Assembly (NCBI GenBank): GCA_000531095.1 | Contig: HG799462.1 | Span: 809,551-873,550, forward strand | Length of the DNA stretch: 64,000 nucleotides | Direction of reading: 5' to 3' | DNA from: Gemmata massiliana | GTDB taxonomy: Bacteria > Planctomycetota > Planctomycetia > Gemmatales > Gemmataceae | Shown: in pieces, positions 1-64,000 of the stretch | Position numbering within the stretch: position 1 is the first letter of the stretch | How the letters are laid out: each line of letters starts with the position of its first letter | Made by a program: the position numbers and the translations under genes | Notes under the pieces: generated by a model | What the model was told of the DNA's origin: nothing | Databases searched by the model: none | The model's input: only the letters and a program-made list of their open reading frames with translations

Positions 1-1706
1 TCCGTGTGCGGCGCGCCGGGCAGGTCGGGCGTGTGCGCGAGGGTCGCGGAATCGAACAGTTGATGATCCAGCGCCGGTGCGGGCATGTCGTGAATGGATT
101 CGGCGTCCACCCGCTCCGAATCCAGAATTTCCGTTCCGCCGTCCGCCAGTTCCGCGGCCACCAGCAGGTCGCTCGCCCCGCCGTCCTGCATGGTGCCGTC
201 GTCCGCCGGATCGAACGTGAGCGCGACGTCGGACTGCTCGGCCCCGATCAGTGGCTCGGGATCGATTTCGATTTCGGCGTCCACCGCCTCGGCCGTGGGC
301 ACGGGCGCGCCGGTGAAGATGTTCGAGTTTTCGATCACCTCGGGGCCGGCGTCGACCAGTTCTGCGGCCGGGATTTCTTCCGCGTTCGTGCCCGAATCGA
401 GCCACCCGGACGCGGGCTTGACCGGCTGAATCGGCTCCGCGTCTCCCAGCGGCACTTTCGAGTCGACCGCGGGCGGCGGGGTATCCGGCTCCGCGGGCGC
501 AATCACCTTGCCTTCAGTGCCAATGTCGACGAGTGACCGGGAGCCGGAAACGTTAATGAAATCGAAAGACGCATCGACCGGGCGCGCGATCGGCTTCGGC
601 GGCAGCGCGGCGTGCGTGTTGGACTCGTTGGCGTCCGGCCCGGGGATCGGCGGCAAATCACTGACCGAGTCCACCCCTTCCGGGAGCTGGAACTCGAACG
701 ACGAGCCGCCGCGCTGGTACCCCGGGGGCACAATCGACGGGAGCGACGGAGTGGAACCGGAGGAGCCGGAGCCCGTTGGGAACAGGCCCTTTACGTCCGG
801 CACGCTGCCCGACGAACCGCTCGGCTCCGTATCGGGCGCCGCGGCGGGCAGTTGAACCGAACCGAGGGAGAACGACGACGGGTCGTTGGTCGGGGCGAGG
901 GCACCCAGCGCGACTACCGACTCGCCCTCTTTCCCACCGGACGCGCCCGGCGCTTGGTCCAGCCCGGATATGTCGGCCGGGTCCGCATCGGCCAGCGGCA
1001 ACTCGTCCAGTCCGAAGATGTCCGGGTCCGAGCCGAGCGGCACGTACCCGCCGCCACCGAGCGCGGCCGACGAGTCCAGGTCCGCGATCGGGATCTCCAT
1101 CGAATCGCTCCCCGGGGGGATCGGGAGCGGCCCCCCCAGGGCATCGATCTCGGCCGCACCGAGATCGATTTCGACGCTGCTCGGCGCCCGGGCCGGGATG
1201 TCCGGGAGCGCGCCGTGTGCTGGGTCAACGGGCGGGTACAGGCTCGATACGTCTGGTAGGTTGGCCGGTTCGAGCGGCTGCATTCCGGCCGCGCCCGGGG
1301 CCGCGAGTGAGGCCGTGGGGTCGAACAGAACGGCCGAGTCGTCCGCGTGGGGCTGTGGGGGCAGGTCCGGGAGCAGGAACGTGCCGTCGGCCGAATCCGA
1401 CCCGGCCGGGTTGTTGGCCTGCGGTTCCAGGCCGAAATCGCCGAACGACCCGCGGCTACCGAACGGGCTTTTCACCCCCGGTGCGCCTTCCGGTATCGGT
1501 GGCAGTCCGAAGTCCGACCGGCTGACGTTGGCATCCGGTTCCGGAATCGGCAGCGGCTCACTGCCCTCGTCCGGCAACTGGAACTCGAACGACGACCCAC
1601 CGCTCCGGTACCCGCCCTCCGTGGGCGCATCGGACTGAGGATTTTTCGCGTTCGGGTCGGATTGATCGGGGGGCGATGGCTGGTTCGGATCGTTGGGGTT
1701 CGACAT
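1..1706 (-). CDS. Long low-complexity acidic Pro/Ser/Asp-rich protein, N-terminal 568 residues (partial)
   Basis: An uninterrupted reading frame runs from an ATG at 1706 to the left edge, so the C-terminus is missing. The start follows a weak purine-rich stretch. No folded domain, signal peptide or membrane segment is visible: the sequence is dominated by Pro, Ser, Asp, Glu, Gly and Ala and looks intrinsically disordered. A block of about 40 residues occurs twice, near residues 30 and 329, each with the core GGSSFEFQLP followed by an acidic stretch and PxPxPDAN. I do not recognise the family. It could be the disordered head of a larger cytoplasmic scaffold, but that is inference. The open frame, regular GC3 pattern and repeats support real coding. 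Confidence 0.75.
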   Translation of the reverse strand, partial: MSNPNDPNQPSPPDQSDPNAKNPQSDAPTEGGYRSGGSSFEFQLPDEGSEPLPIPEPDANVSRSDFGLPPIPEGAPGVKSPFGSRGSFGDFGLEPQANNPAGSDSADGTFLLPDLPPQPHADDSAVLFDPTASLAAPGAAGMQPLEPANLPDVSSLYPPVDPAHGALPDIPARAPSSVEIDLGAAEIDALGGPLPIPPGSDSMEIPIADLDSSAALGGGGYVPLGSDPDIFGLDELPLADADPADISGLDQAPGASGGKEGESVVALGALAPTNDPSSFSLGSVQLPAAAPDTEPSGSSGSVPDVKGLFPTGSGSSGSTPSLPSIVPPGYQRGGSSFEFQLPEGVDSVSDLPPIPGPDANESNTHAALPPKPIARPVDASFDFINVSGSRSLVDIGTEGKVIAPAEPDTPPPAVDSKVPLGDAEPIQPVKPASGWLDSGTNAEEIPAAELVDAGPEVIENSNIFTGAPVPTAEAVDAEIEIDPEPLIGAEQSDVALTFDPADDGTMQDGGASDLLVAAELADGGTEILDSERVDAESIHDMPAPALDHQLFDSATLAHTPDLPGAPHT

Positions 1707-2070
1707 GGAGCTGCTCCGTGCGTGCAGAGTCCGCGGGCCGCGAGCGCGTATCGTGAGATGTTAACTCTTGACGGGGCGAACCGCTCCGGGACGGGCAGAT
1801 TTTTCGTCGCTTTTCCGGCGCAGACGGCCGAATCGTCGGAACCCGTGACACTTGCCCGCGTACCCGGCCCTGCCATCGTACCCGATATTTGCCTAATCCG
1901 GTAATTCGATCCGTTCGGCAAAATCGGCTCAATAGTCAAAAATCGTAAGGGCGAAAGTCAGCCAGCGAGTCAAAAGTTGCACGGTCGAAAGTCGTAAAGT
2001 CGAAGACCCAACCAGGGTTCCGACTTTACGACTTTCGACCGTGCAACTTTTGACCGTACCGCGAGGCGAG
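1707..2070. other. Intergenic region, 364 bp, holding a long hairpin
   Basis: No gene is visible here. It contains the upstream region of the low-complexity protein (minus strand) and, at its right end, the 34-bp-arm inverted repeat described separately. A second word of the same type (AATCGTAAGGGCGAAAGTC, 1941-1959) precedes the hairpin. No promoter hexamers could be assigned with confidence. Confidence 0.6.
1969..2054. repeat. Perfect 34-bp inverted repeat (long hairpin) 3' of the HEAT lipoprotein gene
   Basis: The left arm 1969-2002 and right arm 2021-2054 are exact reverse complements with an 18-nt spacer. The arms are built from the words GTCGAAAGTCG and TAAAGTCG. The element starts 17 nt beyond the stop codon of the HEAT lipoprotein gene, so it could act as a terminator or mRNA 3' stabiliser, although no T-tract follows. 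A hairpin with related words lies at 31168-31285, also just 3' of a gene. Confidence 0.85.
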
Positions 2071-3012
2071 TTACTTTTTCCAGAAGACCGCGTTCTGAAT
2101 GGCGCTTTCGAGCTTGGTCGGCTCGGGTGCGATGACGACGCCGGCCTGAACGACCTCGTCCCATTTCGTGGGGTCGGGCGGGAGTTGCTTACCGGTCAGT
2201 TTCATCAGGCCCGCGTGCGATTGCCGGGCCAGAATCACGTCCTTACCCGCTTCCTGTTTGAGCACCTGTGCCAGCGCAACGACCGCGTCCGGTTGGCGGC
2301 AGTTGCTCAGCCCGCGCACCGCGGCCTGGCGCACTTCCGGGTCGTCACTCCCGGGCGCGGCGGTGTCCGGACCGGCCGTACCCGCAACGGTCGCGAGGAA
2401 CCGTGCTGCTTCGGGCTTGTGCGTGTGGCCGACCGACTCCAAACACCGGCACCGCAGTGCCGAGACCGTGTCCGGAGCGTACCCCGTCGGTCCCTTGAGC
2501 GGCATACCCGGGTCGATTCCGGTGCGCGTCGGTGCGCGGCTCGCGCTCGTGCCCCCAACGGGAACGATGGCCGAAGGGTCCGGTCCCTTCGGTGCCGCGC
2601 GTTCCGCTTCCGTTAGCCCGTCGGCGGTTTGGTACGCCGTCATTAGGATCGCGGCGACGCGGTCGTCCTCGAACCGGCCGAGCGCTTCAATAGCCGCGAA
2701 CCGGAGCACCGGGCTGGAGTCCGCGGTCGCTGCTTGCTTGAGAATGTCGAGGATCTGGTCCTGGTCTTCTTGGGTGCCGTTATTACGGGCCGGCTCCTTG
2801 AGGCGGTGCATGGCCTTGGCCCGCTCGTCCCCGGAGCGCGGGGGATCGGCCCGGAGCACCACCATCGGGTCTTCCGGTGAAATCACTTTGCCGACAGTCT
2901 TGAACGGCGCGTCGCGGAACTTTCGACTGGTGATTGCGTCCCACATATTGGCGCACCCGGTCGGCAGTAGGGCTGCGGAGGCCGCGACGGCGATCGTCAG
3001 TGCCCGGTACAC
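2071..3012 (-). CDS. HEAT-repeat lipoprotein
   Basis: A protein of 313 residues. A signal peptide ends in the lipobox LPTGC near residue 19, so it is probably a membrane-anchored lipoprotein. I chose the GTG at 3012 because GGGGGAA lies just upstream and it gives a compact signal; a TTG at 3030 is also in frame. The body contains HEAT/PBS-lyase-type helical repeats, for example around DSSPVLRFAAIEALGRF and DDPEVRQAAVRGLSNC, which normally mediate protein-protein contacts. No catalytic motif is seen. It is divergent from the Ser/Thr kinase at 3360, and a long hairpin lies just 3' of it. Partner unknown. Confidence 0.85.
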   Translation of the reverse strand: MYRALTIAVAASAALLPTGCANMWDAITSRKFRDAPFKTVGKVISPEDPMVVLRADPPRSGDERAKAMHRLKEPARNNGTQEDQDQILDILKQAATADSSPVLRFAAIEALGRFEDDRVAAILMTAYQTADGLTEAERAAPKGPDPSAIVPVGGTSASRAPTRTGIDPGMPLKGPTGYAPDTVSALRCRCLESVGHTHKPEAARFLATVAGTAGPDTAAPGSDDPEVRQAAVRGLSNCRQPDAVVALAQVLKQEAGKDVILARQSHAGLMKLTGKQLPPDPTKWDEVVQAGVVIAPEPTKLESAIQNAVFWKK

Positions 3013-3359
3013 GTTTCCCCCGGCCCGCAACGGGCGGCTCTTTAGTCACGAATGAGTCGCGGGGAATATCGACGATCCGGGAGCGGGTCAACTGCAAGCC
3101 GAAATGCGGAATTAGGCTCCAAAGTGCGAATCGCGGCGGTACCGGCGGAGATTCAATGCCAAAGCCTGGAATGATACTTCCTGACAATAATCGAATGGCG
3201 GTCCAAACCGTTTGGTTCTCATGCGGTTTGTACGCTATTTGGCCCGTTCTTTGCTCTTGACGTAGCCTTCTCATGGTTGCGTGGTCGGCGAGCGAGTGGT
3301 AAGGTATTCACATTCGGTGATCGCCTTCGATCCCTTCATCTAAATTGTCGCTGGCGGGT
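3013..3359. other. Divergent intergenic region, 347 bp
   Basis: The region lies between two divergent genes and must hold both promoters, but no convincing -35/-10 pairs were assigned. A small inverted repeat (AAACCG at 3205-3210 and CGGTTT at 3224-3229) is present. No short gene or RNA was recognised. Confidence 0.5.
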
Positions 3360-4847
3360 ATGGCTGTTAACCTCGATGCCTCTGGAATCGGCCAACTGGC
3401 CCTCCGTCTCGGCTTGGTTGGTCCCGATCAAATACGAGACGGGCTCGACGAACTGGGCGACAAAAAGGCCCCGGCCACCGACATGGTGCGGCTGCTGGAG
3501 CGCAAGCGCCAGCTCACGCCCTGGCAGGGCAACAAGCTGCTCAAGGGCGATCTCGACGGCTACTTCCTCGGCGGGTACCGGCTCCTGTACAAGATCGCGT
3601 CCGGGAGCTTCGGGCGCGTCTACCGCGGGGACGACCAGCGCAGCGGACAAGTTGTCGCGGTGAAGGTGCTGCGCAACAAGTGGACAATCGACAAACAGAA
3701 GGTCGAACTGTTCCAGCGGGAAGGGAAGCTGGGGCTGACCATTCGGCACCCGAACATCGTCTCCGTCCTCGCGGTGAACCAGGACTCGAAGACCGGCCAG
3801 CACTTCATCGTGATGGAGTTCGTCGAGGGCGGGAACCTGCGCGACCTGCTCCAGGCGCGGAAGAAGCTCAACCCGGACGAAGCGCTTCGCATCATGGACG
3901 AGTGCGCGCAGGGGCTGGCGTACTCGCACGCACGCGGCCTCACCCACCGCGACATCAAGCCGACGAACATCCTGATCGCGGTCTCCACCGGGCAAGCGAA
4001 ACTCGTGGACTTCGGGCTGGCCGAGATCAGCCAGGGATCGTCCGTTCACCTCCAGCGCCAGGACGACCGCGACGACGACGTGGCCGTGGACCGGACGGTC
4101 GATTACGCCGGTCTCGAAAAAGCGACCAACCAGAAGCCCGGCGACGTGCGGAGCGACATCTACTTCCTCGGCTCGGTCCTCTACGAGTGCCTCACCGGGC
4201 ACCCGATCATGCCGGTCACAAAGGACCGGCAGGCGCGGATGCAGGCGCGGCGCTACATGGACGTGGAGGACACGCTGCGCCAGCACGGCCCCGGGCTGGG
4301 CATCACGCCGCCGCTCATGCGCTTGCTCGGCAAGATGGTCGCGTTCGAGCCGGCCCAGCGGTTCCAGACCCCGACCCAACTGGTCGAAGCGCTCCAGGCG
4401 TGCCGCGCGGAACTGGCGACCGGGACCGCGCAGCCCCGGGGACCGGTCGGGCCGAAGACGCTGTTCGTGGTCGAGCAGAACCAGAAGCTCCAGGACACGT
4501 TCCGCGACCGGTTCAAGGCTGAGGGGTACCGGGTGGTGCTCACGATCGACCCCGGACAGGCCGTGCGCCGGTACCGCCAGCAGGCGTACCACGGGGTCAT
4601 CATCGACGCGCGCACGGTGGGCCACGACGGGGTGACCGCGTTCAACGACGTGCTCCGGGCCGCGGACAGCGCGGGTATGGAGGTCGGCGCGATCCTGATC
4701 CTCGGGCAGGACCAGGCGAACTGGAAGGCGCAGGCTCGCACGGACGCGCACGGCGCGGTCCTGATCGACCCCGGTGTGACCATGAAACAGTTGCTGCGCA
4801 CCCTGAACGAACTGACCGGGACCGAGCAGGCGCCGGGCGAGGACTGA
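3360..4847 (+). CDS. Ser/Thr protein kinase with C-terminal degenerate receiver domain
   Basis: A protein of 495 residues. Residues 1-75 form a helical pre-kinase module seen in all three kinases of the window. The kinase domain (about 77-350) has a glycine loop (SGSFGRVY), VAVK lysine near 102, catalytic HRDIKPTN near 197 and DFG near 217. The C-terminal part (about 364-480) has a CheY-like pattern (TLFVVEQ, then VIIDART near 413-419), but the N-terminal acidic pair and the switch Lys-Pro are replaced (EQN; LIDPG). I therefore infer a pseudo-receiver that may not be phosphorylated. No membrane segment is visible, so it is probably cytosolic. A TTG at 3345 is an alternative start. Confidence 0.93.
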   Translation: MAVNLDASGIGQLALRLGLVGPDQIRDGLDELGDKKAPATDMVRLLERKRQLTPWQGNKLLKGDLDGYFLGGYRLLYKIASGSFGRVYRGDDQRSGQVVAVKVLRNKWTIDKQKVELFQREGKLGLTIRHPNIVSVLAVNQDSKTGQHFIVMEFVEGGNLRDLLQARKKLNPDEALRIMDECAQGLAYSHARGLTHRDIKPTNILIAVSTGQAKLVDFGLAEISQGSSVHLQRQDDRDDDVAVDRTVDYAGLEKATNQKPGDVRSDIYFLGSVLYECLTGHPIMPVTKDRQARMQARRYMDVEDTLRQHGPGLGITPPLMRLLGKMVAFEPAQRFQTPTQLVEALQACRAELATGTAQPRGPVGPKTLFVVEQNQKLQDTFRDRFKAEGYRVVLTIDPGQAVRRYRQQAYHGVIIDARTVGHDGVTAFNDVLRAADSAGMEVGAILILGQDQANWKAQARTDAHGAVLIDPGVTMKQLLRTLNELTGTEQAPGED

Positions 4848-4932
4848 GCGCCCCTTTCCCCGTGATACGCACGTTCGTACACTGACGGGGCGAAGGAATC
4901 CCTCTTCCCCACGACGGAGCGGGTCTGCCCGC

Positions 4933-6231
4933 ATGTCGATCGTTCTGTCTCTCACCGGCCAACTCGAACTTGCGGAGCGCTTGTCGCGCACCGAAGCCCG
5001 CGACTGGTTGGCGCGCGCCGCCGTCTGGTTCGAGGGGATCGGCGACGCGGTGCTTGACGCGCGCGTCGTGCGCGACGGCGAGGAGCGCCCGGTACTGCTT
5101 CTCGTGTTACACCCGGCCGCACCCGCGGCGGAGGTCCGGCTCGGGGCGAGCGGGCGGCTCCGTGTCAGCGCCGTCACCGAAGCGGCCGGCCCCGGTTACC
5201 ACATTTATCTGTGCGATCTGTTCCGCCAGATGGCCGACGAGTTCGAGTTCGCGTGGGTCGCGGACGACTGCGTCGACCCCACGGGGTACTTCCACTCGCG
5301 GGGCCGGGGCACGTGCGAGCGATTCTTTCTCCAGTGGCTCGCCGAACAGTGCGCCACCAACTCCAGAAGCATTGGTCTTCCTGCCTCGCACGGGTTCACG
5401 TATCCCGCTGACTTACTCACGCCGCTCGGCCCGCGAACGCGCGCCTGGGCAGCCGAGGTTGCCGCACATCTCGAAAAGGGGCGCGACTTCTTCGCATGGT
5501 GGAACCCGGCACTGGACTCGATCTTTTATCGCGGGCGCGCCTTGGTTCGGATGTGGCTCGACTTCTTTTGGCGCCCGCCGCTCTCGGAAGCCGATGGTGA
5601 ACTCGCCGACCAGATCGCCAACGACCTCGCCAGCGCGTTCAAACTGGACCCGGCCGCGGAACTCCCGTGGGCCGAGTGGCTCGAACTCCTCACGGCCATC
5701 GCCGGTGACGAAGACGGCTACTGCGTGACGCCGAACGACGACGGGTTGAGTATCGAGTTGTGGAAACACATGGGGCCGCTCCCCGCACCCGCGGCGAAGG
5801 ACCGGATCGGGTACCGGCGGTACCCGGTGCGCGTGTCGCTCGATGGGAGTTGGTCCGTGGAAATCCCCGGCGAACTGGCACGCGAGCGCAACGACGACCG
5901 CACGTGGACCGCGTGGGACCGGACGCGCACCGTCTGGTTTCACCCCCTTCGATTCACCAAGCCCGGCGGTGAACCGCCCACTGCGGCAGAAACGGCCGAA
6001 GTGGGGCGCAAGAGCTTACCCGAGGGTGAGGCGCTTCCGGGTTTCGATCGCGATGGGCTGCGCGGGGAAGCTGTGTTCGGCCCGGTCGAAGAGGACGGCC
6101 GCACGCTCTGGCGGCTCAGCGGCGTCATCGGCGCGCCGGGCCAACTGGCCGTGTGCAATGTGTACATCGAGAACGAGTCCGACCGCGACTGGGCCGTGCG
6201 CACGTGGCGCTCGCTCCGTCCCGGTGGGTAG
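4933..6231 (+). CDS. Conserved-looking protein of unknown function, 432 aa
   Basis: No family is recognised. The protein is soluble, rich in Trp and acidic residues, with no signal or membrane segments. Notable stretches include CDLFRQMADEFEFAWV near residue 94 and DFFAWWNPALDSIFYRGRAL near residue 191. It starts 85 nt after the kinase gene on the same strand and could be cotranscribed with it, which makes it a candidate substrate or partner by context only. ATG at 4933; the preceding GACGGAG is a plausible ribosome-binding site. Confidence 0.8.
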   Translation: MSIVLSLTGQLELAERLSRTEARDWLARAAVWFEGIGDAVLDARVVRDGEERPVLLLVLHPAAPAAEVRLGASGRLRVSAVTEAAGPGYHIYLCDLFRQMADEFEFAWVADDCVDPTGYFHSRGRGTCERFFLQWLAEQCATNSRSIGLPASHGFTYPADLLTPLGPRTRAWAAEVAAHLEKGRDFFAWWNPALDSIFYRGRALVRMWLDFFWRPPLSEADGELADQIANDLASAFKLDPAAELPWAEWLELLTAIAGDEDGYCVTPNDDGLSIELWKHMGPLPAPAAKDRIGYRRYPVRVSLDGSWSVEIPGELARERNDDRTWTAWDRTRTVWFHPLRFTKPGGEPPTAAETAEVGRKSLPEGEALPGFDRDGLRGEAVFGPVEEDGRTLWRLSGVIGAPGQLAVCNVYIENESDRDWAVRTWRSLRPGG

Positions 6232-6251
6232 AGGTGGAGCGAGCGTTCGGA

Positions 6252-7328
6252 TTACTTTTGCTCGCTGCGCGGTTTGGCCGTTGGAGCATTCGGGTCCACT
6301 ACGACAGCAGCTTTAGGCGAGATTGTTCGGAACGCCTTCTCGCTCTCGTACAGCTTGAGCTTCTCGCGGGCACCGGCCCCGAACTTCTTCTCGTACTCCC
6401 GGTCCCCGAGCACTTTCCTTTGGTACTCGGTCGCCTTCGCGAAGTCGCCGGTTTCGGCGTAAGCGGCGGCGAGCGTTTCCAGCATCAGCGTTTCGCGGAA
6501 CCCGGTCAGATCACACGCCTTCTTCGCGAGCTCGAGTGCCCGCTTACCGTCCCGCACGATCGTGTCCGGGCACGTCGCCAGGAGCCACGCGAGGTCGTCC
6601 ATCAGGAGCGGACTCGTGGGGTCGAGCCGGCCGGCCTCGGTGAAATCCTGCGCGGCCAGATCGTAATCACCCTTGCGCTGGTGGACCAGCGCGCGATTGC
6701 GCCACGGGGTGGAATACTTCGGGTCCGATTTGATCGCCGCCGTGTAGTCCTCAAGGGCCGCCTCGAACTTGCCCTGGGACTCCAGTGCCACGCCGCGGTT
6801 GTTGAGCGCGACCGAGTACCCGGGTTCCAGACGCAGTGCCTCTTCGTAGTCCTTGATCGCGCCGTCCACGTCGCCCTTTGCCCGCCGCGTGCGCCCGCGT
6901 TCGACGTAGAGCGCGGAATGCGGGTCGAGTCCGATCGCGGCCGTCAGGTCTTCGATCGCGCCGTCGTGGTCCTTGTAGAAGACGCGCGCGACCGCGCGGT
7001 TGCGGTACGCCCACGTGTCCTTGCCGTCGGCCTTGATCTTTTCGCTGAAGAACTTTTCGGCGTCGGCCACCCGGACCACTTCGGACTTCTTCACCTGCCC
7101 GATGTACGGCCCGGGGTGGATGACGTGCCGGATTTCGAGCCACTCGCCCAGGTCGCGAACAACGGTGCCGGAGTAGGAGAACTCGCCGATGTTCTTACCC
7201 GCCGCGTCGCGTAGCGGGAGCCGGTCCTTCACCGGGAAGACCATCTGACCGGCCCATTCACCGGGGCCGTTCGCGCAAGCAAAAGAAGGGGTTAGGCCAA
7301 CCAGTACGAAAACCAGGAGTCGTCGCAT
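6252..7328 (-). CDS. Secreted tetratricopeptide-repeat (TPR) protein
   Basis: A protein of 358 residues with a signal peptide (MRRLLVFVLVGLTPSFACA). A short segment follows (about 25-75) that resembles an SH3-like fold (LPLRDAAGKNIGEFSY), then about five TPR units (residues 90-300), for example WAYRNRAVARVFYKDHDGAI and VALNNRGVALESQGKFEAAL. TPRs scaffold protein complexes; the partner is unknown. The ATG at 7328 was preferred over the longer frame because the signal begins there. It converges with the gene ending at 6231, with a 20-bp gap. Confidence 0.88.
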   Translation of the reverse strand: MRRLLVFVLVGLTPSFACANGPGEWAGQMVFPVKDRLPLRDAAGKNIGEFSYSGTVVRDLGEWLEIRHVIHPGPYIGQVKKSEVVRVADAEKFFSEKIKADGKDTWAYRNRAVARVFYKDHDGAIEDLTAAIGLDPHSALYVERGRTRRAKGDVDGAIKDYEEALRLEPGYSVALNNRGVALESQGKFEAALEDYTAAIKSDPKYSTPWRNRALVHQRKGDYDLAAQDFTEAGRLDPTSPLLMDDLAWLLATCPDTIVRDGKRALELAKKACDLTGFRETLMLETLAAAYAETGDFAKATEYQRKVLGDREYEKKFGAGAREKLKLYESEKAFRTISPKAAVVVDPNAPTAKPRSEQK

Positions 7329-7660
7329 GGTGCATCTCCACAGTGGCGATACACAAGATTGTCGAGTGATAGGCCAAAGAACGCAAGTGGCGCACAGTGC
7401 CAAAACGCTTCAACCCGCACCAATTGGGTACGGGTTGAAGGAGTGATATTTACAACGCGGCCGGGCGCCAGCCGGTGAGGAGCGAGAAAGCATTTTTGAC
7501 AGGATTAACAGGATCGACCGGATTGAAAGCCCGTGCACGGTGAGCCGAACAAGGGCCGGGTGCTCATCGGTGGGCTCTCGCCCTCAGACGGTGCCTTTTG
7601 AATCCTGTCGATCCTGTTAATCCTGTCAAAATTGCTTTCACCGATTGTCCGCGCTGCGTA
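7329..7660. other. Intergenic region, 332 bp, with one long hairpin
   Basis: The region lies between the end of the nitrate operon and the start of the TPR gene, both on the minus strand. The main feature is the 39-bp-arm inverted repeat at 7486-7639. A shorter inverted repeat (CAACCCGTACC near 7411 pairing with GGTACGGGTTG near 7427) lies just upstream of the TPR gene. No gene is visible. Confidence 0.55.
7486..7639. repeat. Imperfect 39-bp inverted repeat with the GACAGGATTAACAGGATC motif
   Basis: Left arm 7486-7524 and right arm 7601-7639 match at 37 of 39 positions in reverse complement, around a 76-nt spacer. The arm core, GACAGGATTAACAGGATC, is a word I recall as recurring between genes in many environmental bacterial genomes (recollection only). 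It lies 22 nt beyond the stop of the nitrate transporter gene, the last gene of the nitrate operon, so it may terminate that operon. Confidence 0.8.
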
Positions 7661-9052
7661 TCAGCGCGCGGAAACGGTCTCGGAGACCGTCTCGGGTTTC
7701 GGCGCGAGTTTTCGCACAGTGACCGAGCCGGCCGCGAACCAGGCCGCACTCACAACGGTGAGAGCCAGGAGCGCTCCAAACGTGCTGCCGGGTACCGCGG
7801 CCCAGGCCAGCGGGAGCAGTACCCCGCCCAGCGCGCCTAACAGACCGACCAGTCCGCCCACCGCGCCGACTTCGCGCGGGAAGTGCTCCGGGATCAGCTT
7901 GTACACGCTCGCCTTGCCGACGCCCATGCCCACGCCGAGCACGAACAACACCCCGGTGAACGCCCACACGCCTAACCCGAGCGGCAGCGACAGCGCGACC
8001 CCCGAGATCAGCATCGCCCAAAACACCGCGGCCATTACTCCGCGCGCCCCGAACCGGTCCGAGAGCCACCCGCCGAGCGGCCGGAGCAAGCTCGCGGGGA
8101 ACACGAAGCAGATCGCGGCGAGAAACCCGATCCACTTCGAGAGATAGTCGAGGTCCGTCTTCACCGCAGGGTTCGCAGTCATGTACGCGGTGTACGCTTC
8201 GCCTTTCAGCCCTTTGATGGTGTCGAAATCGGAGACGAGTTGGGCGTTCAAACTCAAACTCGACGCGAGTTCCTTCCCGTAATTCGCGAAGTAAAATTGC
8301 GGCAACACGCCGGAGAGCGCGACATACGCACCGAACACGACGGTGTACTGAAGGCCGTACTCCCACACCCGCGCGTGTTTCATCGGGGCGACGAGTTCCG
8401 ACAGCGCCCGCCCGCGTGCCGGGGTACGGTCCTCACGCGGCGCCAGGAACCAAACGGCCGCGGCCATGAGTACGAGCAGCCCAGCGTACACAACGGGAAT
8501 GAACCGCCACCCGCCGGGAACCACGCCATCCAGGAAGCCCGTGGCCGGCACGAGTGCGATCAACATCGGGCCGAACAGCTTTGTAACCGACGCGCCGACG
8601 TTACCCGCACCGAAGACGCCGAGTGCGGTGCCCTGCCGGTCCTTGGGGAACCACGCCGCGTTCCACGCGATCCCCACCGAGAACGAGTTCCCCGCGACAC
8701 CGTACAGCACCGCACAGATCAGCAACTCGTAATAGTTTGTCACACGACTCACGAAGAACGTTGGCAGAACGGTGAGCAGGATGAGCGCGGTCAGCACCCG
8801 GCGCCCGCCGTAGCGGTCGGTCCAGATGCCGAAGTGGAACCGGCCGAGCGAGCCGGACAGGATCGCGGCGATTGTCAGATTGTAGAGTTGTCCGTCGGTG
8901 AGTCCGAGTTCGGGCTTGATCTTGATGCTCAGCATCCCGAGCATCAGCCAGACGGCGAACAGCAGCGTGAACGCGACGGTGGACAGCACGAGCACGCGCG
9001 TGCGCTGCCCGGCCGCGGAGGGGACCGCGGCGGACCGGGAGTCGGGGTTCAT
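7661..9052 (-). CDS. MFS nitrate/nitrite transporter (NarK/NasA family)
   Basis: A 463-residue membrane protein with about twelve hydrophobic segments. The MFS loop motif FGIWTDRYGGRR lies near residue 97. The nitrate-porter signature region LGVFGAGNVGASV is near residue 160. A polar insert (about 250-295) separates the two six-helix halves. It is the last gene of the nitrate assimilation operon, 81 nt after the nitrate reductase electron-transfer subunit, so nitrate uptake is the expected role. Transport direction and nitrite specificity cannot be read from the sequence. Confidence 0.92.
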   Translation of the reverse strand: MNPDSRSAAVPSAAGQRTRVLVLSTVAFTLLFAVWLMLGMLSIKIKPELGLTDGQLYNLTIAAILSGSLGRFHFGIWTDRYGGRRVLTALILLTVLPTFFVSRVTNYYELLICAVLYGVAGNSFSVGIAWNAAWFPKDRQGTALGVFGAGNVGASVTKLFGPMLIALVPATGFLDGVVPGGWRFIPVVYAGLLVLMAAAVWFLAPREDRTPARGRALSELVAPMKHARVWEYGLQYTVVFGAYVALSGVLPQFYFANYGKELASSLSLNAQLVSDFDTIKGLKGEAYTAYMTANPAVKTDLDYLSKWIGFLAAICFVFPASLLRPLGGWLSDRFGARGVMAAVFWAMLISGVALSLPLGLGVWAFTGVLFVLGVGMGVGKASVYKLIPEHFPREVGAVGGLVGLLGALGGVLLPLAWAAVPGSTFGALLALTVVSAAWFAAGSVTVRKLAPKPETVSETVSAR

Positions 9053-9133
9053 GGCGCGAATGCCTCTCGGGTCTATAAGGGACGGATAACCGGGAGAGAT
9101 TGGTTCGGGTGTTCCTGTTCGGGCGGGATTTCG

Positions 9134-10552
9134 CTAGCCGGCCTTCGCGACCGCGTGGGTCGTGAGCAGGGTGGTCAGTTGCCCGCGGCACGAGCCGCAC
9201 CCGGTTCCGGCCCGGGTCGCGCTACAGAGAGCGGGGAGCGTGTCGCAGCCGTCCCGGATCGCTTCGATGACGGCCGATTCGGTCACGTGATTGCAGTTAC
9301 ACACTTCGCGCTCGGCGGGCGTCGAGACCGCGTTGCCGGTCGCGAGCACGTCGAGGCGGTTGGGCGGGAGCGGTTCGTCGCGGTCGAACATCTGCACCAG
9401 CGCGGGCGCGGCCTCGGTGCAGCCGACGAGCATCGCGCCCGCGAGCTTCCCGTCGCGCACCACGAGCTTGCGGTACACGCCGCGCCGCTCCTCGAACACT
9501 TGCACCACTTCGTCCGTCGGGAACTGCGCGTCCGGCATGCCGAAACTGGCCACTTCGACGCCCGCGACCTTCAGCCGCGTGTAAACTTTCGACCCGAGGT
9601 ACCGGGCACGCGGGTTCGCGCCGGTGAGCACGTCGGCCAGCACCGCGCACTGCTCCCAGATTGGCTGCACGAGGCCGTACACCTGGCCGTCGTGCTCTGC
9701 GCACTCGCCGACCGCGTAGATGCCGGGGATCTGAGTCGCGAGCAGGTCGTTCACGAGGATCGCGCGGTTCACCGGGACGCCGGATGCCTTCGCGACCTCG
9801 GTGCGCGGAACGATCCCGCACGCGAACACGACGAGGTCTGCCGGGACCACGTCGCCGGCCCGCATCTTCACGGCCTCGACGTGCCCGTTCCCGATGATCT
9901 CGTCCGCGGTAGTGCCAGTGCGGACGAAGATGCCCATTTTCTCGATCGCGCGCCGGAGCAGGTCACCGCCGAACTTGTCGAGTTGCGCGTTCATCAGCAC
10001 GGGATTGAGGTGCAGCACGGTGACGTGTAGCCCGAGGTCGCACAGCGATTTGGCTGCTTCGAGTCCGAGTAACCCGCCACCCACGACGACCGCGCTGCTC
10101 CCGGGCCGGGCGCGGTCGCGGATCGCCACACAGTCCTCGATCGTGCGGAACACGTGAATGCCGGCCCGCGGGCCTCCGTCGTCGCTTTTCAGTCCTTCAA
10201 TTTGGGGGATCAGCGGCGAACTACCGGTTGCGAACACGCACACGTCGTAGGGGCGCGCGTCGCCCGAACTCGTGGTGAGCCGGCGCGTCACGGGATCGAC
10301 CTTCGTGACCCGCACGCCGGAGTGGAATGTGACCCCGCGGGCAGCAAACCAGTCGTTGGATTTCAGTTCGATCTCGTTCGGAGAGCCGCCGGTGAGCACG
10401 CGCCCGAGTAGGATGCGGTTGTACGGCCCGCGCGCTTCTTCGCCGTACACCGTGATCTCGAAGACCCCGGTGGCGTTCCGGCGCACGAGTTCGTCGAGCA
10501 ACCGGCTGGCCGCCATGCCGTTGCCGATGATCGCGAGGCGCTTCTGCGTCAT
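9134..10552 (-). CDS. nasB: Nitrate reductase electron-transfer subunit: FAD/NAD(P)H oxidoreductase with BFD-type [2Fe-2S] domain
   Basis: A protein of 472 residues. An FAD-binding motif (IIGNGMAASRL) lies at the N-terminus and an NAD(P)-binding motif (VVVGGGLLGLEAAKSL) near residue 157. The C-terminal BFD-like iron-sulphur domain (about 418-460) has four cysteines in a CxC...C-x2-C arrangement (CNCNH, CGSC). This is the architecture of Bacillus NasB, which passes electrons from NADH to the nitrate reductase catalytic subunit. Its ATG overlaps the stop of that subunit's gene by 4 nt (ATGA), implying translational coupling. It resembles the N-terminal half of the NirB encoded upstream, so the two probably arose by duplication. 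Confidence 0.88.
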   Translation of the reverse strand: MTQKRLAIIGNGMAASRLLDELVRRNATGVFEITVYGEEARGPYNRILLGRVLTGGSPNEIELKSNDWFAARGVTFHSGVRVTKVDPVTRRLTTSSGDARPYDVCVFATGSSPLIPQIEGLKSDDGGPRAGIHVFRTIEDCVAIRDRARPGSSAVVVGGGLLGLEAAKSLCDLGLHVTVLHLNPVLMNAQLDKFGGDLLRRAIEKMGIFVRTGTTADEIIGNGHVEAVKMRAGDVVPADLVVFACGIVPRTEVAKASGVPVNRAILVNDLLATQIPGIYAVGECAEHDGQVYGLVQPIWEQCAVLADVLTGANPRARYLGSKVYTRLKVAGVEVASFGMPDAQFPTDEVVQVFEERRGVYRKLVVRDGKLAGAMLVGCTEAAPALVQMFDRDEPLPPNRLDVLATGNAVSTPAEREVCNCNHVTESAVIEAIRDGCDTLPALCSATRAGTGCGSCRGQLTTLLTTHAVAKAG

Positions 10553-12672
10553 GTCTTCACCTTCGCGATACGAACCGCCGCGAGCTTGAATTCGGGCATC
10601 CTGCTGACCGGATCGAGGGCCGCGCTCGTGAGCAAGTTTGCCGCGGACCGCCCGCCCCAGTGGAACGGTGCGAACAGCGTGTCCGGGCGGATGTCCGGGG
10701 TCACTTCGGCCACGAACTCCACCTTCGCGCGCCGGCTCTCGATCGTGACGCGGCTCCCGGTAACCACGCGGTGGCGCCGGGCGAGGCGCGGGTGGATCTC
10801 CAGGCGCGGGACAGGTTGCGCGTTCACGAGCCGGCCCACGGTGCGAGTTTGGGCGCCGGAGTTGTAGTGCTCCTTGTAGCGCCCCGTGGTGAAGAGCAGC
10901 GGGAACTCCGCGTCGGGCTCCTCGCCCGCGGCGCGGTGCTCAACTGCAAAGAATTTCGCGCGCCCGTCCGCGTGAGCGAATCGTTCCGTGAACATGCGCG
11001 GCGACCCGGTGTGCTCCTCCGACGGGCACGGCCAGAACACCCCATCCTGGTGCTCGATTTTCGCGTAGGTGATGCCCGAATAGTCGGCAGGCGCGCCGGC
11101 GGTGGCGCGCCGCAATTCGTTGAAGGCACTCTCCGCGGTGCGGAACGCGAACTTCTCACCACAGCCGAGGCGCGTGGCAAGCTCGTGGAACACTTCGAGG
11201 TCGCTGCGCGGACCGGTCGGCGGGCGCGACACGATGCGCCGGCGGATCACCCGCCCTTCCAAATTGGTCATCGTGCCGTCTTCTTCCGCCCACTGGAACA
11301 CGGGAAGGAAGACGTGTGCGTGTGCGGACGTCTCGTTGTGGAAGGCGTCACACACGACGAGCAGGTCGAGCGCCTTCAGCTTCGGTTCGAGGCGCGACAG
11401 GTGGGGCGCGGCGACCGCGACGTTCGACCCCATAACGAACAGGCTGCGAATGCCCCCCGGCCCGAGCGAATCGAGCAGTTCGCAGGCACTTTTCCCCTTG
11501 CGCGGGAGGGTGGAAGGATCGACCCCCCATACTTGAGCGACGGCTGCGCGGTGCGAGTCCACTTCAATGAGACGATAACCGGGGAGTTGGTCCGCCTTCT
11601 GACCGTGCTCGCGCCCGCCCTGCCCGTTGCCCTGTCCGGTGAGTGTGCCGTAACCGCTGTTCGGTTTGCCCACCTTGCCCAGCGCGAGCATCAGATTGAT
11701 CCAGGCGTGAATGCTGTCCACGCCCTTGCTGTGTTGTTCCGTTCCGCGCCCGGTGAGCACCATTGAACTGTGGGCGGTCGCCAACCAGCGCACCGCTTGC
11801 CTCAATTGCGCTTCCGGGATGCCCGTGAGGCGCTCGACGCGGGCCGGGTGGTACTGCAACGCGATCGCTCGGACCGCGTCGAAGCCGGTCGTGCGGTCCG
11901 CGATATAGTGCTCGTCGGTCAGGCGCTCTTCGATGGCGACGTAGAGCAGGCCGTTCGCCAGTGCGAGGTCGGTTCCCGGCGTTACCTGAAGGAACAGATT
12001 CGCGACGCGGGCGGTCGAGGATCGGCGCGGGTCCGCCACGATGAGCCGCCCGCCCGCGGCCTTCTGGCGATCGAACCACTGCATCATCGGCGGGAGCGTA
12101 TCGGCGGTGTTGGCGCCGATGAGCATCACGACTTCCGCGTTCTCCACGTCCGCGACCGGGAATGGTAATCCGCGATCGAGCCCGAACGCGCGGTTCTGGG
12201 CCGCCGCCGCGCTCGACATGCAGAACCGGCCGTTGTAATCGATGTTCGCCGTGCCCAGCGCGATGCGGGCGAATTTCCCCAGTAGGTACGCTTTCTCGTT
12301 CGTCAGCGCGCCGGAGCCGAATACGCCGTTGACATCAGCTCCGTACTGGTCGCGGAGCGCGATCATCTTGGAGGCGACGAAATCGAGTGCCTCGCCCCAC
12401 GTCGCGTCGCGCCACGCACCCTGCTCGTCGCGGAGCTGCGGGGTGGTGATGCGCTGCGGGTGCTGGAGGAGCGCCGCCGAACTCCAGCCCTTGATGCAGA
12501 GCTGCCCGTTGTTTACCGGGAAGTGCGGATCGCCACTCACCCGCGGCATGTCGCCGCCGAGGTCTTCGCCCATCAGGATGCCGCACTGGAACGCGCAATA
12601 CGGGCAGTGCGTGCGCACACCGAGGGCTTGTTCCGGGAGCGTGCTCAGGGGAATCGGCGGAATCGCACTCAC
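10549..12672 (-). CDS. nasA: Assimilatory nitrate reductase catalytic subunit (molybdopterin)
   Basis: A protein of 707 residues in the DMSO-reductase superfamily. The N-terminal [4Fe-4S] motif is HCPYCAFQCG (residues 21-30), with the fourth cysteine in LCIKGW. Molybdopterin-binding segments follow (NIDYNGRFCMSSA, VLTGRGTEQHSKG, and a C-terminal dinucleotide-binding domain). No signal peptide is present, as expected for a cytoplasmic assimilatory enzyme reducing nitrate to nitrite. I set the start at the GTG at 12672, which overlaps the Rieske gene stop by 4 nt. The longer upstream frame reads through the Rieske gene and is not coding. Bacillus uses the symbol nasC for this subunit. Confidence 0.93.
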   Translation of the reverse strand: MSAIPPIPLSTLPEQALGVRTHCPYCAFQCGILMGEDLGGDMPRVSGDPHFPVNNGQLCIKGWSSAALLQHPQRITTPQLRDEQGAWRDATWGEALDFVASKMIALRDQYGADVNGVFGSGALTNEKAYLLGKFARIALGTANIDYNGRFCMSSAAAAQNRAFGLDRGLPFPVADVENAEVVMLIGANTADTLPPMMQWFDRQKAAGGRLIVADPRRSSTARVANLFLQVTPGTDLALANGLLYVAIEERLTDEHYIADRTTGFDAVRAIALQYHPARVERLTGIPEAQLRQAVRWLATAHSSMVLTGRGTEQHSKGVDSIHAWINLMLALGKVGKPNSGYGTLTGQGNGQGGREHGQKADQLPGYRLIEVDSHRAAVAQVWGVDPSTLPRKGKSACELLDSLGPGGIRSLFVMGSNVAVAAPHLSRLEPKLKALDLLVVCDAFHNETSAHAHVFLPVFQWAEEDGTMTNLEGRVIRRRIVSRPPTGPRSDLEVFHELATRLGCGEKFAFRTAESAFNELRRATAGAPADYSGITYAKIEHQDGVFWPCPSEEHTGSPRMFTERFAHADGRAKFFAVEHRAAGEEPDAEFPLLFTTGRYKEHYNSGAQTRTVGRLVNAQPVPRLEIHPRLARRHRVVTGSRVTIESRRAKVEFVAEVTPDIRPDTLFAPFHWGGRSAANLLTSAALDPVSRMPEFKLAAVRIAKVKT

Positions 12673-12995
12673 GACAGCGGCACCGTTACGAACACCGTGC
12701 CGTCGCGCACTTCGGTCGCGTAGGCCTGAATCCCGCACACGCTCTCTTGGTCGCACGCGCCCGAGGTGCCGTCGAAGCGGAAGGCGTGCAGCGGACACAC
12801 GACCTGTTCGCCGATCAGCATCCCGTCCGCGAGCGGGCCGTTCTTGTGCGGGCACTTGCCGTCCACCGCGAACACACGGCCCTCGCGTCCGAGGAAAACT
12901 GCGATCGGGCGCCCGCCGACCTCGAACGCGCGCCCGAGTCCGGTCGGGAGGTCGTCGAGCGTGCAGAGCTGGACTCGGGTAACTGTGGCTGTCAT
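12669..12995 (-). CDS. nirD: Nitrite reductase small subunit, Rieske [2Fe-2S] protein (NirD type)
   Basis: A protein of 108 residues with the Rieske ligands in CPHKNG (near residue 53) and CPLHAF (near residue 72), i.e. C-x-H...C-x2-H. The short length and lack of a membrane anchor fit NirD, the small subunit of NADH-dependent assimilatory nitrite reductase. It sits between nirB and the nitrate reductase gene, and its stop overlaps the next start by 4 nt. The start is the ATG at 12995; a longer frame upstream lacks Rieske-related sequence. Confidence 0.92.
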   Translation of the reverse strand: MTATVTRVQLCTLDDLPTGLGRAFEVGGRPIAVFLGREGRVFAVDGKCPHKNGPLADGMLIGEQVVCPLHAFRFDGTSGACDQESVCGIQAYATEVRDGTVFVTVPLS

Positions 12996-13146
12996 GAAAC
13001 GGCTCTCCGCGTCGGTGTGGTTCACTCGCTCCGCGAGCGGGTTTCGGGGCGTTTTTGGGCGGGTCGCGCGACCCTCGGGCCGTACCGGGTCCGGGCACCG
13101 CTCGACGTGCGAGCGGGCCACACTGCAGGCGAGATCAATCAGAGAG

Positions 13147-15582
13147 TCACAGCACCGGGAGCGGTACCCGCTTCGTGTCCTCGAATTGGCCGGCGTACAC
13201 GGGCTTGTCGCGCTCCAACCACGGGTCGACGTAGGCCGCGATGGTCTTCTCCACTTCCACGTCGAGTTGGGCACAGATCCCGAGCGAGTCGTTCACGATG
13301 ATGTCGCGTACTTTCTCGATGCCGAGCCGCGGAACGAAGTCGTAAGTGCGTTCGAGCCACTTCGCGTTGTCGCGGTAGTAGATGAGGAACCGGCCGATCA
13401 CGCGGAGCGCGTCTTCCTTCGTGGTCACGCGGCACAGCACCTCGGTCTTGCGGACGTGGGCACCGGCCGCGCCGCCGACACTCACTTCCCACTCGCCGCC
13501 CTCGGTGGCGATCACGCCGACGTCCTTGACGGTCGATTCGGCACAGTTCCGCGGGCACCCGCTCACCGCGAGCTTCACCTTCGCCGGGAACTCGAACCCC
13601 TGGAACCGCTTCTCCAGATCGATCCCGAGGCCGGTGCTGTCATTCGTCCCGTACCGGCAGAACTCGCTGCCGACACAGGTCTTCACGGTGCGGAGCGCCT
13701 TCGTGTAGGCGTGACCGCTGGGCATCCCGAGATCGGCCCACATACCGGGCAGGTCTTCTTTCTTGACGCCGAGCAGGTCGATGCGCTGGCCCCCGGTGAA
13801 CTTCACCATCGGTACCGCGTACTTCTTCGCGACGTGCCCGATCTTGATGAGGTCTTCGGCCGTTGTGATGCCGCCGTAGATGCGCGGGATCACCGAGAAC
13901 GTGCCGTCCTTCTGGATGTTCGCGTGTACGCGGTCGTTGATGAACCGACTGTCGCGCTCGTCGATGTACTCCGTACCCCAAATGCCCTTGAGCATCGACG
14001 CCAGCCCGTTGCGACTCTTTTCGTCGTCGCCGGTGCCGAGCTCACGGAGCACCGCAGACACGCTCTTTAGCCCGCGTGCCTTCACTTCCGCGACGAGCGA
14101 CGGCTTGTCGAGCGGAACGGCCGCGACGAACCACGACTCGCTCGGATCGGCTTTCACGCCACCCGCGACCGCTTCGATCAGCCCCTTCACGAGTGTCTTG
14201 CACGAACCGCACCCGGTCCCGGCGCGCGTTGCCTTGCCGACCGCGGGCACGGTACATTTGCCCGCTTTGATCGCCGAGACGATGGTGCCTTTGCAAACGC
14301 CGTTGCAGTCACAGATCTGGTGCGAATCGGGCAGGTCCGCGAGCGAGACTTCTTTCTTCGCCGAGCCCGCGGTGAAGAAGAGTTCGAGCCGGCGGTCGGG
14401 CACCGGGCCGGCCGCGTGGAACAGGCGCATCAGGTCGTCGGCAGGTGCGAGGTCACCGAGGAGGCACGCGGCGCTCACCTTCCCGTCGCGGACGATGGTC
14501 TTCCAGTACACTTGCCGTGCCGGTTCAGCGAACTGTACCACTTCGTCGGTCGGCTGGAGGTCGTTGATGCGCCCCATGCTCGCGAGTTCGACGCCCATCA
14601 CCTTGAGCTTGGTCGCGATCTTCGAGCCGGTGTAGGTAGCGGCCGGGTCCGTGCCGGTGAGCACCTTCGCGAGCACCTTCGTTTGTTCCCACAGCGGGGC
14701 GACGAGGCCGTAGATCATCCCGTTGTGCTGGACGCACTCGCCCACGCCGAACACCGCCGGGTCGTTCGTGCGGAGCTGGTCGTCCACGACGATCGCTTTG
14801 TCGCAGGTGACGCCGCACTCGCGTGCGAGTTCCGAGTTCGGCCGGATGCCGGCGGAGATCACCACCATGTCGGCCGGGATCTCGCTCCCGTCCGCGAACT
14901 TCACCCCGGTCACGTTCATGTGGCCGAGCAGTTCTTTGGTGACGGTTCCGGTGCGTGATTTGATGCCGAGGTTCGCGATGGTTTGGCCGAGTACCTTTCC
15001 GCCGGCCTCGTCGAGCTGCACACTCATCAGCCACGAGCTCATTTCGACGACCGTGACCTCGACGTTGTGGGTCATCAGCCCTTTGGCAGCTTCCAACCCG
15101 AGTAGCCCGCCGCCGATCACGACCGCGGTCTTGCGCCCCTTCGCGTATTCGGCGATGTTGCGGCAATCGTCGAGTGTGCGGAACGCGAACACCCCGTGGA
15201 GCGGCGTGCCCGGGATCGGCGGGATGAACGGCTTGCTGCCCGTCGCGAACACGAGGTAGTCGTAGTCCACGGCGAAGTCGTCCGCGAAGACTTGTTTCGA
15301 CTCGCGGTCGACCTTCGTTACGCGCTTCCCGGCGTGCAGGGTGATGCCGTTCTCCTCGTACCACGCGAGCGGGTTGAGGAAGATTTCTTTCGCGTCTTGA
15401 GTGCCGTTGAGCACGTTCGACAGGAGGATGCGGTTGTAGTTGCCGTATGGCTCGTCGCCGAACACGGTGATGTCGAAGCGCGTCGGGTCGCACGCGAGCA
15501 CGTCTTCGAGGAGCCTTGCCCCGGCCATCCCGTTCCCGATCACGACCAGCTTCGGCTTTTGCGGGTGGAGTGCGCGAATCAT
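13147..15582 (-). CDS. nirB: NAD(P)H-dependent nitrite reductase large subunit, siroheme/[4Fe-4S]
   Basis: A protein of 811 residues. N-terminal pyridine-nucleotide-disulfide oxidoreductase fold (FAD motif VVIGNGMAGARL; NAD motif VVIGGGLLGLEAAKG), then a BFD-type [2Fe-2S] domain near residues 423-460 (CDCNG, CGSC). Ferredoxin-like and siroheme domains follow, with the cluster ligands in GSEFCRYG (near 639) and SGCPRNC (near 674). It catalyses six-electron reduction of nitrite to ammonium in the cytoplasm. The start ATG has a strong AAGGAG site. It lies between cobA-type SUMT (siroheme supply) and nirD. Its first codons are repeated at 17016-17152 as an assembly artefact. Confidence 0.95.
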   Translation of the reverse strand: MIRALHPQKPKLVVIGNGMAGARLLEDVLACDPTRFDITVFGDEPYGNYNRILLSNVLNGTQDAKEIFLNPLAWYEENGITLHAGKRVTKVDRESKQVFADDFAVDYDYLVFATGSKPFIPPIPGTPLHGVFAFRTLDDCRNIAEYAKGRKTAVVIGGGLLGLEAAKGLMTHNVEVTVVEMSSWLMSVQLDEAGGKVLGQTIANLGIKSRTGTVTKELLGHMNVTGVKFADGSEIPADMVVISAGIRPNSELARECGVTCDKAIVVDDQLRTNDPAVFGVGECVQHNGMIYGLVAPLWEQTKVLAKVLTGTDPAATYTGSKIATKLKVMGVELASMGRINDLQPTDEVVQFAEPARQVYWKTIVRDGKVSAACLLGDLAPADDLMRLFHAAGPVPDRRLELFFTAGSAKKEVSLADLPDSHQICDCNGVCKGTIVSAIKAGKCTVPAVGKATRAGTGCGSCKTLVKGLIEAVAGGVKADPSESWFVAAVPLDKPSLVAEVKARGLKSVSAVLRELGTGDDEKSRNGLASMLKGIWGTEYIDERDSRFINDRVHANIQKDGTFSVIPRIYGGITTAEDLIKIGHVAKKYAVPMVKFTGGQRIDLLGVKKEDLPGMWADLGMPSGHAYTKALRTVKTCVGSEFCRYGTNDSTGLGIDLEKRFQGFEFPAKVKLAVSGCPRNCAESTVKDVGVIATEGGEWEVSVGGAAGAHVRKTEVLCRVTTKEDALRVIGRFLIYYRDNAKWLERTYDFVPRLGIEKVRDIIVNDSLGICAQLDVEVEKTIAAYVDPWLERDKPVYAGQFEDTKRVPLPVL

Positions 15583-15686
15583 CGGAGCTCCTTCTTGGCG
15601 AGCGGCCGGTGCGAGCCAGCCGGTGAGCGATCGGTTCCCGGTGAGGGTCGGTAATCAGTTGGTCGGTCGGGTTGGTTCTGTGGCGC
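15550..15686. repeat. 137-bp segment duplicated exactly at 17016-17152
   Basis: This segment covers the first nirB codons, the nirB-cobA spacer and the last cobA codons. It recurs base for base at 17016-17152 immediately after a 454-type linker sequence. This copy is in its natural context; the other is the artefactual one. Confidence 0.97.
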
Positions 15687-16455
15687 TCGCGTTCGTCGAT
15701 ACGAGGCCGAGCAACTTCTCGCGGAACCGGACGACTTCACCGACGACGAAGATCGCCGGCCCGCGGATTGTCGCGGATTCGGCCCGAGTGCCGATGTCGC
15801 TCAGGTCGCCCACAAGAACGCGCTGAGCGGGGAGCGTGCCGGACTCGATCACGGCTGCCGGTGTGCTCGATGCCAGCCCACTGTCACTCAGCTTCGCGGC
15901 GATCTTCGCGACGTGGCGGACACCCATGTAGAACACCACGCCCGGCATCCGCGCGAGGGCGTCCCAGTCGAGGGTGCATTCGGACGAGTCGGGGCCGTGG
16001 TGGCCTGTAACAAGTGCGACGGCTTGGCCGGCGGCGCGGTGCGTGATCGGGATGCCCGCCGCGGCACACGCGCCCGCGGCCGAGGTCACGCCCGGCACGA
16101 TCTCGAACGGGACGCCGGCTTCCGCGAGCACTTCGGCCTCTTCGCCGCCGCGCCCGAACACGCACGGGTCGCCGCACTTCAACCGGCACACCGATTTGCC
16201 CTCGCGGGCGAGTCGCACGAGTGCGTCGTTGATCGTTTCTTGTTTGGTGGAGCCGATGCAGTACCCGCGCTTCCCGACGGAAACGAGTTCCGCGTGCGCG
16301 CTAACTTCTGCGAGCAACTCGGGGGAGACGAGCGCGTCGTGAAGCACGACATCGGCGGACCGCAGGACGCGCAGCCCGCGAACAGTGATGAGGTCCGGGG
16401 CGCCGGGACCGGCCCCGACCAGGTACACCACTCCTGCTGACGCGAACCGGCCCAC
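15655..16455 (-). CDS. cobA: Uroporphyrinogen-III C-methyltransferase (SUMT, siroheme synthesis)
   Basis: A protein of 266 residues of the tetrapyrrole methylase family: N-terminal VYLVGAGPGAPDLITVRG, the HDALVS segment, the CxLKxGDPxxFGRGGEE motif near residue 93, and PGVTSAAGA near residue 121. It makes precorrin-2 from uroporphyrinogen III, the first step to siroheme, the cofactor of the NirB encoded 72 nt downstream. GTG at 16455 has GGAGG five bases upstream. It is the first gene of the operon. No precorrin-2 oxidase or ferrochelatase domain is fused, so that step must be encoded elsewhere. Confidence 0.94.
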   Translation of the reverse strand: MGRFASAGVVYLVGAGPGAPDLITVRGLRVLRSADVVLHDALVSPELLAEVSAHAELVSVGKRGYCIGSTKQETINDALVRLAREGKSVCRLKCGDPCVFGRGGEEAEVLAEAGVPFEIVPGVTSAAGACAAAGIPITHRAAGQAVALVTGHHGPDSSECTLDWDALARMPGVVFYMGVRHVAKIAAKLSDSGLASSTPAAVIESGTLPAQRVLVGDLSDIGTRAESATIRGPAIFVVGEVVRFREKLLGLVSTNASATEPTRPTN

Positions 16456-16557
16456 GGCGTCCTCCGGGCAATACGGTCCCGGCGCGGGCCGGGAAGAGAC
16501 GGCCCACGCGCGGGGGTGGTTTTGAGTGATCCATTCGTAGCTGTGTCATTTGGAGAT

Positions 16558-16573
16558 TGCATTTGGTGTGCCA
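16558..16573 (-). promoter_or_regulatory. Candidate sigma-54 promoter of the nitrate operon
   Basis: On the minus strand the sequence reads TGGCAC, five bases, ATGC. It matches the -24/-12 consensus TGGCAC-N5-TTGC at nine of ten positions with the exact GG-to-GC spacing. It lies about 100 bp upstream of the first gene (cobA). Caveat: the adjacent FixJ-type regulator lacks the AAA+ domain needed to activate sigma-54, so an activator elsewhere would be required, or the match is chance. Confidence 0.35.
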
Positions 16574-16578
16574 GAGTG

Positions 16579-16590
16579 GTGGCGTGCCAC
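16579..16590. promoter_or_regulatory. Palindrome GTGGC-GT-GCCAC, candidate operator
   Basis: A perfect 5-bp-arm palindrome, a few bases upstream of the candidate -24 element of the nitrate operon. The position suits a regulator site; the regulator is unknown. Confidence 0.35.
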
Positions 16591-16608
16591 AAACATGTGG
16601 GGCAAATA

Positions 16609-16622
16609 CGTGGTAAACCACG
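16609..16622. promoter_or_regulatory. Palindrome CGTGGT-AA-ACCACG, candidate operator
   Basis: A perfect 6-bp-arm palindrome in the divergent control region, 19 bp from the first palindrome and sharing the GTGG/CCAC half-site. The pair could bind one dimeric regulator, for example the FixJ-like protein encoded at 17835. Confidence 0.4.
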
Positions 16623-16766
16623 CCGATTTCTCGTGTAAAATTCAGTGGATTTACCGTTAAAGCGCTATTCTCCCCACGCGCATGTGACGCCCGCAGTTCG
16701 TGCAACTCTGGTGTGATAGTGCCTCTCCCGAGCGCACGACGTGGGCAGTAGAGAATTGGGGATCGC

Positions 16767-16973
16767 GTGATGGGTCGGGTATTCAGAACACAACCAGTAA
16801 CTCTCGCTCTCGCGCTGGTCGCGACCGTGTTCGTAATCGACTTGTGCCTCCCACTCGGCGTGGCGAGCGCGGTGCCGTACACGTTCGCGGTACTTCTCGC
16901 GCTTCGCGCGAAACCCGGTTGGGTCGGGCCGACAGTGGCCGTACTGTGTGGGGTACTGACGGTCGCGAAGATG
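16767..16973 (+). CDS. Sensor histidine kinase, N-terminal part (gene cut by assembly artefact)
   Basis: An ATG at 16767 opens 69 genuine-looking codons with two hydrophobic segments (VTLALALVATVFVIDLCL and SAVPYTFAVLLALRA), as expected for the membrane anchor of a sensor kinase. Reading then runs into the linker-like sequence at 16974 and stops within it. The catalytic part resumes in the right orientation at about 17152. I infer that both belong to one gene whose middle (remaining membrane helices, possibly a PAS domain) is missing. It is divergent from the nitrate operon, so nitrate or nitrogen status is a plausible signal. Confidence 0.6.
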
Positions 16974-17015
16974 CGTAATAACTTCGTATAGCATACATTA
17001 TACGAAGCTATACGA
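16974..17015. other. 454 paired-end (loxP) linker sequence left in the assembly
   Basis: The 42 bases start CGTAATAACTTCGTATAGCA and end CATTATACGAAGCTATACGA. This equals my recollection of the 454 Titanium paired-end linker, including its flanks outside loxP, except for one base (C at 17008 where the linker has T). The 13-bp loxP arm ATAACTTCGTATA and the spacer GCATACAT are exact. It is followed by a duplicate of DNA from 1.4 kb upstream in the same orientation, the order expected of a circularised mate-pair read. It is not a natural feature. Confidence 0.95.
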
Positions 17016-17152
17016 CTTCGGCTTTTGCGGGTGGAGTGCGCGAATCATCGGAGCTCCTTCTTGGCGAGCGGCCGGTGCGAGCCAGCCGGTGAGCGATCGG
17101 TTCCCGGTGAGGGTCGGTAATCAGTTGGTCGGTCGGGTTGGTTCTGTGGCGC
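17016..17152. repeat. Artefactual duplicate of 15550-15686 (second mate-pair tag)
   Basis: All 137 bases match the nirB-cobA junction on the same strand. The match begins exactly at the end of the linker and ends at 17152, where kinase sequence resumes. It carries a non-functional copy of the nirB ribosome-binding site and start. Any gene start called in it is spurious. Confidence 0.95.
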
Positions 17153-17838
17153 GGATGAGTCGGCTGGCCGTCGCGGGCGAACTCGCCACGGTTCTCGCGC
17201 ACGAACTGAATCAACCGCTCGCTGCGGTGTGCCTCCAGGCGGACATGGCCGCGCTCCTGGCGACCGAATCGACGTCCACCGGGCTGAGAGCTGCACTGGG
17301 CGAGGTCGCGGAGCAGTCGCACCGGGCCGCCGAGATCGTGCGGTCGATCCGCCAAACGGTTCGGCGCACGGACGTTGAGCGCGGACCAGTGGACTTAAAC
17401 GAGGTCGTTCGCGTGGTAGCGCGGCTCCTCGAATGGCGGGCGCGGCGGACCGGAGTGAGCGTGGAACTGAATTTGGCCGACCCGCTTCCCCCGACGTATG
17501 GCGATCGCGTACAACTCGAACAGGTGCTCTTTAACTTGCTCCAGAACGCGATCGAGGCGGTGGAAACCGTTCACGGACCACGAGTTGTTGTCATGGAGAC
17601 GGCGCCGGTCGGCGCCTGGCTCACGGTGCGCGTGCGCGACACCGGGCCGGGGTTGACGGACCCCGAGCGCGTGTTCGAGCAATTCTACACCACCAAGCCC
17701 GAGGGCATGGGCCTCGGGCTGGCGATCAGCCGGTCGATTGTGACCGCCCACGGCGGGGTACTCACAGCCGCACCTCGACCCGAGGGCGGAGCGGAGTTCA
17801 CCTGCATACTACCGATCTACCGGGAGGAAAAAGGGTGA
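17153..17838 (+). CDS. Sensor histidine kinase, C-terminal catalytic part (5' end missing)
   Basis: About 228 residues form a complete transmitter. The H-box (GELATVLAHELNQPLAAV) carries the phosphorylated histidine; the N-box (VLFNLLQNAIEAV), G1 (VRDTGPGL), F (FEQFYTTK) and G2 (GMGLGLAISRSIV) follow. The NQPL H-box is typical of FixL/DctB-type kinases that pair with FixJ-family regulators, as here. The stop overlaps the regulator's GTG start by 4 nt. The true 5' part lies across the artefact in 16767-16973; starts upstream of 17152 lie in duplicated DNA and are not real. Confidence 0.85.
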
Positions 17839-18443
17839 GCACGGAACCAACGATTTTCGTGGTCGACGACGACGAAGCCGTCGGCCGCGCGCTGGCGAGC
17901 GCCGGGAAGCTGCTCGGCCACCCCGTTCGCGCGTTCACATCGGCCGCCGCGTTCCTCGCGGAATACGGGCGCGACCAACCCGGCTGCCTCGTGCTCGATA
18001 TCCGGATGCCGGGGATGACGGGGCTGGAGCTCCAGCGCGTGCTCGCCGATTCGGGTGCAACGATTCCCGTGGTCATGATTAGTGGGCACGCGGACGTGCG
18101 GATCGCGGTCGAGGCGATGACGCTCGGTGCGGTCACGCTGTTGGAGAAACCGTTCCGGCTGGACGAGTTGCTTACCCACATTCGGCGCGCGTTGGAAAAG
18201 GACAGCGCCGATCGCGCCGCTCGTCAGCAAACGGCGGACGCGGACGCCCGGCTCGCGGTGCTGACCGCCAAGGAGCGCGAAGTGTTGGAGATGATCGCGG
18301 CCGGGAAATCGAACCGGGAAATGGCCGACGCACTCGGCCTCAGCGTTCGGGCCGTGGAGGACCGGCGGTCGCGCCTCATGAAGAAAGTGAACGCCAGCTC
18401 CGTCGCGGAGTTGGTGAAGCTGCTCGCCGGCCGGAGTTCGTAA
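17835..18443 (+). CDS. FixJ-family response regulator (receiver plus LuxR-type HTH)
   Basis: A protein of 202 residues. Receiver domain 1-120 with acidic pocket VVDDD, phosphoacceptor Asp in VLDIRMPG (near 56), and switch Lys in LEKPF (near 106). The C-terminal LuxR-type helix-turn-helix (about 140-200) contains LTAKEREVLEMIAAGKSNREMA. This is the FixJ/TodT/StyR architecture. Translationally coupled to the kinase by a GTGA overlap. Position beside the nitrate assimilation operon suggests that operon as a target, by context only. Confidence 0.92.
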   Translation: MSTEPTIFVVDDDEAVGRALASAGKLLGHPVRAFTSAAAFLAEYGRDQPGCLVLDIRMPGMTGLELQRVLADSGATIPVVMISGHADVRIAVEAMTLGAVTLLEKPFRLDELLTHIRRALEKDSADRAARQQTADADARLAVLTAKEREVLEMIAAGKSNREMADALGLSVRAVEDRRSRLMKKVNASSVAELVKLLAGRSS

Positions 18444-18530
18444 GGGCGTCCGTTTTCGGGTGCCGCGAGCCTTTTCGCCGGTCGCGTGTCCGTGCTTGTG
18501 TGTTCGGCACCGATAACGCGGAGGTGGACC

Positions 18531-19139
18531 GTGGCCGAGATGCGCAAAGAGTTCCTATCCGAACGCGACGACCTGTTCGTCGTTCACGAGTTCCTCTCCC
18601 CGGACGAGTGCGATTACTACATCGCGATGACCGAGTCCGCCGGGTACGGTGACGCGCCGATTACGACGATGAGCGGTCCCGTCATGCGGAAGGACATCCG
18701 CAACAACGATCGCGTGATGATCGACGACCCGCAGATCGCCGGAACGATCTGGGGCCGGCTGAAGGCGTTCGTGCCCGATCGCGTGCAGTTCTGGCTCCCG
18801 GTCGGGCTGAACGAGCGGTTCCGGTTCTATCGGTACGATCCGGGCCAGCAGTTCGACTGGCACTTCGACGGGGCCTACGAGCGCTCCCCGCTGGAACGGA
18901 GCGCGTTCACGTTCATGATCTACCTGAACGGCGGGGTGGCGGGCGGCGCGACCGAGTTCAATCTGCGCTCCCACGGCGGAACGCGGAGCGACGACCCGAT
19001 CGTGCGCGTGCAACCAGAAGCGGGCAAGGCGCTGGTGTTCCCGCACCGCATTTACCACCGCGGCGCGCCGGTCGCCGACGGACGCAAGTACGTGATGCGC
19101 ACCGACATCATGTGCCGCTGGAGCGAGAAAGTAGGGTAA
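18531..19139 (+). CDS. 2-oxoglutarate/Fe(II)-dependent dioxygenase, prolyl 4-hydroxylase-like
   Basis: A protein of 202 residues of the P4Hc fold. The iron ligands are in WHFDGAY (H-x-D, near residue 112) and HRIYHRG (distal His, near 172), with a downstream Arg in KYVMRTD for 2-oxoglutarate. The catalytic segment FMIYLNGGVAGGATEF is typical. The GTG at 18531 has GGAGG at 18520-18524; an ATG at 18540 is an alternative. Substrate unknown; family members hydroxylate prolyl or other side chains. Stands alone on its strand. Confidence 0.88.
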   Translation: MAEMRKEFLSERDDLFVVHEFLSPDECDYYIAMTESAGYGDAPITTMSGPVMRKDIRNNDRVMIDDPQIAGTIWGRLKAFVPDRVQFWLPVGLNERFRFYRYDPGQQFDWHFDGAYERSPLERSAFTFMIYLNGGVAGGATEFNLRSHGGTRSDDPIVRVQPEAGKALVFPHRIYHRGAPVADGRKYVMRTDIMCRWSEKVG

Positions 19140-19235
19140 GAGGTGGCCGTCGTTTGAATAACGATTCCCCGGTGAGTCGATCTCGTACTTGAGGCCCGCG
19201 TTCCAGGTACAGAGATCGCCTCACCCTCCGCCCGA

Positions 19236-19847
19236 TTAGATTTGCAGTTCCGCAGCCCGTCGCAGTGCCACGGGTAATCCGTGAGCATCGGCCGCGGCGG
19301 ACACTTTGGTACCGTCCGCCCGAACCACTTGTGTGTTCGTGAGACCCAGGAAGGCGAAAAATCCTCGCACGTAACTTTCCTGGTGTTCGAGTCCCGCCGC
19401 TGGGGTGCCAGCGTGGTAGAACCCGCCCTGAGAAGAAACGATCACGAGTCGCTTGGCCCCGAGTAGCCCCTCCACCCCGGCGGACGAATACCGGAACGTG
19501 ACTCCGGCCACGGCCAGAGCATCGAGCCACGCTTTGAGCTGGCTCGGGATGCCGAAGTTGTACATCGGGGTGCCGACCACGATGATGTCCGCGGCCAAAA
19601 CTTCGTCCAGCACGCGGCGCAGAGCGGCCGCTTCGGGTGCGATCGCGGCCGGCGCCTGATCGACCGGTTTGCCGAGCGTGCCCGCGAGCGACGCGGTGAG
19701 GTGCGGTAGCGGGTTCGCGACCACGTCCCGATAGGTCACCCACAAGTTCGGGTATACTTCCCGCAGTCGGCTCACGACCGCAGCGGACACAGTGCGACTG
19801 ACCGAGCGCTCGCCGAGAATGCTGGAATCAACGTGCAAAACGTTCAT
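19236..19847 (-). CDS. azoR: FMN-dependent NADH-azoreductase
   Basis: A protein of 203 residues of the flavodoxin-like azoreductase family: N-terminal LHVDSSILGERSVSR for FMN phosphate binding, ADIIVVGTPMYNFGIPSQLK near residue 90, and VIVSSQGGFYHAG near residue 138. Such enzymes reduce quinones and azo compounds with NADH. It is divergent from an HxlR-family regulator 105 bp away, a very common regulator-target pairing. Confidence 0.93.
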   Translation of the reverse strand: MNVLHVDSSILGERSVSRTVSAAVVSRLREVYPNLWVTYRDVVANPLPHLTASLAGTLGKPVDQAPAAIAPEAAALRRVLDEVLAADIIVVGTPMYNFGIPSQLKAWLDALAVAGVTFRYSSAGVEGLLGAKRLVIVSSQGGFYHAGTPAAGLEHQESYVRGFFAFLGLTNTQVVRADGTKVSAAADAHGLPVALRRAAELQI

Positions 19848-19952
19848 CGCGGGCTCCGTTTATCGGGGCGCATCCGACGGGCTTTGTGGGTAGCGTAGAA
19901 CAACCGCGGGAATCTTAAGGCGGGTCCGGGAACATCACAAGGAGGCACAAAC
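19848..19952. promoter_or_regulatory. Shared azoR/hxlR promoter region
   Basis: The 105-bp gap between the divergent azoreductase and HxlR-type genes must contain both promoters and probably the HxlR operator. A clear AAGGAGG ribosome-binding site precedes the regulator. No operator palindrome could be assigned. Confidence 0.45.
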
Positions 19953-20405
19953 ATGGAACCGAGTAACACGCATGTGCCCACTCCACACGCGACCATCGAG
20001 GAGTTACAAAACCGCTTGCGCCGGGGAGACCACGGCAAGCTGCAAGGGGATTGTCAGGCCGGTTCCGAGGTTTTGGCTCGGGTCGGCGAGAAGTGGACCG
20101 CGCTGGTTGTCGTGATGCTGTCCGGCGGGCCGAAGCGATTCAAGGAACTTCAGCGGATGATCTCCGGTATTTCGCAGCGCATGCTCACCCTGACGCTGCG
20201 CGGGCTGGAACGCGACGGGCTGATTTCCCGCACCGTGTTCCCGACCGTTCCACCGCGCGTGGAGTACGCGCTGACCGAACTCGGCGAATCCTTACGCGCG
20301 CCGATCATCGCACTGGGCAACTGGGCGCAAGCAAACTGGAAACAGATTGAGGCCGCACGCGAACGGTACGACCACAGTGGGGTGAGTGAAGAAGCGTCGA
20401 CGTAA
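19953..20405 (+). CDS. HxlR-family transcriptional regulator
   Basis: A protein of 150 residues, winged helix, with HxlR hallmarks: a Cys near residue 33 (GDCQAGSEVLARVGEKWT), the GGPKRFKELQRMISGISQRML recognition region, and the wing PPRVEYALTELG. Likely senses electrophiles or quinones through its conserved Cys and controls the divergent azoR; this is inferred from the common gene pair. Strong AAGGAGG site before the ATG. Confidence 0.93.
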   Translation: MEPSNTHVPTPHATIEELQNRLRRGDHGKLQGDCQAGSEVLARVGEKWTALVVVMLSGGPKRFKELQRMISGISQRMLTLTLRGLERDGLISRTVFPTVPPRVEYALTELGESLRAPIIALGNWAQANWKQIEAARERYDHSGVSEEAST

Positions 20406-20425
20406 CCGGAGCCGGTGTTGGCGGG

Positions 20426-22042
20426 TCATTCGTGCCCGTCGGGGCGTTGTTCGCAGTGATTTGTCGGTTCGTCACGGGTGTAGGGCCGGGTTTGTGAGTT
20501 ATGCGACTGTGGTTCGGCGCTGGAACGGGCACCCGGGTCTTTGGCGAGGTCCTTGATGAGCCGTTCGTCGTCGCTGAGCACGGCCACTCGGCCGGCCAGC
20601 ACGCTTTCGGCCGGCTCCGTGCTCGTTCCAGAACGTCTCGGTGTCCTTGACCCGGTAGTTGATCTTCTTGAACCGCGACTCGACCCACGAACGGGTTACC
20701 GGAAGGCGGGCCTTCCGGTAACCCGGGTACTTCATCCGCTCCGCGTTGTTCCGCAAGTACCCGGGCGCACGACCCCGCACCACCCGCGGGTCCGCTTCCT
20801 CCGCGCCCTCGGGCGCCTCACCGACCCGTTCCTGCTCTCGGTCCAGTTCCACAAGCGCCTCGGGCCCCCGCCCCCGTCCGCGCGCGCATCCACCGCGCGT
20901 ACCGATCCCATTGCTCCCGATCGGTGCCCCCGGTCGCACGCGCGGCTTGCTACACTTAGCCGAGTACGTGGATAAAATCTACCACCGGCACGTACTCACC
21001 GAACCAGCGATTCTGGATCGCCCAGTTGTACGCTTGGCCGTCGCACGTTCGTGGGCGACGGCTTGCGGCCCCGAAGTTCCGCGCCTGGGCTTCCGCACCG
21101 GCCAACCGGCCGAACGGTTCGCTGTCGCACGTCGTCGCCACGCACGTCCGCACCACGCGCCCCGGTTGCCCGTCGATCGGCTCGGGTCCGGAGGCGACCC
21201 CGGTTTCACCAATGCGCCTACGATTTCAGGCCCGGCGGTCGGGCACTGTGTCAGGCGCCGAACGCGCGCGGTCTGAGAAGCGCGCGGGCGGCTCGGGTTG
21301 CGGGTCCGGGTCGTGGGTCTTGCTGGCGCGCCTAGGTATGCGACCTTGTCCTCGCGCCACTGCGGGTCACGCGCCCCGCACCCGTGCCCCTCGGCACGCC
21401 GCTGGTAACGACCGCCATCGACCTCGGCGCCCAGCACCTCCGGCGCGTTCGGAACCTGCGGTTCGAGCTTCCGGGTACGGTGGGCCTCGGCGTGCCGGTC
21501 TCGCGCGGCGACCGGCACGACCCCGACCGGCTCGCTCAGGCGCCCGACGTGCCGGCCGCTGATCGAGAGGCCCGCCAGGAGCCGAAGCGCTTTGGCGGCC
21601 AACACGAACGAGGGACGTGCGGCCCCGGCGTGGACGATCTTGGCGAGCACCGACGGGCTGTACCCGTGGGGGGCAAGTTTGAGGTTCGGGCGCTGGAGGG
21701 AAAAGTCCCTCCGGCAGTTAGGGCCGTGGGCGACGGGTTCTTGAAGCACGACGGCGGCTCCGCGAGCGATGAGTTTGCGCGGTCGGCTCTGAACGGGACC
21801 GGACGCCTGGCAGATCGGGCAAGACAACTCGTCGGGGCGTTGTTGAGCTTGTTGGCTCGTGAGTTGGTCGAGGTTCTCTCGACCAACCCGGCGGTGGCGG
21901 TGATCTACTCCGTCTCTTTGAAGTTCGTATCGAGCGGTGGCCCGTCCGGTCCGTAGGCGTTCCTGGCGACAATTTTTCCCCACTGCTTGGCGAGGTCTTT
22001 CACAGCGGCCAGTTACTCAAGCGTTGGCTTGCGTTTGGGCAT
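20426..22042 (-). pseudogene. Decayed ISKra4-family transposase
   Basis: Reading the minus strand from an ATG at 22042 (MPKRKPTLE) gives about 540 codons to a TGA at 20426, with at least two in-frame stops and several frameshifts. Recognisable pieces in order: QLAAVKDLAKQWGKIVARN; CPICQ...NCRRDF zinc-ribbon-like part; LAGLSISGRHVGRLSEPVG; EVDGGRYQRRA...WREDKVAYL; RTCVATTCDSEPFGRLAGAEAQ; YVPVVDFIHVL; LRNNAERMKYPGYRKARLPVT; NYRVKDTETFWNE. The order and spacing match ISKra4-type transposases as I recall them. Too many lesions for sequencing error alone, so it is an inactive relic. Terminal inverted repeats were not located. Confidence 0.85.
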
Positions 22043-22244
22043 CGGCCGTCCTGCCTTGCACTTGGGGCGAACTTCCGGAGGGATTTGCCACCAACCGTTG
22101 TGGACCGACTCAACACACGCAAAGCCGGTCCTGCCCCCCTTATCTCCGCGATCCCGAGTGCGAATCGATCCAATCGGCGTCGCACTTGTTACAATCATAT
22201 CCGAGTGGCAAAATTCTCACCTTCACACAAGCCACACAATCCCT

Positions 22245-23630
22245 ATGTTTTGGCGGCTTTTCTCGACGTACTTGCTGCTCGTGATCGCGACTGTGGGGTT
22301 GCTGGGCTTACTCACGTTCCAGCGCGCCGAAGAGGTGTTCAACGACCTCGTGCGCGAGGTCGCGACCGCGCTGCTCGTCGTGGTGATACTCGCGATCGGT
22401 GCGGCGTTCGTGCTGGCGCGGTGGTTCGCGCGCCCGCTGGTCGAGCTTCAAGAAGGCGCGCGCAAGTTGGCCGACGGTGACCTGGGCCACAAGATCCGTG
22501 TGGCCGGGAGCGCGGAGCACTCGGAACTGGCCGAGACGTTTAATGCGATGAGCGGCCGGCTCGCGTCCACGTTTCGACTGCTCGATCACGACCGCGAGCA
22601 GCTCCGCGCGATCCTCTCGGGGATGGTGGAGGGGGTCATCGCCATCGACGACAAGCGGCGCGTTCTGTTCGCCAACGAGCGCGCCGGGCAGTTGCTCGAA
22701 TTCGACCCGCGCAAGGCCGTGAACGAGCCGCTGTGCGACGTGACGCGCCTCGCCCCGTTTCACACGGTCGTCGAGAACGGGCTGACCACGACTGAGCCGC
22801 ACCGCGAAGAGTTCGACGTTCCCGGGTCCGGTGGGCGGCACATGGAGGTGTACGTGTCGCGGTTCCCCGGACACGGGATGCCGGGCGCGGTGGTCGTGGT
22901 GAACGACACGACCGAGATTCGCAGGGCCGAGCGGATGCGGCAGGACTTCGTCGCGAACGCATCGCACGAACTGAAGACGCCGCTGGCCGTCATCAAGTCG
23001 AGCGTGGAAGCGCTCATCGACGGCGCGTCCGAAGACCCGGACATACTGGCCGCGTTTCTGGAGCAAGTCGCGCGCGAGGCCGACCGGTTGGCCGATCTCA
23101 TCAAAGACATGTTGAGCTTGTCCAAGATCGAGTCCGGTTCGCTCGCGCTCGAACCGCGCGTGGTGGTGCTGGACCGCGCAATTACCGACTGCGTTGAGCG
23201 ACACCACCCACGGGCCGAAACGAAAACGCTGACGATGGTGGAGAAGCCTCCGTCGGACGCGCCCGCGAACGTTGCGGCGTGGGCCGACCCGGACGCGCTG
23301 CGACAGGTCATGGACAACCTCGTGGACAACGCGATCAAGTACACGCCCAACGGCGGGCGAATCACAGTGCGCTGGGGGGCGACCACGGAAACGGTGAGCT
23401 TCGAGGTCGAGGACACCGGCATCGGCATCCCGGAAACAGACGTGAACCGCGTGTTCGAGCGCTTCTACCGCGTGGACAAGGCCCGCGGGCGGGCGGAGGG
23501 GAGCACCGGGTTGGGGCTATCGATCGTCAAGCACCTCGTTCAAGCGATGCGCGGGCAAGTCCGCGTGAACAGCAAGCTCGGCAAGGGGACGACGTTCCGC
23601 GTGACGCTGCCGCGTGCGGGGAGCGCGTGA
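22245..23630 (+). CDS. PhoR-like membrane sensor histidine kinase
   Basis: A protein of 461 residues. Two membrane helices (about 5-25 and 45-65) are separated by only about 20 residues, so there is almost no periplasmic sensor. A HAMP domain (about 62-115), a PAS domain (about 125-230) and a transmitter follow: H-box FVANASHELKTPLAVI, N-box DNLVDNAIKYTPNGG, G1 VEDTGIGIP, F FERFYRVD, G2 GSTGLGLSIVKH. Signal detection is therefore likely through the PAS domain or membrane. No response-regulator gene is adjacent; the IS relic lies directly upstream. Ends 1 bp from the convergent gene. Confidence 0.92.
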   Translation: MFWRLFSTYLLLVIATVGLLGLLTFQRAEEVFNDLVREVATALLVVVILAIGAAFVLARWFARPLVELQEGARKLADGDLGHKIRVAGSAEHSELAETFNAMSGRLASTFRLLDHDREQLRAILSGMVEGVIAIDDKRRVLFANERAGQLLEFDPRKAVNEPLCDVTRLAPFHTVVENGLTTTEPHREEFDVPGSGGRHMEVYVSRFPGHGMPGAVVVVNDTTEIRRAERMRQDFVANASHELKTPLAVIKSSVEALIDGASEDPDILAAFLEQVAREADRLADLIKDMLSLSKIESGSLALEPRVVVLDRAITDCVERHHPRAETKTLTMVEKPPSDAPANVAAWADPDALRQVMDNLVDNAIKYTPNGGRITVRWGATTETVSFEVEDTGIGIPETDVNRVFERFYRVDKARGRAEGSTGLGLSIVKHLVQAMRGQVRVNSKLGKGTTFRVTLPRAGSA

Positions 23631-23631
23631 G

Positions 23632-25659
23632 TTATTCCCCGATCACGTCCTCGAACTTGAACACCGCGACGTGCCGGAGCAGAGGATTGTTCGGGTCAAC
23701 AGTCATTCCACCGACGTAGACGGTTCGCTTGCTGCCGGTCGCGGTCGGTGTGGTGACGACGAGCGGCGAACACATGACGTCGAACTCGTCCCCGCGCCAG
23801 CCGAACCCCGGCAGCTTCCCGCGCCACCATTGCACCGCGCCCGTTTGCGGGTTGAGGCAGAACATCCGCCCCTCGCGCGAGATCGCGTACACCGCGACCG
23901 GGAACCCGCCCGCCGACGCCACGGCCGGCGCGCTCGCGACGGCGCTGCCGATACCCACGCGCCAGCGCAGTTTGCCGCTCTTGCGGTCGATGGCGTACAC
24001 GTTTCCGTCACGGCACCCGGCGTAGACCGAGAACGCATCGACCGCGAGGCCGGTGTGGACGGACCTCGGCAACGAGTAGCGCCACTCTTCTTTACCGGTC
24101 GCCGCATCGAGGCAGCACACCGCGCCCGCCGGTTCTTTTTCGCGCTCCTCGCCCTCTTCGTTGTAATGGAACGTGTCGAAGCCCATGTTCCCGGTGCCGA
24201 CGCCGTAGAACACTTTGCTACCGCTCGCGATTGGCGCCCCGAACGCGCGGAGCTTCAGGTCCGTGCGCCACTTCTCTTCCCCGGTGTTCGCGTCGAGAGC
24301 CACGGCAACGTAGGAGTAAAGCCCGCTCCCGACGAACACGGTTCCGTTCGCGACCACGGGAGCGGCATCAATGTGAATACCCCGCTCTTTTCCGCCGGAG
24401 AACTGCCAGAGTTTCGCACCCGTATTCGCGTCCGCGCAGAACAGCCCGTCATCGCCCGCAGGAAAGTACACTTTGCCGTTCGCAACGGCCGGCGCGCCCT
24501 CCGTGTGACTGCTCGTTTTGAACGGCTCTTTCCACGCGGGGTTCCCGTTGCTCGCATTCACGCAGAACAGCCGGCACCCCTTATCGACGTGCATCCCCTC
24601 GCCGCAGTACACCTTGCCGCCCTCGATCGTCGGCGTGCAAAACACCGTGCGGAGCGGCTCACCGACCGAGTCTACGGCCCACTCGATCTGACCCGTGTGC
24701 CGGTTCATCGCGAGCAGGCACCCGTCGATTGGGCGTTGCACCCCGAAATACAGTCGATCACCGTCGAGTGCGAGGTTCGACATGATGCGGCCCAGGGACT
24801 TCTCGGGCTTCCCGTTTTCGAGTTCAAACGCCTCGATCGCAACCGGCTCACCCAGGAGTCGCGGCGCAAAGTTATTCTCCGCGTCACCGGTCTCGATGCC
24901 GGTCGCCATTGGCTCGCTTCCGCGCCCGTTGAGGACGAGTACCGTAATGAGGCCGCACAGCGTCAGAGCCGCCAAGCCGATCGATTCACCCGAAAAACTG
25001 AGCCGCAGTGCGGGTGCATTCCCGTTCGCGCTCAGATCGGCGCCGGATGTCACAGCGCGATAGGTGGCGTAGATGGTCGCTACGAAGAGCGCGATTCCGA
25101 TGAACGTGAACTCGCGCATCGGTACGGTGAGTGTGCGGCTCCAGTCCGTGAACGTGGCCGTGAGTACGGTACACGCCGCAGCGAACACCGTGAGGCCGAC
25201 GAGCGCGAGTAATTCGGTTTTGCCCGGTGCGTCGGTGACGGCGGGTTCGTCGCACGCCATTCGTCGATAACGTATCCCGGCCCACAAGAAGCCGACGAGC
25301 GCGATCGTGGTGAGGTAAATGGCGACAGATTTCGGCGCGAACGCCCAACCCGCCGGGAGCCAGTGCGGGCGGTACGTCGAGACGGCGAAGTAGATGAGCG
25401 CGAGTGTGCTGTTGATGCTGGCCACGACCAGGAACGCGCGCCAGCGCTTCATGCCGACGGCCATTCGCGCGAACACACCGGGGAACAGGGCCGCTACGAT
25501 CGCGAGCGGGCCAACTAGCACGAACGAAGGAATAACCCCTAGCAGTGCGGAGGGGGATGTGGCGAGCGCGTCCTCGGCGCTTGTGCTTTTAGCGGAAGCC
25601 GCGAAGGAAAGGACGATGAATGCGAGTACGCCGAAGCACAGCGAGGACTGTAATCGCAT
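23632..25659 (-). CDS. Membrane protein with C-terminal PQQ-type beta-propeller
   Basis: A protein of 675 residues. The N-terminal third has about six hydrophobic helices. The rest (about 245-670) carries repeated PQQ-like blades such as GSGLYSYVAVALDANTGEEKW, CVNASNGNPAW and CLDAATGKEEWRY. Such propellers in planctomycetes are usually not PQQ enzymes; no catalytic cluster is visible, so a scaffold or sensor role is possible. ATG at 25659 has AAGGA upstream; a TTG at 25686 is less likely. Confidence 0.85.
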   Translation of the reverse strand: MRLQSSLCFGVLAFIVLSFAASAKSTSAEDALATSPSALLGVIPSFVLVGPLAIVAALFPGVFARMAVGMKRWRAFLVVASINSTLALIYFAVSTYRPHWLPAGWAFAPKSVAIYLTTIALVGFLWAGIRYRRMACDEPAVTDAPGKTELLALVGLTVFAAACTVLTATFTDWSRTLTVPMREFTFIGIALFVATIYATYRAVTSGADLSANGNAPALRLSFSGESIGLAALTLCGLITVLVLNGRGSEPMATGIETGDAENNFAPRLLGEPVAIEAFELENGKPEKSLGRIMSNLALDGDRLYFGVQRPIDGCLLAMNRHTGQIEWAVDSVGEPLRTVFCTPTIEGGKVYCGEGMHVDKGCRLFCVNASNGNPAWKEPFKTSSHTEGAPAVANGKVYFPAGDDGLFCADANTGAKLWQFSGGKERGIHIDAAPVVANGTVFVGSGLYSYVAVALDANTGEEKWRTDLKLRAFGAPIASGSKVFYGVGTGNMGFDTFHYNEEGEEREKEPAGAVCCLDAATGKEEWRYSLPRSVHTGLAVDAFSVYAGCRDGNVYAIDRKSGKLRWRVGIGSAVASAPAVASAGGFPVAVYAISREGRMFCLNPQTGAVQWWRGKLPGFGWRGDEFDVMCSPLVVTTPTATGSKRTVYVGGMTVDPNNPLLRHVAVFKFEDVIGE

Positions 25660-25795
25660 GGTGAAATGAGTCCTTCTGACGGGCAACGTTGGATAGAGTC
25701 TACCCCAACGTACCCCAGAAGCCCACCCGCGGATGTAACAGCCTCAATCTTCACAATGGGCGAGCACAAGGGGCGCTCGCCCACATGCGTTCTTG

Positions 25796-28024
25796 TCACG
25801 TGCGTCGGAACTGTTTGTCCAACTCCTGCCGGCTGAACAGCAGCGACGTGGGCCGTCCGTGCGGGCAGTGGTGGCTGTCTTCGGCCATTGCTCGCAGGTG
25901 CAACAAGTAGTTGATCTCCTCCGACGAGAGCTTGTCACCAGCTTTCACCGCCGCCTTGCACGCCATCGTCGCCATTAACAGGTGCAGCAGCGCTTCCTTG
26001 GTTGGTGCGCGCTCCTGGGTCACGATGTGGTCGATCACCCCGCGCAGGATCGTGTGCGGAGCCTTGCGTTCGAGCAGCGTGGGGTAACTGGAAAGCAGGA
26101 TGGTACTGCCGCCGAAGTCCGAAACTTCGAGCCCGAGTTCGGCGAGCGCCTCCGCGGATTCGAGCACCAGCGCGGCCTGCTCCGCGGGCAGGTCGATCGG
26201 TTCCGGGATGAGCAACCGCTGGATTTCGAGCTGCCCGGCCCGGATGCGCCGGCGGAGTTGCTCGAACAGAATGCGCTCGTGCAGCGCGTGCTGATCGATG
26301 ACGAGCATGCCGTCCGGAGTTTCGAGCACGAGATACGAGTCGTGGAGCTGAATCGCAGTACCGGCTGAAGGTACGCTGATCTTCTCTTCCGCAGACGGGG
26401 CCGCCTGTGGAGCTTGTTGAGCGACGGGCGATTCCGCACGCTGAGGGGCTTCGGTGGCCGCGCTCTCGAACCGGCTCTCAACGCGCGCGGGTTCAGCTTC
26501 CTCGCTTTCGGATCTTTCAGGGGCAGACTCGGGTACTCCCGATTCTGACGACTCGTCCGCCCACTCCTCTGTCTCTGAGAGAGGAGTGCTCGGCATCTCC
26601 CTCTTCTCGAAAAGAGGTTTCGAGGTGGGAATTGGTGCAAACGGTTCTTTTGTGCTGGGGTCTTCTTCTTCAGTGACCGGTCCACGCGACACTTCACGGA
26701 CCGGGGCCGCTGGAGCAGCGACAAAGGGCGACGGTACGACCGGCTCCGGAACCGTCCTCTCGGCGGTCTCACTCCTCTGCGGCGGAGTGCTGAACCCGCC
26801 CGACCACCGGTCGCCACCATCTCGTTTTGTGAAGGACGTCGCGGGCGTTGACTTCGGAATCACTCCCGCGGGCGTGCGCCAGAACGGGTCCGCGATCTCT
26901 CCTCGCTCCCACGGCGCGAGCGTTTGTTCCGCGAGTTCGCGCCGCGGAGACGTGAACAGCGACGGCGCGTCAACAGGTGACGGCTCCGGCCCTCCAATTT
27001 CTTCGCCCTGTGGTACGGTCAGGTGTGGAACGAGGTTCTCTTTCAGCAGCCGGTGCTTAATCGTGCTGCGAACGAGCGAATAAATCAGCGAGTTCTCCTG
27101 GAACCGCACTTCGGACTTCGTGGGGTGAACGTTCACGTCCACCTTGTCGGGCGGGATCGTCAGGAACAGGAACCCGATCGCGTAGCGCCCGGACATCAGC
27201 AGCCCGCGAAAGGATTCTTGCAGTGCGTGGGCCACACTCCGGTCACGGAACCAGCGCCCGTTCACGAACAGGTATTGCAGCTTCGAGTTGCCGCGATCGC
27301 ATTTCGGGTCCGCGATGTACCCGGTGAGGCGCATCGGCCCCTCGCCGGAGTCGATTTCGTACAGCGCGTCGCGCACCTCGCCCGTGAAGAACAGCGCGAT
27401 CCGGTCGGTCAGCCCGGCGCTCGCGGGGATGTCGTACACCAAGCGGTTGTTGTGCCGGAGCGTGATGTGCAAGTGGGGGTGCGCGAGCGAGAGCCGGGTG
27501 ACCGTTTCGCACACGTGACCGAGTTCGGTGGCGACGCTTTTGAGGAACTTTTTGCGCACCGGCACGTTGTAGAACAAGTGCCGCACTTCGAGGCGAGTAC
27601 CGGGGGAACCGTTCCACGGGCGCGGGTCCGCGAGCGCGCCGCCGTCACACTTCACCTCGCACCCGCTCGCGGCCTCGCGCGTGCGCGACTGTAACGTAAT
27701 CTGCCCCACGCCCGCGATCGACGCGAGCGCCTCCCCGCGAAAGCCCATCGTACCAATGCGAAACAGATCGTCGGCCGTTTCGAGCTTACTCGTGGCGTGC
27801 TGAGAGAACGCGAGCGCGAGGTCGTCCGGCTCGATCCCGCACCCATCGTCCACGACGCGGATGAGTTCGGTGCCGCCCGCGTCGAGATCGATGTCGATTC
27901 GAGTGGCACCCGCGTCGATGGAATTTTCGAGCAGTTCCTTCACAACGGACGCGGGGCGCTCGATCACTTCGCCCGCGGCGATCTTGGTAACCACTTCGGG
28001 GGGTAACTGACGAATGCGAGGCAT
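25796..28024 (-). CDS. mutL: DNA mismatch repair protein MutL
   Basis: A protein of 742 residues. GHKL ATPase domain at the N-terminus: ELLENSIDAGAT, DDGCGI, TMGFRGEALASI. A Pro/Glu/Ser-rich linker (about 350-555) is probably disordered. The C-terminal dimerisation domain has the endonuclease metal motif DQHALHERILFE (DQHA-x2-E-x4-E) and a CPHGRP motif at the end, so this is a nicking MutL and not the E. coli type. The ATG at 28024 was chosen because the conserved PRIRQLPPEVVTKIAAGEV begins there. MutS is not in the window. Confidence 0.96.
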   Translation of the reverse strand: MPRIRQLPPEVVTKIAAGEVIERPASVVKELLENSIDAGATRIDIDLDAGGTELIRVVDDGCGIEPDDLALAFSQHATSKLETADDLFRIGTMGFRGEALASIAGVGQITLQSRTREAASGCEVKCDGGALADPRPWNGSPGTRLEVRHLFYNVPVRKKFLKSVATELGHVCETVTRLSLAHPHLHITLRHNNRLVYDIPASAGLTDRIALFFTGEVRDALYEIDSGEGPMRLTGYIADPKCDRGNSKLQYLFVNGRWFRDRSVAHALQESFRGLLMSGRYAIGFLFLTIPPDKVDVNVHPTKSEVRFQENSLIYSLVRSTIKHRLLKENLVPHLTVPQGEEIGGPEPSPVDAPSLFTSPRRELAEQTLAPWERGEIADPFWRTPAGVIPKSTPATSFTKRDGGDRWSGGFSTPPQRSETAERTVPEPVVPSPFVAAPAAPVREVSRGPVTEEEDPSTKEPFAPIPTSKPLFEKREMPSTPLSETEEWADESSESGVPESAPERSESEEAEPARVESRFESAATEAPQRAESPVAQQAPQAAPSAEEKISVPSAGTAIQLHDSYLVLETPDGMLVIDQHALHERILFEQLRRRIRAGQLEIQRLLIPEPIDLPAEQAALVLESAEALAELGLEVSDFGGSTILLSSYPTLLERKAPHTILRGVIDHIVTQERAPTKEALLHLLMATMACKAAVKAGDKLSSEEINYLLHLRAMAEDSHHCPHGRPTSLLFSRQELDKQFRRT

Positions 28025-28185
28025 CACGAACTCACGAGAACGTACAGGCGATGTGGTTAATAGTATCGTCCTCCCAGGCCGCAGAATGGAACCCCAGTTG
28101 TCATCCCGGACCAATACGGCACACCGGTTGCACATTTCTGCCAATCCGGACCATTTCCCGGAAGGACACCAACGGAGGAACCGCA

Positions 28186-28404
28186 ATGAAGGCTTCGCAC
28201 GCGGCGATCGTCACCGCTTTAATATTCGCCAGTGCCCTTCTGATCGGCTGCCAACAACCGGCCCCACCAACTACCGCGCTGCGCGAGAAAGAGACCGATA
28301 TCCGAATTCGCGCACCGGGTGTCGATGTCGATGTGAAGGGCCGCGGGGACGGTGTCGGAAAGGATCGCAAAGTGGACGTTGACGTGAACCGCAAGGATCG
28401 CTGA
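28186..28404 (+). CDS. Small lipoprotein, 72 aa
   Basis: An ATG with a good GGAGG site seven bases upstream encodes a signal peptide ending in a lipobox (LLIGC, Cys near residue 21). A short charged tail follows with alternating Asp-Val runs (VDVDVK, VDVDVN). No family is recognised. The lipobox, ribosome-binding site and monocistronic position support a real gene. Likely anchored in a membrane; function unknown. Confidence 0.7.
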   Translation: MKASHAAIVTALIFASALLIGCQQPAPPTTALREKETDIRIRAPGVDVDVKGRGDGVGKDRKVDVDVNRKDR

Positions 28405-28471
28405 ACGCAATCGCCGCGCTGCTCACGAGCAGCGCGGCGATGTTACTGGCACACAAACCCAGGGGCTGTCG

Positions 28472-30041
<1,570 letters not shown>

Positions 30042-30509
30042 TCACGCTGGAGAGGAAACGGGGATTGTGGTGGGTTCTGTTTTGTCGGTCGAATTGCCGA
30101 GTCCGCGCGAAACGCTCTCGAGGAGCGAAAGTAAAAGTGGTGCGTTCTGTTCACCAACGGTCGCCAACAACCGCTCCCGAACCGATTCGCTCGCGGTCCA
30201 CAGTTGTTCGTACACGCGACGCCCCTTCGCGGTCAGGGCGACGGTTCGAGCGCGGGCATCAGTCGGGTGCGGGGCACGCACCACGAGCTTCTGGCCCTCC
30301 AGGAGCAGGATCATTGCTCGCACCGTGTTCGGGTCGGACGCCGCGCGCCGGGCGAGTTCGCGCTGCGTGGTCGCCTCGCCGTGTGCCAGCGCCGCGATCA
30401 GAACGAACTGGTCGGCGGTGATGCCGTGCTCCGCGAGCGCGGCGTCCGTGCGCCGGTGCATTGCCAAATACGCCCCCCGAAGGGCCATCGCGAGGTCGTG
30501 ACCGGTCAT
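30042..30509 (-). CDS. MarR-family transcriptional regulator
   Basis: A protein of 155 residues, winged helix: EHGITADQFVLIAALAHGEATTQRELARR leads into helix-turn-helix SDPNTVRAMILLLEG, followed by the wing HPTDARARTVALTAKGR. It lies 9 nt upstream of the hydrolase gene on the same strand and probably controls that operon. An imperfect AT-rich site with GTAT-GT-ATAC (30531-30540) just upstream of its start is a candidate autoregulatory operator. Confidence 0.92.
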   Translation of the reverse strand: MTGHDLAMALRGAYLAMHRRTDAALAEHGITADQFVLIAALAHGEATTQRELARRAASDPNTVRAMILLLEGQKLVVRAPHPTDARARTVALTAKGRRVYEQLWTASESVRERLLATVGEQNAPLLLSLLESVSRGLGNSTDKTEPTTIPVSSPA

Positions 30510-30627
30510 AGCGAGTTATCAATGAGTTTAGTATGTATACGTTCGATTCGCGACTGAGTGTATCTGTGGATCGACAGGAGAACTACTGAGAAAGAAATGA
30601 GAGCGAAAATTGAAGAACGGATTGTGC

Positions 30628-31143
30628 TCAGCCGTCGGCACAGAAAGCGGTGAGGTGGCGCAGGATGTCGCGGACCGAGATAACGCCCACGGGTCGGCCC
30701 GCGTCCACGACGGGAAGGTGGCGGTAGCCGCCCGCGTCCATCTTCCCCAGCGCGAACGCGAGCACGTCCGCGGGCGCGACCGTCTCCGGACTCGGGGTCA
30801 TGAACTCGGTGACCGGAAGGGCCTCGAACCCGGGGGCGCCGGCGATTTTCGTCAGGAAATCGCGCTCGGTGAGGATGCCGACCAACTCACCGCTTGTACC
30901 GGTCACGAGAACCGCCCCGACGCGGTCCGTAATCATGCGCCGGATCGCGGCACCGAGGGTCGCGTCGGCGGGGACGGTGAGCGGCGGGCGCGGGTCGAGG
31001 ACCGACACCGGATCGTTCATCAGGCTGGTTTCGACCGGCCCGTTCGGGGCCGGCACAGACAGGTGCGCGAGCGACAACTCACAGTTCGTGCACTTGTCCG
31101 CACCGGGCGGGTTCTTGTCGTAGCCGCAGGTGGGACAGTACAT
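30628..31143 (-). CDS. Zinc-ribbon plus CBS-pair protein
   Basis: A protein of 171 residues. An N-terminal zinc ribbon (CPTCG near residue 3, CTNC near residue 17) is followed by two CBS motifs (about 40-95 and 105-165) with GAVLVTGTSGELVGILTERDFL and GYRHLPVVDAGRPVGVISVRDIL. CBS pairs bind adenine nucleotides and act as energy sensors. It sits 152 bp from the korB stop; a related CBS protein lies on the other side of korA. Possible regulator of the oxidoreductase by context. Confidence 0.9.
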   Translation of the reverse strand: MYCPTCGYDKNPPGADKCTNCELSLAHLSVPAPNGPVETSLMNDPVSVLDPRPPLTVPADATLGAAIRRMITDRVGAVLVTGTSGELVGILTERDFLTKIAGAPGFEALPVTEFMTPSPETVAPADVLAFALGKMDAGGYRHLPVVDAGRPVGVISVRDILRHLTAFCADG

Positions 31144-31167
31144 CGCGGGGTCCGTCGCAGGTCATCA

Positions 31168-31285
31168 AGTCAGAAGTCGCAAATCGTAAGGTCGGAATAC
31201 AGAAAGTCGCGAACGTCGGGAAGCGGGCCTACAATCAGCCACTTCCCGACGTTCGCGACTTTGCGACCTTCGACCCGATGACTTG
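31168..31285. repeat. Long imperfect hairpin with a perfect 21-bp core, 3' of korB
   Basis: Core arms 31203-31223 and 31242-31262 are exact reverse complements (AAAGTCGCGAACGTCGGGAAG on the left is 21 bases with its last base at 31223). Outer segments pair imperfectly. It shares the words AATCGTAAGG and AAGTCG with the hairpin region at 1941-2054 and, like it, lies directly 3' of a gene. Probable terminator or 3'-stabilising element. Confidence 0.75.
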
Positions 31286-31294
31286 GCGGCAAAA

Positions 31295-32328
31295 TCAAGA
31301 GACGGTCCACACGTCTTCGGCCTTGAAGAGATCCTCGATCTTGCCCGGCCCCTTCTTCTCGGTCGCGGTCTTGATGCGGGTATCGAGTTGCTCTTCGTAA
31401 GTGGGCTTCCGGATGTTGCGGAACACGCCGACCGGTTCGGGGAACGGGTTCGGGACACCGGCCTTCTGGTCGTGAACGAACCGACTCAGGAGGTACGCCA
31501 GCGTCGGCTCCTCGCTGTTCTCGTCGTGCGTCAGCAGGTCGTCGATCTGACAGTCCTTGCCGATCGTGACCACTTCCGGCTTCAGCCCGTTCAAGCGGAT
31601 GCCCTTCGACTTGTCCTTCCCGAACACCATCGGCTTGCCGTGTTCGAGGTACAGGATGTTGTCGGCCTTCACCGCCTTGTCGGTCGCGTACTTGTAGACC
31701 TCGTCGTTGAAGATCACGCAGTTCTGGTAGATCTCCACGAACGCACTGCCCTTGTGCGCCGCGGCCTTCTGGAGCGTGGAGACGAGGTGCTGCACGTCCA
31801 CGTCGATGGTCCGAGCGACGAACGTGGCCTCGGCCGCGAGCGCGAGCGACAGCGGGCGCACGGGCGTCTCGAACGACCCGCCGGGGCTGGTCTTGCTCGG
31901 CGTCCCCATGCGGCTCGCCGGCGAGTACTGGCCCTTCGTGAGGCCGTAGATCTCGTTGTTGAACAGGAGCACCTTGAGGTCCACGTTGCGACGCAGCGCG
32001 TGGATCAGGTGGTTCCCACCGATCGAGAGACCGTCCCCGTCCCCGGTAACGACCCAGACTTGCAGGTCGGGGTTGGCCAGGCGCAGACCGGTCGCGAAGG
32101 TCGGCGCGCGACCGTGGATCGTGTGGAACCCGTAGGTGTTCATGTAGTACGGGAACCGGCTGGAGCAGCCGATCCCGGAGACGAACGCGAGCTTCTCGCG
32201 CGGGACGCCCACCGTGGTGAGCGCCTTCTTCATTGCGCGAGAATGGAGTAGTCGCCGCACCCGGGGCACCACCGGACTTCCTGGTCGGTGGTGAGTTCCT
32301 TTGTCGTGAGCGGGAGAGCAGTAGCCAT
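31295..32328 (-). CDS. korB: 2-oxoacid:ferredoxin oxidoreductase beta subunit, frameshifted near its N-terminus
   Basis: The thiamine-diphosphate subunit: SGIGCSSRFPYYMNTYGFHTIHGRA, GDGDGLSIGGNHL (TPP/Mg motif) and NNEIYGLTKGQYSP. The standard N-terminus lies in another frame: an ATG at 32328 gives TTDQEVRWCPGCGDYSILAQ, the expected Cys cluster. It is joined to the body only if one base is missing at about 32233-32235 (GCGCAATGAAG where GCGCAGATGAAG is expected). The enzyme oxidatively decarboxylates 2-oxoglutarate or pyruvate with ferredoxin. It follows korA, 95 nt away. Most likely intact in the organism, with a base lost in sequencing. Confidence 0.88.
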
Positions 32329-32384
32329 TGGTATGTATGTGTTGGGTATTTAATGTTGGATGTTAGACACTTTGTTTATTTCGT

Positions 32385-32413
32385 GAGCCGGGAGCGACAT
32401 TCGCTCCCGGCTC
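32385..32413. repeat. Perfect 13-bp-arm hairpin between korA and korB
   Basis: Arms 32385-32397 and 32401-32413 (GAGCCGGGAGCGA and its complement) surround a 3-nt loop in the korA-korB spacer, 10 nt after the korA stop on the minus strand. No T-tract follows, so it is more likely an mRNA-processing or stabilising hairpin than a strong terminator. It may set the ratio of the two subunits. Confidence 0.75.
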
Positions 32414-32423
32414 GGCATGATCG

Positions 32424-34400
32424 TTACGCGACGGGTGACAGGCCCAGCGCCTTTTCGATAGCGGCTTCGATTTCGGACACCAAGAACGGCTTGCCCTGGA
32501 CCTTGTTCAGCCCCTCGGCGGGTGCGAGGTACTTCGCGCGGAGCAGCCAGCAGAGTTGACCGGTGTTGAGTTCGGGCACCAGGATCTTCTTGTACCGCTT
32601 CAGCACGTCCGCGGTGTTCTTCGGCATCGGGTTCAGGTAGCGGAAGTGTACCTGCGCGATCTTCAGCCCCTTGCGCCGGGCGCGTTCCACCGCGGTCGTG
32701 ATGCTGCCGTAGGTGCCGCCCCACCCGGCCACCAACAGGTCCGCGTCGGCGTCGCCGGTCACCGCGAGTTCCGGGATCGTTTCCGCGATGTTCTCGATCT
32801 TCTTCGCGCGCGTGTTGGTCATGTGCTCGTGGTTCGCCGGCTCGTAGTTGATGTTGCCGGTGATGTCTTGCTTTTCGATGCCGCCGATGCGGTGCTCGAG
32901 CTCCGGGGTACCCGGGATCGCCCACGGCCGGGACAGGTACTCGTCGCGCTTGTAGGGCAGGAATTTGCCCGCGGCGCCCTCGCCGACTTCGTGGACGAGG
33001 CCGGTGTCCTCGCTGTTGTGCTCGGTCGGGTGCGTGATCGGGATCGGCACGAGGTCCGCAACCGCGGGGATCTTCCACGGCTCCGAGCCGTTCGCGATGT
33101 ACCCGTCCGACAGGTAGAACACCGGGCACATGAACCGCGCCGCGATGCGCACGGCCTCGATCGCCATATCGAAGCAGTCCACCGGTGATTGCGGGGCGAC
33201 GATCGCGACCGGGCTGTCCCCGTTGCGGCCGAACATCGCTTGCAGCAGGTCGGACTGTTCCGTCTTCGTGGGCAGCCCGGTGCTGGGACCGCCGCGCTGG
33301 ACGTCCACGATGACGAACGGCAGTTCCGTCATCACCGCGAGGTTAATGGCCTCGCTCTTGAGGCACACGCCCGGCCCGCTGGTGCCGGTGACCCCGATCG
33401 CGCCGCCGTAGCTGGCCCCGATCGCGACGCCCGCGGCGGCGATCTCGTCTTCCGCCTGGAACGTCTTCACCCCGAACCGCCGCAGCTCGGTCAGCCCTTC
33501 GAGGATCGAGCTGGCGGGCGTGATCGGGTAGCCCGCGTACACGATCGTCTTCTTCGCGAGCTGGCCGGCCACGGCGAGCCCCAGGACCGCGGCCTCGTTC
33601 CCGGTGATCTTGCGGTAGGTGCCGGGCGTGATCTGCGCCTTGGCGACCTGGTACTGCACCGGCAGGATCTCGACCGTTTCGCCGTAGTTGTACCCGGCCT
33701 TGAGCGCCTGCGTGTTGGCCTTCAGGACGGGCATGTGCTCGGGCTTCTTGCCGAACTTCTCCTTGATCCACTTCAGCGTGGCTTCGAGCGGGCGCTCGTA
33801 CATCCAGTACACGAGACCGAGCGCGAAGAAGTTCTTGCACCGGTCCTGTTCGCGCGGCGTGAGCCCGCAGTCCTTCACCGATTCAATGGTGAGCTTCGCG
33901 ACCGACACGCGGATCACGCGGTAGCCCTTCAGCGACCCGTCGTCGAGCGGGTTGACCTTGTAGTTCGCCTTCTTCAGGTCGCTCGTCTCGAAGCCGTCGG
34001 TGTTGACGACGAGGATGCCGCCGGGTTGCAGATCCTTGATGTTCGTCTTGAGCGCCGCGGCGTTCATCACGACGAGCGTGTCGAGGTCGTCGCCGGGCGT
34101 GTGGATGTCGGTACTGGAGAAGTGGACCTGGAACCCGGACACCCCGGCGAGCGTGCCGGCTGGGGCGCGAATTTCGGCGGGGAAGTCGGGGAACGTCGCG
34201 ATGTCGTTGCCGAGGAGGGCCGAGGTGTCGGTGAACCGGGTGCCCGCGAGCTGCATCCCGTCGCCGGAGTCGCCGGCGAACCGGATGGTGATCGACTCGC
34301 GCGTCTCGATCTTTTTGGGGTGGCCGTTCGTATGGCCGTTGGTGCCGCTCGCGCCGGTCGCGGACTGCGTGTCTGCGGGAGAGGCATTATCGGAACTCAT
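32424..34400 (-). CDS. korA: 2-oxoacid:ferredoxin oxidoreductase alpha subunit (gamma-alpha fusion)
   Basis: A protein of 658 residues. After a polar 35-residue head comes the gamma-type domain (about 38-220: IRFAGDSGDGMQLAGTRF), then the alpha pyrimidine-binding domain (about 250 onward: GNEAAVLGLAVAG, AGYPITPASSILEGL, TSGPGVCLKSEAINL). The C-terminal domain contains LLVAGWGGTYGSITTAV. This is the KorA architecture of two-subunit 2-oxoglutarate:ferredoxin oxidoreductases. No ferredoxin domain is fused. Upstream of korB on the same strand. Confidence 0.94.
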   Translation of the reverse strand: MSSDNASPADTQSATGASGTNGHTNGHPKKIETRESITIRFAGDSGDGMQLAGTRFTDTSALLGNDIATFPDFPAEIRAPAGTLAGVSGFQVHFSSTDIHTPGDDLDTLVVMNAAALKTNIKDLQPGGILVVNTDGFETSDLKKANYKVNPLDDGSLKGYRVIRVSVAKLTIESVKDCGLTPREQDRCKNFFALGLVYWMYERPLEATLKWIKEKFGKKPEHMPVLKANTQALKAGYNYGETVEILPVQYQVAKAQITPGTYRKITGNEAAVLGLAVAGQLAKKTIVYAGYPITPASSILEGLTELRRFGVKTFQAEDEIAAAGVAIGASYGGAIGVTGTSGPGVCLKSEAINLAVMTELPFVIVDVQRGGPSTGLPTKTEQSDLLQAMFGRNGDSPVAIVAPQSPVDCFDMAIEAVRIAARFMCPVFYLSDGYIANGSEPWKIPAVADLVPIPITHPTEHNSEDTGLVHEVGEGAAGKFLPYKRDEYLSRPWAIPGTPELEHRIGGIEKQDITGNINYEPANHEHMTNTRAKKIENIAETIPELAVTGDADADLLVAGWGGTYGSITTAVERARRKGLKIAQVHFRYLNPMPKNTADVLKRYKKILVPELNTGQLCWLLRAKYLAPAEGLNKVQGKPFLVSEIEAAIEKALGLSPVA

Positions 34401-34700
34401 CGCCCGATCCTTTGAGTATTGGGAGGAGAGGTTTTGCGGGTCGCAGGTGCGGTTGGGTTTATCTTACACGCGGCGCCGAAAACGGGGACAGAACTTCGGC
34501 GCCGGGTACTGGCCCGTTCAAAAAAGAATACGCGGTACGGAAGGTATATTTGACAGGGAAATGAGCCGCGCGATCCGGACCGGGAGCAAAATGAGAAATG
34601 AACCCGTGGGATGAAGTTACAGCGCTCGACTTGCGAGATATTGCGTCTTCGCGGCGAAGCATTAAGCCCGACGAGAGCGCGGGGCGTGTGGCTTCTTTGC
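34401..34700. other. Intergenic region between korA and the second CBS gene, 300 bp
   Basis: This region holds the korA promoter (leftward) and the 3' end of the CBS gene. A 10-bp-arm hairpin (34471-34480 with 34495-34504, CGGCGCCGAA/TTCGGCGCCG) is present. No gene is seen. Confidence 0.55.
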
Positions 34701-35228
34701 TCAGGCGCCTTCGGGCGATTCGGGATAGCGGTCCGGTTCGGGCGGGAGGTTGAAAACCAGCCCAGGGAAGTGTTCGACGAGGTAGTGAACGACGCGCCGG
34801 GCCGAGAGCATCCCGACCGGGCGCCCGGATTCGTCCACCACGGGCAGGTGCCGGTAGCCGCCCTTCTGCATCCGCTTCACAGCGGTTCGGACAGAATCCT
34901 TGGGAGCCACCGTGATCGGCGACTCGGTCATGACCGCACGGACCGAGGCTTCGAGCGAGCGACCGGAGGCGAGCACCCGCGTCAGCAGGTCACGCTCGGT
35001 GAAGATACCGACCACGCGCCCGCGCTCGGTGATGAGCAAACAGCCGACGTTCTGGGTCCGCATTTCTTCGACCGCGTCGGCGACGGTCCCGCTCACGTCG
35101 ATGGCGCGCGGCGGGGCCGGGTCCAACCGGGACACGCTGTCCACCTTCAGGTTGCGGGACAGCTCCATCGGGTACAGGCCGAGCATCGGTACGATCGGAC
35201 GGCGACGCGGGTTCGGTGCAAAACTCAT
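34701..35228 (-). CDS. CBS-pair protein
   Basis: A protein of 175 residues with two CBS motifs (about 50-105: NVGCLLITERGRVVGIFTERDLL; about 115-165: GYRHLPVVDESGRPVGMLSARRVV). It is a paralogue of the CBS protein at 30628 but lacks the zinc ribbon. The start is uncertain: ATG at 35228 (MSFAPNPRRRP) was chosen, though the frame is open upstream. Together the two CBS proteins bracket korAB, so adenylate-dependent control of that enzyme is a reasonable but untested idea. Confidence 0.87.
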   Translation of the reverse strand: MSFAPNPRRRPIVPMLGLYPMELSRNLKVDSVSRLDPAPPRAIDVSGTVADAVEEMRTQNVGCLLITERGRVVGIFTERDLLTRVLASGRSLEASVRAVMTESPITVAPKDSVRTAVKRMQKGGYRHLPVVDESGRPVGMLSARRVVHYLVEHFPGLVFNLPPEPDRYPESPEGA

Positions 35229-35457
35229 TCGGCGTTCCGGCGGGCGAAAAGCGACAACCTCTCGCGTCGTGCGAGAAGTGAATGGGGGGCCGCCCCGGAG
35301 AGCATTTGACAACGCTACTCCGATATTCTCCGAAAGTGATCCCCTCGGACAAGATCAAGTGTTTCAATGTTACGTCACGTTACTCCCAGGCGCCGGATCA
35401 ATTTCGCGCGCCCGCGTGGTACAATGTCGGAACTCCCGTATCTGCCGAGGACCGTTC

Positions 35458-36306
35458 GTGCCCGCGCCCGATCGCATGTTGACGCACCTCCGCCAGGCGA
35501 TCACGCTGATCCGCGCCACCCCCGGGCGCCGCGGACACACCGTGGCCCTGGAGGACTGCACCGAGGTACTCGTCGCCGGTGACCTGCACGGCCATGTCCC
35601 GCACTTCCAGGCGATGCTGAAGTTCGCGGACCTCGCGAACCACCCCACGCGGCACTTCGTGCTCCAGGAAGTGATCCACGGGAAGTTCCGCTACCCGAAG
35701 GGCGGGGACAAGTCGCACCAGATCGTCGACCTCTTCAGCGCACTGAAGGGCCAGTTCCCGAAGCAGGTTCACTACCTCCCGGGCAACCACGAACTGGCGC
35801 AGTGGACGAACCGCCCCGTCCTTAAAGCAGACGAAAACCAGAACGCGCTGTTTCAGGAAGGTGTGAACGAGGCTTACGGCCCCGCGTTCGGGCCGAAGAT
35901 CTACGCCGCGTACCTCGAACTCTTCCAGGCGCTCCCGGTCGCGCTTCGCGCGCCGAACGGCGTGCTGATGTCTCACAGTCTTCCCGCCGCGCGGTTCCTC
36001 CCACTATTCGACCCGGCGCGCCTGGAGCGCGAGGTACACCAGGACGAAGACTTACAGCCGGGGGGGGCGGTCCACAGCCTGCTCTGGGGGCGCGACACGA
36101 GCACGGACGCGGCCGCGAACTTCCTCCGCAAGATGGGCTGTGACCTGCTGGTGAGCGGGCACATTGCCTGCGACAACGGGTTCGCGGCGCCGAACGACCG
36201 GCAACTGATTCTAGATTGCGCCGAAGCGCCCGCCGCGTTCGTGCTGTTCCCCGCCGAGCGCAAACTCACGCACGCCGATCTGGTCGCGTGCGTGAAAACG
36301 ATTTGA
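35458..36306 (+). CDS. Calcineurin-like metallophosphoesterase
   Basis: A protein of 282 residues. The metal motifs are in order: VAGDLHGH (D-x-H, near residue 41), the middle motif substituted by HQIVDLF, then LPGNHELAQ (GNHE, near 107) and late His residues in MSHSLPAA and VSGHIACDNG. Probable phosphatase; substrate not evident. GTG at 35458 follows CGAGGA; ATG at 35476 is an alternative start. Confidence 0.88.
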   Translation: MPAPDRMLTHLRQAITLIRATPGRRGHTVALEDCTEVLVAGDLHGHVPHFQAMLKFADLANHPTRHFVLQEVIHGKFRYPKGGDKSHQIVDLFSALKGQFPKQVHYLPGNHELAQWTNRPVLKADENQNALFQEGVNEAYGPAFGPKIYAAYLELFQALPVALRAPNGVLMSHSLPAARFLPLFDPARLEREVHQDEDLQPGGAVHSLLWGRDTSTDAAANFLRKMGCDLLVSGHIACDNGFAAPNDRQLILDCAEAPAAFVLFPAERKLTHADLVACVKTI

Positions 36307-36384
36307 GTCGCGCGCCCGGTGTTTAGTAAGACAACGTCGCGGTGAGCGCCCGCCCCGAGCGCTGGAAACTGAACCTAATACGCA

Positions 36385-37089
36385 ATGCAACCACGTTTTC
36401 ACTGCACGCCCCCCGAAGCGGTCACCGAGACCGTTCGCGAAACGGTGTTCGTCGGCGACTACACGTTTCTCATCGACCGACCCGCTAACTCCGACAAGTT
36501 ACTCGACCTCCCGTGGTGCCGGTCCGCGTACATCGCCGACGAGTACGTTCCGTATTGGCCGACGCTCTGGCCGAGCGCGCGGATGCTCGCGAAGGCCGTG
36601 CTGCGCGAGCCGTGGGAGAACTACGCGCAACCGGTCGAGGTACTGGAAGTTGGGTGTGGGTTGGGGCTCGCCGGGGTCGCGTGCCTCGCGCGCGGGTTGC
36701 GGGTTACTTTTTCCGACGTGGATGAAACCGCGCTCACATTCGCCGCGGCCAATGCGCGCCTCAACGGATACACGCAAGGGTTTCGGACGCGACCGATCGA
36801 TTTCCGCTGCCCACCGGACGACGTGACGTATCCCGTGGTGATCGGGTCCGACCTGATGTACGAGGAGCGGCTCGTCGGCCCGCTCGTGACTTTACTCGAA
36901 TCCGTTCTCGCACCCGACGGCGTGTGCCTGATCGCGGACCCGGACCGTCTACCGGCGCGAGTGTTCCGGTGGAAACTCGAAGAGGCCGGGTACAGCGTCA
37001 CGCCCGACTTCGCCCGCGCCGGCGAACCCGGCGGCGAGCGCACGAAGGGCACCATCTACCGCATTAAGAGGAATGTCGGGCGAGAGTAA
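36385..37089 (+). CDS. Class I SAM-dependent methyltransferase (METTL/lysine-methyltransferase-like)
   Basis: A protein of 234 residues of the Rossmann methyltransferase fold: motif I VLEVGCGLGLAGVACLARG (near residue 87), acidic loop FSDVDETAL, and the GSDLMYEE post-motif resembling the D-x-x-Y of METTL-type protein lysine methyltransferases. The N-terminal YWPTLWPSA is also typical of that group. Target unknown. It starts 78 nt after the phosphoesterase and may share its transcript. Confidence 0.88.
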   Translation: MQPRFHCTPPEAVTETVRETVFVGDYTFLIDRPANSDKLLDLPWCRSAYIADEYVPYWPTLWPSARMLAKAVLREPWENYAQPVEVLEVGCGLGLAGVACLARGLRVTFSDVDETALTFAAANARLNGYTQGFRTRPIDFRCPPDDVTYPVVIGSDLMYEERLVGPLVTLLESVLAPDGVCLIADPDRLPARVFRWKLEEAGYSVTPDFARAGEPGGERTKGTIYRIKRNVGRE

Positions 37090-37278
37090 TCCCGCCTCAA
37101 TCGACTCACAGCGGCGCGAATCGCAGAAAGGCTTCGGATCTCCGCTCGCGCTCTCAATCTGCCCCTTCCCGGCCGTTCTCACGGTTCCTACAATCACGTT
37201 TCCGAGTTTTTTACCGGTCGCACCACGCGCCCGGTTCCGCGAGCCGCCACTCGGACCTTCGGGCGTTCCCGGAGGGGC

Positions 37279-37328
37279 GGTTCTAACCCCAGTGCCACGG
37301 GGAACCTAAGACGGAGGCTCGACCTCCG
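37279..37328 (+). promoter_or_regulatory. Two stem-loops in the L35-L20 leader
   Basis: A first stem pairs GGTT and CCCC (37279-37290) with GGGG and AACC (37299-37306). A second pairs CGGAGG (37312-37317) with CCTCCG (37323-37328), ending 25 nt before the rpmI start. Leaders of this operon commonly bind L20 for autoregulation; whether this one does cannot be told from sequence alone. Confidence 0.35.
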
Positions 37329-37353
37329 CTCCCCCGCACGGAGCATTCGGATC

Positions 37354-37560
37354 ATGGCCACCAAGAACAAGACGAACAAGAGCGTCAAAAAGCGGGTCCG
37401 CGTGACCGCCACCGGCAAGCTGAAGTACGGCAAGGTCGGTCGGCGCCACTTGAACGCCCACATGAAGGCCAAGCGGAAGCGGCAGCTCCGTCGGGCCGGG
37501 GTGATCGGTGACCGTCCCAAGGTGCAGAAGAAGTACAAGATCGCCCTCGGCGTTCTGTAA
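37354..37560 (+). CDS. rpmI: 50S ribosomal protein L35
   Basis: A protein of 68 residues, very basic, with the L35 pattern KNKTNKSVKKRVRVTATGKLK and a Lys/Arg-rich centre. Cotranscribed with rplT (87-nt gap). The usual upstream partner infC is not here. Confidence 0.97.
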   Translation: MATKNKTNKSVKKRVRVTATGKLKYGKVGRRHLNAHMKAKRKRQLRRAGVIGDRPKVQKKYKIALGVL

Positions 37561-37647
37561 ACACGCACCACTCTGCCGTTCTCAAGTGAGAGCAGGCGGG
37601 CACTAAACGCTCTTATTCATCAACATTCTTCATAAGGGATCACGGTC

Positions 37648-38025
37648 ATGGTTCGCGCTCGTAGTAAAGCAACAACGGCGGCTCGTAAGAAGCGCACGCG
37701 CAAACTCACCAAGGGCTTCCGCCTCGGTCGGCACAACCTGTTCCGGATGGCGATGACCACGCTCATCCGGTCCCGCGTGTACGCCTTCCGCGACCGCAAG
37801 ACGAAGAAGCGCCAGTACCGCCGCATTTGGATTGTCCGCATCAACGCGGCGTGCCGCATGCGCGGGCTGCGGTACAGCGAGTTCATCCACGGGCTGCAAC
37901 TGGCCAACGTGATGCTCGACCGCAAGTCGCTGTCGGAAACCGCCATCCACGACCCGGCCGCGTTCGATAAGCTGGTCGAACTCGTGAAGGCGACCCTCGC
38001 CGAACACGCTCCCAAGAAGGCCTAA
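37648..38025 (+). CDS. rplT: 50S ribosomal protein L20
   Basis: A protein of 125 residues with a standard L20 sequence (GFRLGRHNLFRMAMTTLIRS, YAFRDRKTKKRQYRRIWIVR, RMRGLRYSEFIHGL). It binds 23S rRNA early in assembly and often represses its own operon. Followed 6 nt later by a strong terminator. Confidence 0.98.
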   Translation: MVRARSKATTAARKKRTRKLTKGFRLGRHNLFRMAMTTLIRSRVYAFRDRKTKKRQYRRIWIVRINAACRMRGLRYSEFIHGLQLANVMLDRKSLSETAIHDPAAFDKLVELVKATLAEHAPKKA

Positions 38026-38031
38026 AGATCG

Positions 38032-38074
38032 AAAGCCAAGAACCCGGGGCCGCTTGCCCCGGGTTCTTGGCTTT
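38032..38074 (+). terminator. Rho-independent terminator after rplT
   Basis: Perfect 19-bp arms (38032-38050 and 38056-38074) with a 5-nt loop, GC-rich core and a T-containing 3' arm ending CTTTTC. It begins just after the rplT stop and clearly ends the rpmI-rplT transcript. Confidence 0.9.
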
Positions 38075-38187
38075 TCAGCCCGACCTCATCGCGCACGAAC
38101 GAACCACAGGTCGCGCGTTTCTCTGCGGCCATTTCTGTCTCTTCGCACTTCCTGACGTTGCTTCCACCCAGGACACGCGGGTGATCG

Positions 38188-38673
38188 ATGCCCATCGTAT
38201 ATCACTGCCCACACTGTCGACAGCCCGTTACCGTGCCCGACGCGATGCTCGGTCAGGCGATCGGGTGCCCGCACTGTCGCGGGGCGTTTCAGACGTTCCC
38301 CGCAACTCCCGCCGTACCCGCTCCGCCCGCGCAACAACAACCACTCTCGCTCGACGACGAACCGACCGACACCGCGAGCGCGTTCGATCAACTGGATGCC
38401 CCGCGCTCGCGACGTGCAGCGCGTTACCGCTCGCAAAAGAAGGGAACGCCGCTCCCGAACATTACGGCCACGATCGCCGCAGTTATCGGCAGCGCGATCG
38501 TCATGGCTTACAACCAAGCCAATCGGCGCCCCGGGCAGGGGTTCGACGTCACGGAAATGCTCATTTCGGCCGTTGTGGGCGGCATCAGCGCCGGTATCGG
38601 GTTCGGGATCGGCAAGCTCATTGAGGGCAACACGAGCGATCATTCCAACCGCTCGCGGCGCGGCAACGACTGA
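38188..38673 (+). CDS. Zinc-ribbon protein with glycine-zipper membrane segments
   Basis: A protein of 161 residues. The N-terminal ribbon has two CPHC knuckles (near residues 7 and 27). A Pro-rich linker follows, then two hydrophobic stretches (ITATIAAVIGSAIVMAY and LISAVVGGISAGIGFGIG), the second with G-x3-G spacing. The tail is basic. Likely a small membrane protein; function unknown. The CPHC ribbon is close in style to MJ0042-type ribbons frequent in planctomycetes. Confidence 0.75.
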   Translation: MPIVYHCPHCRQPVTVPDAMLGQAIGCPHCRGAFQTFPATPAVPAPPAQQQPLSLDDEPTDTASAFDQLDAPRSRRAARYRSQKKGTPLPNITATIAAVIGSAIVMAYNQANRRPGQGFDVTEMLISAVVGGISAGIGFGIGKLIEGNTSDHSNRSRRGND

Positions 38674-38689
38674 AGTTCACTCTTCTTTC

Positions 38690-39826
38690 TCACGTCCTCC
38701 GTTTGACCGCATAGCCGTATTGCGTGGGCCACGTGGGTTCCTGGCTCAGAGCTTGCTGAGCCTTCAGTGCCCAGTATGGTTCGCGCAGCATTTCGCGCGC
38801 AAGAAGCACTAAATCAGCCGCACCAGACGTGACGACTTCGTTCGCCTGGTGCGGGTCCGTAATCAGCCCGACGGCGCCCGTTAGCAATCCGGTTTGAGAG
38901 CGAATTTCGTCTGCGAACGGTACCTGGTACCCTTTCCCAACGGGGATCTTCGCGTGCGGCACGAGTGCGCCGCTCGAACAGTCGATCAGGTCGACGCCGA
39001 GCGGCTTGAGCGCCTTCGCGAGTTCCACTGATTGCGGCAAATCCCACCCGCCCTCGACCCAGTCGGTCGCCGAAATGCGCACGAACAGTGGTAGGTCTTG
39101 CGGGAGCACAGCACGAACAGCTTTCGTGGTTTCGAGAACGAGCCGCATCCGGTTTTCGAGGCTGCCGCCGTACTGGTCCGTGCGGTGGTTCGAGAGCGAC
39201 GAAAGGAACTCGTGCAGCAAATAGCCGTGGGCCGAGTGGATCTCGATGACGCGGAAACCGGCCTTCACTGCGCGCTGGGCCGCAACTCGGAACTGTTCGG
39301 TGACGGCTCGAATGCCGGCTTCATCGAGTGCGGTCGGCGCGCGGCTACCCTCGGTAAAGGGAATCGCGCTCGGCGCCACGTGTTGCCATCCGCCGGCATT
39401 CAGCGCGAGTTGCTCCCCACCCTCCCACGGAAGGCCACAACTCGCCTTTCGCCCCGCGTGCGCGATCTGGATACCGGGTACCGCGCCCATTCGTGTCACG
39501 AACGCAGCGATGCGAGCGAGCGCGTCGGCGTGTGCGTCACTCCAGATGCCGAGGTCGCCCGGTGTGATGCGCCCTTCGGGCGCGACGGCGGTCGCCTCCA
39601 CAAACACGAGCCCCGCGCCGCCGGCCGCGCGGCTCCCGAGGTGGACGAGGTGCCAGTCGTCCGCCATACCGTCGGTCGCACAGTATTGGCACATCGGCGA
39701 AACAACGATGCGGTTCCGGAACGTGACACCGCGAATCGTGAGTGGGGACAGGAGATCGGTGTCCGGCAGGTTACGGTCGTGGCTGACCCCCGACGGACAC
39801 CCCGCCGCGTGCGATGGTTCGCTCAT
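38690..39826 (-). CDS. NADH:flavin oxidoreductase, Old Yellow Enzyme family (YqjM-like)
   Basis: A protein of 378 residues, TIM-barrel FMN enzyme: SPLTIRGVTFRNRIVVSPMCQY near the N-terminus carries the redox-tuning Cys of the YqjM class. HSAHGYLLHEFLSSLSN and GGSLENRMR are the substrate/FMN motifs, with ISATDWVEGGWD and DLVLLAREML later. Reduces activated alkenes with NAD(P)H; physiological substrate unknown. ATG at 39826; the longer frame upstream is not homologous. Confidence 0.95.
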   Translation of the reverse strand: MSEPSHAAGCPSGVSHDRNLPDTDLLSPLTIRGVTFRNRIVVSPMCQYCATDGMADDWHLVHLGSRAAGGAGLVFVEATAVAPEGRITPGDLGIWSDAHADALARIAAFVTRMGAVPGIQIAHAGRKASCGLPWEGGEQLALNAGGWQHVAPSAIPFTEGSRAPTALDEAGIRAVTEQFRVAAQRAVKAGFRVIEIHSAHGYLLHEFLSSLSNHRTDQYGGSLENRMRLVLETTKAVRAVLPQDLPLFVRISATDWVEGGWDLPQSVELAKALKPLGVDLIDCSSGALVPHAKIPVGKGYQVPFADEIRSQTGLLTGAVGLITDPHQANEVVTSGAADLVLLAREMLREPYWALKAQQALSQEPTWPTQYGYAVKRRT

Positions 39827-39926
39827 AGTGAAATCGCGTTGTGATGTGGACTGGGCGAAGTCAAAACAGACGACGGGAAATGGACAACGAAGCGCTCGAA
39901 CGAATCGAGCGCTGGCCCCCTTCGGT

Positions 39927-40652
39927 TCACTCCGACGCTTCGGTCCTGTGTTCCGGGATCGGCTCCATCTTCGACTTGGACTTGGGTGCCTTGACCGGTT
40001 TTGGCGTCGCAATGGGAGCGGCCTTGGGCACCTTCACCGTGCGCGGATCGGGCATCGCGGCGCTGGCGGCACTGGTCGTTTCGCGGAGCTTCTTGCGCGC
40101 ACGCGACAGCACCGCGCCGATGGTGTTCACCGGGACGTCCGTTTCCGTGCTGATCTCTTCGTAAGTGCGGCCCTCAAGATAGTAGAGCCGGACGATTTCT
40201 TTCTCCCGCCCCGAGAGCCGCCGGAGCAGTTTCTCGACTTCTTCGAGGCTCTCCATGCCCTTCTGTGCGGCCGGGGCGTCGTCGGGTTCCGGCTCCGCCA
40301 ACCGCGACTCGCCGCGCTTGATGGCGTCCTTCACCTTCTGGCGCCGGACAAGCTCGTGGACGCAGATGCGCCGGGCCACGACCGCGAGGTACGTCGCGAG
40401 GCTGGACTGCTTGCGGAACTCGCGGAGCACTTTGAAGTTGTTAGCGACGATCTGGAGGAGCACTTCGGCCGCGATGTCCTCGACGTCCTCGGGACCGACG
40501 CGGGCACTGCGCAGGTGCGCCGTGTAGCCGATCGTGTGGTAGATAAGGCTGAGGAACCGGTCCACGAAGTCGTTCCACGACCCCGGTTCGCGGTTCAAGC
40601 ACCGTTTAAGCAGGTCGCGGTCCACCGCGGTGAACGGAGTATCGGCATCCAC
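39927..40652 (-). CDS. RNA polymerase sigma factor, ECF type
   Basis: A protein of 241 residues. Region 2 (about 25-95: DFVDRFLSLIYHTIGYTA ... SLATYLAVVARRICVHEL) and region 4 (about 138-190: SGREKEIVRLYYLEGRTYEEIS ... NTIGAVLSRARKKL). A basic, Pro/Lys-rich tail of about 45 residues follows, reminiscent of C-terminal extensions in planctomycete ECF groups. No anti-sigma gene is adjacent, so control may be through the tail or a kinase. Confidence 0.92.
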   Translation of the reverse strand: MDADTPFTAVDRDLLKRCLNREPGSWNDFVDRFLSLIYHTIGYTAHLRSARVGPEDVEDIAAEVLLQIVANNFKVLREFRKQSSLATYLAVVARRICVHELVRRQKVKDAIKRGESRLAEPEPDDAPAAQKGMESLEEVEKLLRRLSGREKEIVRLYYLEGRTYEEISTETDVPVNTIGAVLSRARKKLRETTSAASAAMPDPRTVKVPKAAPIATPKPVKAPKSKSKMEPIPEHRTEASE

Positions 40653-41143
40653 GGCCTTGTGCCTCGGTTGTTCGTCAGAGGGGCACGTCCAACAATATAA
40701 AGCCTAGCCGGTGACAGAACCTTTCACAACGGCCGGGTGCGAATCCGTCCACACCCCCATTTTACCCACTGCCGGCGCGATCGGTACAACCGGATCTCAA
40801 TCGACTCCGGATTCGCGAGCGGTAGTTCGCAACGGGGCTTGTTGGGGCCGCGCCCCGGCGAAATAATCGCCCGCCGAACGGACCTGGTCAACAACTACAC
40901 CCTAAAAATGCTTCTGCTGTGTGGGCACACCACTCGGCAGGCCAGCATCTCATTCCGCACCGAAAGTATAATCGTTGTAAAAGGACGAATCACCGGCCGC
41001 GGCAGGCTTTAGTGAATCTTTGCAAAATCGCGTAACGAGCCGGTTGTCAGCCCCTTGAGAGCGTTTCGTTCGACTGGTAGGCTAAAACCCGTGTTCGCGT
41101 TCCACTCCGATTAACCTCTTTGATCGGCCCCCGAGGAACCTCA
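40653..41143. other. Intergenic region, 491 bp
   Basis: The largest gap in the window, between divergent genes (sigma factor leftward, secreted protein rightward). I see no tRNA, small RNA fold or convincing short gene. A small frame with no ribosome-binding site exists but is not supported. Both promoters are expected here but could not be assigned. Confidence 0.5.
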
Positions 41144-42535
41144 ATGCGCACGACGCCCATCACGGCCGTATTTGGGTTGCTGCTCGTCACGACGTTCGCG
41201 GTCGGTGGGAAAGAACGGTACTACGACTCCGGTTCACCGGCCTCGATGCCAATGGTGGCCGATCGGCCCGGGGACGCGGCCGTTGAGCAGATGATTAAGG
41301 ATCTCGGGGCGGAGGACTGGCGCACCCGCGAACAAGCCGGGCGCGACCTGACCGCGCAGGGCGAGCGCGCGCTGCCGTACATGCGCCGCGTGCTTCTGGC
41401 GACCGATAACCCGGAGGTCCAACGCCGGCTCGCGGTGCTCGTCAAGAAACTGGACTTCGATCGGCTTGTGGCGCCTAAGCTCGTCACCCTCAGCGCGAAG
41501 GACCGGAGCGCCCAGGACGTCGTCGCCGACATCGCCAGGCAAACCGGCTACAAGATCGACACCAGCAACATGCAGATGAACACGAAGCACTCCTTCGAGT
41601 TCAACGATACGCCGTTCTGGAAGGCCATCGACGCCGTGGCGACCGCGTGCGGGTGTAACGTGTACACGGAATACCAGGACGACACGATCCGCCTCTACAA
41701 CCAGGACTCCGTAAGCCCCTACGTGGCCTACGCGGGGCCGTTTCGGTTCACCGCCACCAACATCAACTGCAACCGCAGCGTGCAACTCTCCAACCTCAGC
41801 CGGCGCGGAGGAGGCGACCGCGTCACCGAGTACATGAGCCTGAGCTTCCAGGTGCAGTCCGAACCGAAGAACCCGATGCTCAGCATCTCACAGCCTGAGT
41901 TGACCGTTGCGACCGACAACCTGGGCGGGTCCATGCTGCCCCCGCGCGAGAACAACAATTACGCATACCGGTCGGGCTACTACAACCAGGGGAACCGCTC
42001 GCACAACCACTCGATGAGCGTGAACCTGACCCGCGTCGACCGCGGCGCGACGAGCATCAAGGAACTGAAGGGGCGCGTCCGCGTCGAGTTACTCTCGGGC
42101 ACGTCGCCCGAAGTGACAGTCGCGGACCCACTGAAAGTGAAGAAGAAGACCTTCACCGGGCGCACCGCGGACCTCGAAGTGACCACTGTCGACGCGGACG
42201 CGAACAACAAGGGCGTGTACACGGTCAACGTGACCGCCAAGAACCGCGCCCCGGTGGACCCGCGCCGCGGGGACGACTACATGTGGGCCAACAACCTCCA
42301 ACAGCGGATCGAGCTGTCGGACGAGAACGGAAACAAGTACTTCAGCTACGGAATGCAGTCGAGTAGTTACACGCCGGGCGGGTACCAGATGACGCTGATG
42401 TTCGGGCCGGATGACCGCCGCACCGGGCGCCCCGCCCCCTTTAAACTCGGCGCCCCCACGCGGCTCGTGCTCACGGAATGGCACACGGTTACCCACGAAG
42501 TGACGTTCGAGTTCAAGAACGTCCCGCTCCCGTAA
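41144..42535 (+). CDS. Secreted protein of unknown function, 463 aa
   Basis: A signal peptide (RTTPITAVFGLLLVTTFAVGG) precedes a small helical, HEAT-like segment (about 45-110: LGAEDWRTREQAGRDLTAQGERALPYM). A region follows that resembles secretin/TonB short domains (about 115-190: LSAKDRSAQDVVADIARQTGYKIDTS ... FWKAIDAVATACGCNVY). The C-terminal half is beta-rich. No family is assigned. GAGGA precedes the ATG. Probably exported and monocistronic. Confidence 0.82.
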   Translation: MRTTPITAVFGLLLVTTFAVGGKERYYDSGSPASMPMVADRPGDAAVEQMIKDLGAEDWRTREQAGRDLTAQGERALPYMRRVLLATDNPEVQRRLAVLVKKLDFDRLVAPKLVTLSAKDRSAQDVVADIARQTGYKIDTSNMQMNTKHSFEFNDTPFWKAIDAVATACGCNVYTEYQDDTIRLYNQDSVSPYVAYAGPFRFTATNINCNRSVQLSNLSRRGGGDRVTEYMSLSFQVQSEPKNPMLSISQPELTVATDNLGGSMLPPRENNNYAYRSGYYNQGNRSHNHSMSVNLTRVDRGATSIKELKGRVRVELLSGTSPEVTVADPLKVKKKTFTGRTADLEVTTVDADANNKGVYTVNVTAKNRAPVDPRRGDDYMWANNLQQRIELSDENGNKYFSYGMQSSSYTPGGYQMTLMFGPDDRRTGRPAPFKLGAPTRLVLTEWHTVTHEVTFEFKNVPLP

Positions 42536-42562
42536 TACGACGTGGCGGGTCGGCAAACTTCA

Positions 42563-42623
42563 CAGCCCGGAACCCGATCACAGACAGGCGACGATCGCTT
42601 GCCTGTGATCGGATTCCGGGCTG
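42563..42623 (+). terminator. Hairpin 3' of the secreted-protein gene
   Basis: Arms of 29 nt (42563-42591 and 42595-42623) match at 26 positions around a 3-nt loop, starting 27 nt after the stop. No clear T-run follows. Probable terminator or 3' stabiliser. Confidence 0.6.
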
Positions 42624-42704
42624 CGGCTTCTTGCAAACAACCCGCGCCCAATCACACTCTACGGCTCATCTCCTTCCCACCGGAACGAAAGACTCGGAGC
42701 TTCT

Positions 42705-43475
42705 ATGCGTCAGGTGCTCACGGCGTTCGCGTTTACGCTCTCGTCCACGGCCACGGGTGCGGTGGAACCGGAGGCCAAAGAGTTCAAGGCCGACGGGACG
42801 ACACTCCCCTACCGGCTGATAAAGCCGGCCGACGCGGAAGCCGGAAAGAAGTATCCGCTCGTCCTGATCTTACACGGAGCCGGCGAACGCGGCACTGACA
42901 ACAAGAAGCAGCTCGTGTGGTTCTGGAAGGACAAGCAGCCGAGCGTCACGACACGTCCGGAAGTCGCCGCAGAGAAGGCGTTCGTAGTAGTGCCGCAATG
43001 TCCGGAAGGTAAACGCTGGGTCGAGGTGCCGTGGGAGAAGGGGAGCTACAAATCTCCGGAGATCGGCGAACCGCTGAAACTCGCACTCGCGTTAACGGAT
43101 TCGCTCCTCAAGGATTTGCCCATCGATCCGGACCGTGTGTACGTCGTCGGGATGTCAATGGGCGGCTACGGGGCGCTCGACGCGGTGCAGCGCCGGCCCG
43201 AATTGTTCGCCGCGTGTGTACCGATTTGCGGCGCCGGCGACGTGAGCAAGGCGAAGGACATCGCTCACGTTCCGGTGTGGGCGTTCCACGGCGACGCCGA
43301 CACCGCGGTGCCGGTACGCGGCTCGCGCGAGATCGTTGACGCGCTCAAGAAAGCCGGCGCGGAGCCGAAGTACACCGAGTACCCGAAAGTGGGGCACAAC
43401 AGTTGGTCGCCCGCGTTCGAGGAGAAAGAATTCTGGAACTGGATCTTCTCACAGAAGCGCAAGCCGAAGAAGTGA
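42705..43475 (+). CDS. Secreted alpha/beta-hydrolase (PHB-depolymerase/prolyl-oligopeptidase-like)
   Basis: A protein of 256 residues with a short signal-like N-terminus. Oxyanion region LILHGAGERGTD, nucleophile GMSMGGYGA (near residue 148), Asp in GDADTAVP (near 198) and His in VGHNSW (near 230). It is a close relative of the first domain of the frameshifted hydrolase at 28472-30032. Substrate unknown; family members act on esters. Confidence 0.9.
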   Translation: MRQVLTAFAFTLSSTATGAVEPEAKEFKADGTTLPYRLIKPADAEAGKKYPLVLILHGAGERGTDNKKQLVWFWKDKQPSVTTRPEVAAEKAFVVVPQCPEGKRWVEVPWEKGSYKSPEIGEPLKLALALTDSLLKDLPIDPDRVYVVGMSMGGYGALDAVQRRPELFAACVPICGAGDVSKAKDIAHVPVWAFHGDADTAVPVRGSREIVDALKKAGAEPKYTEYPKVGHNSWSPAFEEKEFWNWIFSQKRKPKK

Positions 43476-43487
43476 GCGGAGAGCGCA

Positions 43488-44132
43488 ATGACGGAAACGC
43501 AATGGCTGACGGACGATGACCCGGAGCGCTGGTTGTACCCGGAGCGCGTTCAAGAGCGGAGCGCGCGAAAGCTCCGCCTCTTTTGTGTTGCTTGTAGTCG
43601 CAGAATCTGGACTCTTTTGCCCGAGGAATGTCAGCTCGCTGTTGAAACTGCGGAAGACTACGCAGATGATCGTGCGACCAGCAGCGTTTTGCTCAGGATG
43701 GCAGAAATCGCTCGACGCATCGCCAATAACGCTGATGGTAATGCGCAGGACGCGGCCGATGCTGCCGCTTCAACGGCCGAACCCGATATCCAAAATTATG
43801 CATTTTCAGTGAGCGTTTGTGCGGCCAAAGCCGTCTGGATCTCGGGACCAGATCAAACCGCGGAACTGGCCGCACAAGCCAACATACTCCGCGAAATCTT
43901 CGGGAACCCGTTCCGCCCGGCCCCCTTCACTCCCGCGTGGCGCACGTCCGATGTGTTGCTGCTTGCGGACGGTATCTACGCGGAACGGGCGTTCGACCGA
44001 CTGCCGATCCTCGCAGACGCACTCCAAGATGCGGGCTGCGATACCGCGGCTATCCTCGATCACCTTCGCGACCCAAACGCTTCGCATGTCCGCGGTTGCT
44101 GGGCACTCGATCTGGTGCTGGGGGAGGAGTGA
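43488..44132 (+). CDS. Gemmata-type protein family of unknown function
   Basis: A protein of 214 residues. It carries phrases I recall from many Gemmata proteins: RKLRLFCVACSRRIW near residue 28, an Ala-rich centre, LREIFGNPFRP near residue 135, DRLPILADALQDAGCD near residue 166 and HVRGCWALDLVLG at the end. The family is often linked to TIGR02996-type proteins and appears strongly expanded in that lineage. No biochemical function is known to me. It lies 12 nt after the hydrolase gene, so they may be cotranscribed. Confidence 0.85.
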   Translation: MTETQWLTDDDPERWLYPERVQERSARKLRLFCVACSRRIWTLLPEECQLAVETAEDYADDRATSSVLLRMAEIARRIANNADGNAQDAADAAASTAEPDIQNYAFSVSVCAAKAVWISGPDQTAELAAQANILREIFGNPFRPAPFTPAWRTSDVLLLADGIYAERAFDRLPILADALQDAGCDTAAILDHLRDPNASHVRGCWALDLVLGEE

Positions 44133-44171
44133 ATCCGGCTCCGTGGGCCGAAGCCGCCCAACAGCACGAGA

Positions 44172-45281
44172 TCATATCGCGGGTTTGTTCCACACGCTCA
44201 GAATGGCCGGCTGACCGAGCAGTCGCACGCGGGTCTGGCGCGCTTGCGACCAGCGGTGCGCGTGCAGCGTGCGCTTCAGCCCTTCGTGCTCCATCGCAAG
44301 CAGCACCGCTCGGCCGCCCGGTTTTAGCACGCGGTCCCACTCTTCCGCAGCAGCCTCGTACAGTGGCCCGATCTGCTCGATGGACGAGAGCTGCTTACCG
44401 AACGGCGGGTTCGATATGATCCGGTCCACGCTGGCGGTCTCCAGCGGCAGGGCGGTGGCGTCCCAACGTGCGAGGGACGCGCGGCCGACGTTTTCCAGGT
44501 TCTGCGACGTAACGAACACCGCGTTCGGGTCGATGTCGCCGCCGATCACGCGGACCTGCCCCCCGCGGCTCCGCTTTTCGGCCACGTCGAGCGTTTCGGC
44601 CAGAATCGTTCCGGCCCCGCAGAACGGGTCGAGCACGGTCATTTCCGGCCCGATCCCTGCCAGTCGAACCATCGCCGCCGCCACGGTTGGGCGCAGTGAC
44701 GCCGCGATGTGGTCCAGCTTGTACGTCCGGTGGCGCATCGTGCGGTCCGAGAGGCGCACGCCGCACACGGCCGTTTTGCTGTAGATCGTCAGCCAGATTT
44801 CGAGCCAGGCGTTCTCGTTGCTGTAGTGCCAACCGTGGGGGATCTTCCCGGCCAACCCCTCAATGAACGCCGCGCGCGCGTCGGCCCGGCGGAACCCGTG
44901 CTCGCCCTGCATCTGGCACACGAGGTGGTACGTCGGGCGCCCCTTCGTTTTGGGCCGGATCTTGTGGTGCAGTTTGAACAGGTGGTCCCAGTCCGGCTTG
45001 CGGGCCGTCCAGGTACGGAGCGTTTCGAGGTCTTCGGACTTGTAGGTGAGCGAGTCCGATCCCCACGCCATCAGGAACACGTCTTCCGTGGTGCGGAGCG
45101 ACAGCACCTTGTCGTTCAGGGTGTCCGTGCGGAACACGACCAGCCCGCGCGCGGTTTTCTTCACCTCGCCGCCAATGTCGCGGGTGATCTCGTCGGCCGC
45201 GGTAGATTCGATCCCGCCGTGGGTCATGGCGTAGAGCGGCGGGAGCGGTTTGTCGTCGGTCGGTCGGCCGGAGCGGGACAT
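44172..45281 (-). CDS. THUMP-domain RNA methyltransferase (TrmN/Trm14-like)
   Basis: A protein of 369 residues. The N-terminal THUMP-type region (about 15-160: YAMTHGGIESTAADEI ...) binds RNA. The C-terminal Rossmann methyltransferase (about 190-360) has VLDPFCGAGTILAE (motif I) and the N2-guanine/adenine-type catalytic NPPFGKQL near residue 291. This matches tRNA guanine-N2 methyltransferases of the TrmN/Trm14 group. It converges with the gene ending at 44132. ATG at 45281. Confidence 0.9.
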   Translation of the reverse strand: MSRSGRPTDDKPLPPLYAMTHGGIESTAADEITRDIGGEVKKTARGLVVFRTDTLNDKVLSLRTTEDVFLMAWGSDSLTYKSEDLETLRTWTARKPDWDHLFKLHHKIRPKTKGRPTYHLVCQMQGEHGFRRADARAAFIEGLAGKIPHGWHYSNENAWLEIWLTIYSKTAVCGVRLSDRTMRHRTYKLDHIAASLRPTVAAAMVRLAGIGPEMTVLDPFCGAGTILAETLDVAEKRSRGGQVRVIGGDIDPNAVFVTSQNLENVGRASLARWDATALPLETASVDRIISNPPFGKQLSSIEQIGPLYEAAAEEWDRVLKPGGRAVLLAMEHEGLKRTLHAHRWSQARQTRVRLLGQPAILSVWNKPAI

Positions 45282-45341
45282 CGTTAACTCTTGCGCGGGC
45301 GAAAGCAAACAGACATGATAGCAGATTTACGGCCGTTCGTG

Positions 45342-45986
45342 TTACCGCTGGAAGTGCTCGCGCCCCTCGGCCGAGCCGAGCATCAATAGGCCCCACAACC
45401 CCGCGATCGCTCCAGGGATACAGCACAAATGCGCGAAATTGAGTGCCGCGAGTACGCACGCCACCTGCGCGAGGCGGTAACTGCGCCGCAGCACAATCGA
45501 CAATCCGCCCAAAAATACGACTACACTCACCACGAGCGACGCGGGCAGAATCCACCGGAACTGGCCGAGTAGCTGTTCCGTTTCCTGGGCGTCGTTTTCG
45601 GCCTGCTTTTCGGGCGGGCCGCCCGCACCGACGCCCATTTTGCGCAGCGTTTCGACCTGCTTGGCCGCCCACTCTTTTCCTTTGACCGGGTCGGCCACCA
45701 AAACGAGTAGCCAGGCGTTTACGAGCACGCCCATCACACCACACAGGAGCAGCCCGAACGCCGGGAGCATGAGCATGACGTCCGGCCGCGTCCTGGGCTT
45801 CGGTGCCCCAGTGGTCGCCGGGCGCGAGATCAGTTCGGCTTCGGTGAGCTGGCCGCCCGCGCGCACCGGAGCGCGGAACATCGCCTTACACTCCGGGCAC
45901 TGGACTTGCGTGCCGAGCCAGTCGAGCGGTACGCGGACCACGTGTTTGCACGCCGGACACGCGATAATTTCCGTTTCGGGCGTCAT
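45342..45986 (-). CDS. Zinc-ribbon membrane protein
   Basis: A protein of 214 residues. The N-terminal ribbon (CPAC near residue 10, CPEC near residue 30) faces the cytoplasm by inference. Four hydrophobic segments follow (about 68-95, 145-170, 172-192 and 195-212). The middle loop is polar. No enzymatic motif. Similar in plan to the zinc-ribbon protein at 38188. Function unknown; starts at ATG 45986. Confidence 0.78.
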   Translation of the reverse strand: MTPETEIIACPACKHVVRVPLDWLGTQVQCPECKAMFRAPVRAGGQLTEAELISRPATTGAPKPRTRPDVMLMLPAFGLLLCGVMGVLVNAWLLVLVADPVKGKEWAAKQVETLRKMGVGAGGPPEKQAENDAQETEQLLGQFRWILPASLVVSVVVFLGGLSIVLRRSYRLAQVACVLAALNFAHLCCIPGAIAGLWGLLMLGSAEGREHFQR

Positions 45987-46058
45987 CTTCAAACAGTCCC
46001 CCCGGTTCAGGTCCACACGCGGGTAGAATACGACCGGGCGGTGAACGGAGACACTTCT

Positions 46059-46520
46059 ATGCCGGAATGGTTATCGAGCCGGTTGCCCGACGGCTGGACC
46101 GCGTGGCACCTGATCGCACTAAGTGTCGGAATGGCAGTGGGAATGGCGACGGTCAGCCTGTTCGCCGTCGGGTACATCCTCGCGCGCCTGCCCGCGGATT
46201 ATTTCGTGAACCCGGACGCGCAGCGCCCGATCGACCGCCACCCGGTTCTGAAGTGCTTCCTCATTCTGATCCGGAACGCGATCGGGTACTTCCTGATCGC
46301 ACTCGGCGTGGTGCTTTCGCTGCCGGGCGTCCCCGGTCAGGGGCTGCTCACAATTCTAATGGGAGTGATGCTGATCGACTTTCCCGGCAAACACCGGTTT
46401 CAGAAATGGCTCGTGACGCGGCGGGTGATTCTGAGCGGCGTGAACGGCCTGCGGGCGCGAGCCGGGAAGCCGCCCTTTGAGCTGGAAAGCCTCGACTTGG
46501 AAGGAAAAAGGCAAAAGTAG
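46059..46520 (+). CDS. Small inner-membrane protein, PGPGW-like
   Basis: A protein of 153 residues with two to three hydrophobic helices (about 18-40 and 70-110). The segment LSLPGVPGQGLLTILMGVMLIDFPGKHRF resembles the PGPGW-type putative transmembrane family. A charged tail ends the protein. No function known. Divergent from the zinc-ribbon gene at 45986 (72-bp gap). Confidence 0.75.
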   Translation: MPEWLSSRLPDGWTAWHLIALSVGMAVGMATVSLFAVGYILARLPADYFVNPDAQRPIDRHPVLKCFLILIRNAIGYFLIALGVVLSLPGVPGQGLLTILMGVMLIDFPGKHRFQKWLVTRRVILSGVNGLRARAGKPPFELESLDLEGKRQK

Positions 46521-46631
46521 AAAGGAAAAAAGCAGAACGAGAAACAAGGAACCAAGTCCTGCCTTCGCTCTGCCTTATTTGTCTCGGTCTTACCGCTTTC
46601 GTTTTACCTTTTTCCTTTTCACTTTTGCCTT
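46508..46631. terminator. A/T-rich bidirectional hairpin between convergent genes
   Basis: Arms 46508-46533 and 46606-46631 match at roughly 22 of 26 positions; inner segments also pair partly. The purine-rich left and pyrimidine-rich right arms give A-runs and T-runs suitable for termination from both sides. It overlaps the last codons of the membrane protein gene and ends 4 nt before the TadE-like stop. Confidence 0.6.
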
Positions 46632-46634
46632 GGA

Positions 46635-47207
46635 TTACCCTTCGCTCCCCATGATCGCTGTCGTTCTCACAGAGATTGTGGCCGGCATGAACATGAGCGT
46701 AGGCAGAAGTGGGCGGTAGTTCCCGTTGATCGTCACAGCAATCTTCTCAGTGAAAACGGCCGTGTTCCACGGTACCGCGTTGGGGTCGGACCCGTTGAAC
46801 GGGTCCGGGTACGTACCCGCAGGCGCGGTCGATTTGGCCTTCGGGCGCACGACTGGCGGGCTAAGGGCCAATCCCGCCTGATCGACCGCGTAGGCTGCGA
46901 CCTGGTACCCCTCAATGTTCTTCTGGATCCCGCCCATTCGACTCGTGGTGTAGTTCTGAATGGACAGGTAGATCGTGCCCGAAGCGTCGGTGTAGTTGGT
47001 GCCGTCGAAGGTCGAGGGCTTGTCCAGATTCACCACCGCGTACCGCGCGCCGTCGCGGGCCGCGTTGTTGGTGACGTGCAGCACCATCAGGAACCGGCAG
47101 TACTCGAACATGCCGAACAGGAGCATCATGAAGACCGACAGGACCAGCGCCGACTCGACGATGGTGATCCCGCGGCGGCGCGTGTGACGGGGTCGAGTTA
47201 CGAGCAT
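46635..47207 (-). CDS. TadE-like pseudopilin
   Basis: A protein of 190 residues. A basic head is followed by the TadE motif GITIVESALVLSVFMMLLFGMFEYCRF (prepilin-like, Glu at position 5 after Gly) and NAARDGARYAV. The rest is an extracytoplasmic domain without known motifs. TadE/F proteins are minor pseudopilins of the Flp pilus/type IVc secretion machinery. It is 39 nt downstream of a second TadE-like gene. The rest of a tad locus is not in the window. Confidence 0.87.
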   Translation of the reverse strand: MLVTRPRHTRRRGITIVESALVLSVFMMLLFGMFEYCRFLMVLHVTNNAARDGARYAVVNLDKPSTFDGTNYTDASGTIYLSIQNYTTSRMGGIQKNIEGYQVAAYAVDQAGLALSPPVVRPKAKSTAPAGTYPDPFNGSDPNAVPWNTAVFTEKIAVTINGNYRPLLPTLMFMPATISVRTTAIMGSEG

Positions 47208-47246
47208 GGGTTCGTTCCGTTGGGCGCGGGTTCGGGGGTTCCGGGA

Positions 47247-47825
47247 TTACCAGGTGGGCAGATCCGCGTTCACCTGGAACCGATCGTCGGTCAGCATCTG
47301 CCAGGTGACCGTGAACGTTATGTTTGTCGGGTTAATCATCCCCAAATTGACCCAGCGCACCCGGTTCCAGGGGACCGTGACCGTGACGTTGAACATCATC
47401 CCCTTTTCCCCGTAGCACGGGTCCGTCGGGTAGCTCCCGGACGGGAAGCTGGTGCCGACCGGGTCGGTCGAGAGCGGGACGTAATCGGTGGTGCGGGGCG
47501 TCGTGAACGCGAACGTCACGGTGATATCGGTCGGCTGTATGTTCGTCAGCCCGGCAGCGTACATGTAGTCGTACACCGCGTCTCGAACGTTCACCGTGCC
47601 GGTGGACACCCGGATCTGGGTCGGGCTGCCGGAACTGTTGATCGTGTACGCCTGGGCCGAGAGGCGCGCGCCCTCGCGGGCCGCGTTGCTCACGATCTGT
47701 TGTACCTGCACCATCCGCCCCACTTCCCAGATCCCGATCATCATCGGGATCACGAACAGCAGGAACACGAAGGCGAGTTCGATGGCGGCGACGCCGCGGC
47801 GGGCCGGCTTTTGAGAGCGGCGCAT
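47247..47825 (-). CDS. TadE-like pseudopilin
   Basis: A protein of 192 residues with GVAAIELAFVFLLFVIPMMIGIWE near the N-terminus (Glu five residues after the Gly) and NAAREGARLSAQ, the same pattern as its neighbour. The C-terminal domain is beta-rich and exported. ATG at 47825 has GGGGGA upstream; the upstream extension of the frame was rejected. Forms an operon with the gene at 46635-47207. Confidence 0.87.
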   Translation of the reverse strand: MRRSQKPARRGVAAIELAFVFLLFVIPMMIGIWEVGRMVQVQQIVSNAAREGARLSAQAYTINSSGSPTQIRVSTGTVNVRDAVYDYMYAAGLTNIQPTDITVTFAFTTPRTTDYVPLSTDPVGTSFPSGSYPTDPCYGEKGMMFNVTVTVPWNRVRWVNLGMINPTNITFTVTWQMLTDDRFQVNADLPTW

Positions 47826-48035
47826 CAATCCCCCGTGTGAAGGCACTGGTACCGGTAGCGGCCCGCGAGCCGGCCGTTTGAGTTCGTGCGTGAAATTACG
47901 GGCCTTCGGCACCTGTTGGGTACGAAGACCGCGCAACTATAGAACACGCGCCCGGCCGGGCAACCGATACGGGCGGAAAAGTCGGGCGCGGGATCTTGTT
48001 CTATCTTGCAGCAATTACCGACGAGCCGAGCACCC

Positions 48036-49556
48036 ATGACCCGGCCGCAGACTGTACAGGATGTGTTCGACGCCCTCGCCCGCGACCGACTCGTCGAGTC
48101 GGCCCGGCTGTCGGCGTTTGCGGAGCGCTGTTCGGCGCCGGACGTGCCGGGGGTACTCGCGCGCCTGGTCGCCGAGGGGTTGCTCACGGAGTTCCAGGCC
48201 GGCTCGGTCGCGACCGGGAACAGTGCCGCCCTGTGGTTGGGAAACTACCGCGCTCTGGACCGGCTCGGGCGCGGGGGAATGGGGTCCGTGTTCCTCGCCG
48301 AGCACGCGGTCCTCGGTAAGCGGGTCGCGGTGAAGGTGCTCTCGGCCGCACTGCGTGCGGACCCGGGCGCCCGGAAGCGGTTCTTCCGCGAGGCCCGTGC
48401 TGCCGCGACCCTCGACCACCCCAACATCGTCGCCGTGTTCGACGTGGACATGGCACACGACCCGCCGTTCCTCGTCATGGAGCACGTGGACGGAGTGAGC
48501 TTGCAAGAGGCCGTCGCCCGGGGCGGGACGTTCGCCGCGGGGGAAGTCGCTGCAGTTGCCGTGCAGGTAGCCGACGGGCTGGCACGGGCCGCGTCCGTCG
48601 GGCTCGTTCACCGGGACATCAAACCCGCGAACTTGCTCGTGGACCGGCGCGGGGCCGTGAAGATTCTGGACCTGGGGATCGCCCGGTTCGCTCAGGACGA
48701 CGCGAACTCGCGGATCAACGGGACCGAAGTCATCCTCGGGACGCTCGACTACCTCGCCCCGGAACAGGCGATCGACAGCTCAGAGGTGGACACCCGCGCC
48801 GACATCTACGCGCTGGGCTGCACGCTTTATTTCCTACTAACCGGGCACCCGCCGTACCCTGGCAACGACCTATCGTGGAAACTGCGGGCCAAACAGACCA
48901 GTGACCCGCACCCGCTCCAACAGTTGCGCCCGGACCTGCCGGTCGAGTTCTCCGCGACCGTTCACCGACTCATGGCGCGCGATCGCGCCGACCGCTACCC
49001 GACTCCCGCCGCGGTGGTGGCCGCGCTCCACCCGTGGGCGGTGCCGGGACCAGATTTCCCCCACCGGTTGTTTCGGCTCACGCGGGACAGCACTGCCCAC
49101 GACCGCGCGCCGACCGAACCAGAACCCGCGCTCCCGGATACGCTGCGGATCATCAAGACGAACGCTCGTGGGTCTTCGGGCGGAATCGTTTTAGTTCCCG
49201 TGAGTGCAGAGAGTGGCGCGGCTGGGGCCGAGACGAAAGCGGGGGACACGGCCAGTTTGTTCCCCGTTGAGTCGGCCGAACCGCCCCCGCCCCCGGCTCC
49301 GTCTGCACTCGAGCCCTCGCCCAATGAACAAAAAACGGCGCCCGGATTCGCTTCACCACTGGCTCTCAATCGTACCGCCCCGGTTAGTCCGCCACCAGTT
49401 GAGCCGCCACGGGTACCAGATATCTATGAGTCCGAGTCATTCCGCCCGACTCCCCAACGCCCGCTGTCTCGAGTGGTGGGAGCCATCGGACTGGTTGTGG
49501 CTCTCGCGGCCGTGCTCGCCGGGGTCGTGGCACTGATCGCAATTGCCGGGCAATAA
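48036..49556 (+). CDS. Ser/Thr protein kinase with C-terminal membrane anchor
   Basis: A protein of 506 residues. Pre-kinase helical module (1-70), kinase domain about 72-330 with GRGGMGSVF loop, VAVK Lys near 100, HRDIKPAN near 192, DLG near 212 and APEQA near 240. A Pro-rich linker and one C-terminal transmembrane helix (about 480-503) follow, so the catalytic part faces the cytoplasm and no real extracellular sensor exists. ATG 48036 was chosen; a TTG at 48006 is possible. Followed 90 nt later by a paralogue. Confidence 0.93.
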   Translation: MTRPQTVQDVFDALARDRLVESARLSAFAERCSAPDVPGVLARLVAEGLLTEFQAGSVATGNSAALWLGNYRALDRLGRGGMGSVFLAEHAVLGKRVAVKVLSAALRADPGARKRFFREARAAATLDHPNIVAVFDVDMAHDPPFLVMEHVDGVSLQEAVARGGTFAAGEVAAVAVQVADGLARAASVGLVHRDIKPANLLVDRRGAVKILDLGIARFAQDDANSRINGTEVILGTLDYLAPEQAIDSSEVDTRADIYALGCTLYFLLTGHPPYPGNDLSWKLRAKQTSDPHPLQQLRPDLPVEFSATVHRLMARDRADRYPTPAAVVAALHPWAVPGPDFPHRLFRLTRDSTAHDRAPTEPEPALPDTLRIIKTNARGSSGGIVLVPVSAESGAAGAETKAGDTASLFPVESAEPPPPPAPSALEPSPNEQKTAPGFASPLALNRTAPVSPPPVEPPRVPDIYESESFRPTPQRPLSRVVGAIGLVVALAAVLAGVVALIAIAGQ

Positions 49557-49646
49557 CTCTTCATCAACGGCATAGCCCTTGAAGGCCGTGGTGTGCTACA
49601 CTAAATCCCTACAATTATTTCTATCGACCCACTCTCTCGGGTGCTT

Positions 49647-51080
49647 ATGCCCGCGCCCACCAGTGTTGCCGAACTCATCGACCGGCTCCGCAAGAGCGGG
49701 CTCGTGCCGGCGGACCGTTTGGAAGGGTTCCTCGCCGGGTTGCAAACGTCCAGCAGTTCCCCTCTGACGACGACTGCGGTACTCGAACGGCTCGTGAACG
49801 CGGGCATGATTACCCGGTTCCACGCCGACAAACTGGCCGCTGGGAAATACAAGGGATTCCTCCTCGGTAGCTATCTCATCCTCGACCAACTCGGCGCGGG
49901 CGGAATGGGGCAGGTGTACCTCGCCGAACACGCCCACATGCGGCGCCTCGTTGCGCTGAAGGTGCTCGACCCCCGCGCGTTCGAGAACGACCCGGTCGCT
50001 CGCGAGCGGTTCTTCCGCGAGGCCCGCGCCGCGGGTACCCTTGACCACCCGAACATCGTCCGTGTCTTCGATTTGTGCCAGGAAGGGAAGATCCTTTACC
50101 TGGTAATGGAGTACGTGGAAGGGTTGAGCCTCCAGGCGCTCGTGACGCAGATCGCGCCGCTGGATGTGGCCACCGCGTGTCACTACGCCCGGCAGGTGGC
50201 GTTCGGGCTTCAGAACGCGCACGAAATGGGCTTCGTTCACCGCGACATCAAGCCAGCGAACCTGTTGCTCGATCGCACCGGCGTTGTGAAGATCCTCGAC
50301 TTGGGGCTCGTGCGCTCGGAAGCTGACGCGGGCACGATGCTCACCCAGCAACTCGACAACAAGAACATCCTGGGAACCGCCGATTACGTCGCGCCCGAGC
50401 AGGCCGTGGACAGCTCGAAGGTCGACGTGCGGGCGGACATTTACTCGCTCGGCGCGACGCTGTATTTCTTGCTCGCGGGGCGCCCACTATTTCCGGAAGG
50501 GCGAACCGCCCAGAAGCTCGTGTGGCAGCAGATCAAGGAACCGGTCCCCATCGACCGCTTGTGCCCGGACGTACCGTCGGAGCTGGCCGCGGTAATTCAC
50601 CGGATGCTGCAAAAGCGCCCGGCGGACCGATACTCGTCGGTGGCGGAGGTGTTCGAGGCGCTAGCGCCGTTCGATACCGAGGACATTCCCCCGCCGCCCG
50701 CGGGGTGGATGCCCGAACCCCCGCCGCGGGTCGCGATGGCTCGTGGAGCGCCCGGTTCCTCGCCGCGCATTGCTTCCGGTTCGCGGTCGCAGATCGTCGT
50801 AGCGGCGATGCGCACAGGGGCTGGCGGATCGTCGGCCACCATTCGCAAAGAGCGCAGCGACGATAAAGTCGCGGTCCCGTCGCCCGGCTCGGGGATTCGG
50901 AACTCGCCGTTCAACGAGCCGACCGCGTCCGCCGGCGACGACGATACCCACCCCCAATACCAGCCACCCTCAACGCCGCACGCGCCTCTACCGGCGCGCA
51001 CGACCACGCTCCTGATCGTGCTCTCGGTGGCGCTGGTTCTCGCGCTTCTGGGAATCGTGATTCTCTTGCTCGGAAAATAG
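49647..51080 (+). CDS. Ser/Thr protein kinase with C-terminal membrane anchor (tandem paralogue)
   Basis: A protein of 477 residues. Pre-kinase module (1-78), kinase domain about 80-340 with GAGGMGQVY loop, VALK Lys near 106, HRDIKPAN near 198, DLG near 218 and APEQA near 250. The Ser/Pro-rich linker may hold autophosphorylation sites. One C-terminal helix (about 452-474) with only three residues outside. Same order and layout as the kinase at 48036, pointing to tandem duplication. Confidence 0.93.
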   Translation: MPAPTSVAELIDRLRKSGLVPADRLEGFLAGLQTSSSSPLTTTAVLERLVNAGMITRFHADKLAAGKYKGFLLGSYLILDQLGAGGMGQVYLAEHAHMRRLVALKVLDPRAFENDPVARERFFREARAAGTLDHPNIVRVFDLCQEGKILYLVMEYVEGLSLQALVTQIAPLDVATACHYARQVAFGLQNAHEMGFVHRDIKPANLLLDRTGVVKILDLGLVRSEADAGTMLTQQLDNKNILGTADYVAPEQAVDSSKVDVRADIYSLGATLYFLLAGRPLFPEGRTAQKLVWQQIKEPVPIDRLCPDVPSELAAVIHRMLQKRPADRYSSVAEVFEALAPFDTEDIPPPPAGWMPEPPPRVAMARGAPGSSPRIASGSRSQIVVAAMRTGAGGSSATIRKERSDDKVAVPSPGSGIRNSPFNEPTASAGDDDTHPQYQPPSTPHAPLPARTTTLLIVLSVALVLALLGIVILLLGK

Positions 51081-51139
51081 CGCCAGCGCGAGCGTTCCAA
51101 AGTTGAATGTTCGGAAGTTCCGGTTGTGGAACTTCCGAG

Positions 51140-52021
51140 CTACTTCACCGCCAACTGAACCAGCACGATCGCAAGTAATCCCAAACTAATCACGCCGTTG
51201 ACGTGAAAGAACGCACGGTTCACGCGGGTGAGGTCGTCCGCGCGCACGAGGCTGTGCTCGTACACGAGCAGCACACCGACTGCGACGAGGCCCGCGAGGA
51301 ACACCCAGTCCAGGTGCGGTGACGCGAAGTACAGGCCCACGAGTAACCCGAACATTACCGCGTGGCACACGGCTGCAATGCGTAGGCTTTTGGGCACCCC
51401 GAACCGCGCGGGGACGCTGTGCAGCCCCGTCTCCGCATCGAATTTGGCGTCCTGACAGGCGTAGAGGATATCGAACCCCGCCACCCAGAACGCGACCGCG
51501 CTGCCGAGCAACAGCGGGACCGTCATGTCGGTTAATCCCTTCACCGCGACCCACGCCGCAACGGGCGCGAGCATGAGCGCCCCCCCGAGCCAGAAGTGTG
51601 CGAGGCTCGTGAACCGCTTCGCGAGCGAGTAGCCGAGCACGAACAGGAGTACCGGCGTGCTGCAATACAGGGGCCACGGGTTTTCGGGTTCGCGCACGTA
51701 AAAGAGCAGCGTGGAAGCCACGAACCCGAGGCAGCACACCAGCGTGAACGCCCACACTGTACCGACTCGGAGCGTTCCGGCCGGTAAGTGCCTTCCCGCG
51801 GTGCGCGGGTTGGCCGCGTCGATGTGGCGGTCCATGACCCGGTTGAAGGCCATCGCCGCGCTGCGCGCGAACACCATGCAGAGCAAGATGCCGAGCATGT
51901 CCTGCCAGCGGAACTTCTCGTCCCGCCACGCGAGGGCCGCCGCGAGGATGGCGAACGGCAGCGCGAATATCGTGTGACTGAAGCGGATCAGTTCCAGGAG
52001 CTTGCTGACTACCGTGGGCAT
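51140..52021 (-). CDS. UbiA-family prenyltransferase (UbiA/MqnP-like)
   Basis: A protein of 293 residues, integral membrane. First Asp-rich motif NRVMDRHID near residue 67, second DILYACQDAKFD near residue 190, both needed for Mg-prenyl-diphosphate binding. It transfers a polyprenyl chain to an aromatic quinone precursor; ubiquinone or (futalosine-pathway) menaquinone synthesis is possible and cannot be decided here. ATG at 52021 starts the conserved region; the upstream frame is non-coding. Confidence 0.92.
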   Translation of the reverse strand: MPTVVSKLLELIRFSHTIFALPFAILAAALAWRDEKFRWQDMLGILLCMVFARSAAMAFNRVMDRHIDAANPRTAGRHLPAGTLRVGTVWAFTLVCCLGFVASTLLFYVREPENPWPLYCSTPVLLFVLGYSLAKRFTSLAHFWLGGALMLAPVAAWVAVKGLTDMTVPLLLGSAVAFWVAGFDILYACQDAKFDAETGLHSVPARFGVPKSLRIAAVCHAVMFGLLVGLYFASPHLDWVFLAGLVAVGVLLVYEHSLVRADDLTRVNRAFFHVNGVISLGLLAIVLVQLAVK

Positions 52022-52158
52022 GGGAAGGAACCGTGGTCGCGGCGAATCGGGTCCGGTGTAGTTTACGAACCGCTGCGGAGTTAACCGCGGTACCCGGTTT
52101 CGCACAACCCGCGCCCGCGGTACACTGGTCCCGCACTGCTGATGTAAACAGCGTAAAC

Positions 52159-52195
52159 AACCGCGGGGCTGAAAGATCGCTCGGTCCCCGCGGTT
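52159..52195. repeat. 10-bp-arm hairpin in the glycosyltransferase leader
   Basis: Arms AACCGCGGGG (52159-52168) and CCCCGCGGTT (52186-52195) are exact reverse complements with a 17-nt loop, about 68 nt before the glycosyltransferase start. It could be part of that gene's leader or a general intergenic hairpin. Confidence 0.6.
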
Positions 52196-52263
52196 TGGTT
52201 TGGTATGTGGTGTGCGAGTACAATGCGGCAGCCCGTTCTGCACCGCGACACGAAAGACTCGTT

Positions 52264-53001
52264 ATGCGCGTTCTCACCGCAGTTCCCGTCTACAACGAGG
52301 CGAACCACGTTCACGGCGTACTGTCCGAGGTGCGACGATACAGCCCGAACATTCTCGTTGTGAACGATGGTTCTACCGACGGGACCAGTGCTCTACTCGA
52401 TCAAGAACCGGGGCTTTTGCGGATCGACCACCCGGTTAATCGCGGGTACGGGGCCGCGCTCATTTCGGCGTTCGCGTTCACGCTCGAACACGACTTCGAT
52501 GTGCTCGTGACGATGGACTGCGACGGCCAGCACCAACCGGAGCGCATCCCGGTGCTGCTCGAAGCGATTCACGATTGCGACATCGTGTCCGGCTCGCGGT
52601 ACTTCCGCGACTTCCGCCAGGACACGCCCGCTCCGTCCGATCGCCGGTTCATCAACGCGACCATCACGCGGGAGATCAACCAACGGTACGGGCTGGACCT
52701 CACGGACGCCTTCTGCGGGTTCAAAGCGTACCGGCGCGAGGCGCTCCAGAAGCTCCACATCACCGAGCGCGGCTGGGGCATGCCGCTGCAACTGTGGGTG
52801 CAAGCCGCCCGGCAGGAACTCCGGGTGAAGGAGATCGGTGTTCCGCGCCTGTACTTGGACCCCAACCGGGCGTTCGGGGGCGTAATGAACGACCCGGAAC
52901 AGCGACTCGCGTACTACCGCGGGGTTCTCGCCGCGGCCGAGTGTGACGTGCTACCAGCGGCCCGCGCCGCATCGTGTTGTCCGTGTCCGGGGTCGTGCTA
53001 A
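52264..53001 (+). CDS. Family 2 glycosyltransferase (dolichol-phosphate-mannose synthase-like)
   Basis: A protein of 245 residues with a GT-A fold: VPVYNEANHV near the N-terminus, VVNDGSTDGT (nucleotide-sugar binding), TMDCDGQHQPE (DxD-type), and DAFCGFKAYRREAL near residue 160. No membrane helices, so it may act on a lipid phosphate at the membrane face or on another acceptor. Its stop overlaps the start of the next gene by one base (TAATG). Confidence 0.92.
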   Translation: MRVLTAVPVYNEANHVHGVLSEVRRYSPNILVVNDGSTDGTSALLDQEPGLLRIDHPVNRGYGAALISAFAFTLEHDFDVLVTMDCDGQHQPERIPVLLEAIHDCDIVSGSRYFRDFRQDTPAPSDRRFINATITREINQRYGLDLTDAFCGFKAYRREALQKLHITERGWGMPLQLWVQAARQELRVKEIGVPRLYLDPNRAFGGVMNDPEQRLAYYRGVLAAAECDVLPAARAASCCPCPGSC

Positions 53002-54653
53002 TGCCCGCGCACCGCTACCGGGCACCGACGGCGAACGGCGCGGTGCTGGCCGAACCAAACTTCGACGCGGTCCCGGGACTGGTCGAAGCGAACCGCAAGC
53101 GACTCGACCGCGCAGACGTAGTCATTGGCGGTCTTCCACTCCGCGAGTTTCGCGCGATGGTTCGGCGCGAAGCGCTGGATCTGGCGAACGGCCAGCGTGG
53201 GCTGCTCGGTGAGAAGGAACGATCTTGGGAACCTCTGCCGAATCACGCTAGCGCATCGCCTGAAGCGCCGCTCCTTCTCGCGGGGCACCAGCCGGAATTA
53301 ACCCACCCCGGCGTGTGGGTGAAGAACTTCGCGCTGAATGGCCTTGCGCAAAAGCTGGGCGGCACCCCGCTCAACCTCATCGTCGATAACGACACACTCA
53401 AGACCCCTGCTTTCCGCCTTCCGGTCTTCAAAAACCGCGACCCGGACTCGGTGCGACTCGAAACGCTGGCCTTCGACACGAACCCCAACGGCAGGGAATT
53501 CGCTTACGAGGGGCGCCCGGTTTCCGATCCTCAACTGTTCGATTCCCTTCCGGATCGTGCCGCCCCTCTCTACGCGAATTGGGGATATACCCCCCTACTG
53601 GCGAAACATTGGCCGAGTGCATTAACCGGAACGAGGAGCGAAGCGGCCCCGCACACCAGAAAGGTGCGCGACATCTTTACTGCGCTGCGCCGGGACCGCG
53701 AGCGCGCGTGGAATTGCAACAACCTCGAACTGCCCGTGAGTCAGTTATCGCAAACGGAAGCGTTCGCGCGTTTCGTTTGGCACATCTGGAACGATTTGCC
53801 GCGCTTTCGCGAGGTGTACAACGCCGCGGTCGCAGAGTATCGGAAGGCGAACGGAATCCGAAGCGCGAATCACCCCGTTCCCGACTTGGTGGAGCGCGAG
53901 GGGTGGGGTGAAGTTCCCTTTTGGAGTTACATCGATTGCTTTCATAAGCGACGCAGGAAACCGATGGTCCGCGCCACCGGCCGAGAGTTCATTTGGCAGA
54001 TGGAGGGTGATCCCTTCGAGAGATGGCCCCTTCCGGGAGAACTCGATGAGTTCGCTCGGTACGTGTCCGTGTACCGTGAAATCCGACCGCGGGCACTCAC
54101 GCTCACGCTGTTCGCCCGCGTGTGCCTCGGCGACTTTTTCATCCACGGGATCGGCGGCGGAAAGTACGACGAAGTGACCGACACCATCATCCGCGACTAT
54201 TTCGGGATCGAACCACCCGCGTATCAGGTTCTGTCCGCGACGCTTCACCTTCCGCTCCCCGCCTTCGCCTCGACCGCAGCCGATCTGCACCGCGCCCAGC
54301 GCCGTGTGCGCGAGTTGCAGTGGAGCCCGCACCAGCACCTGAACACGAACCAGCATGCAAACTCAGCATCGCAGGCGCTGGGCGCGGAGCTGGAGGCCCT
54401 CACCAAACACGAACCGCAACGCGGGGCACATGCGGCGCGGCGAGAGTGGTTCCGGGCGATTCAGCGGGTGAAGGAACAATTGCGCCCACTCGTCGTTAAC
54501 CAAGTGCCCGAGAGCGAATCAGCACTGGCTCGCGTGCAGAGCGAAGTGGACGCGAACGCGATCCTTCAGCGCCGCGATTACTCGTGGGTGCTGTACCCCG
54601 AAGAGACACTGCGTCCGTTTCTCGAAGAGATGCGAGACCGAGCGAGCCAATGA
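53001..54653 (+). CDS. Protein of unknown function, distantly BshC-like
   Basis: A protein of 550 residues. No confident family. The segment LLLAGHQPELTHPGVWVKNFALNGLAQKLGG near residue 92, followed by LIVDNDTLK, has the spacing and flavour of the GQQ...K region of BshC (the bacillithiol cysteine-adding enzyme), and the protein length is similar. This is a weak resemblance. Translationally coupled to the glycosyltransferase, as BshA-type glycosyltransferases often accompany BshC, but the glycosyltransferase here is GT2, not GT4, which argues against a standard bacillithiol pathway. Confidence 0.7.
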   Translation: MPAHRYRAPTANGAVLAEPNFDAVPGLVEANRKRLDRADVVIGGLPLREFRAMVRREALDLANGQRGLLGEKERSWEPLPNHASASPEAPLLLAGHQPELTHPGVWVKNFALNGLAQKLGGTPLNLIVDNDTLKTPAFRLPVFKNRDPDSVRLETLAFDTNPNGREFAYEGRPVSDPQLFDSLPDRAAPLYANWGYTPLLAKHWPSALTGTRSEAAPHTRKVRDIFTALRRDRERAWNCNNLELPVSQLSQTEAFARFVWHIWNDLPRFREVYNAAVAEYRKANGIRSANHPVPDLVEREGWGEVPFWSYIDCFHKRRRKPMVRATGREFIWQMEGDPFERWPLPGELDEFARYVSVYREIRPRALTLTLFARVCLGDFFIHGIGGGKYDEVTDTIIRDYFGIEPPAYQVLSATLHLPLPAFASTAADLHRAQRRVRELQWSPHQHLNTNQHANSASQALGAELEALTKHEPQRGAHAARREWFRAIQRVKEQLRPLVVNQVPESESALARVQSEVDANAILQRRDYSWVLYPEETLRPFLEEMRDRASQ

Positions 54654-54654
54654 A

Positions 54655-54682
54655 AACGGCCGGCGCACTTGCGCCGGCCGTT
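54655..54682. terminator. Perfect hairpin between convergent genes
   Basis: Arms AACGGCCGGCGCA (54655-54667) and its exact complement (54670-54682) with a 2-nt loop, directly after the BshC-like gene and 18 nt before the convergent stop at 54701. Probable bidirectional terminator. Confidence 0.8.
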
Positions 54683-54700
54683 CACTTTGAAAAGTGCCTT

Positions 54701-55510
54701 CTACTTCTGTTTACCGCGAACCATTTCTTCGATCGCAGCGGCGATCGCGTTAACCTTCTCGTCGGTCAGGTCGTCCAACTTGAGTTCCCACCGCTGCGCG
54801 ATCCGCATGCGGTTGTAGATAATGACGGTTACGGGAGCGTCGCCGACTGCGAACGCGGTGAGCGCCGCAGACTTATCAGCGGCGAGGCCAAAGGGCACTT
54901 GATCGGCCTTCACGACCCCCGCGTACCGTTGCACTTCCTTGCGTTTATCTTCTCGCTTTTCGTCGTGCGGATACTCCAGGTCGACCGCGACCTTCTGGTC
55001 GCTGCCGTCCGGAGCCTTTACGGTCACGGCTTTCGTGCCGCCTTCGAGCGTCAGGAACATCCCGAATGCGCCCAACTTGTCGGACTGGTACTTCGAGATC
55101 AGCCCGTCGCGCGACCTGTTGGGATCTTTGCTCGCCGAATCGAGCTTCTGGAACAGCTTGCTCAGCCCGTCGGTGTCCTTGAGCTTCGACGTATCGGCGC
55201 GCACGAAAATGGCGACGACCGGAGCAAGCCCGTATTCGCACACCAAACAGTGCATTTTGCCGGTGCGGTCGCGCGGGTCGCGCTCCTCGTCCTTAACGGC
55301 TCCGTCTTTGGGAGCGGCCACCTTTGGTGGGAACCGGTTGTCTGTGACGAGTTGTGCTCGGAACGGAGACGGGACCACGTTGGAGTTCATCGCGGATCCG
55401 ACCACCGCCCCTGCCATTGAGGTGACGGCCGATTGTGGCTCCTGCGCCCGTGCCGTAAGGCCAGTCAACGCGAGCACCCCCGCCACCGCCACCGCGCGCC
55501 GAACGACCAT
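54701..55510 (-). CDS. Secreted protein with a CxxC, thioredoxin-like
   Basis: A protein of 269 residues. Signal peptide ends near residue 23 (LTGLTARA). A C-x2-C pair (HCLVCEYGLAPVVAIFVRAD, near residue 89) at the start of a beta strand followed by a helix suggests a thioredoxin-like fold. No other catalytic motif. Probably periplasmic; function unknown. ATG at 55510. Confidence 0.75.
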   Translation of the reverse strand: MVVRRAVAVAGVLALTGLTARAQEPQSAVTSMAGAVVGSAMNSNVVPSPFRAQLVTDNRFPPKVAAPKDGAVKDEERDPRDRTGKMHCLVCEYGLAPVVAIFVRADTSKLKDTDGLSKLFQKLDSASKDPNRSRDGLISKYQSDKLGAFGMFLTLEGGTKAVTVKAPDGSDQKVAVDLEYPHDEKREDKRKEVQRYAGVVKADQVPFGLAADKSAALTAFAVGDAPVTVIIYNRMRIAQRWELKLDDLTDEKVNAIAAAIEEMVRGKQK

Positions 55511-55800
55511 CGCCGCTCCCCCGAAAATCTGTGTTTCGCGCCCAACTACTATTTCAGCGTGACAGCCCCCGGCAGTGACGTCAAGGCCCCTGGGCACACG
55601 GAGTCAGAGGAAGTTTCTTTTGGAGGTGCGAGTTTGTGGCGCGTACCACGTGTCCATTGGTCGGGCCGTTCTCCGGGGGCGGGTCGCGCAACTTGGAGCG
55701 AGCGTGCCTGCTGCTGACCTTCATTAACGGCCCGTGCGCGGGTAAACTCCACCCCGTAACGACTGGTACACACCAACACAACACACGCTGGGAACAAATC

Positions 55801-56943
55801 ATGGCTGAGAAGAACGACAAACTGGAGAAGGCGAAGGACAACAAAGAGCTGAAAACCGCGCTCGCGGCGATCGAGAAGGAGTTCGGGAAGGGCTCCATCA
55901 TGTCACTCGGCGACATGAGCTCTCTGGACATTGAAGGGATCTCGACCGGGGCGCTGAGCCTCGACCTGGCGCTCGGTGGTAAGGGGTTGCCGCGCGGCCG
56001 CGTGGTCGAGATTTACGGTGCGGAAGCGAGCGGGAAGACGACCATCGCGCTCCACACCATCGCCCAGGCTCAAAAGGCCGGCGGAGTCGCCGCGTTCATC
56101 GACGCCGAACACGCCCTCGACCCGAGTTGGGCCAAGCGGCTCGGCGTGGATTTGGACAACCTGCTCGTCTCCCAACCCGGCTACGGCGAAGAAGGGCTGC
56201 GAATCGCCGAGATGCTCATCAAGTCGAACGCGGTGGACATCATCGTCGTGGACTCGGTCGCGGCCCTCGTTCCCAAGAACGAAATCCAAGACAGCGAGAT
56301 CGGCGACACGAAGGTCGGGCTCCAGGCCCGGCTCATGAGCCAGGCGATGCGGATTCTCACACCGCAGATCAACAAGAGCCGCACCTGCCTCGTGTTCATC
56401 AACCAGATCCGGCAGAAGATCGGCGTAATGTACGGCGACCCGAACACCACGACCGGCGGTCTGGCGCTCAAGTTCTACGCGAGCGTGCGGATGGAAGTGA
56501 AGCGCGTCACGCACGTGAAGGACGGTGAAGACACGATCGGTGCGGAAACCCGCGTCCGCGTGGTGAAGAACAAGATCGCCCCGCCGTTCCGCAACGCGGA
56601 GTTCGAGTTGCTCCACGACCGCGGCATCGATTTCGAGGGCGACGTCATCAAGCTCGCGCTCGAGGACGAGGTCATCGAGAAGAGCGGCGCCCACTTCTCG
56701 TACAAGGAACAGCGGCTCGGCCAGGGACTGAAGAACGCGGTCGAGTTCCTGCGTGAGAACCAGGCAGTGCGCGACGAGATCGTGGCCGCGGTGAAGCTGA
56801 AGCGGGCACCGAAGGTCGTGGACGCCGCGGCCCTCGAAGCGACCGCCGCTCAGGAAGAAGCCGAAGCCGCCGCAGCGCTGGCCGCGCTGGGTGAAGAGGT
56901 GGAAATGCCGGTCAAGAAGAAGCGCGGAAAGTCCTCGGAGTGA
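55801..56943 (+). CDS. recA: RecA recombinase
   Basis: A protein of 380 residues, typical length. Walker [10 protein letters not shown] near residue 76 (most RecA have GPESSGKTT), Walker [11 protein letters not shown] near 154, loop L1 [17 protein letters not shown], loop L2 [20 protein letters not shown] and a C-terminal acidic, Ala-rich tail. Central to homologous recombination and, in many bacteria, SOS induction; no LexA box was recognised upstream. Monocistronic. Confidence 0.98.
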
Positions 56944-56963
56944 TCCCCGAATCACGGGCACAA

Positions 56964-57056
56964 GTGAACCCCGCCCGCAAGGGCGGTGGGTAGCGCGCAA
57001 ACGTGGCACTTGCGGCCACCGATGCACTACCCACCGCCCTTGTGGGCGGGGTTCAC
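56964..57056. repeat. 30-bp-arm hairpin 3' of recA
   Basis: Arms 56964-56993 and 57027-57056 match at 29 of 30 positions, spacer 33 nt, starting 21 nt after the recA stop. It resembles the other long intergenic hairpins of the window in placement but not in sequence. Possible terminator of recA. Confidence 0.8.
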
Positions 57057-57135
57057 GGTTTGGGTTGCCCTCGACTCACTTCCATTCGCTGTGGTAGCCT
57101 CCGGGTTCTGTTCAACCGGCACGGAGGCCGCTGCG

Positions 57136-58686
57136 TTGTCTGAACCACGATCCGCTAACCGTTCTCTTCTCATCGGCGCCGCGACCAACTGGGCGGCGTT
57201 CGTCGCGGCACTGGGAATCAGCTTCTTCCTCGCACCGTACCTCGTGCGCTCGCTCGGTGACGCGCGATACGGCGTGTGGTGCATCGCGGAATCCGTTCTC
57301 GCGTACTTCACGCTCTTCGATCTCGGCATCGCCGCGTGCCTCGTGCGGTTCGTGGCAAAATTGCACGCGACCAGCAACCGTCACGAACTCAGCAAGCTCG
57401 TGTCCGCGTGCTTCGGGTTGTTCGTGCTCGCCGGGGTCGGAGTGATGGTGCTGGGCGGCGCGATCGTGCCGTTCGTTGCGCCGGGGATGGAGCGGAAGCT
57501 CGACGAATCGGGCGACGTTCTACCGTTCATGCTACTCATGCTCACGAACCTCGCGATCACGCTTCCGCTGAGCGTGTTCCCCACCATCCTCGACGGGCTC
57601 CAGCGCTTCGGCACGAAGAGCGCGGGCCGGCTCGTGTGCCTCACCCTTCGCGTGGCGGCAATCGTTTGGGTTATGGAAACACGCCCGGGGCTGCTCTCCT
57701 TGGCGCTCGTGTTCACGGCGGCGAACCTGCTCGAACACGCGCTCATGGCAGTGGCGTGCTTTCGCTTCCTGCCGGGGTTGCAGATCTCGCCCAAGCTCAT
57801 CGACCGAATCACTTTGAAGGAAGTGCGAGGTTACAGCATTGATGCGTTCCTGGCGATGATCGCGGGGCGCATCACGGGGCAGACCGGGACGATCGTCGTG
57901 GGCGGGTTCATGACGGTCGCGACGGCCGGGCACTACGCGATCGCGATGCGGCTCGTGGACATGGCGAAGAACCTGCTCCGCGCCGCGACCACCACGCTCA
58001 CGCCCGCGGTGAGCGAGCGCGAGGCCGTCGGCGACTTCGACGGCGTGCGCAGGGTGTTGCTCGACGGCACGCGCTGGGTGCTGTACCTCGTGCTCCCAAT
58101 TCACATCGGGCTGCTGTTCTTTGGCGGACCGTTCCTCGCGCGCTGGATGGGCAATTCGCAGTACGCGGAATGGTGCTACCCTGCGATGGTGGTCCTCTCC
58201 GCGACGCTGACGATCGGGGTCGCGCAGTCGGTCGCGGCGCGCATCCTGTATGGCATGGGGAAGTTGAAGCTCTTCGCCCGGCTCGCGCTCGTTGAGGCCG
58301 TGGTGAACCTCGCGCTGAGTTTCGCACTTGTGGGGCCGTTTGGCTTGGTGGGTGTCGCAGTTGCCGTGTCCGCGCCGAACGTGTTGTTCTGCCTGTTCGT
58401 GATAGTTTACTCGTGCCGCACGCTGGAAGTGGGCGCGTGGCGGTACCTGCGTGTGGGCTGGCTGAAGCCCGCGTGCGCGGCCGTGGTCCCCACTGCGGTT
58501 TGGAGCTTCGTGGCGCCAGTCGAAGCGGAGTGGTTCGCGATCACGTTCGGTGTGGCGGTCGGGCTAGTGCCTTTCGTTGCGTGTGTCGCAGCGCTTGAGT
58601 TCGCATCGCGAATCAAATTCGTCCGTTCCGGAATCACTCGGACGACTCCTGTGGCTCAATCAGGGCCGATAACTGCTGAGGCGTGA
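57136..58686 (+). CDS. Polysaccharide-type flippase (MATE/MVF-like, Wzx family)
   Basis: A membrane protein of 516 residues with about 12-14 helices. N-terminal NWAAFVAALGISFFLAPYLVRSLGDARYGVWCIAE and the later IAMRLVDMAKNLLRAATTTLTPAVSE are characteristic of oligosaccharide-lipid flippases. TTG at 57136 has CGGAGG eight bases upstream; the frame is open to 56986 but that part lies in the recA hairpin. Its 3' end overlaps the convergent DUF167 gene by 53 bp. Confidence 0.87.
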   Translation: MSEPRSANRSLLIGAATNWAAFVAALGISFFLAPYLVRSLGDARYGVWCIAESVLAYFTLFDLGIAACLVRFVAKLHATSNRHELSKLVSACFGLFVLAGVGVMVLGGAIVPFVAPGMERKLDESGDVLPFMLLMLTNLAITLPLSVFPTILDGLQRFGTKSAGRLVCLTLRVAAIVWVMETRPGLLSLALVFTAANLLEHALMAVACFRFLPGLQISPKLIDRITLKEVRGYSIDAFLAMIAGRITGQTGTIVVGGFMTVATAGHYAIAMRLVDMAKNLLRAATTTLTPAVSEREAVGDFDGVRRVLLDGTRWVLYLVLPIHIGLLFFGGPFLARWMGNSQYAEWCYPAMVVLSATLTIGVAQSVAARILYGMGKLKLFARLALVEAVVNLALSFALVGPFGLVGVAVAVSAPNVLFCLFVIVYSCRTLEVGAWRYLRVGWLKPACAAVVPTAVWSFVAPVEAEWFAITFGVAVGLVPFVACVAALEFASRIKFVRSGITRTTPVAQSGPITAEA

Positions 58687-58939
58687 CGCCACGAATGAGA
58701 ATCACCTTGTTTCGGTTCGTCTGCCCACTCAGTAGCGCGAGTTGCGACCGCTGAAGCTTCAGGTGCTCGCGCAAAAGAGCGAGGACGGCTTCGTTCGCGC
58801 GCCCGTCCTCGGGCGGTGCGGTCACTGATACCCGCAGCGCCCCCGCGTGCTCGCCGAGGACCGCGTTCCGCTTGGCCTTCGGCTGAACGCGAACCGCGAG
58901 CGCCGCACCTTCTGCGTGTAGAGAAACCGCTACAGACAT
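58634..58939 (-). CDS. DUF167 (YggU-like) protein
   Basis: A protein of 101 residues with the DUF167 pattern: ALAVRVQPKAKRNAVLGEHAGALRVSVTAPPEDGRANEAVLALLREHL near residues 10-60 and SGQTNRNKVILIRGV. Cytosolic, function unknown. Overlaps the flippase 3' end in antisense by 53 bp. Confidence 0.92.
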   Translation of the reverse strand: MSVAVSLHAEGAALAVRVQPKAKRNAVLGEHAGALRVSVTAPPEDGRANEAVLALLREHLKLQRSQLALLSGQTNRNKVILIRGVTPQQLSALIEPQESSE

Positions 58940-59109
58940 TTCGCACACCTCGCGTGTCGTGGTATCAAAATAGCGCAATCAACCCTGTTCCCACAACACG
59001 ATACGGGCATTGCAATTCGCGGCGCACTTGATGACGCGACGAACAAATCGTAATGTGCGATCGCATGAAATAGGTCGCGCCTTGCTCCACATTTTTGAGG
59101 AGATCATTC

Positions 59110-59625
59110 ATGCCGCGCCCGGATAAGACGGAGTTCACTGGGTTCCAAGCAAATTACATCGACCTCGTGCCCGAAACCGACGTACTCGCCGCGATGTCGG
59201 CGCAACTGGACGAGGTGCTCGCACTTTGGCGGCGCATTCCCGAAGCGCAGGGCGACGTGTGCCACGAGCCTTACACCTGGACCGTGAAACAGGTGATCGG
59301 GCACCTCATCGACGGCGAGCGCATTTTCGGGTACCGGGCACTGAGGTTCGCACGCGGCGACGCGACCCCGCTCCCCGGCTTCGAGGAAAACGACTACGCG
59401 AAGTCGGGCGGGTACGAGCGGCTCGCACTCTCGGACCTCGTGAACGAGTTCGAGGCCGTGCGCCGGTCGAGCTTGTGGTTGTTTCGCAACTTGCCCGAAG
59501 CGGCATGGGGGCGCGGCGGCGACGCGAACGGCAACCACATCAGCGTGCGGGCGCTCGCGTACATCATCGTGGGCCACGTTCGGCACCACGGCGGCATCTT
59601 GCGTAAGCGAGTGGGCGCAGTCTGA
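59110..59625 (+). CDS. DinB-superfamily protein
   Basis: A four-helix protein of 171 residues. The three metal-binding His positions are in VIGHLIDGERI (near 61) and VGHVRHHGG (near 152 and 156). Many members are thiol-dependent transferases or of unknown role. Starts at ATG 59110 after GAGGAG. Next to the HAD-like gene on the same strand (49-nt gap). Confidence 0.88.
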   Translation: MPRPDKTEFTGFQANYIDLVPETDVLAAMSAQLDEVLALWRRIPEAQGDVCHEPYTWTVKQVIGHLIDGERIFGYRALRFARGDATPLPGFEENDYAKSGGYERLALSDLVNEFEAVRRSSLWLFRNLPEAAWGRGGDANGNHISVRALAYIIVGHVRHHGGILRKRVGAV

Positions 59626-59674
59626 AGTGTTTGTGGCGAAGCCGTACTGTACTGGAATCGAAAGAAGGTAGTAT

Positions 59675-60112
59675 TTGGCGATCCGCGTGCTCGCGCTCGA
59701 TCTGGAGCGAACACTGATTTCCGACGCGAACCGGGCTGACCCGCGCCCCGGTTTGTCCGCGTTCCTCGCGTTCTGCCACGCCCGATTCGAGCGCGTCGTG
59801 CTGTTTACGACCGTGGAGGAACCGGACGCGAGAGATGCGCTCGATCAACTCATCACGCGCAATCACATTCCTGGAGAATTGCTGACACCCTTGGACTACG
59901 TTCCGTGGGTCGGGGAGCACAAGGATCTCGCCTTCGTTGCCGGTGCCGTGCCTGAAGAGATTTTGCTCGTTGACGATGACGCGGGGTGGATTCGGCCCGA
60001 CCAACGCGATCGGTGGATCGCTATCGAGCCGTGGGACGGCGGGGCGGATCGTGAGTTGGCCCGCGTTCAGCACGTCTTGGCCGAACGGCTCGAAGCAGAA
60101 GGTCGCCCGTGA
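59675..60112 (+). CDS. HAD-superfamily phosphatase-like protein
   Basis: A protein of 145 residues, starting with TTG at 59675. N-terminal motif I is LALDLERTL, with Glu where the usual second Asp (DxD) lies. FTTVEEP fits motif II, HKDLAF supplies a Lys for motif III, and LLVDDDAGW gives the acidic pair of motif IV. Resembles NIF/MDP-1-like HAD phosphatases. The altered DxD makes catalysis uncertain. Confidence 0.75.
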   Translation: MAIRVLALDLERTLISDANRADPRPGLSAFLAFCHARFERVVLFTTVEEPDARDALDQLITRNHIPGELLTPLDYVPWVGEHKDLAFVAGAVPEEILLVDDDAGWIRPDQRDRWIAIEPWDGGADRELARVQHVLAERLEAEGRP

Positions 60113-60115
60113 CGT

Positions 60116-60670
60116 CTACACGAACAAATCTGCGACCGCGCACGTGAAACCGGGCAGTACGCCTTCGCCGGACAACGTGCCGGCTTCGCCCAGTTCCTCA
60201 CACGTTCCGTTTGCGCGGCGAATGAGAACCGTCTTCGATTTGGGGCTGATGACCCAGACTAATTTCACGCCGGCCGAACGGTATTCCGCGACTTTCGCCT
60301 CGATCTCTTCGTAAGTCTCGTTTGGGGACACTACTTCCACCGCGATGTCCGGAGCTACCGTGATGTAGCCCTCGGGTGTGCGATCGTTGGGCAGGCGCCC
60401 GGCCGCGACAAACGAGGTGTCCGGCATCCGCACCAACTTCGGTTTGTTGGGGAAGCACTGGAATCCCGTTTGAGACGGGTACGCTCGTCCCAATTTCTTG
60501 GGCCGGATGAACACATTGAACTGCGTGAGCAACAAGCCGCCAATTTCGTCCGACTCCGCTCCCATTGACTTCTCCCGCGGGATTCCGTCAATCAGTTCGT
60601 AGTGATCCCCACCGGGCATCGTGAGTAAATCTTCGGGTTCCAATACGGCCGGGATCGCGTTGTTGGTCAT
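60116..60670 (-). CDS. Uma2-family protein (DUF820, PD-(D/E)xK fold)
   Basis: A protein of 184 residues: YELIDGIPREK near residue 24, RMPDTSFVA near 80, PDIAVEVVSPNETYEEIEAKVAEYRSAGVKLVWVI near 104-138. The acidic residues and Lys form a restriction-like nuclease core. The family is widespread and expanded in planctomycetes and cyanobacteria, function unclear. Ends 4 nt from the convergent HAD gene. Confidence 0.9.
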   Translation of the reverse strand: MTNNAIPAVLEPEDLLTMPGGDHYELIDGIPREKSMGAESDEIGGLLLTQFNVFIRPKKLGRAYPSQTGFQCFPNKPKLVRMPDTSFVAAGRLPNDRTPEGYITVAPDIAVEVVSPNETYEEIEAKVAEYRSAGVKLVWVISPKSKTVLIRRANGTCEELGEAGTLSGEGVLPGFTCAVADLFV

Positions 60671-60897
60671 CGCACGTCCTCCGGTGGAGTCGCCCACATC
60701 TTATCAGGCCCGCTCTTGTGCCACGAGTGCTTCCGGTACTCGTCGGTTGCCCGTATTCGCGATCCGTTCGGCACTCGGTGTGAATAAAGTTGGCCTCTCG
60801 AACCAAGTTTCTGCTCGTGCGACGACCATTTGCGGCCACGCTCTCGCCGAGTTCGTATTGTGTTCCGAAACGCGCTTCGTATTTCGGAGTTACGCAA

Positions 60898-61005
60898 GTG
60901 AACAAGGTCGCGAAACACGCCGCATTCATTCTGTTCACCATCTTCGGCATCCCGATCATCATCGCGACGCCGTTCCTGCTGTACGGGTTCCTGGGCAAGC
61001 CGTAA
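60898..61005 (+). CDS. Small hydrophobic membrane peptide, 35 aa
   Basis: A GTG at 60898 with GGAG upstream encodes NKVAKHAAFILFTIFGIPIII, then TPFLLYGFLGKP, a single membrane helix with a basic cytoplasmic head. No family is known to me. Too short for strong support. The site before the start and the consistent hydrophobic helix favour a real gene. Confidence 0.45.
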   Translation: MNKVAKHAAFILFTIFGIPIIIATPFLLYGFLGKP

Positions 61006-61099
61006 CCGGTCCCCGGCCGGTTCGTCCGGCCGCGGTTGTCATCCAAGTGCTGCGCTTTCACCGGCCGGCTCACCCCGGCTGCCTCTCCGGGGATCGGGT

Positions 61100-62086
61100 A
61101 TGAAGTTCCGCAAGTTCGGCGACGCAAACGTATCGGAAGTCGGACTGGGCTGCTGGCAGATCGGCGGCGACCAGTGGGGCGACGTCGCCGAATCGGACGC
61201 GCTGGAAGTGCTGCGCGCGTCCGTCGAATCCGGCGTCACATTTCTCGACACCGCCGACGTGTACGGTGCCGGCCGTAGTGAAGAGCTGATCGGACATTTT
61301 CTCAAGAACTACCCGCGCGAGCGGTTCTTTATCGCGTCGAAGTTCGGGCGCTTCCCGCGTCCCGGTTGGCCCAGCAACTTCGAGCCGAAAACCATCCGCG
61401 AACACACCGAGAACTCGCTGAAGCGGCTCGGAATCGAGCGGCTCGACCTCACGCAACTCCACTGCCTGCCGATGGAGCAGCTCCGGCGCGCGGAAGTATG
61501 GGACACCCTTCGCGAGCTGAAGCGGGAAGGCAAGATCGCCCGGTTCGGTGCGAGCGTCGAGTCCGTGGCCGAAGCGGAAGAGTGCATCAAGCACGCGGAC
61601 TGCGCGTCGTTGCAAATCATCTTCAACATCTTTCGCCAAACGCCCGAAACGAGTGGGCTCCTTGATCGCTGCCGGAAACAGGGCGTCGCGATCATCGTCC
61701 GGCTGCCGCTCGCGTCCGGGTTGCTCGCGGGGAAGTATACCCTCGCCACCACGTTCGGCCCCAACGACCACCGCACCATCAACCGCAACGGCGAGAAGTT
61801 CAACGTCGGCGAAACGTTCGCGGGTCTGGGCTTCGAGAAGGGTCTGGAAACGGTCGAGAAGCTGAAACCGCTCGTGCCGGCCGGGTACACGCTGCCGCAA
61901 CTCGCGCTGCGCTGGTGCCTCGATCACGACGCGGTCGCGACGATCATCCCCGGCGCCCGAAACCGCTCGCAAGCCGAGGCGAACGCCGCTGCAAGTAATC
62001 TCGCGCCGTTGCCAGCAGACGCACGTGCGCGGTTGCGCGAGTTCTTCGTTTCTACAGTAAAACCGTTGGTTCGCGGCCCGGATTGA
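61100..62086 (+). CDS. Aldo/keto reductase
   Basis: A protein of 328 residues with a TIM-barrel fold. Catalytic tetrad: Asp and Tyr in FLDTADVYGAGRSEE (near 54 and 59), Lys in FIASKFGRF (near 83) and His in LTQLHCLP (near 122). C-terminal NADPH-binding segment IIPGARNRSQAEANAAA. Substrate unknown. Monocistronic between the small peptide and the ActA gene. Confidence 0.94.
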   Translation: MKFRKFGDANVSEVGLGCWQIGGDQWGDVAESDALEVLRASVESGVTFLDTADVYGAGRSEELIGHFLKNYPRERFFIASKFGRFPRPGWPSNFEPKTIREHTENSLKRLGIERLDLTQLHCLPMEQLRRAEVWDTLRELKREGKIARFGASVESVAEAEECIKHADCASLQIIFNIFRQTPETSGLLDRCRKQGVAIIVRLPLASGLLAGKYTLATTFGPNDHRTINRNGEKFNVGETFAGLGFEKGLETVEKLKPLVPAGYTLPQLALRWCLDHDAVATIIPGARNRSQAEANAAASNLAPLPADARARLREFFVSTVKPLVRGPD

Positions 62087-62197
62087 TTTCACCCTTGCCA
62101 GCAGGCCGGCGCAATTCATACGATTACTGCGGGCTTGTGAAAAGTTTCACAAAGTCGCAGTTCGCTTGAATTCCGGCCGATTATTGGGAGCGAGAGC

Positions 62198-62863
62198 GTG
62201 CCGGCGATTTTTTCGCGGTCACTTGATGGTCACCTCCGCCAAGCCATTGTTGGCCTGGGGGTGCTGGTCGCGCTCGTCGGTACCGGGTGGTACTACTACG
62301 CGCTGCCCAGCTACACCCGCGTCGGGTACACGCCGGAGCAACCGGTGCCGTTCTCGCACGAGTTGCACGCGGGCAAGCTCGGAATGGATTGCGCGTACTG
62401 TCACCAGTCCGTGTTCGAGTCGCCGAACGCGAGCGTGCCGAACTCGCAGACGTGCATGAACTGCCACAACCCGAAGAAGGCCAACGTGAAGGGCGCCAGC
62501 CCGCTCCTGGCCCCCGTGCGGTCGAGCTTCGACACCGGGCGCCCGGTGGAATGGAAGAAAGTTCACAAGCTCCCCGAGTACGCCTACTTCAACCACTCAG
62601 TCCACGTCAACAAGGGCGTGTCCTGTGTGTCGTGCCACGGCCAGGTCAACGAGATGAAGGTCGTGTCGCACGAGAAGCAGCTCACGATGGGCTGGTGCTT
62701 GCAGTGCCACAACGACCCGCACGAGCACCTGCGTGACGTGAAGGACGTGACCAACCTGAAGTGGAAGCCGGAAGGCGGGAAGAGTGCCAGCGAGATCGGC
62801 GCCCTGCTTCAGAAAGACTTGCGTGTGGCCCCGCCGATGAACTGCCAGGCGTGCCACCGATAA
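62198..62863 (+). CDS. actA: Pentaheme cytochrome c, ActA of alternative complex III
   Basis: A protein of 221 residues. One N-terminal membrane helix (about 12-34) and five CxxCH heme motifs: CAYCH, CMNCH, CVSCH, CLQCH and CQACH. Alternative complex III oxidises menaquinol and passes electrons to cytochrome c or oxidase. The next gene is the expected ActB. GTG at 62198. Start of a probable act operon that continues off the right edge. Confidence 0.9.
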   Translation: MPAIFSRSLDGHLRQAIVGLGVLVALVGTGWYYYALPSYTRVGYTPEQPVPFSHELHAGKLGMDCAYCHQSVFESPNASVPNSQTCMNCHNPKKANVKGASPLLAPVRSSFDTGRPVEWKKVHKLPEYAYFNHSVHVNKGVSCVSCHGQVNEMKVVSHEKQLTMGWCLQCHNDPHEHLRDVKDVTNLKWKPEGGKSASEIGALLQKDLRVAPPMNCQACHR

Positions 62864-62864
62864 C

Positions 62865-62990
62865 CAGAACCCCGGGGTTGAAACCCCGGGCTATTTCCGG
62901 TGACCCCTTTGGGGTCCAAAAGACAACGAGCGGTGTTTGTCGCCCCAAATGGGGCGACCGGTAGCAGTTCGGGGCTTCAGCCCGGGCTCC
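62865..62990. repeat. GC-rich hairpins between actA and actB
   Basis: Two self-complementary stretches lie in the 168-bp spacer: ACCCCGGGG-TTGAAA-CCCCGGG (near 62870-62892) and, further on, GACCCCTTTGGGGTC (62899-62913) and GCCCCAAATGGGGC (62942-62955). Such words occur often between planctomycete genes (recollection). They may be attenuators or repeats. Confidence 0.6.
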
Positions 62991-63031
62991 CGATTCGATT
63001 GGTTTGGCTCCGATGCGGGTGAAGGGTTCAC

Positions 63032-64000
63032 ATGGACCGACAGAGCTACTACCGCAGCCTCGAACAACTGGCCGATACGCCAGAATTTCGGGCGTTCGCG
63101 TCGGAAGAGTTCCCCGGCTTTGCCAACGTGTTCGAGTCCGTCGGTGCGGCCGAACTGAAGGCCGATGAGCCCGAGTCCGTGGGGCTGAACCGCCGCAAGT
63201 TCATGGCGCTCTCGGTCGCGACCCTGGGGGCCGCGGCCCTCGCCGGGTGCCGCCGACCGGACATTCAGATCCTCCCGTTCTCCGCGGTACCGGACGAGCA
63301 GATCGGTCACGTCGTCCCTGGCAAGCCGGCGTTCTACGCGACGAGCATTCCCCGCGCTGGCGGGGCGCTTCCTGTTCTCGTGGAGAGTCACGACGGGCGC
63401 CCCACTAAGATCGAAGGCAACCCGCAGCACCCGTGCAGCCTCGGCAGCACCGACGCGCTGGCGCAAGCCACCATTTTCGATCTCTACAGCCCCGACCGAC
63501 TGATGTCGGACAAGTACCCCGGCGTCATGGAGGGGAAGGCCGCGCGGAAGTGGGAAGACTTCGACCGGTTCGCGCGCGGCGAAACCGAGAAGCTCGTCAA
63601 GGACAAGGGCAAGGGCTTCTACATCCTCACCGATCAGGCGTCGGCCCCGTCGCTGCGGGTGCTGCGTGAGTCGATCAAGGACAAGCTCTCGCTCGCGTCG
63701 TGGCACAGTTACGAGGCCGTTGATACGAGCGAAGAGCTGAAGGGCGCGGAAGCGGCGTTCGGCGCGAAGGTCGTGATCCGCCCCCGGTTCGATAAGGCCG
63801 AACGCATCCTCGCCCTGGATAGCGATTTCCTCGGTCACGAAGCCGACGGCGTGTTCCACGCGCGCTCGTTCAGCGCGAACCGCAAGGCCGAGCACATGAA
63901 CCGCCTTTACGTCGTGGAATCGACGTGGACGGCGACCGGCACGATGGCAGACCACCGGCTGCGAGTGCCCGCGTCCCAGGTCGGCGCGTATCTGGTCGCA
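63032..64000 (+). CDS. actB: ActB of alternative complex III, N-terminal 323 residues (partial)
   Basis: A Tat-type signal (NRRKFMALSVATLGAAALAGC near residue 53) and a molybdopterin-oxidoreductase-like domain lacking the usual cofactor Cys cluster at its start (GCRRPDIQILPFSAVP, then PAFYATSIPRAGG, VLVESHDGRPTKIEGNPQHP). This is the ActB pattern; the iron-sulphur domain would follow beyond the window. It is preceded by actA and by GC-rich hairpins. The gene continues past the right edge. Confidence 0.9.
   Translation, partial: MDRQSYYRSLEQLADTPEFRAFASEEFPGFANVFESVGAAELKADEPESVGLNRRKFMALSVATLGAAALAGCRRPDIQILPFSAVPDEQIGHVVPGKPAFYATSIPRAGGALPVLVESHDGRPTKIEGNPQHPCSLGSTDALAQATIFDLYSPDRLMSDKYPGVMEGKAARKWEDFDRFARGETEKLVKDKGKGFYILTDQASAPSLRVLRESIKDKLSLASWHSYEAVDTSEELKGAEAAFGAKVVIRPRFDKAERILALDSDFLGHEADGVFHARSFSANRKAEHMNRLYVVESTWTATGTMADHRLRVPASQVGAYLVA

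Follow-up and report, generated by a model that had tools for sequence, protein, structure and literature searches.

Two described sequences stand closest to the element studied here, the circularization linker of the Roche/454 GS FLX Titanium paired-end chemistry and the loxP site of phage P1. In the available portion of one article, the 42-nt linker sequence and its reverse complement are given as adapters of mate-pair libraries prepared with a Roche circularization adaptor and Cre (PMC5199103). The available portion of another gives one strand of the same 42-mer, which served there as adapter in a Cre/loxP mate-pair library (PMC5710592). The draft genome of Gemmata massiliana IIL30 (project PRJEB621) was described, as far as the accessible part of its report goes, as a 454 Titanium project in which a 3-kb paired-end library was amplified over 17 PCR cycles and assembled by Newbler 2.8; 22 scaffolds, one 16S gene, and a size of 9,249,437 were published (PMC4672568). 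The assembly that contains our window, i.e. the whole 64,000-nucleotide stretch of DNA analyzed, comprises 9,269,192 bases in 22 contigs and yielded one 16S match, spanning 983 bases. The contig count and the 16S result fit the published description, although the sizes differ by ~20 kb; the assembly is likely, but not certainly, the published 454 draft.

As evident from direct comparison, the 42 nucleotides at 16974-17015 agreed with the 454 Titanium paired-end linker in all but one position, i.e. in 41 of 42, the 4-nt flanks outside loxP included. The first-pass annotation had made this identification, and it proved right: the 42-mer is the one printed in the excerpts of PMC5199103 and, for one strand, PMC5710592. 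Both ends of the linker are present in the window. The sole mismatch was a T to C change at 17008 (plus strand). By this change, and by sitting in an assembled consensus rather than in a raw read, the window copy differs from the Roche/454 linker, with which it shares the sequence, the order tag-linker-tag, and the fragment size (1424 bp in the window; 1776-2412 bp at seven further sites). A single 34-nt loxP core lay in the window; it has one mismatch and occupies 16978-17011 of the minus strand. Matches to the core arose in 0 of 100 dinucleotide-preserving shuffles. The older FLX linker (31 nt) found no match in the genome with up to three mismatches allowed. The features of the locus are as follows.

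15550-15686, plus strand: native source of the right mate tag; relative G008 has a 96% identical sequence at the syntenic position.
16767-16973, plus strand: 5' portion of a sensor histidine kinase gene that is split here; it ends in the left mate tag, to which the linker is joined.
16974-17015, minus strand: 454 Titanium paired-end (circularization) linker, 41 of 42 bases.
17016-17152, plus strand: right mate tag, an exact 137-nt copy of 15550-15686.
17155-17838, plus strand: 3' portion of that kinase gene; the domains HisKA and HATPase_c were found in the frame holding this piece.

The same adaptor has also been used with Illumina reads, according to the available portions of PMC5199103 and PMC5710592. 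The linker could accordingly stem from another Cre/loxP mate-pair protocol, e.g. a Roche/Illumina hybrid, which would be a variant of the same explanation. We consider this variant unlikely, as the 22 contigs and the one 16S match agree with what the accessible text of the report presents as a pure 454 project, the identity of the strain being likely.

The sequence that follows the linker was analyzed next to its source. Positions 15550-15686 and 17016-17152 form a direct repeat of 137 nt with 100% identity, confirming the exact duplication reported in the first-pass annotation. The coordinates and lengths given there for the mate tags were also correct: the two genomic tags lie on one strand, and the right tag is drawn from upstream by one fragment length, the implied fragment (15550-16973) being 1424 bp long, in the order expected of a circularized fragment of ~1.4 kb. 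The source segment covers the start of a nitrite-reductase-like gene and the end of a tetrapyrrole methylase gene, both encoded on the minus strand. These two genes (13147-15582 and 15655-16455, respectively) lie beside the split kinase gene, and a LuxR-type response regulator is encoded near it at 17835-18443, all within the region 13147-18443. The kinase piece at 16767-16973 alone matched no Pfam family.

Such an arrangement would be produced if a genomic fragment of ~1.4 kb had been ligated to Roche circularization adaptors and the circle had been closed by Cre. The resulting library molecule would carry the right end of the fragment, the 42-nt linker, and the left end of the fragment, in this order. 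The linker was presumably left untrimmed and, together with the second tag, would have entered the consensus at a gap between two contigs, probably in the course of gap filling. About 150 native bases of the kinase gene would have been lost in this way, with about 175 foreign or misplaced bases in their stead. We regard it as virtually certain that 16974-17152 is an artefact of this kind, produced during sequencing and assembly: a leftover linker with its mate tag.

Comparison with close relatives was among the checks proposed in the first-pass annotation. Relative G008, available as a single contig, was 94% identical to the window over 15000-16973 and 91% identical over 17149-19000. In this genome the kinase gene is an unbroken frame of 348 amino acids and the linker is absent. 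Between the flanks, G008 has 147-150 native nucleotides, the figure varying with the alignment settings, which are absent from the window. A second relative, G012, aligned up to position 16973 and then again from 17149. Of five linker sites sought in G008, four aligned on both sides, and each of these was short of native bases (about 150, 131, 40, and 30 nt). At the three sites other than that of the window, the missing 131, 40, and 30 nt stand against 133, 41, and 37 nt present in the assembly. For site L030, dispersed repeats were the only matches in G008 and G012, and 19 regions of G008 picked by guessed synteny did not bring any additional linker site into alignment; a 20th region coincided with the place already known for L019. 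Because native bases are missing relative to G008, the linker replaces native sequence at the comparable sites. An inserted element would leave the native sequence in place; intact native sequence on both sides of the insert, as expected of a mobile element, was found at none of the four G008-aligned sites (of the five looked up). The replacement therefore points to a badly filled contig gap, and judging from the relative, the artefact appears to have taken the place of native sequence at such a gap rather than merely having been added to it.

A search for further copies of the linker, likewise proposed earlier, widened the explanation: 52 copies were found in the assembly (35 forward and 17 reverse, using a 30-nt part with up to three mismatches), and the site in the window is one of about 52. 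The same 30-nt pattern read backwards gave 0 matches in the assembly. If a fragment had been circularized, the bases to the right of the linker should derive from upstream on the same strand, or those to its left from downstream. A second copy of the 18 nt bordering each linker end was therefore sought in up to 20 kb of sequence at the 51 sites that could be parsed, the 52nd copy (C5:798419) adjoining a run of N. The adjoining 18 nt were repeated at 11 of the 51 sites, always on the same strand and in 10 of 11 cases in the predicted order. The one site with the contrary order lies inside a tandem-repeat gene, and one of the 10 (L031) is in the same gene. The implied fragments (shift minus 42) measured 1424 bp for the window and 1776 to 2412 bp at seven sites, with outliers of 47 and 6062 bp. 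The tag-linker-tag structure is not visible everywhere, because at 40 of the 51 sites either the adjoining 18 nt did not recur in the stretch read or N blocked the test. BLAST comparison of the 600-nt flanks (52 rows, one site among them being read on both strands) revealed more linker-touching repeats in the predicted order, e.g. at L020, L024, L048, and L051; contrary linker-touching repeats were confined to the tandem-repeat gene of L031.

The linkers themselves were not uniform. Inside them 13 substitutions were counted (six T>C, five A>G, one C>T, and one T>A), 12 of which are transitions; the count leaves aside differences near the linker ends, treated as edge, several of which are transversions (e.g. 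L009, L018, L042, and L048). Errors of 454 sequencing are mostly insertions and deletions. Polymerase error in the library PCR would explain the transitions, which lends mild support to the artefact. A base change was not the reason for failed trimming, because unchanged linkers also remain in the assembly. Eleven linkers lacked the first four bases and had C before ATAACTTCG, with GC in 9 of the 11. Twelve others end at GTTA, so that 23 of 51 linkers (among sites L009-L058) are cut at one of two recurrent inner points. The adjoining 18 nt were repeated at 3 of the 23 cut linkers (five of which lie beside N) versus 8 of the 28 others. The plain tag-linker-tag model does not account for the 23 cut linkers. 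Their ends could derive from the outer ends of unrecombined adaptors or from trimming by the assembler.

The loxP core raises the idea of a natural recombination site of the lox type that a Cre-like recombinase or a P1-like element had spread through the genome. With 33 of 34 core bases, the site in the window is indeed like phage P1 loxP, and the genome encodes three proteins with 27-30% identity to P1 Cre. Ordinary Xer-type recombinases show such low identity to P1 Cre. The site differs from P1 loxP in its flanks, in its many copies, and in the native bases missing around it. The flanking bases agree with the commercial linker and not with P1; when the P1 record was compared with the linker, P1 flanking sequence was absent from the window site. 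No cre gene was found near this site, the best of the three matches (30% identity) lying at C1:1557272, about 730 kb away. The core was detected in 0 of 98 other genomes, native bases are missing at four sites, and site-specific insertion would not be expected to leave mate-tag duplicates in one order. We hold a natural lox site to be extremely improbable, and the still bolder notion that dozens of lox-like sites are genuinely present in the strain and used by a Cre-like recombinase to rearrange its genome has, in our estimation, a marginally smaller chance yet. A natural loxP or Cre system was rejected as a candidate on account of the linker flanks, the 0 of 98 genomes, and the missing nearby Cre.

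The leftover linker was further traced in other genomes. None of 98 further genomes, including 18 from the same genus, contained the pattern. In a collection holding one genome per species, from which records of the own genome were possibly excluded, the exact 42-mer was present in 100 DNA stretches. The 80 stretches listed, out of the 100, came from nine organisms, none of them planctomycetes. Among the matches listed were Candidatus Paracaedibacter symbiosus, a Rickettsia endosymbiont MAG, Legionella tunisiensis, Clostridium sartagoforme, Kitasatospora cheerisanensis, an Agrobacterium, Litoribacter populi, a Paenibacillus, and Streptococcus macacae. Exact sharing by distant drafts combined with absence from relatives is the pattern of a reagent. 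The linkers in other public drafts (e.g. Candidatus Paracaedibacter symbiosus PRA9, Kitasatospora cheerisanensis KCTC 2395, and Clostridium sartagoforme AAU1) are like those of the present assembly in the exact 42-mer and, where repeats were found, mostly in the tag order (totals, not per organism). At the loci of the other organisms, 27 matches were in the predicted order, one pair being counted from both ends, versus 2 in the contrary order; repeats of at least 25 nt at 95% identity and within 3 nt of the linker were counted, and two Litoribacter loci with tandem linkers were set aside. Cut ends distinguish the present assembly (23 of 51), whereas the linkers of the other organisms had none, a difference that may reflect sampling since all of these were fetched by an exact full-linker match.

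Two observations were made on the way. In Litoribacter populi XAAS-A1, Scaffold5 (194-622) and Scaffold4 (147-557) carry four tandem linkers with spacings of 129 and 123 nt, which looks like a concatemer of library or assembly origin. Lactococcus phage Q33 (JX564242.1) has at 1997-2037, at the annotated end of the portal gene, a loxP core with flanks of the linker type (TCGT before and TAC after); this is probably a leftover linker, too.

The distribution also bears on an engineered or transposon-tagged laboratory strain with loxP scars. Such scars are common in engineered strains, which speaks for this explanation. It is opposed by the 52 scattered copies, the linker-specific flanks and variable ends, the missing native bases, and the occurrence of the same 42-mer in the drafts of other organisms, and we assign it only a minute probability. 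The statement of the first-pass annotation that the sequence is not a chromosome feature was borne out by the linker, the tag order, the fragment length, the 52 copies, the 0 of 98 other genomes, the exact linker in drafts of nine organisms that are not planctomycetes, and the unbroken, linker-free gene in the relative.

Although papers on 454 linkers left behind in deposited genomes may exist, a narrowly worded literature search found none. Exact copies in the genomes of nine other species suggest that contamination screens let the linker pass. In the present record, a kinase gene is split and native bases are missing at three further compared sites. The biological interest of the finding is low; its value is that of a quality flag for this and other records, as annotation and comparative work can take up spurious gene splits, duplications, and loxP sites.
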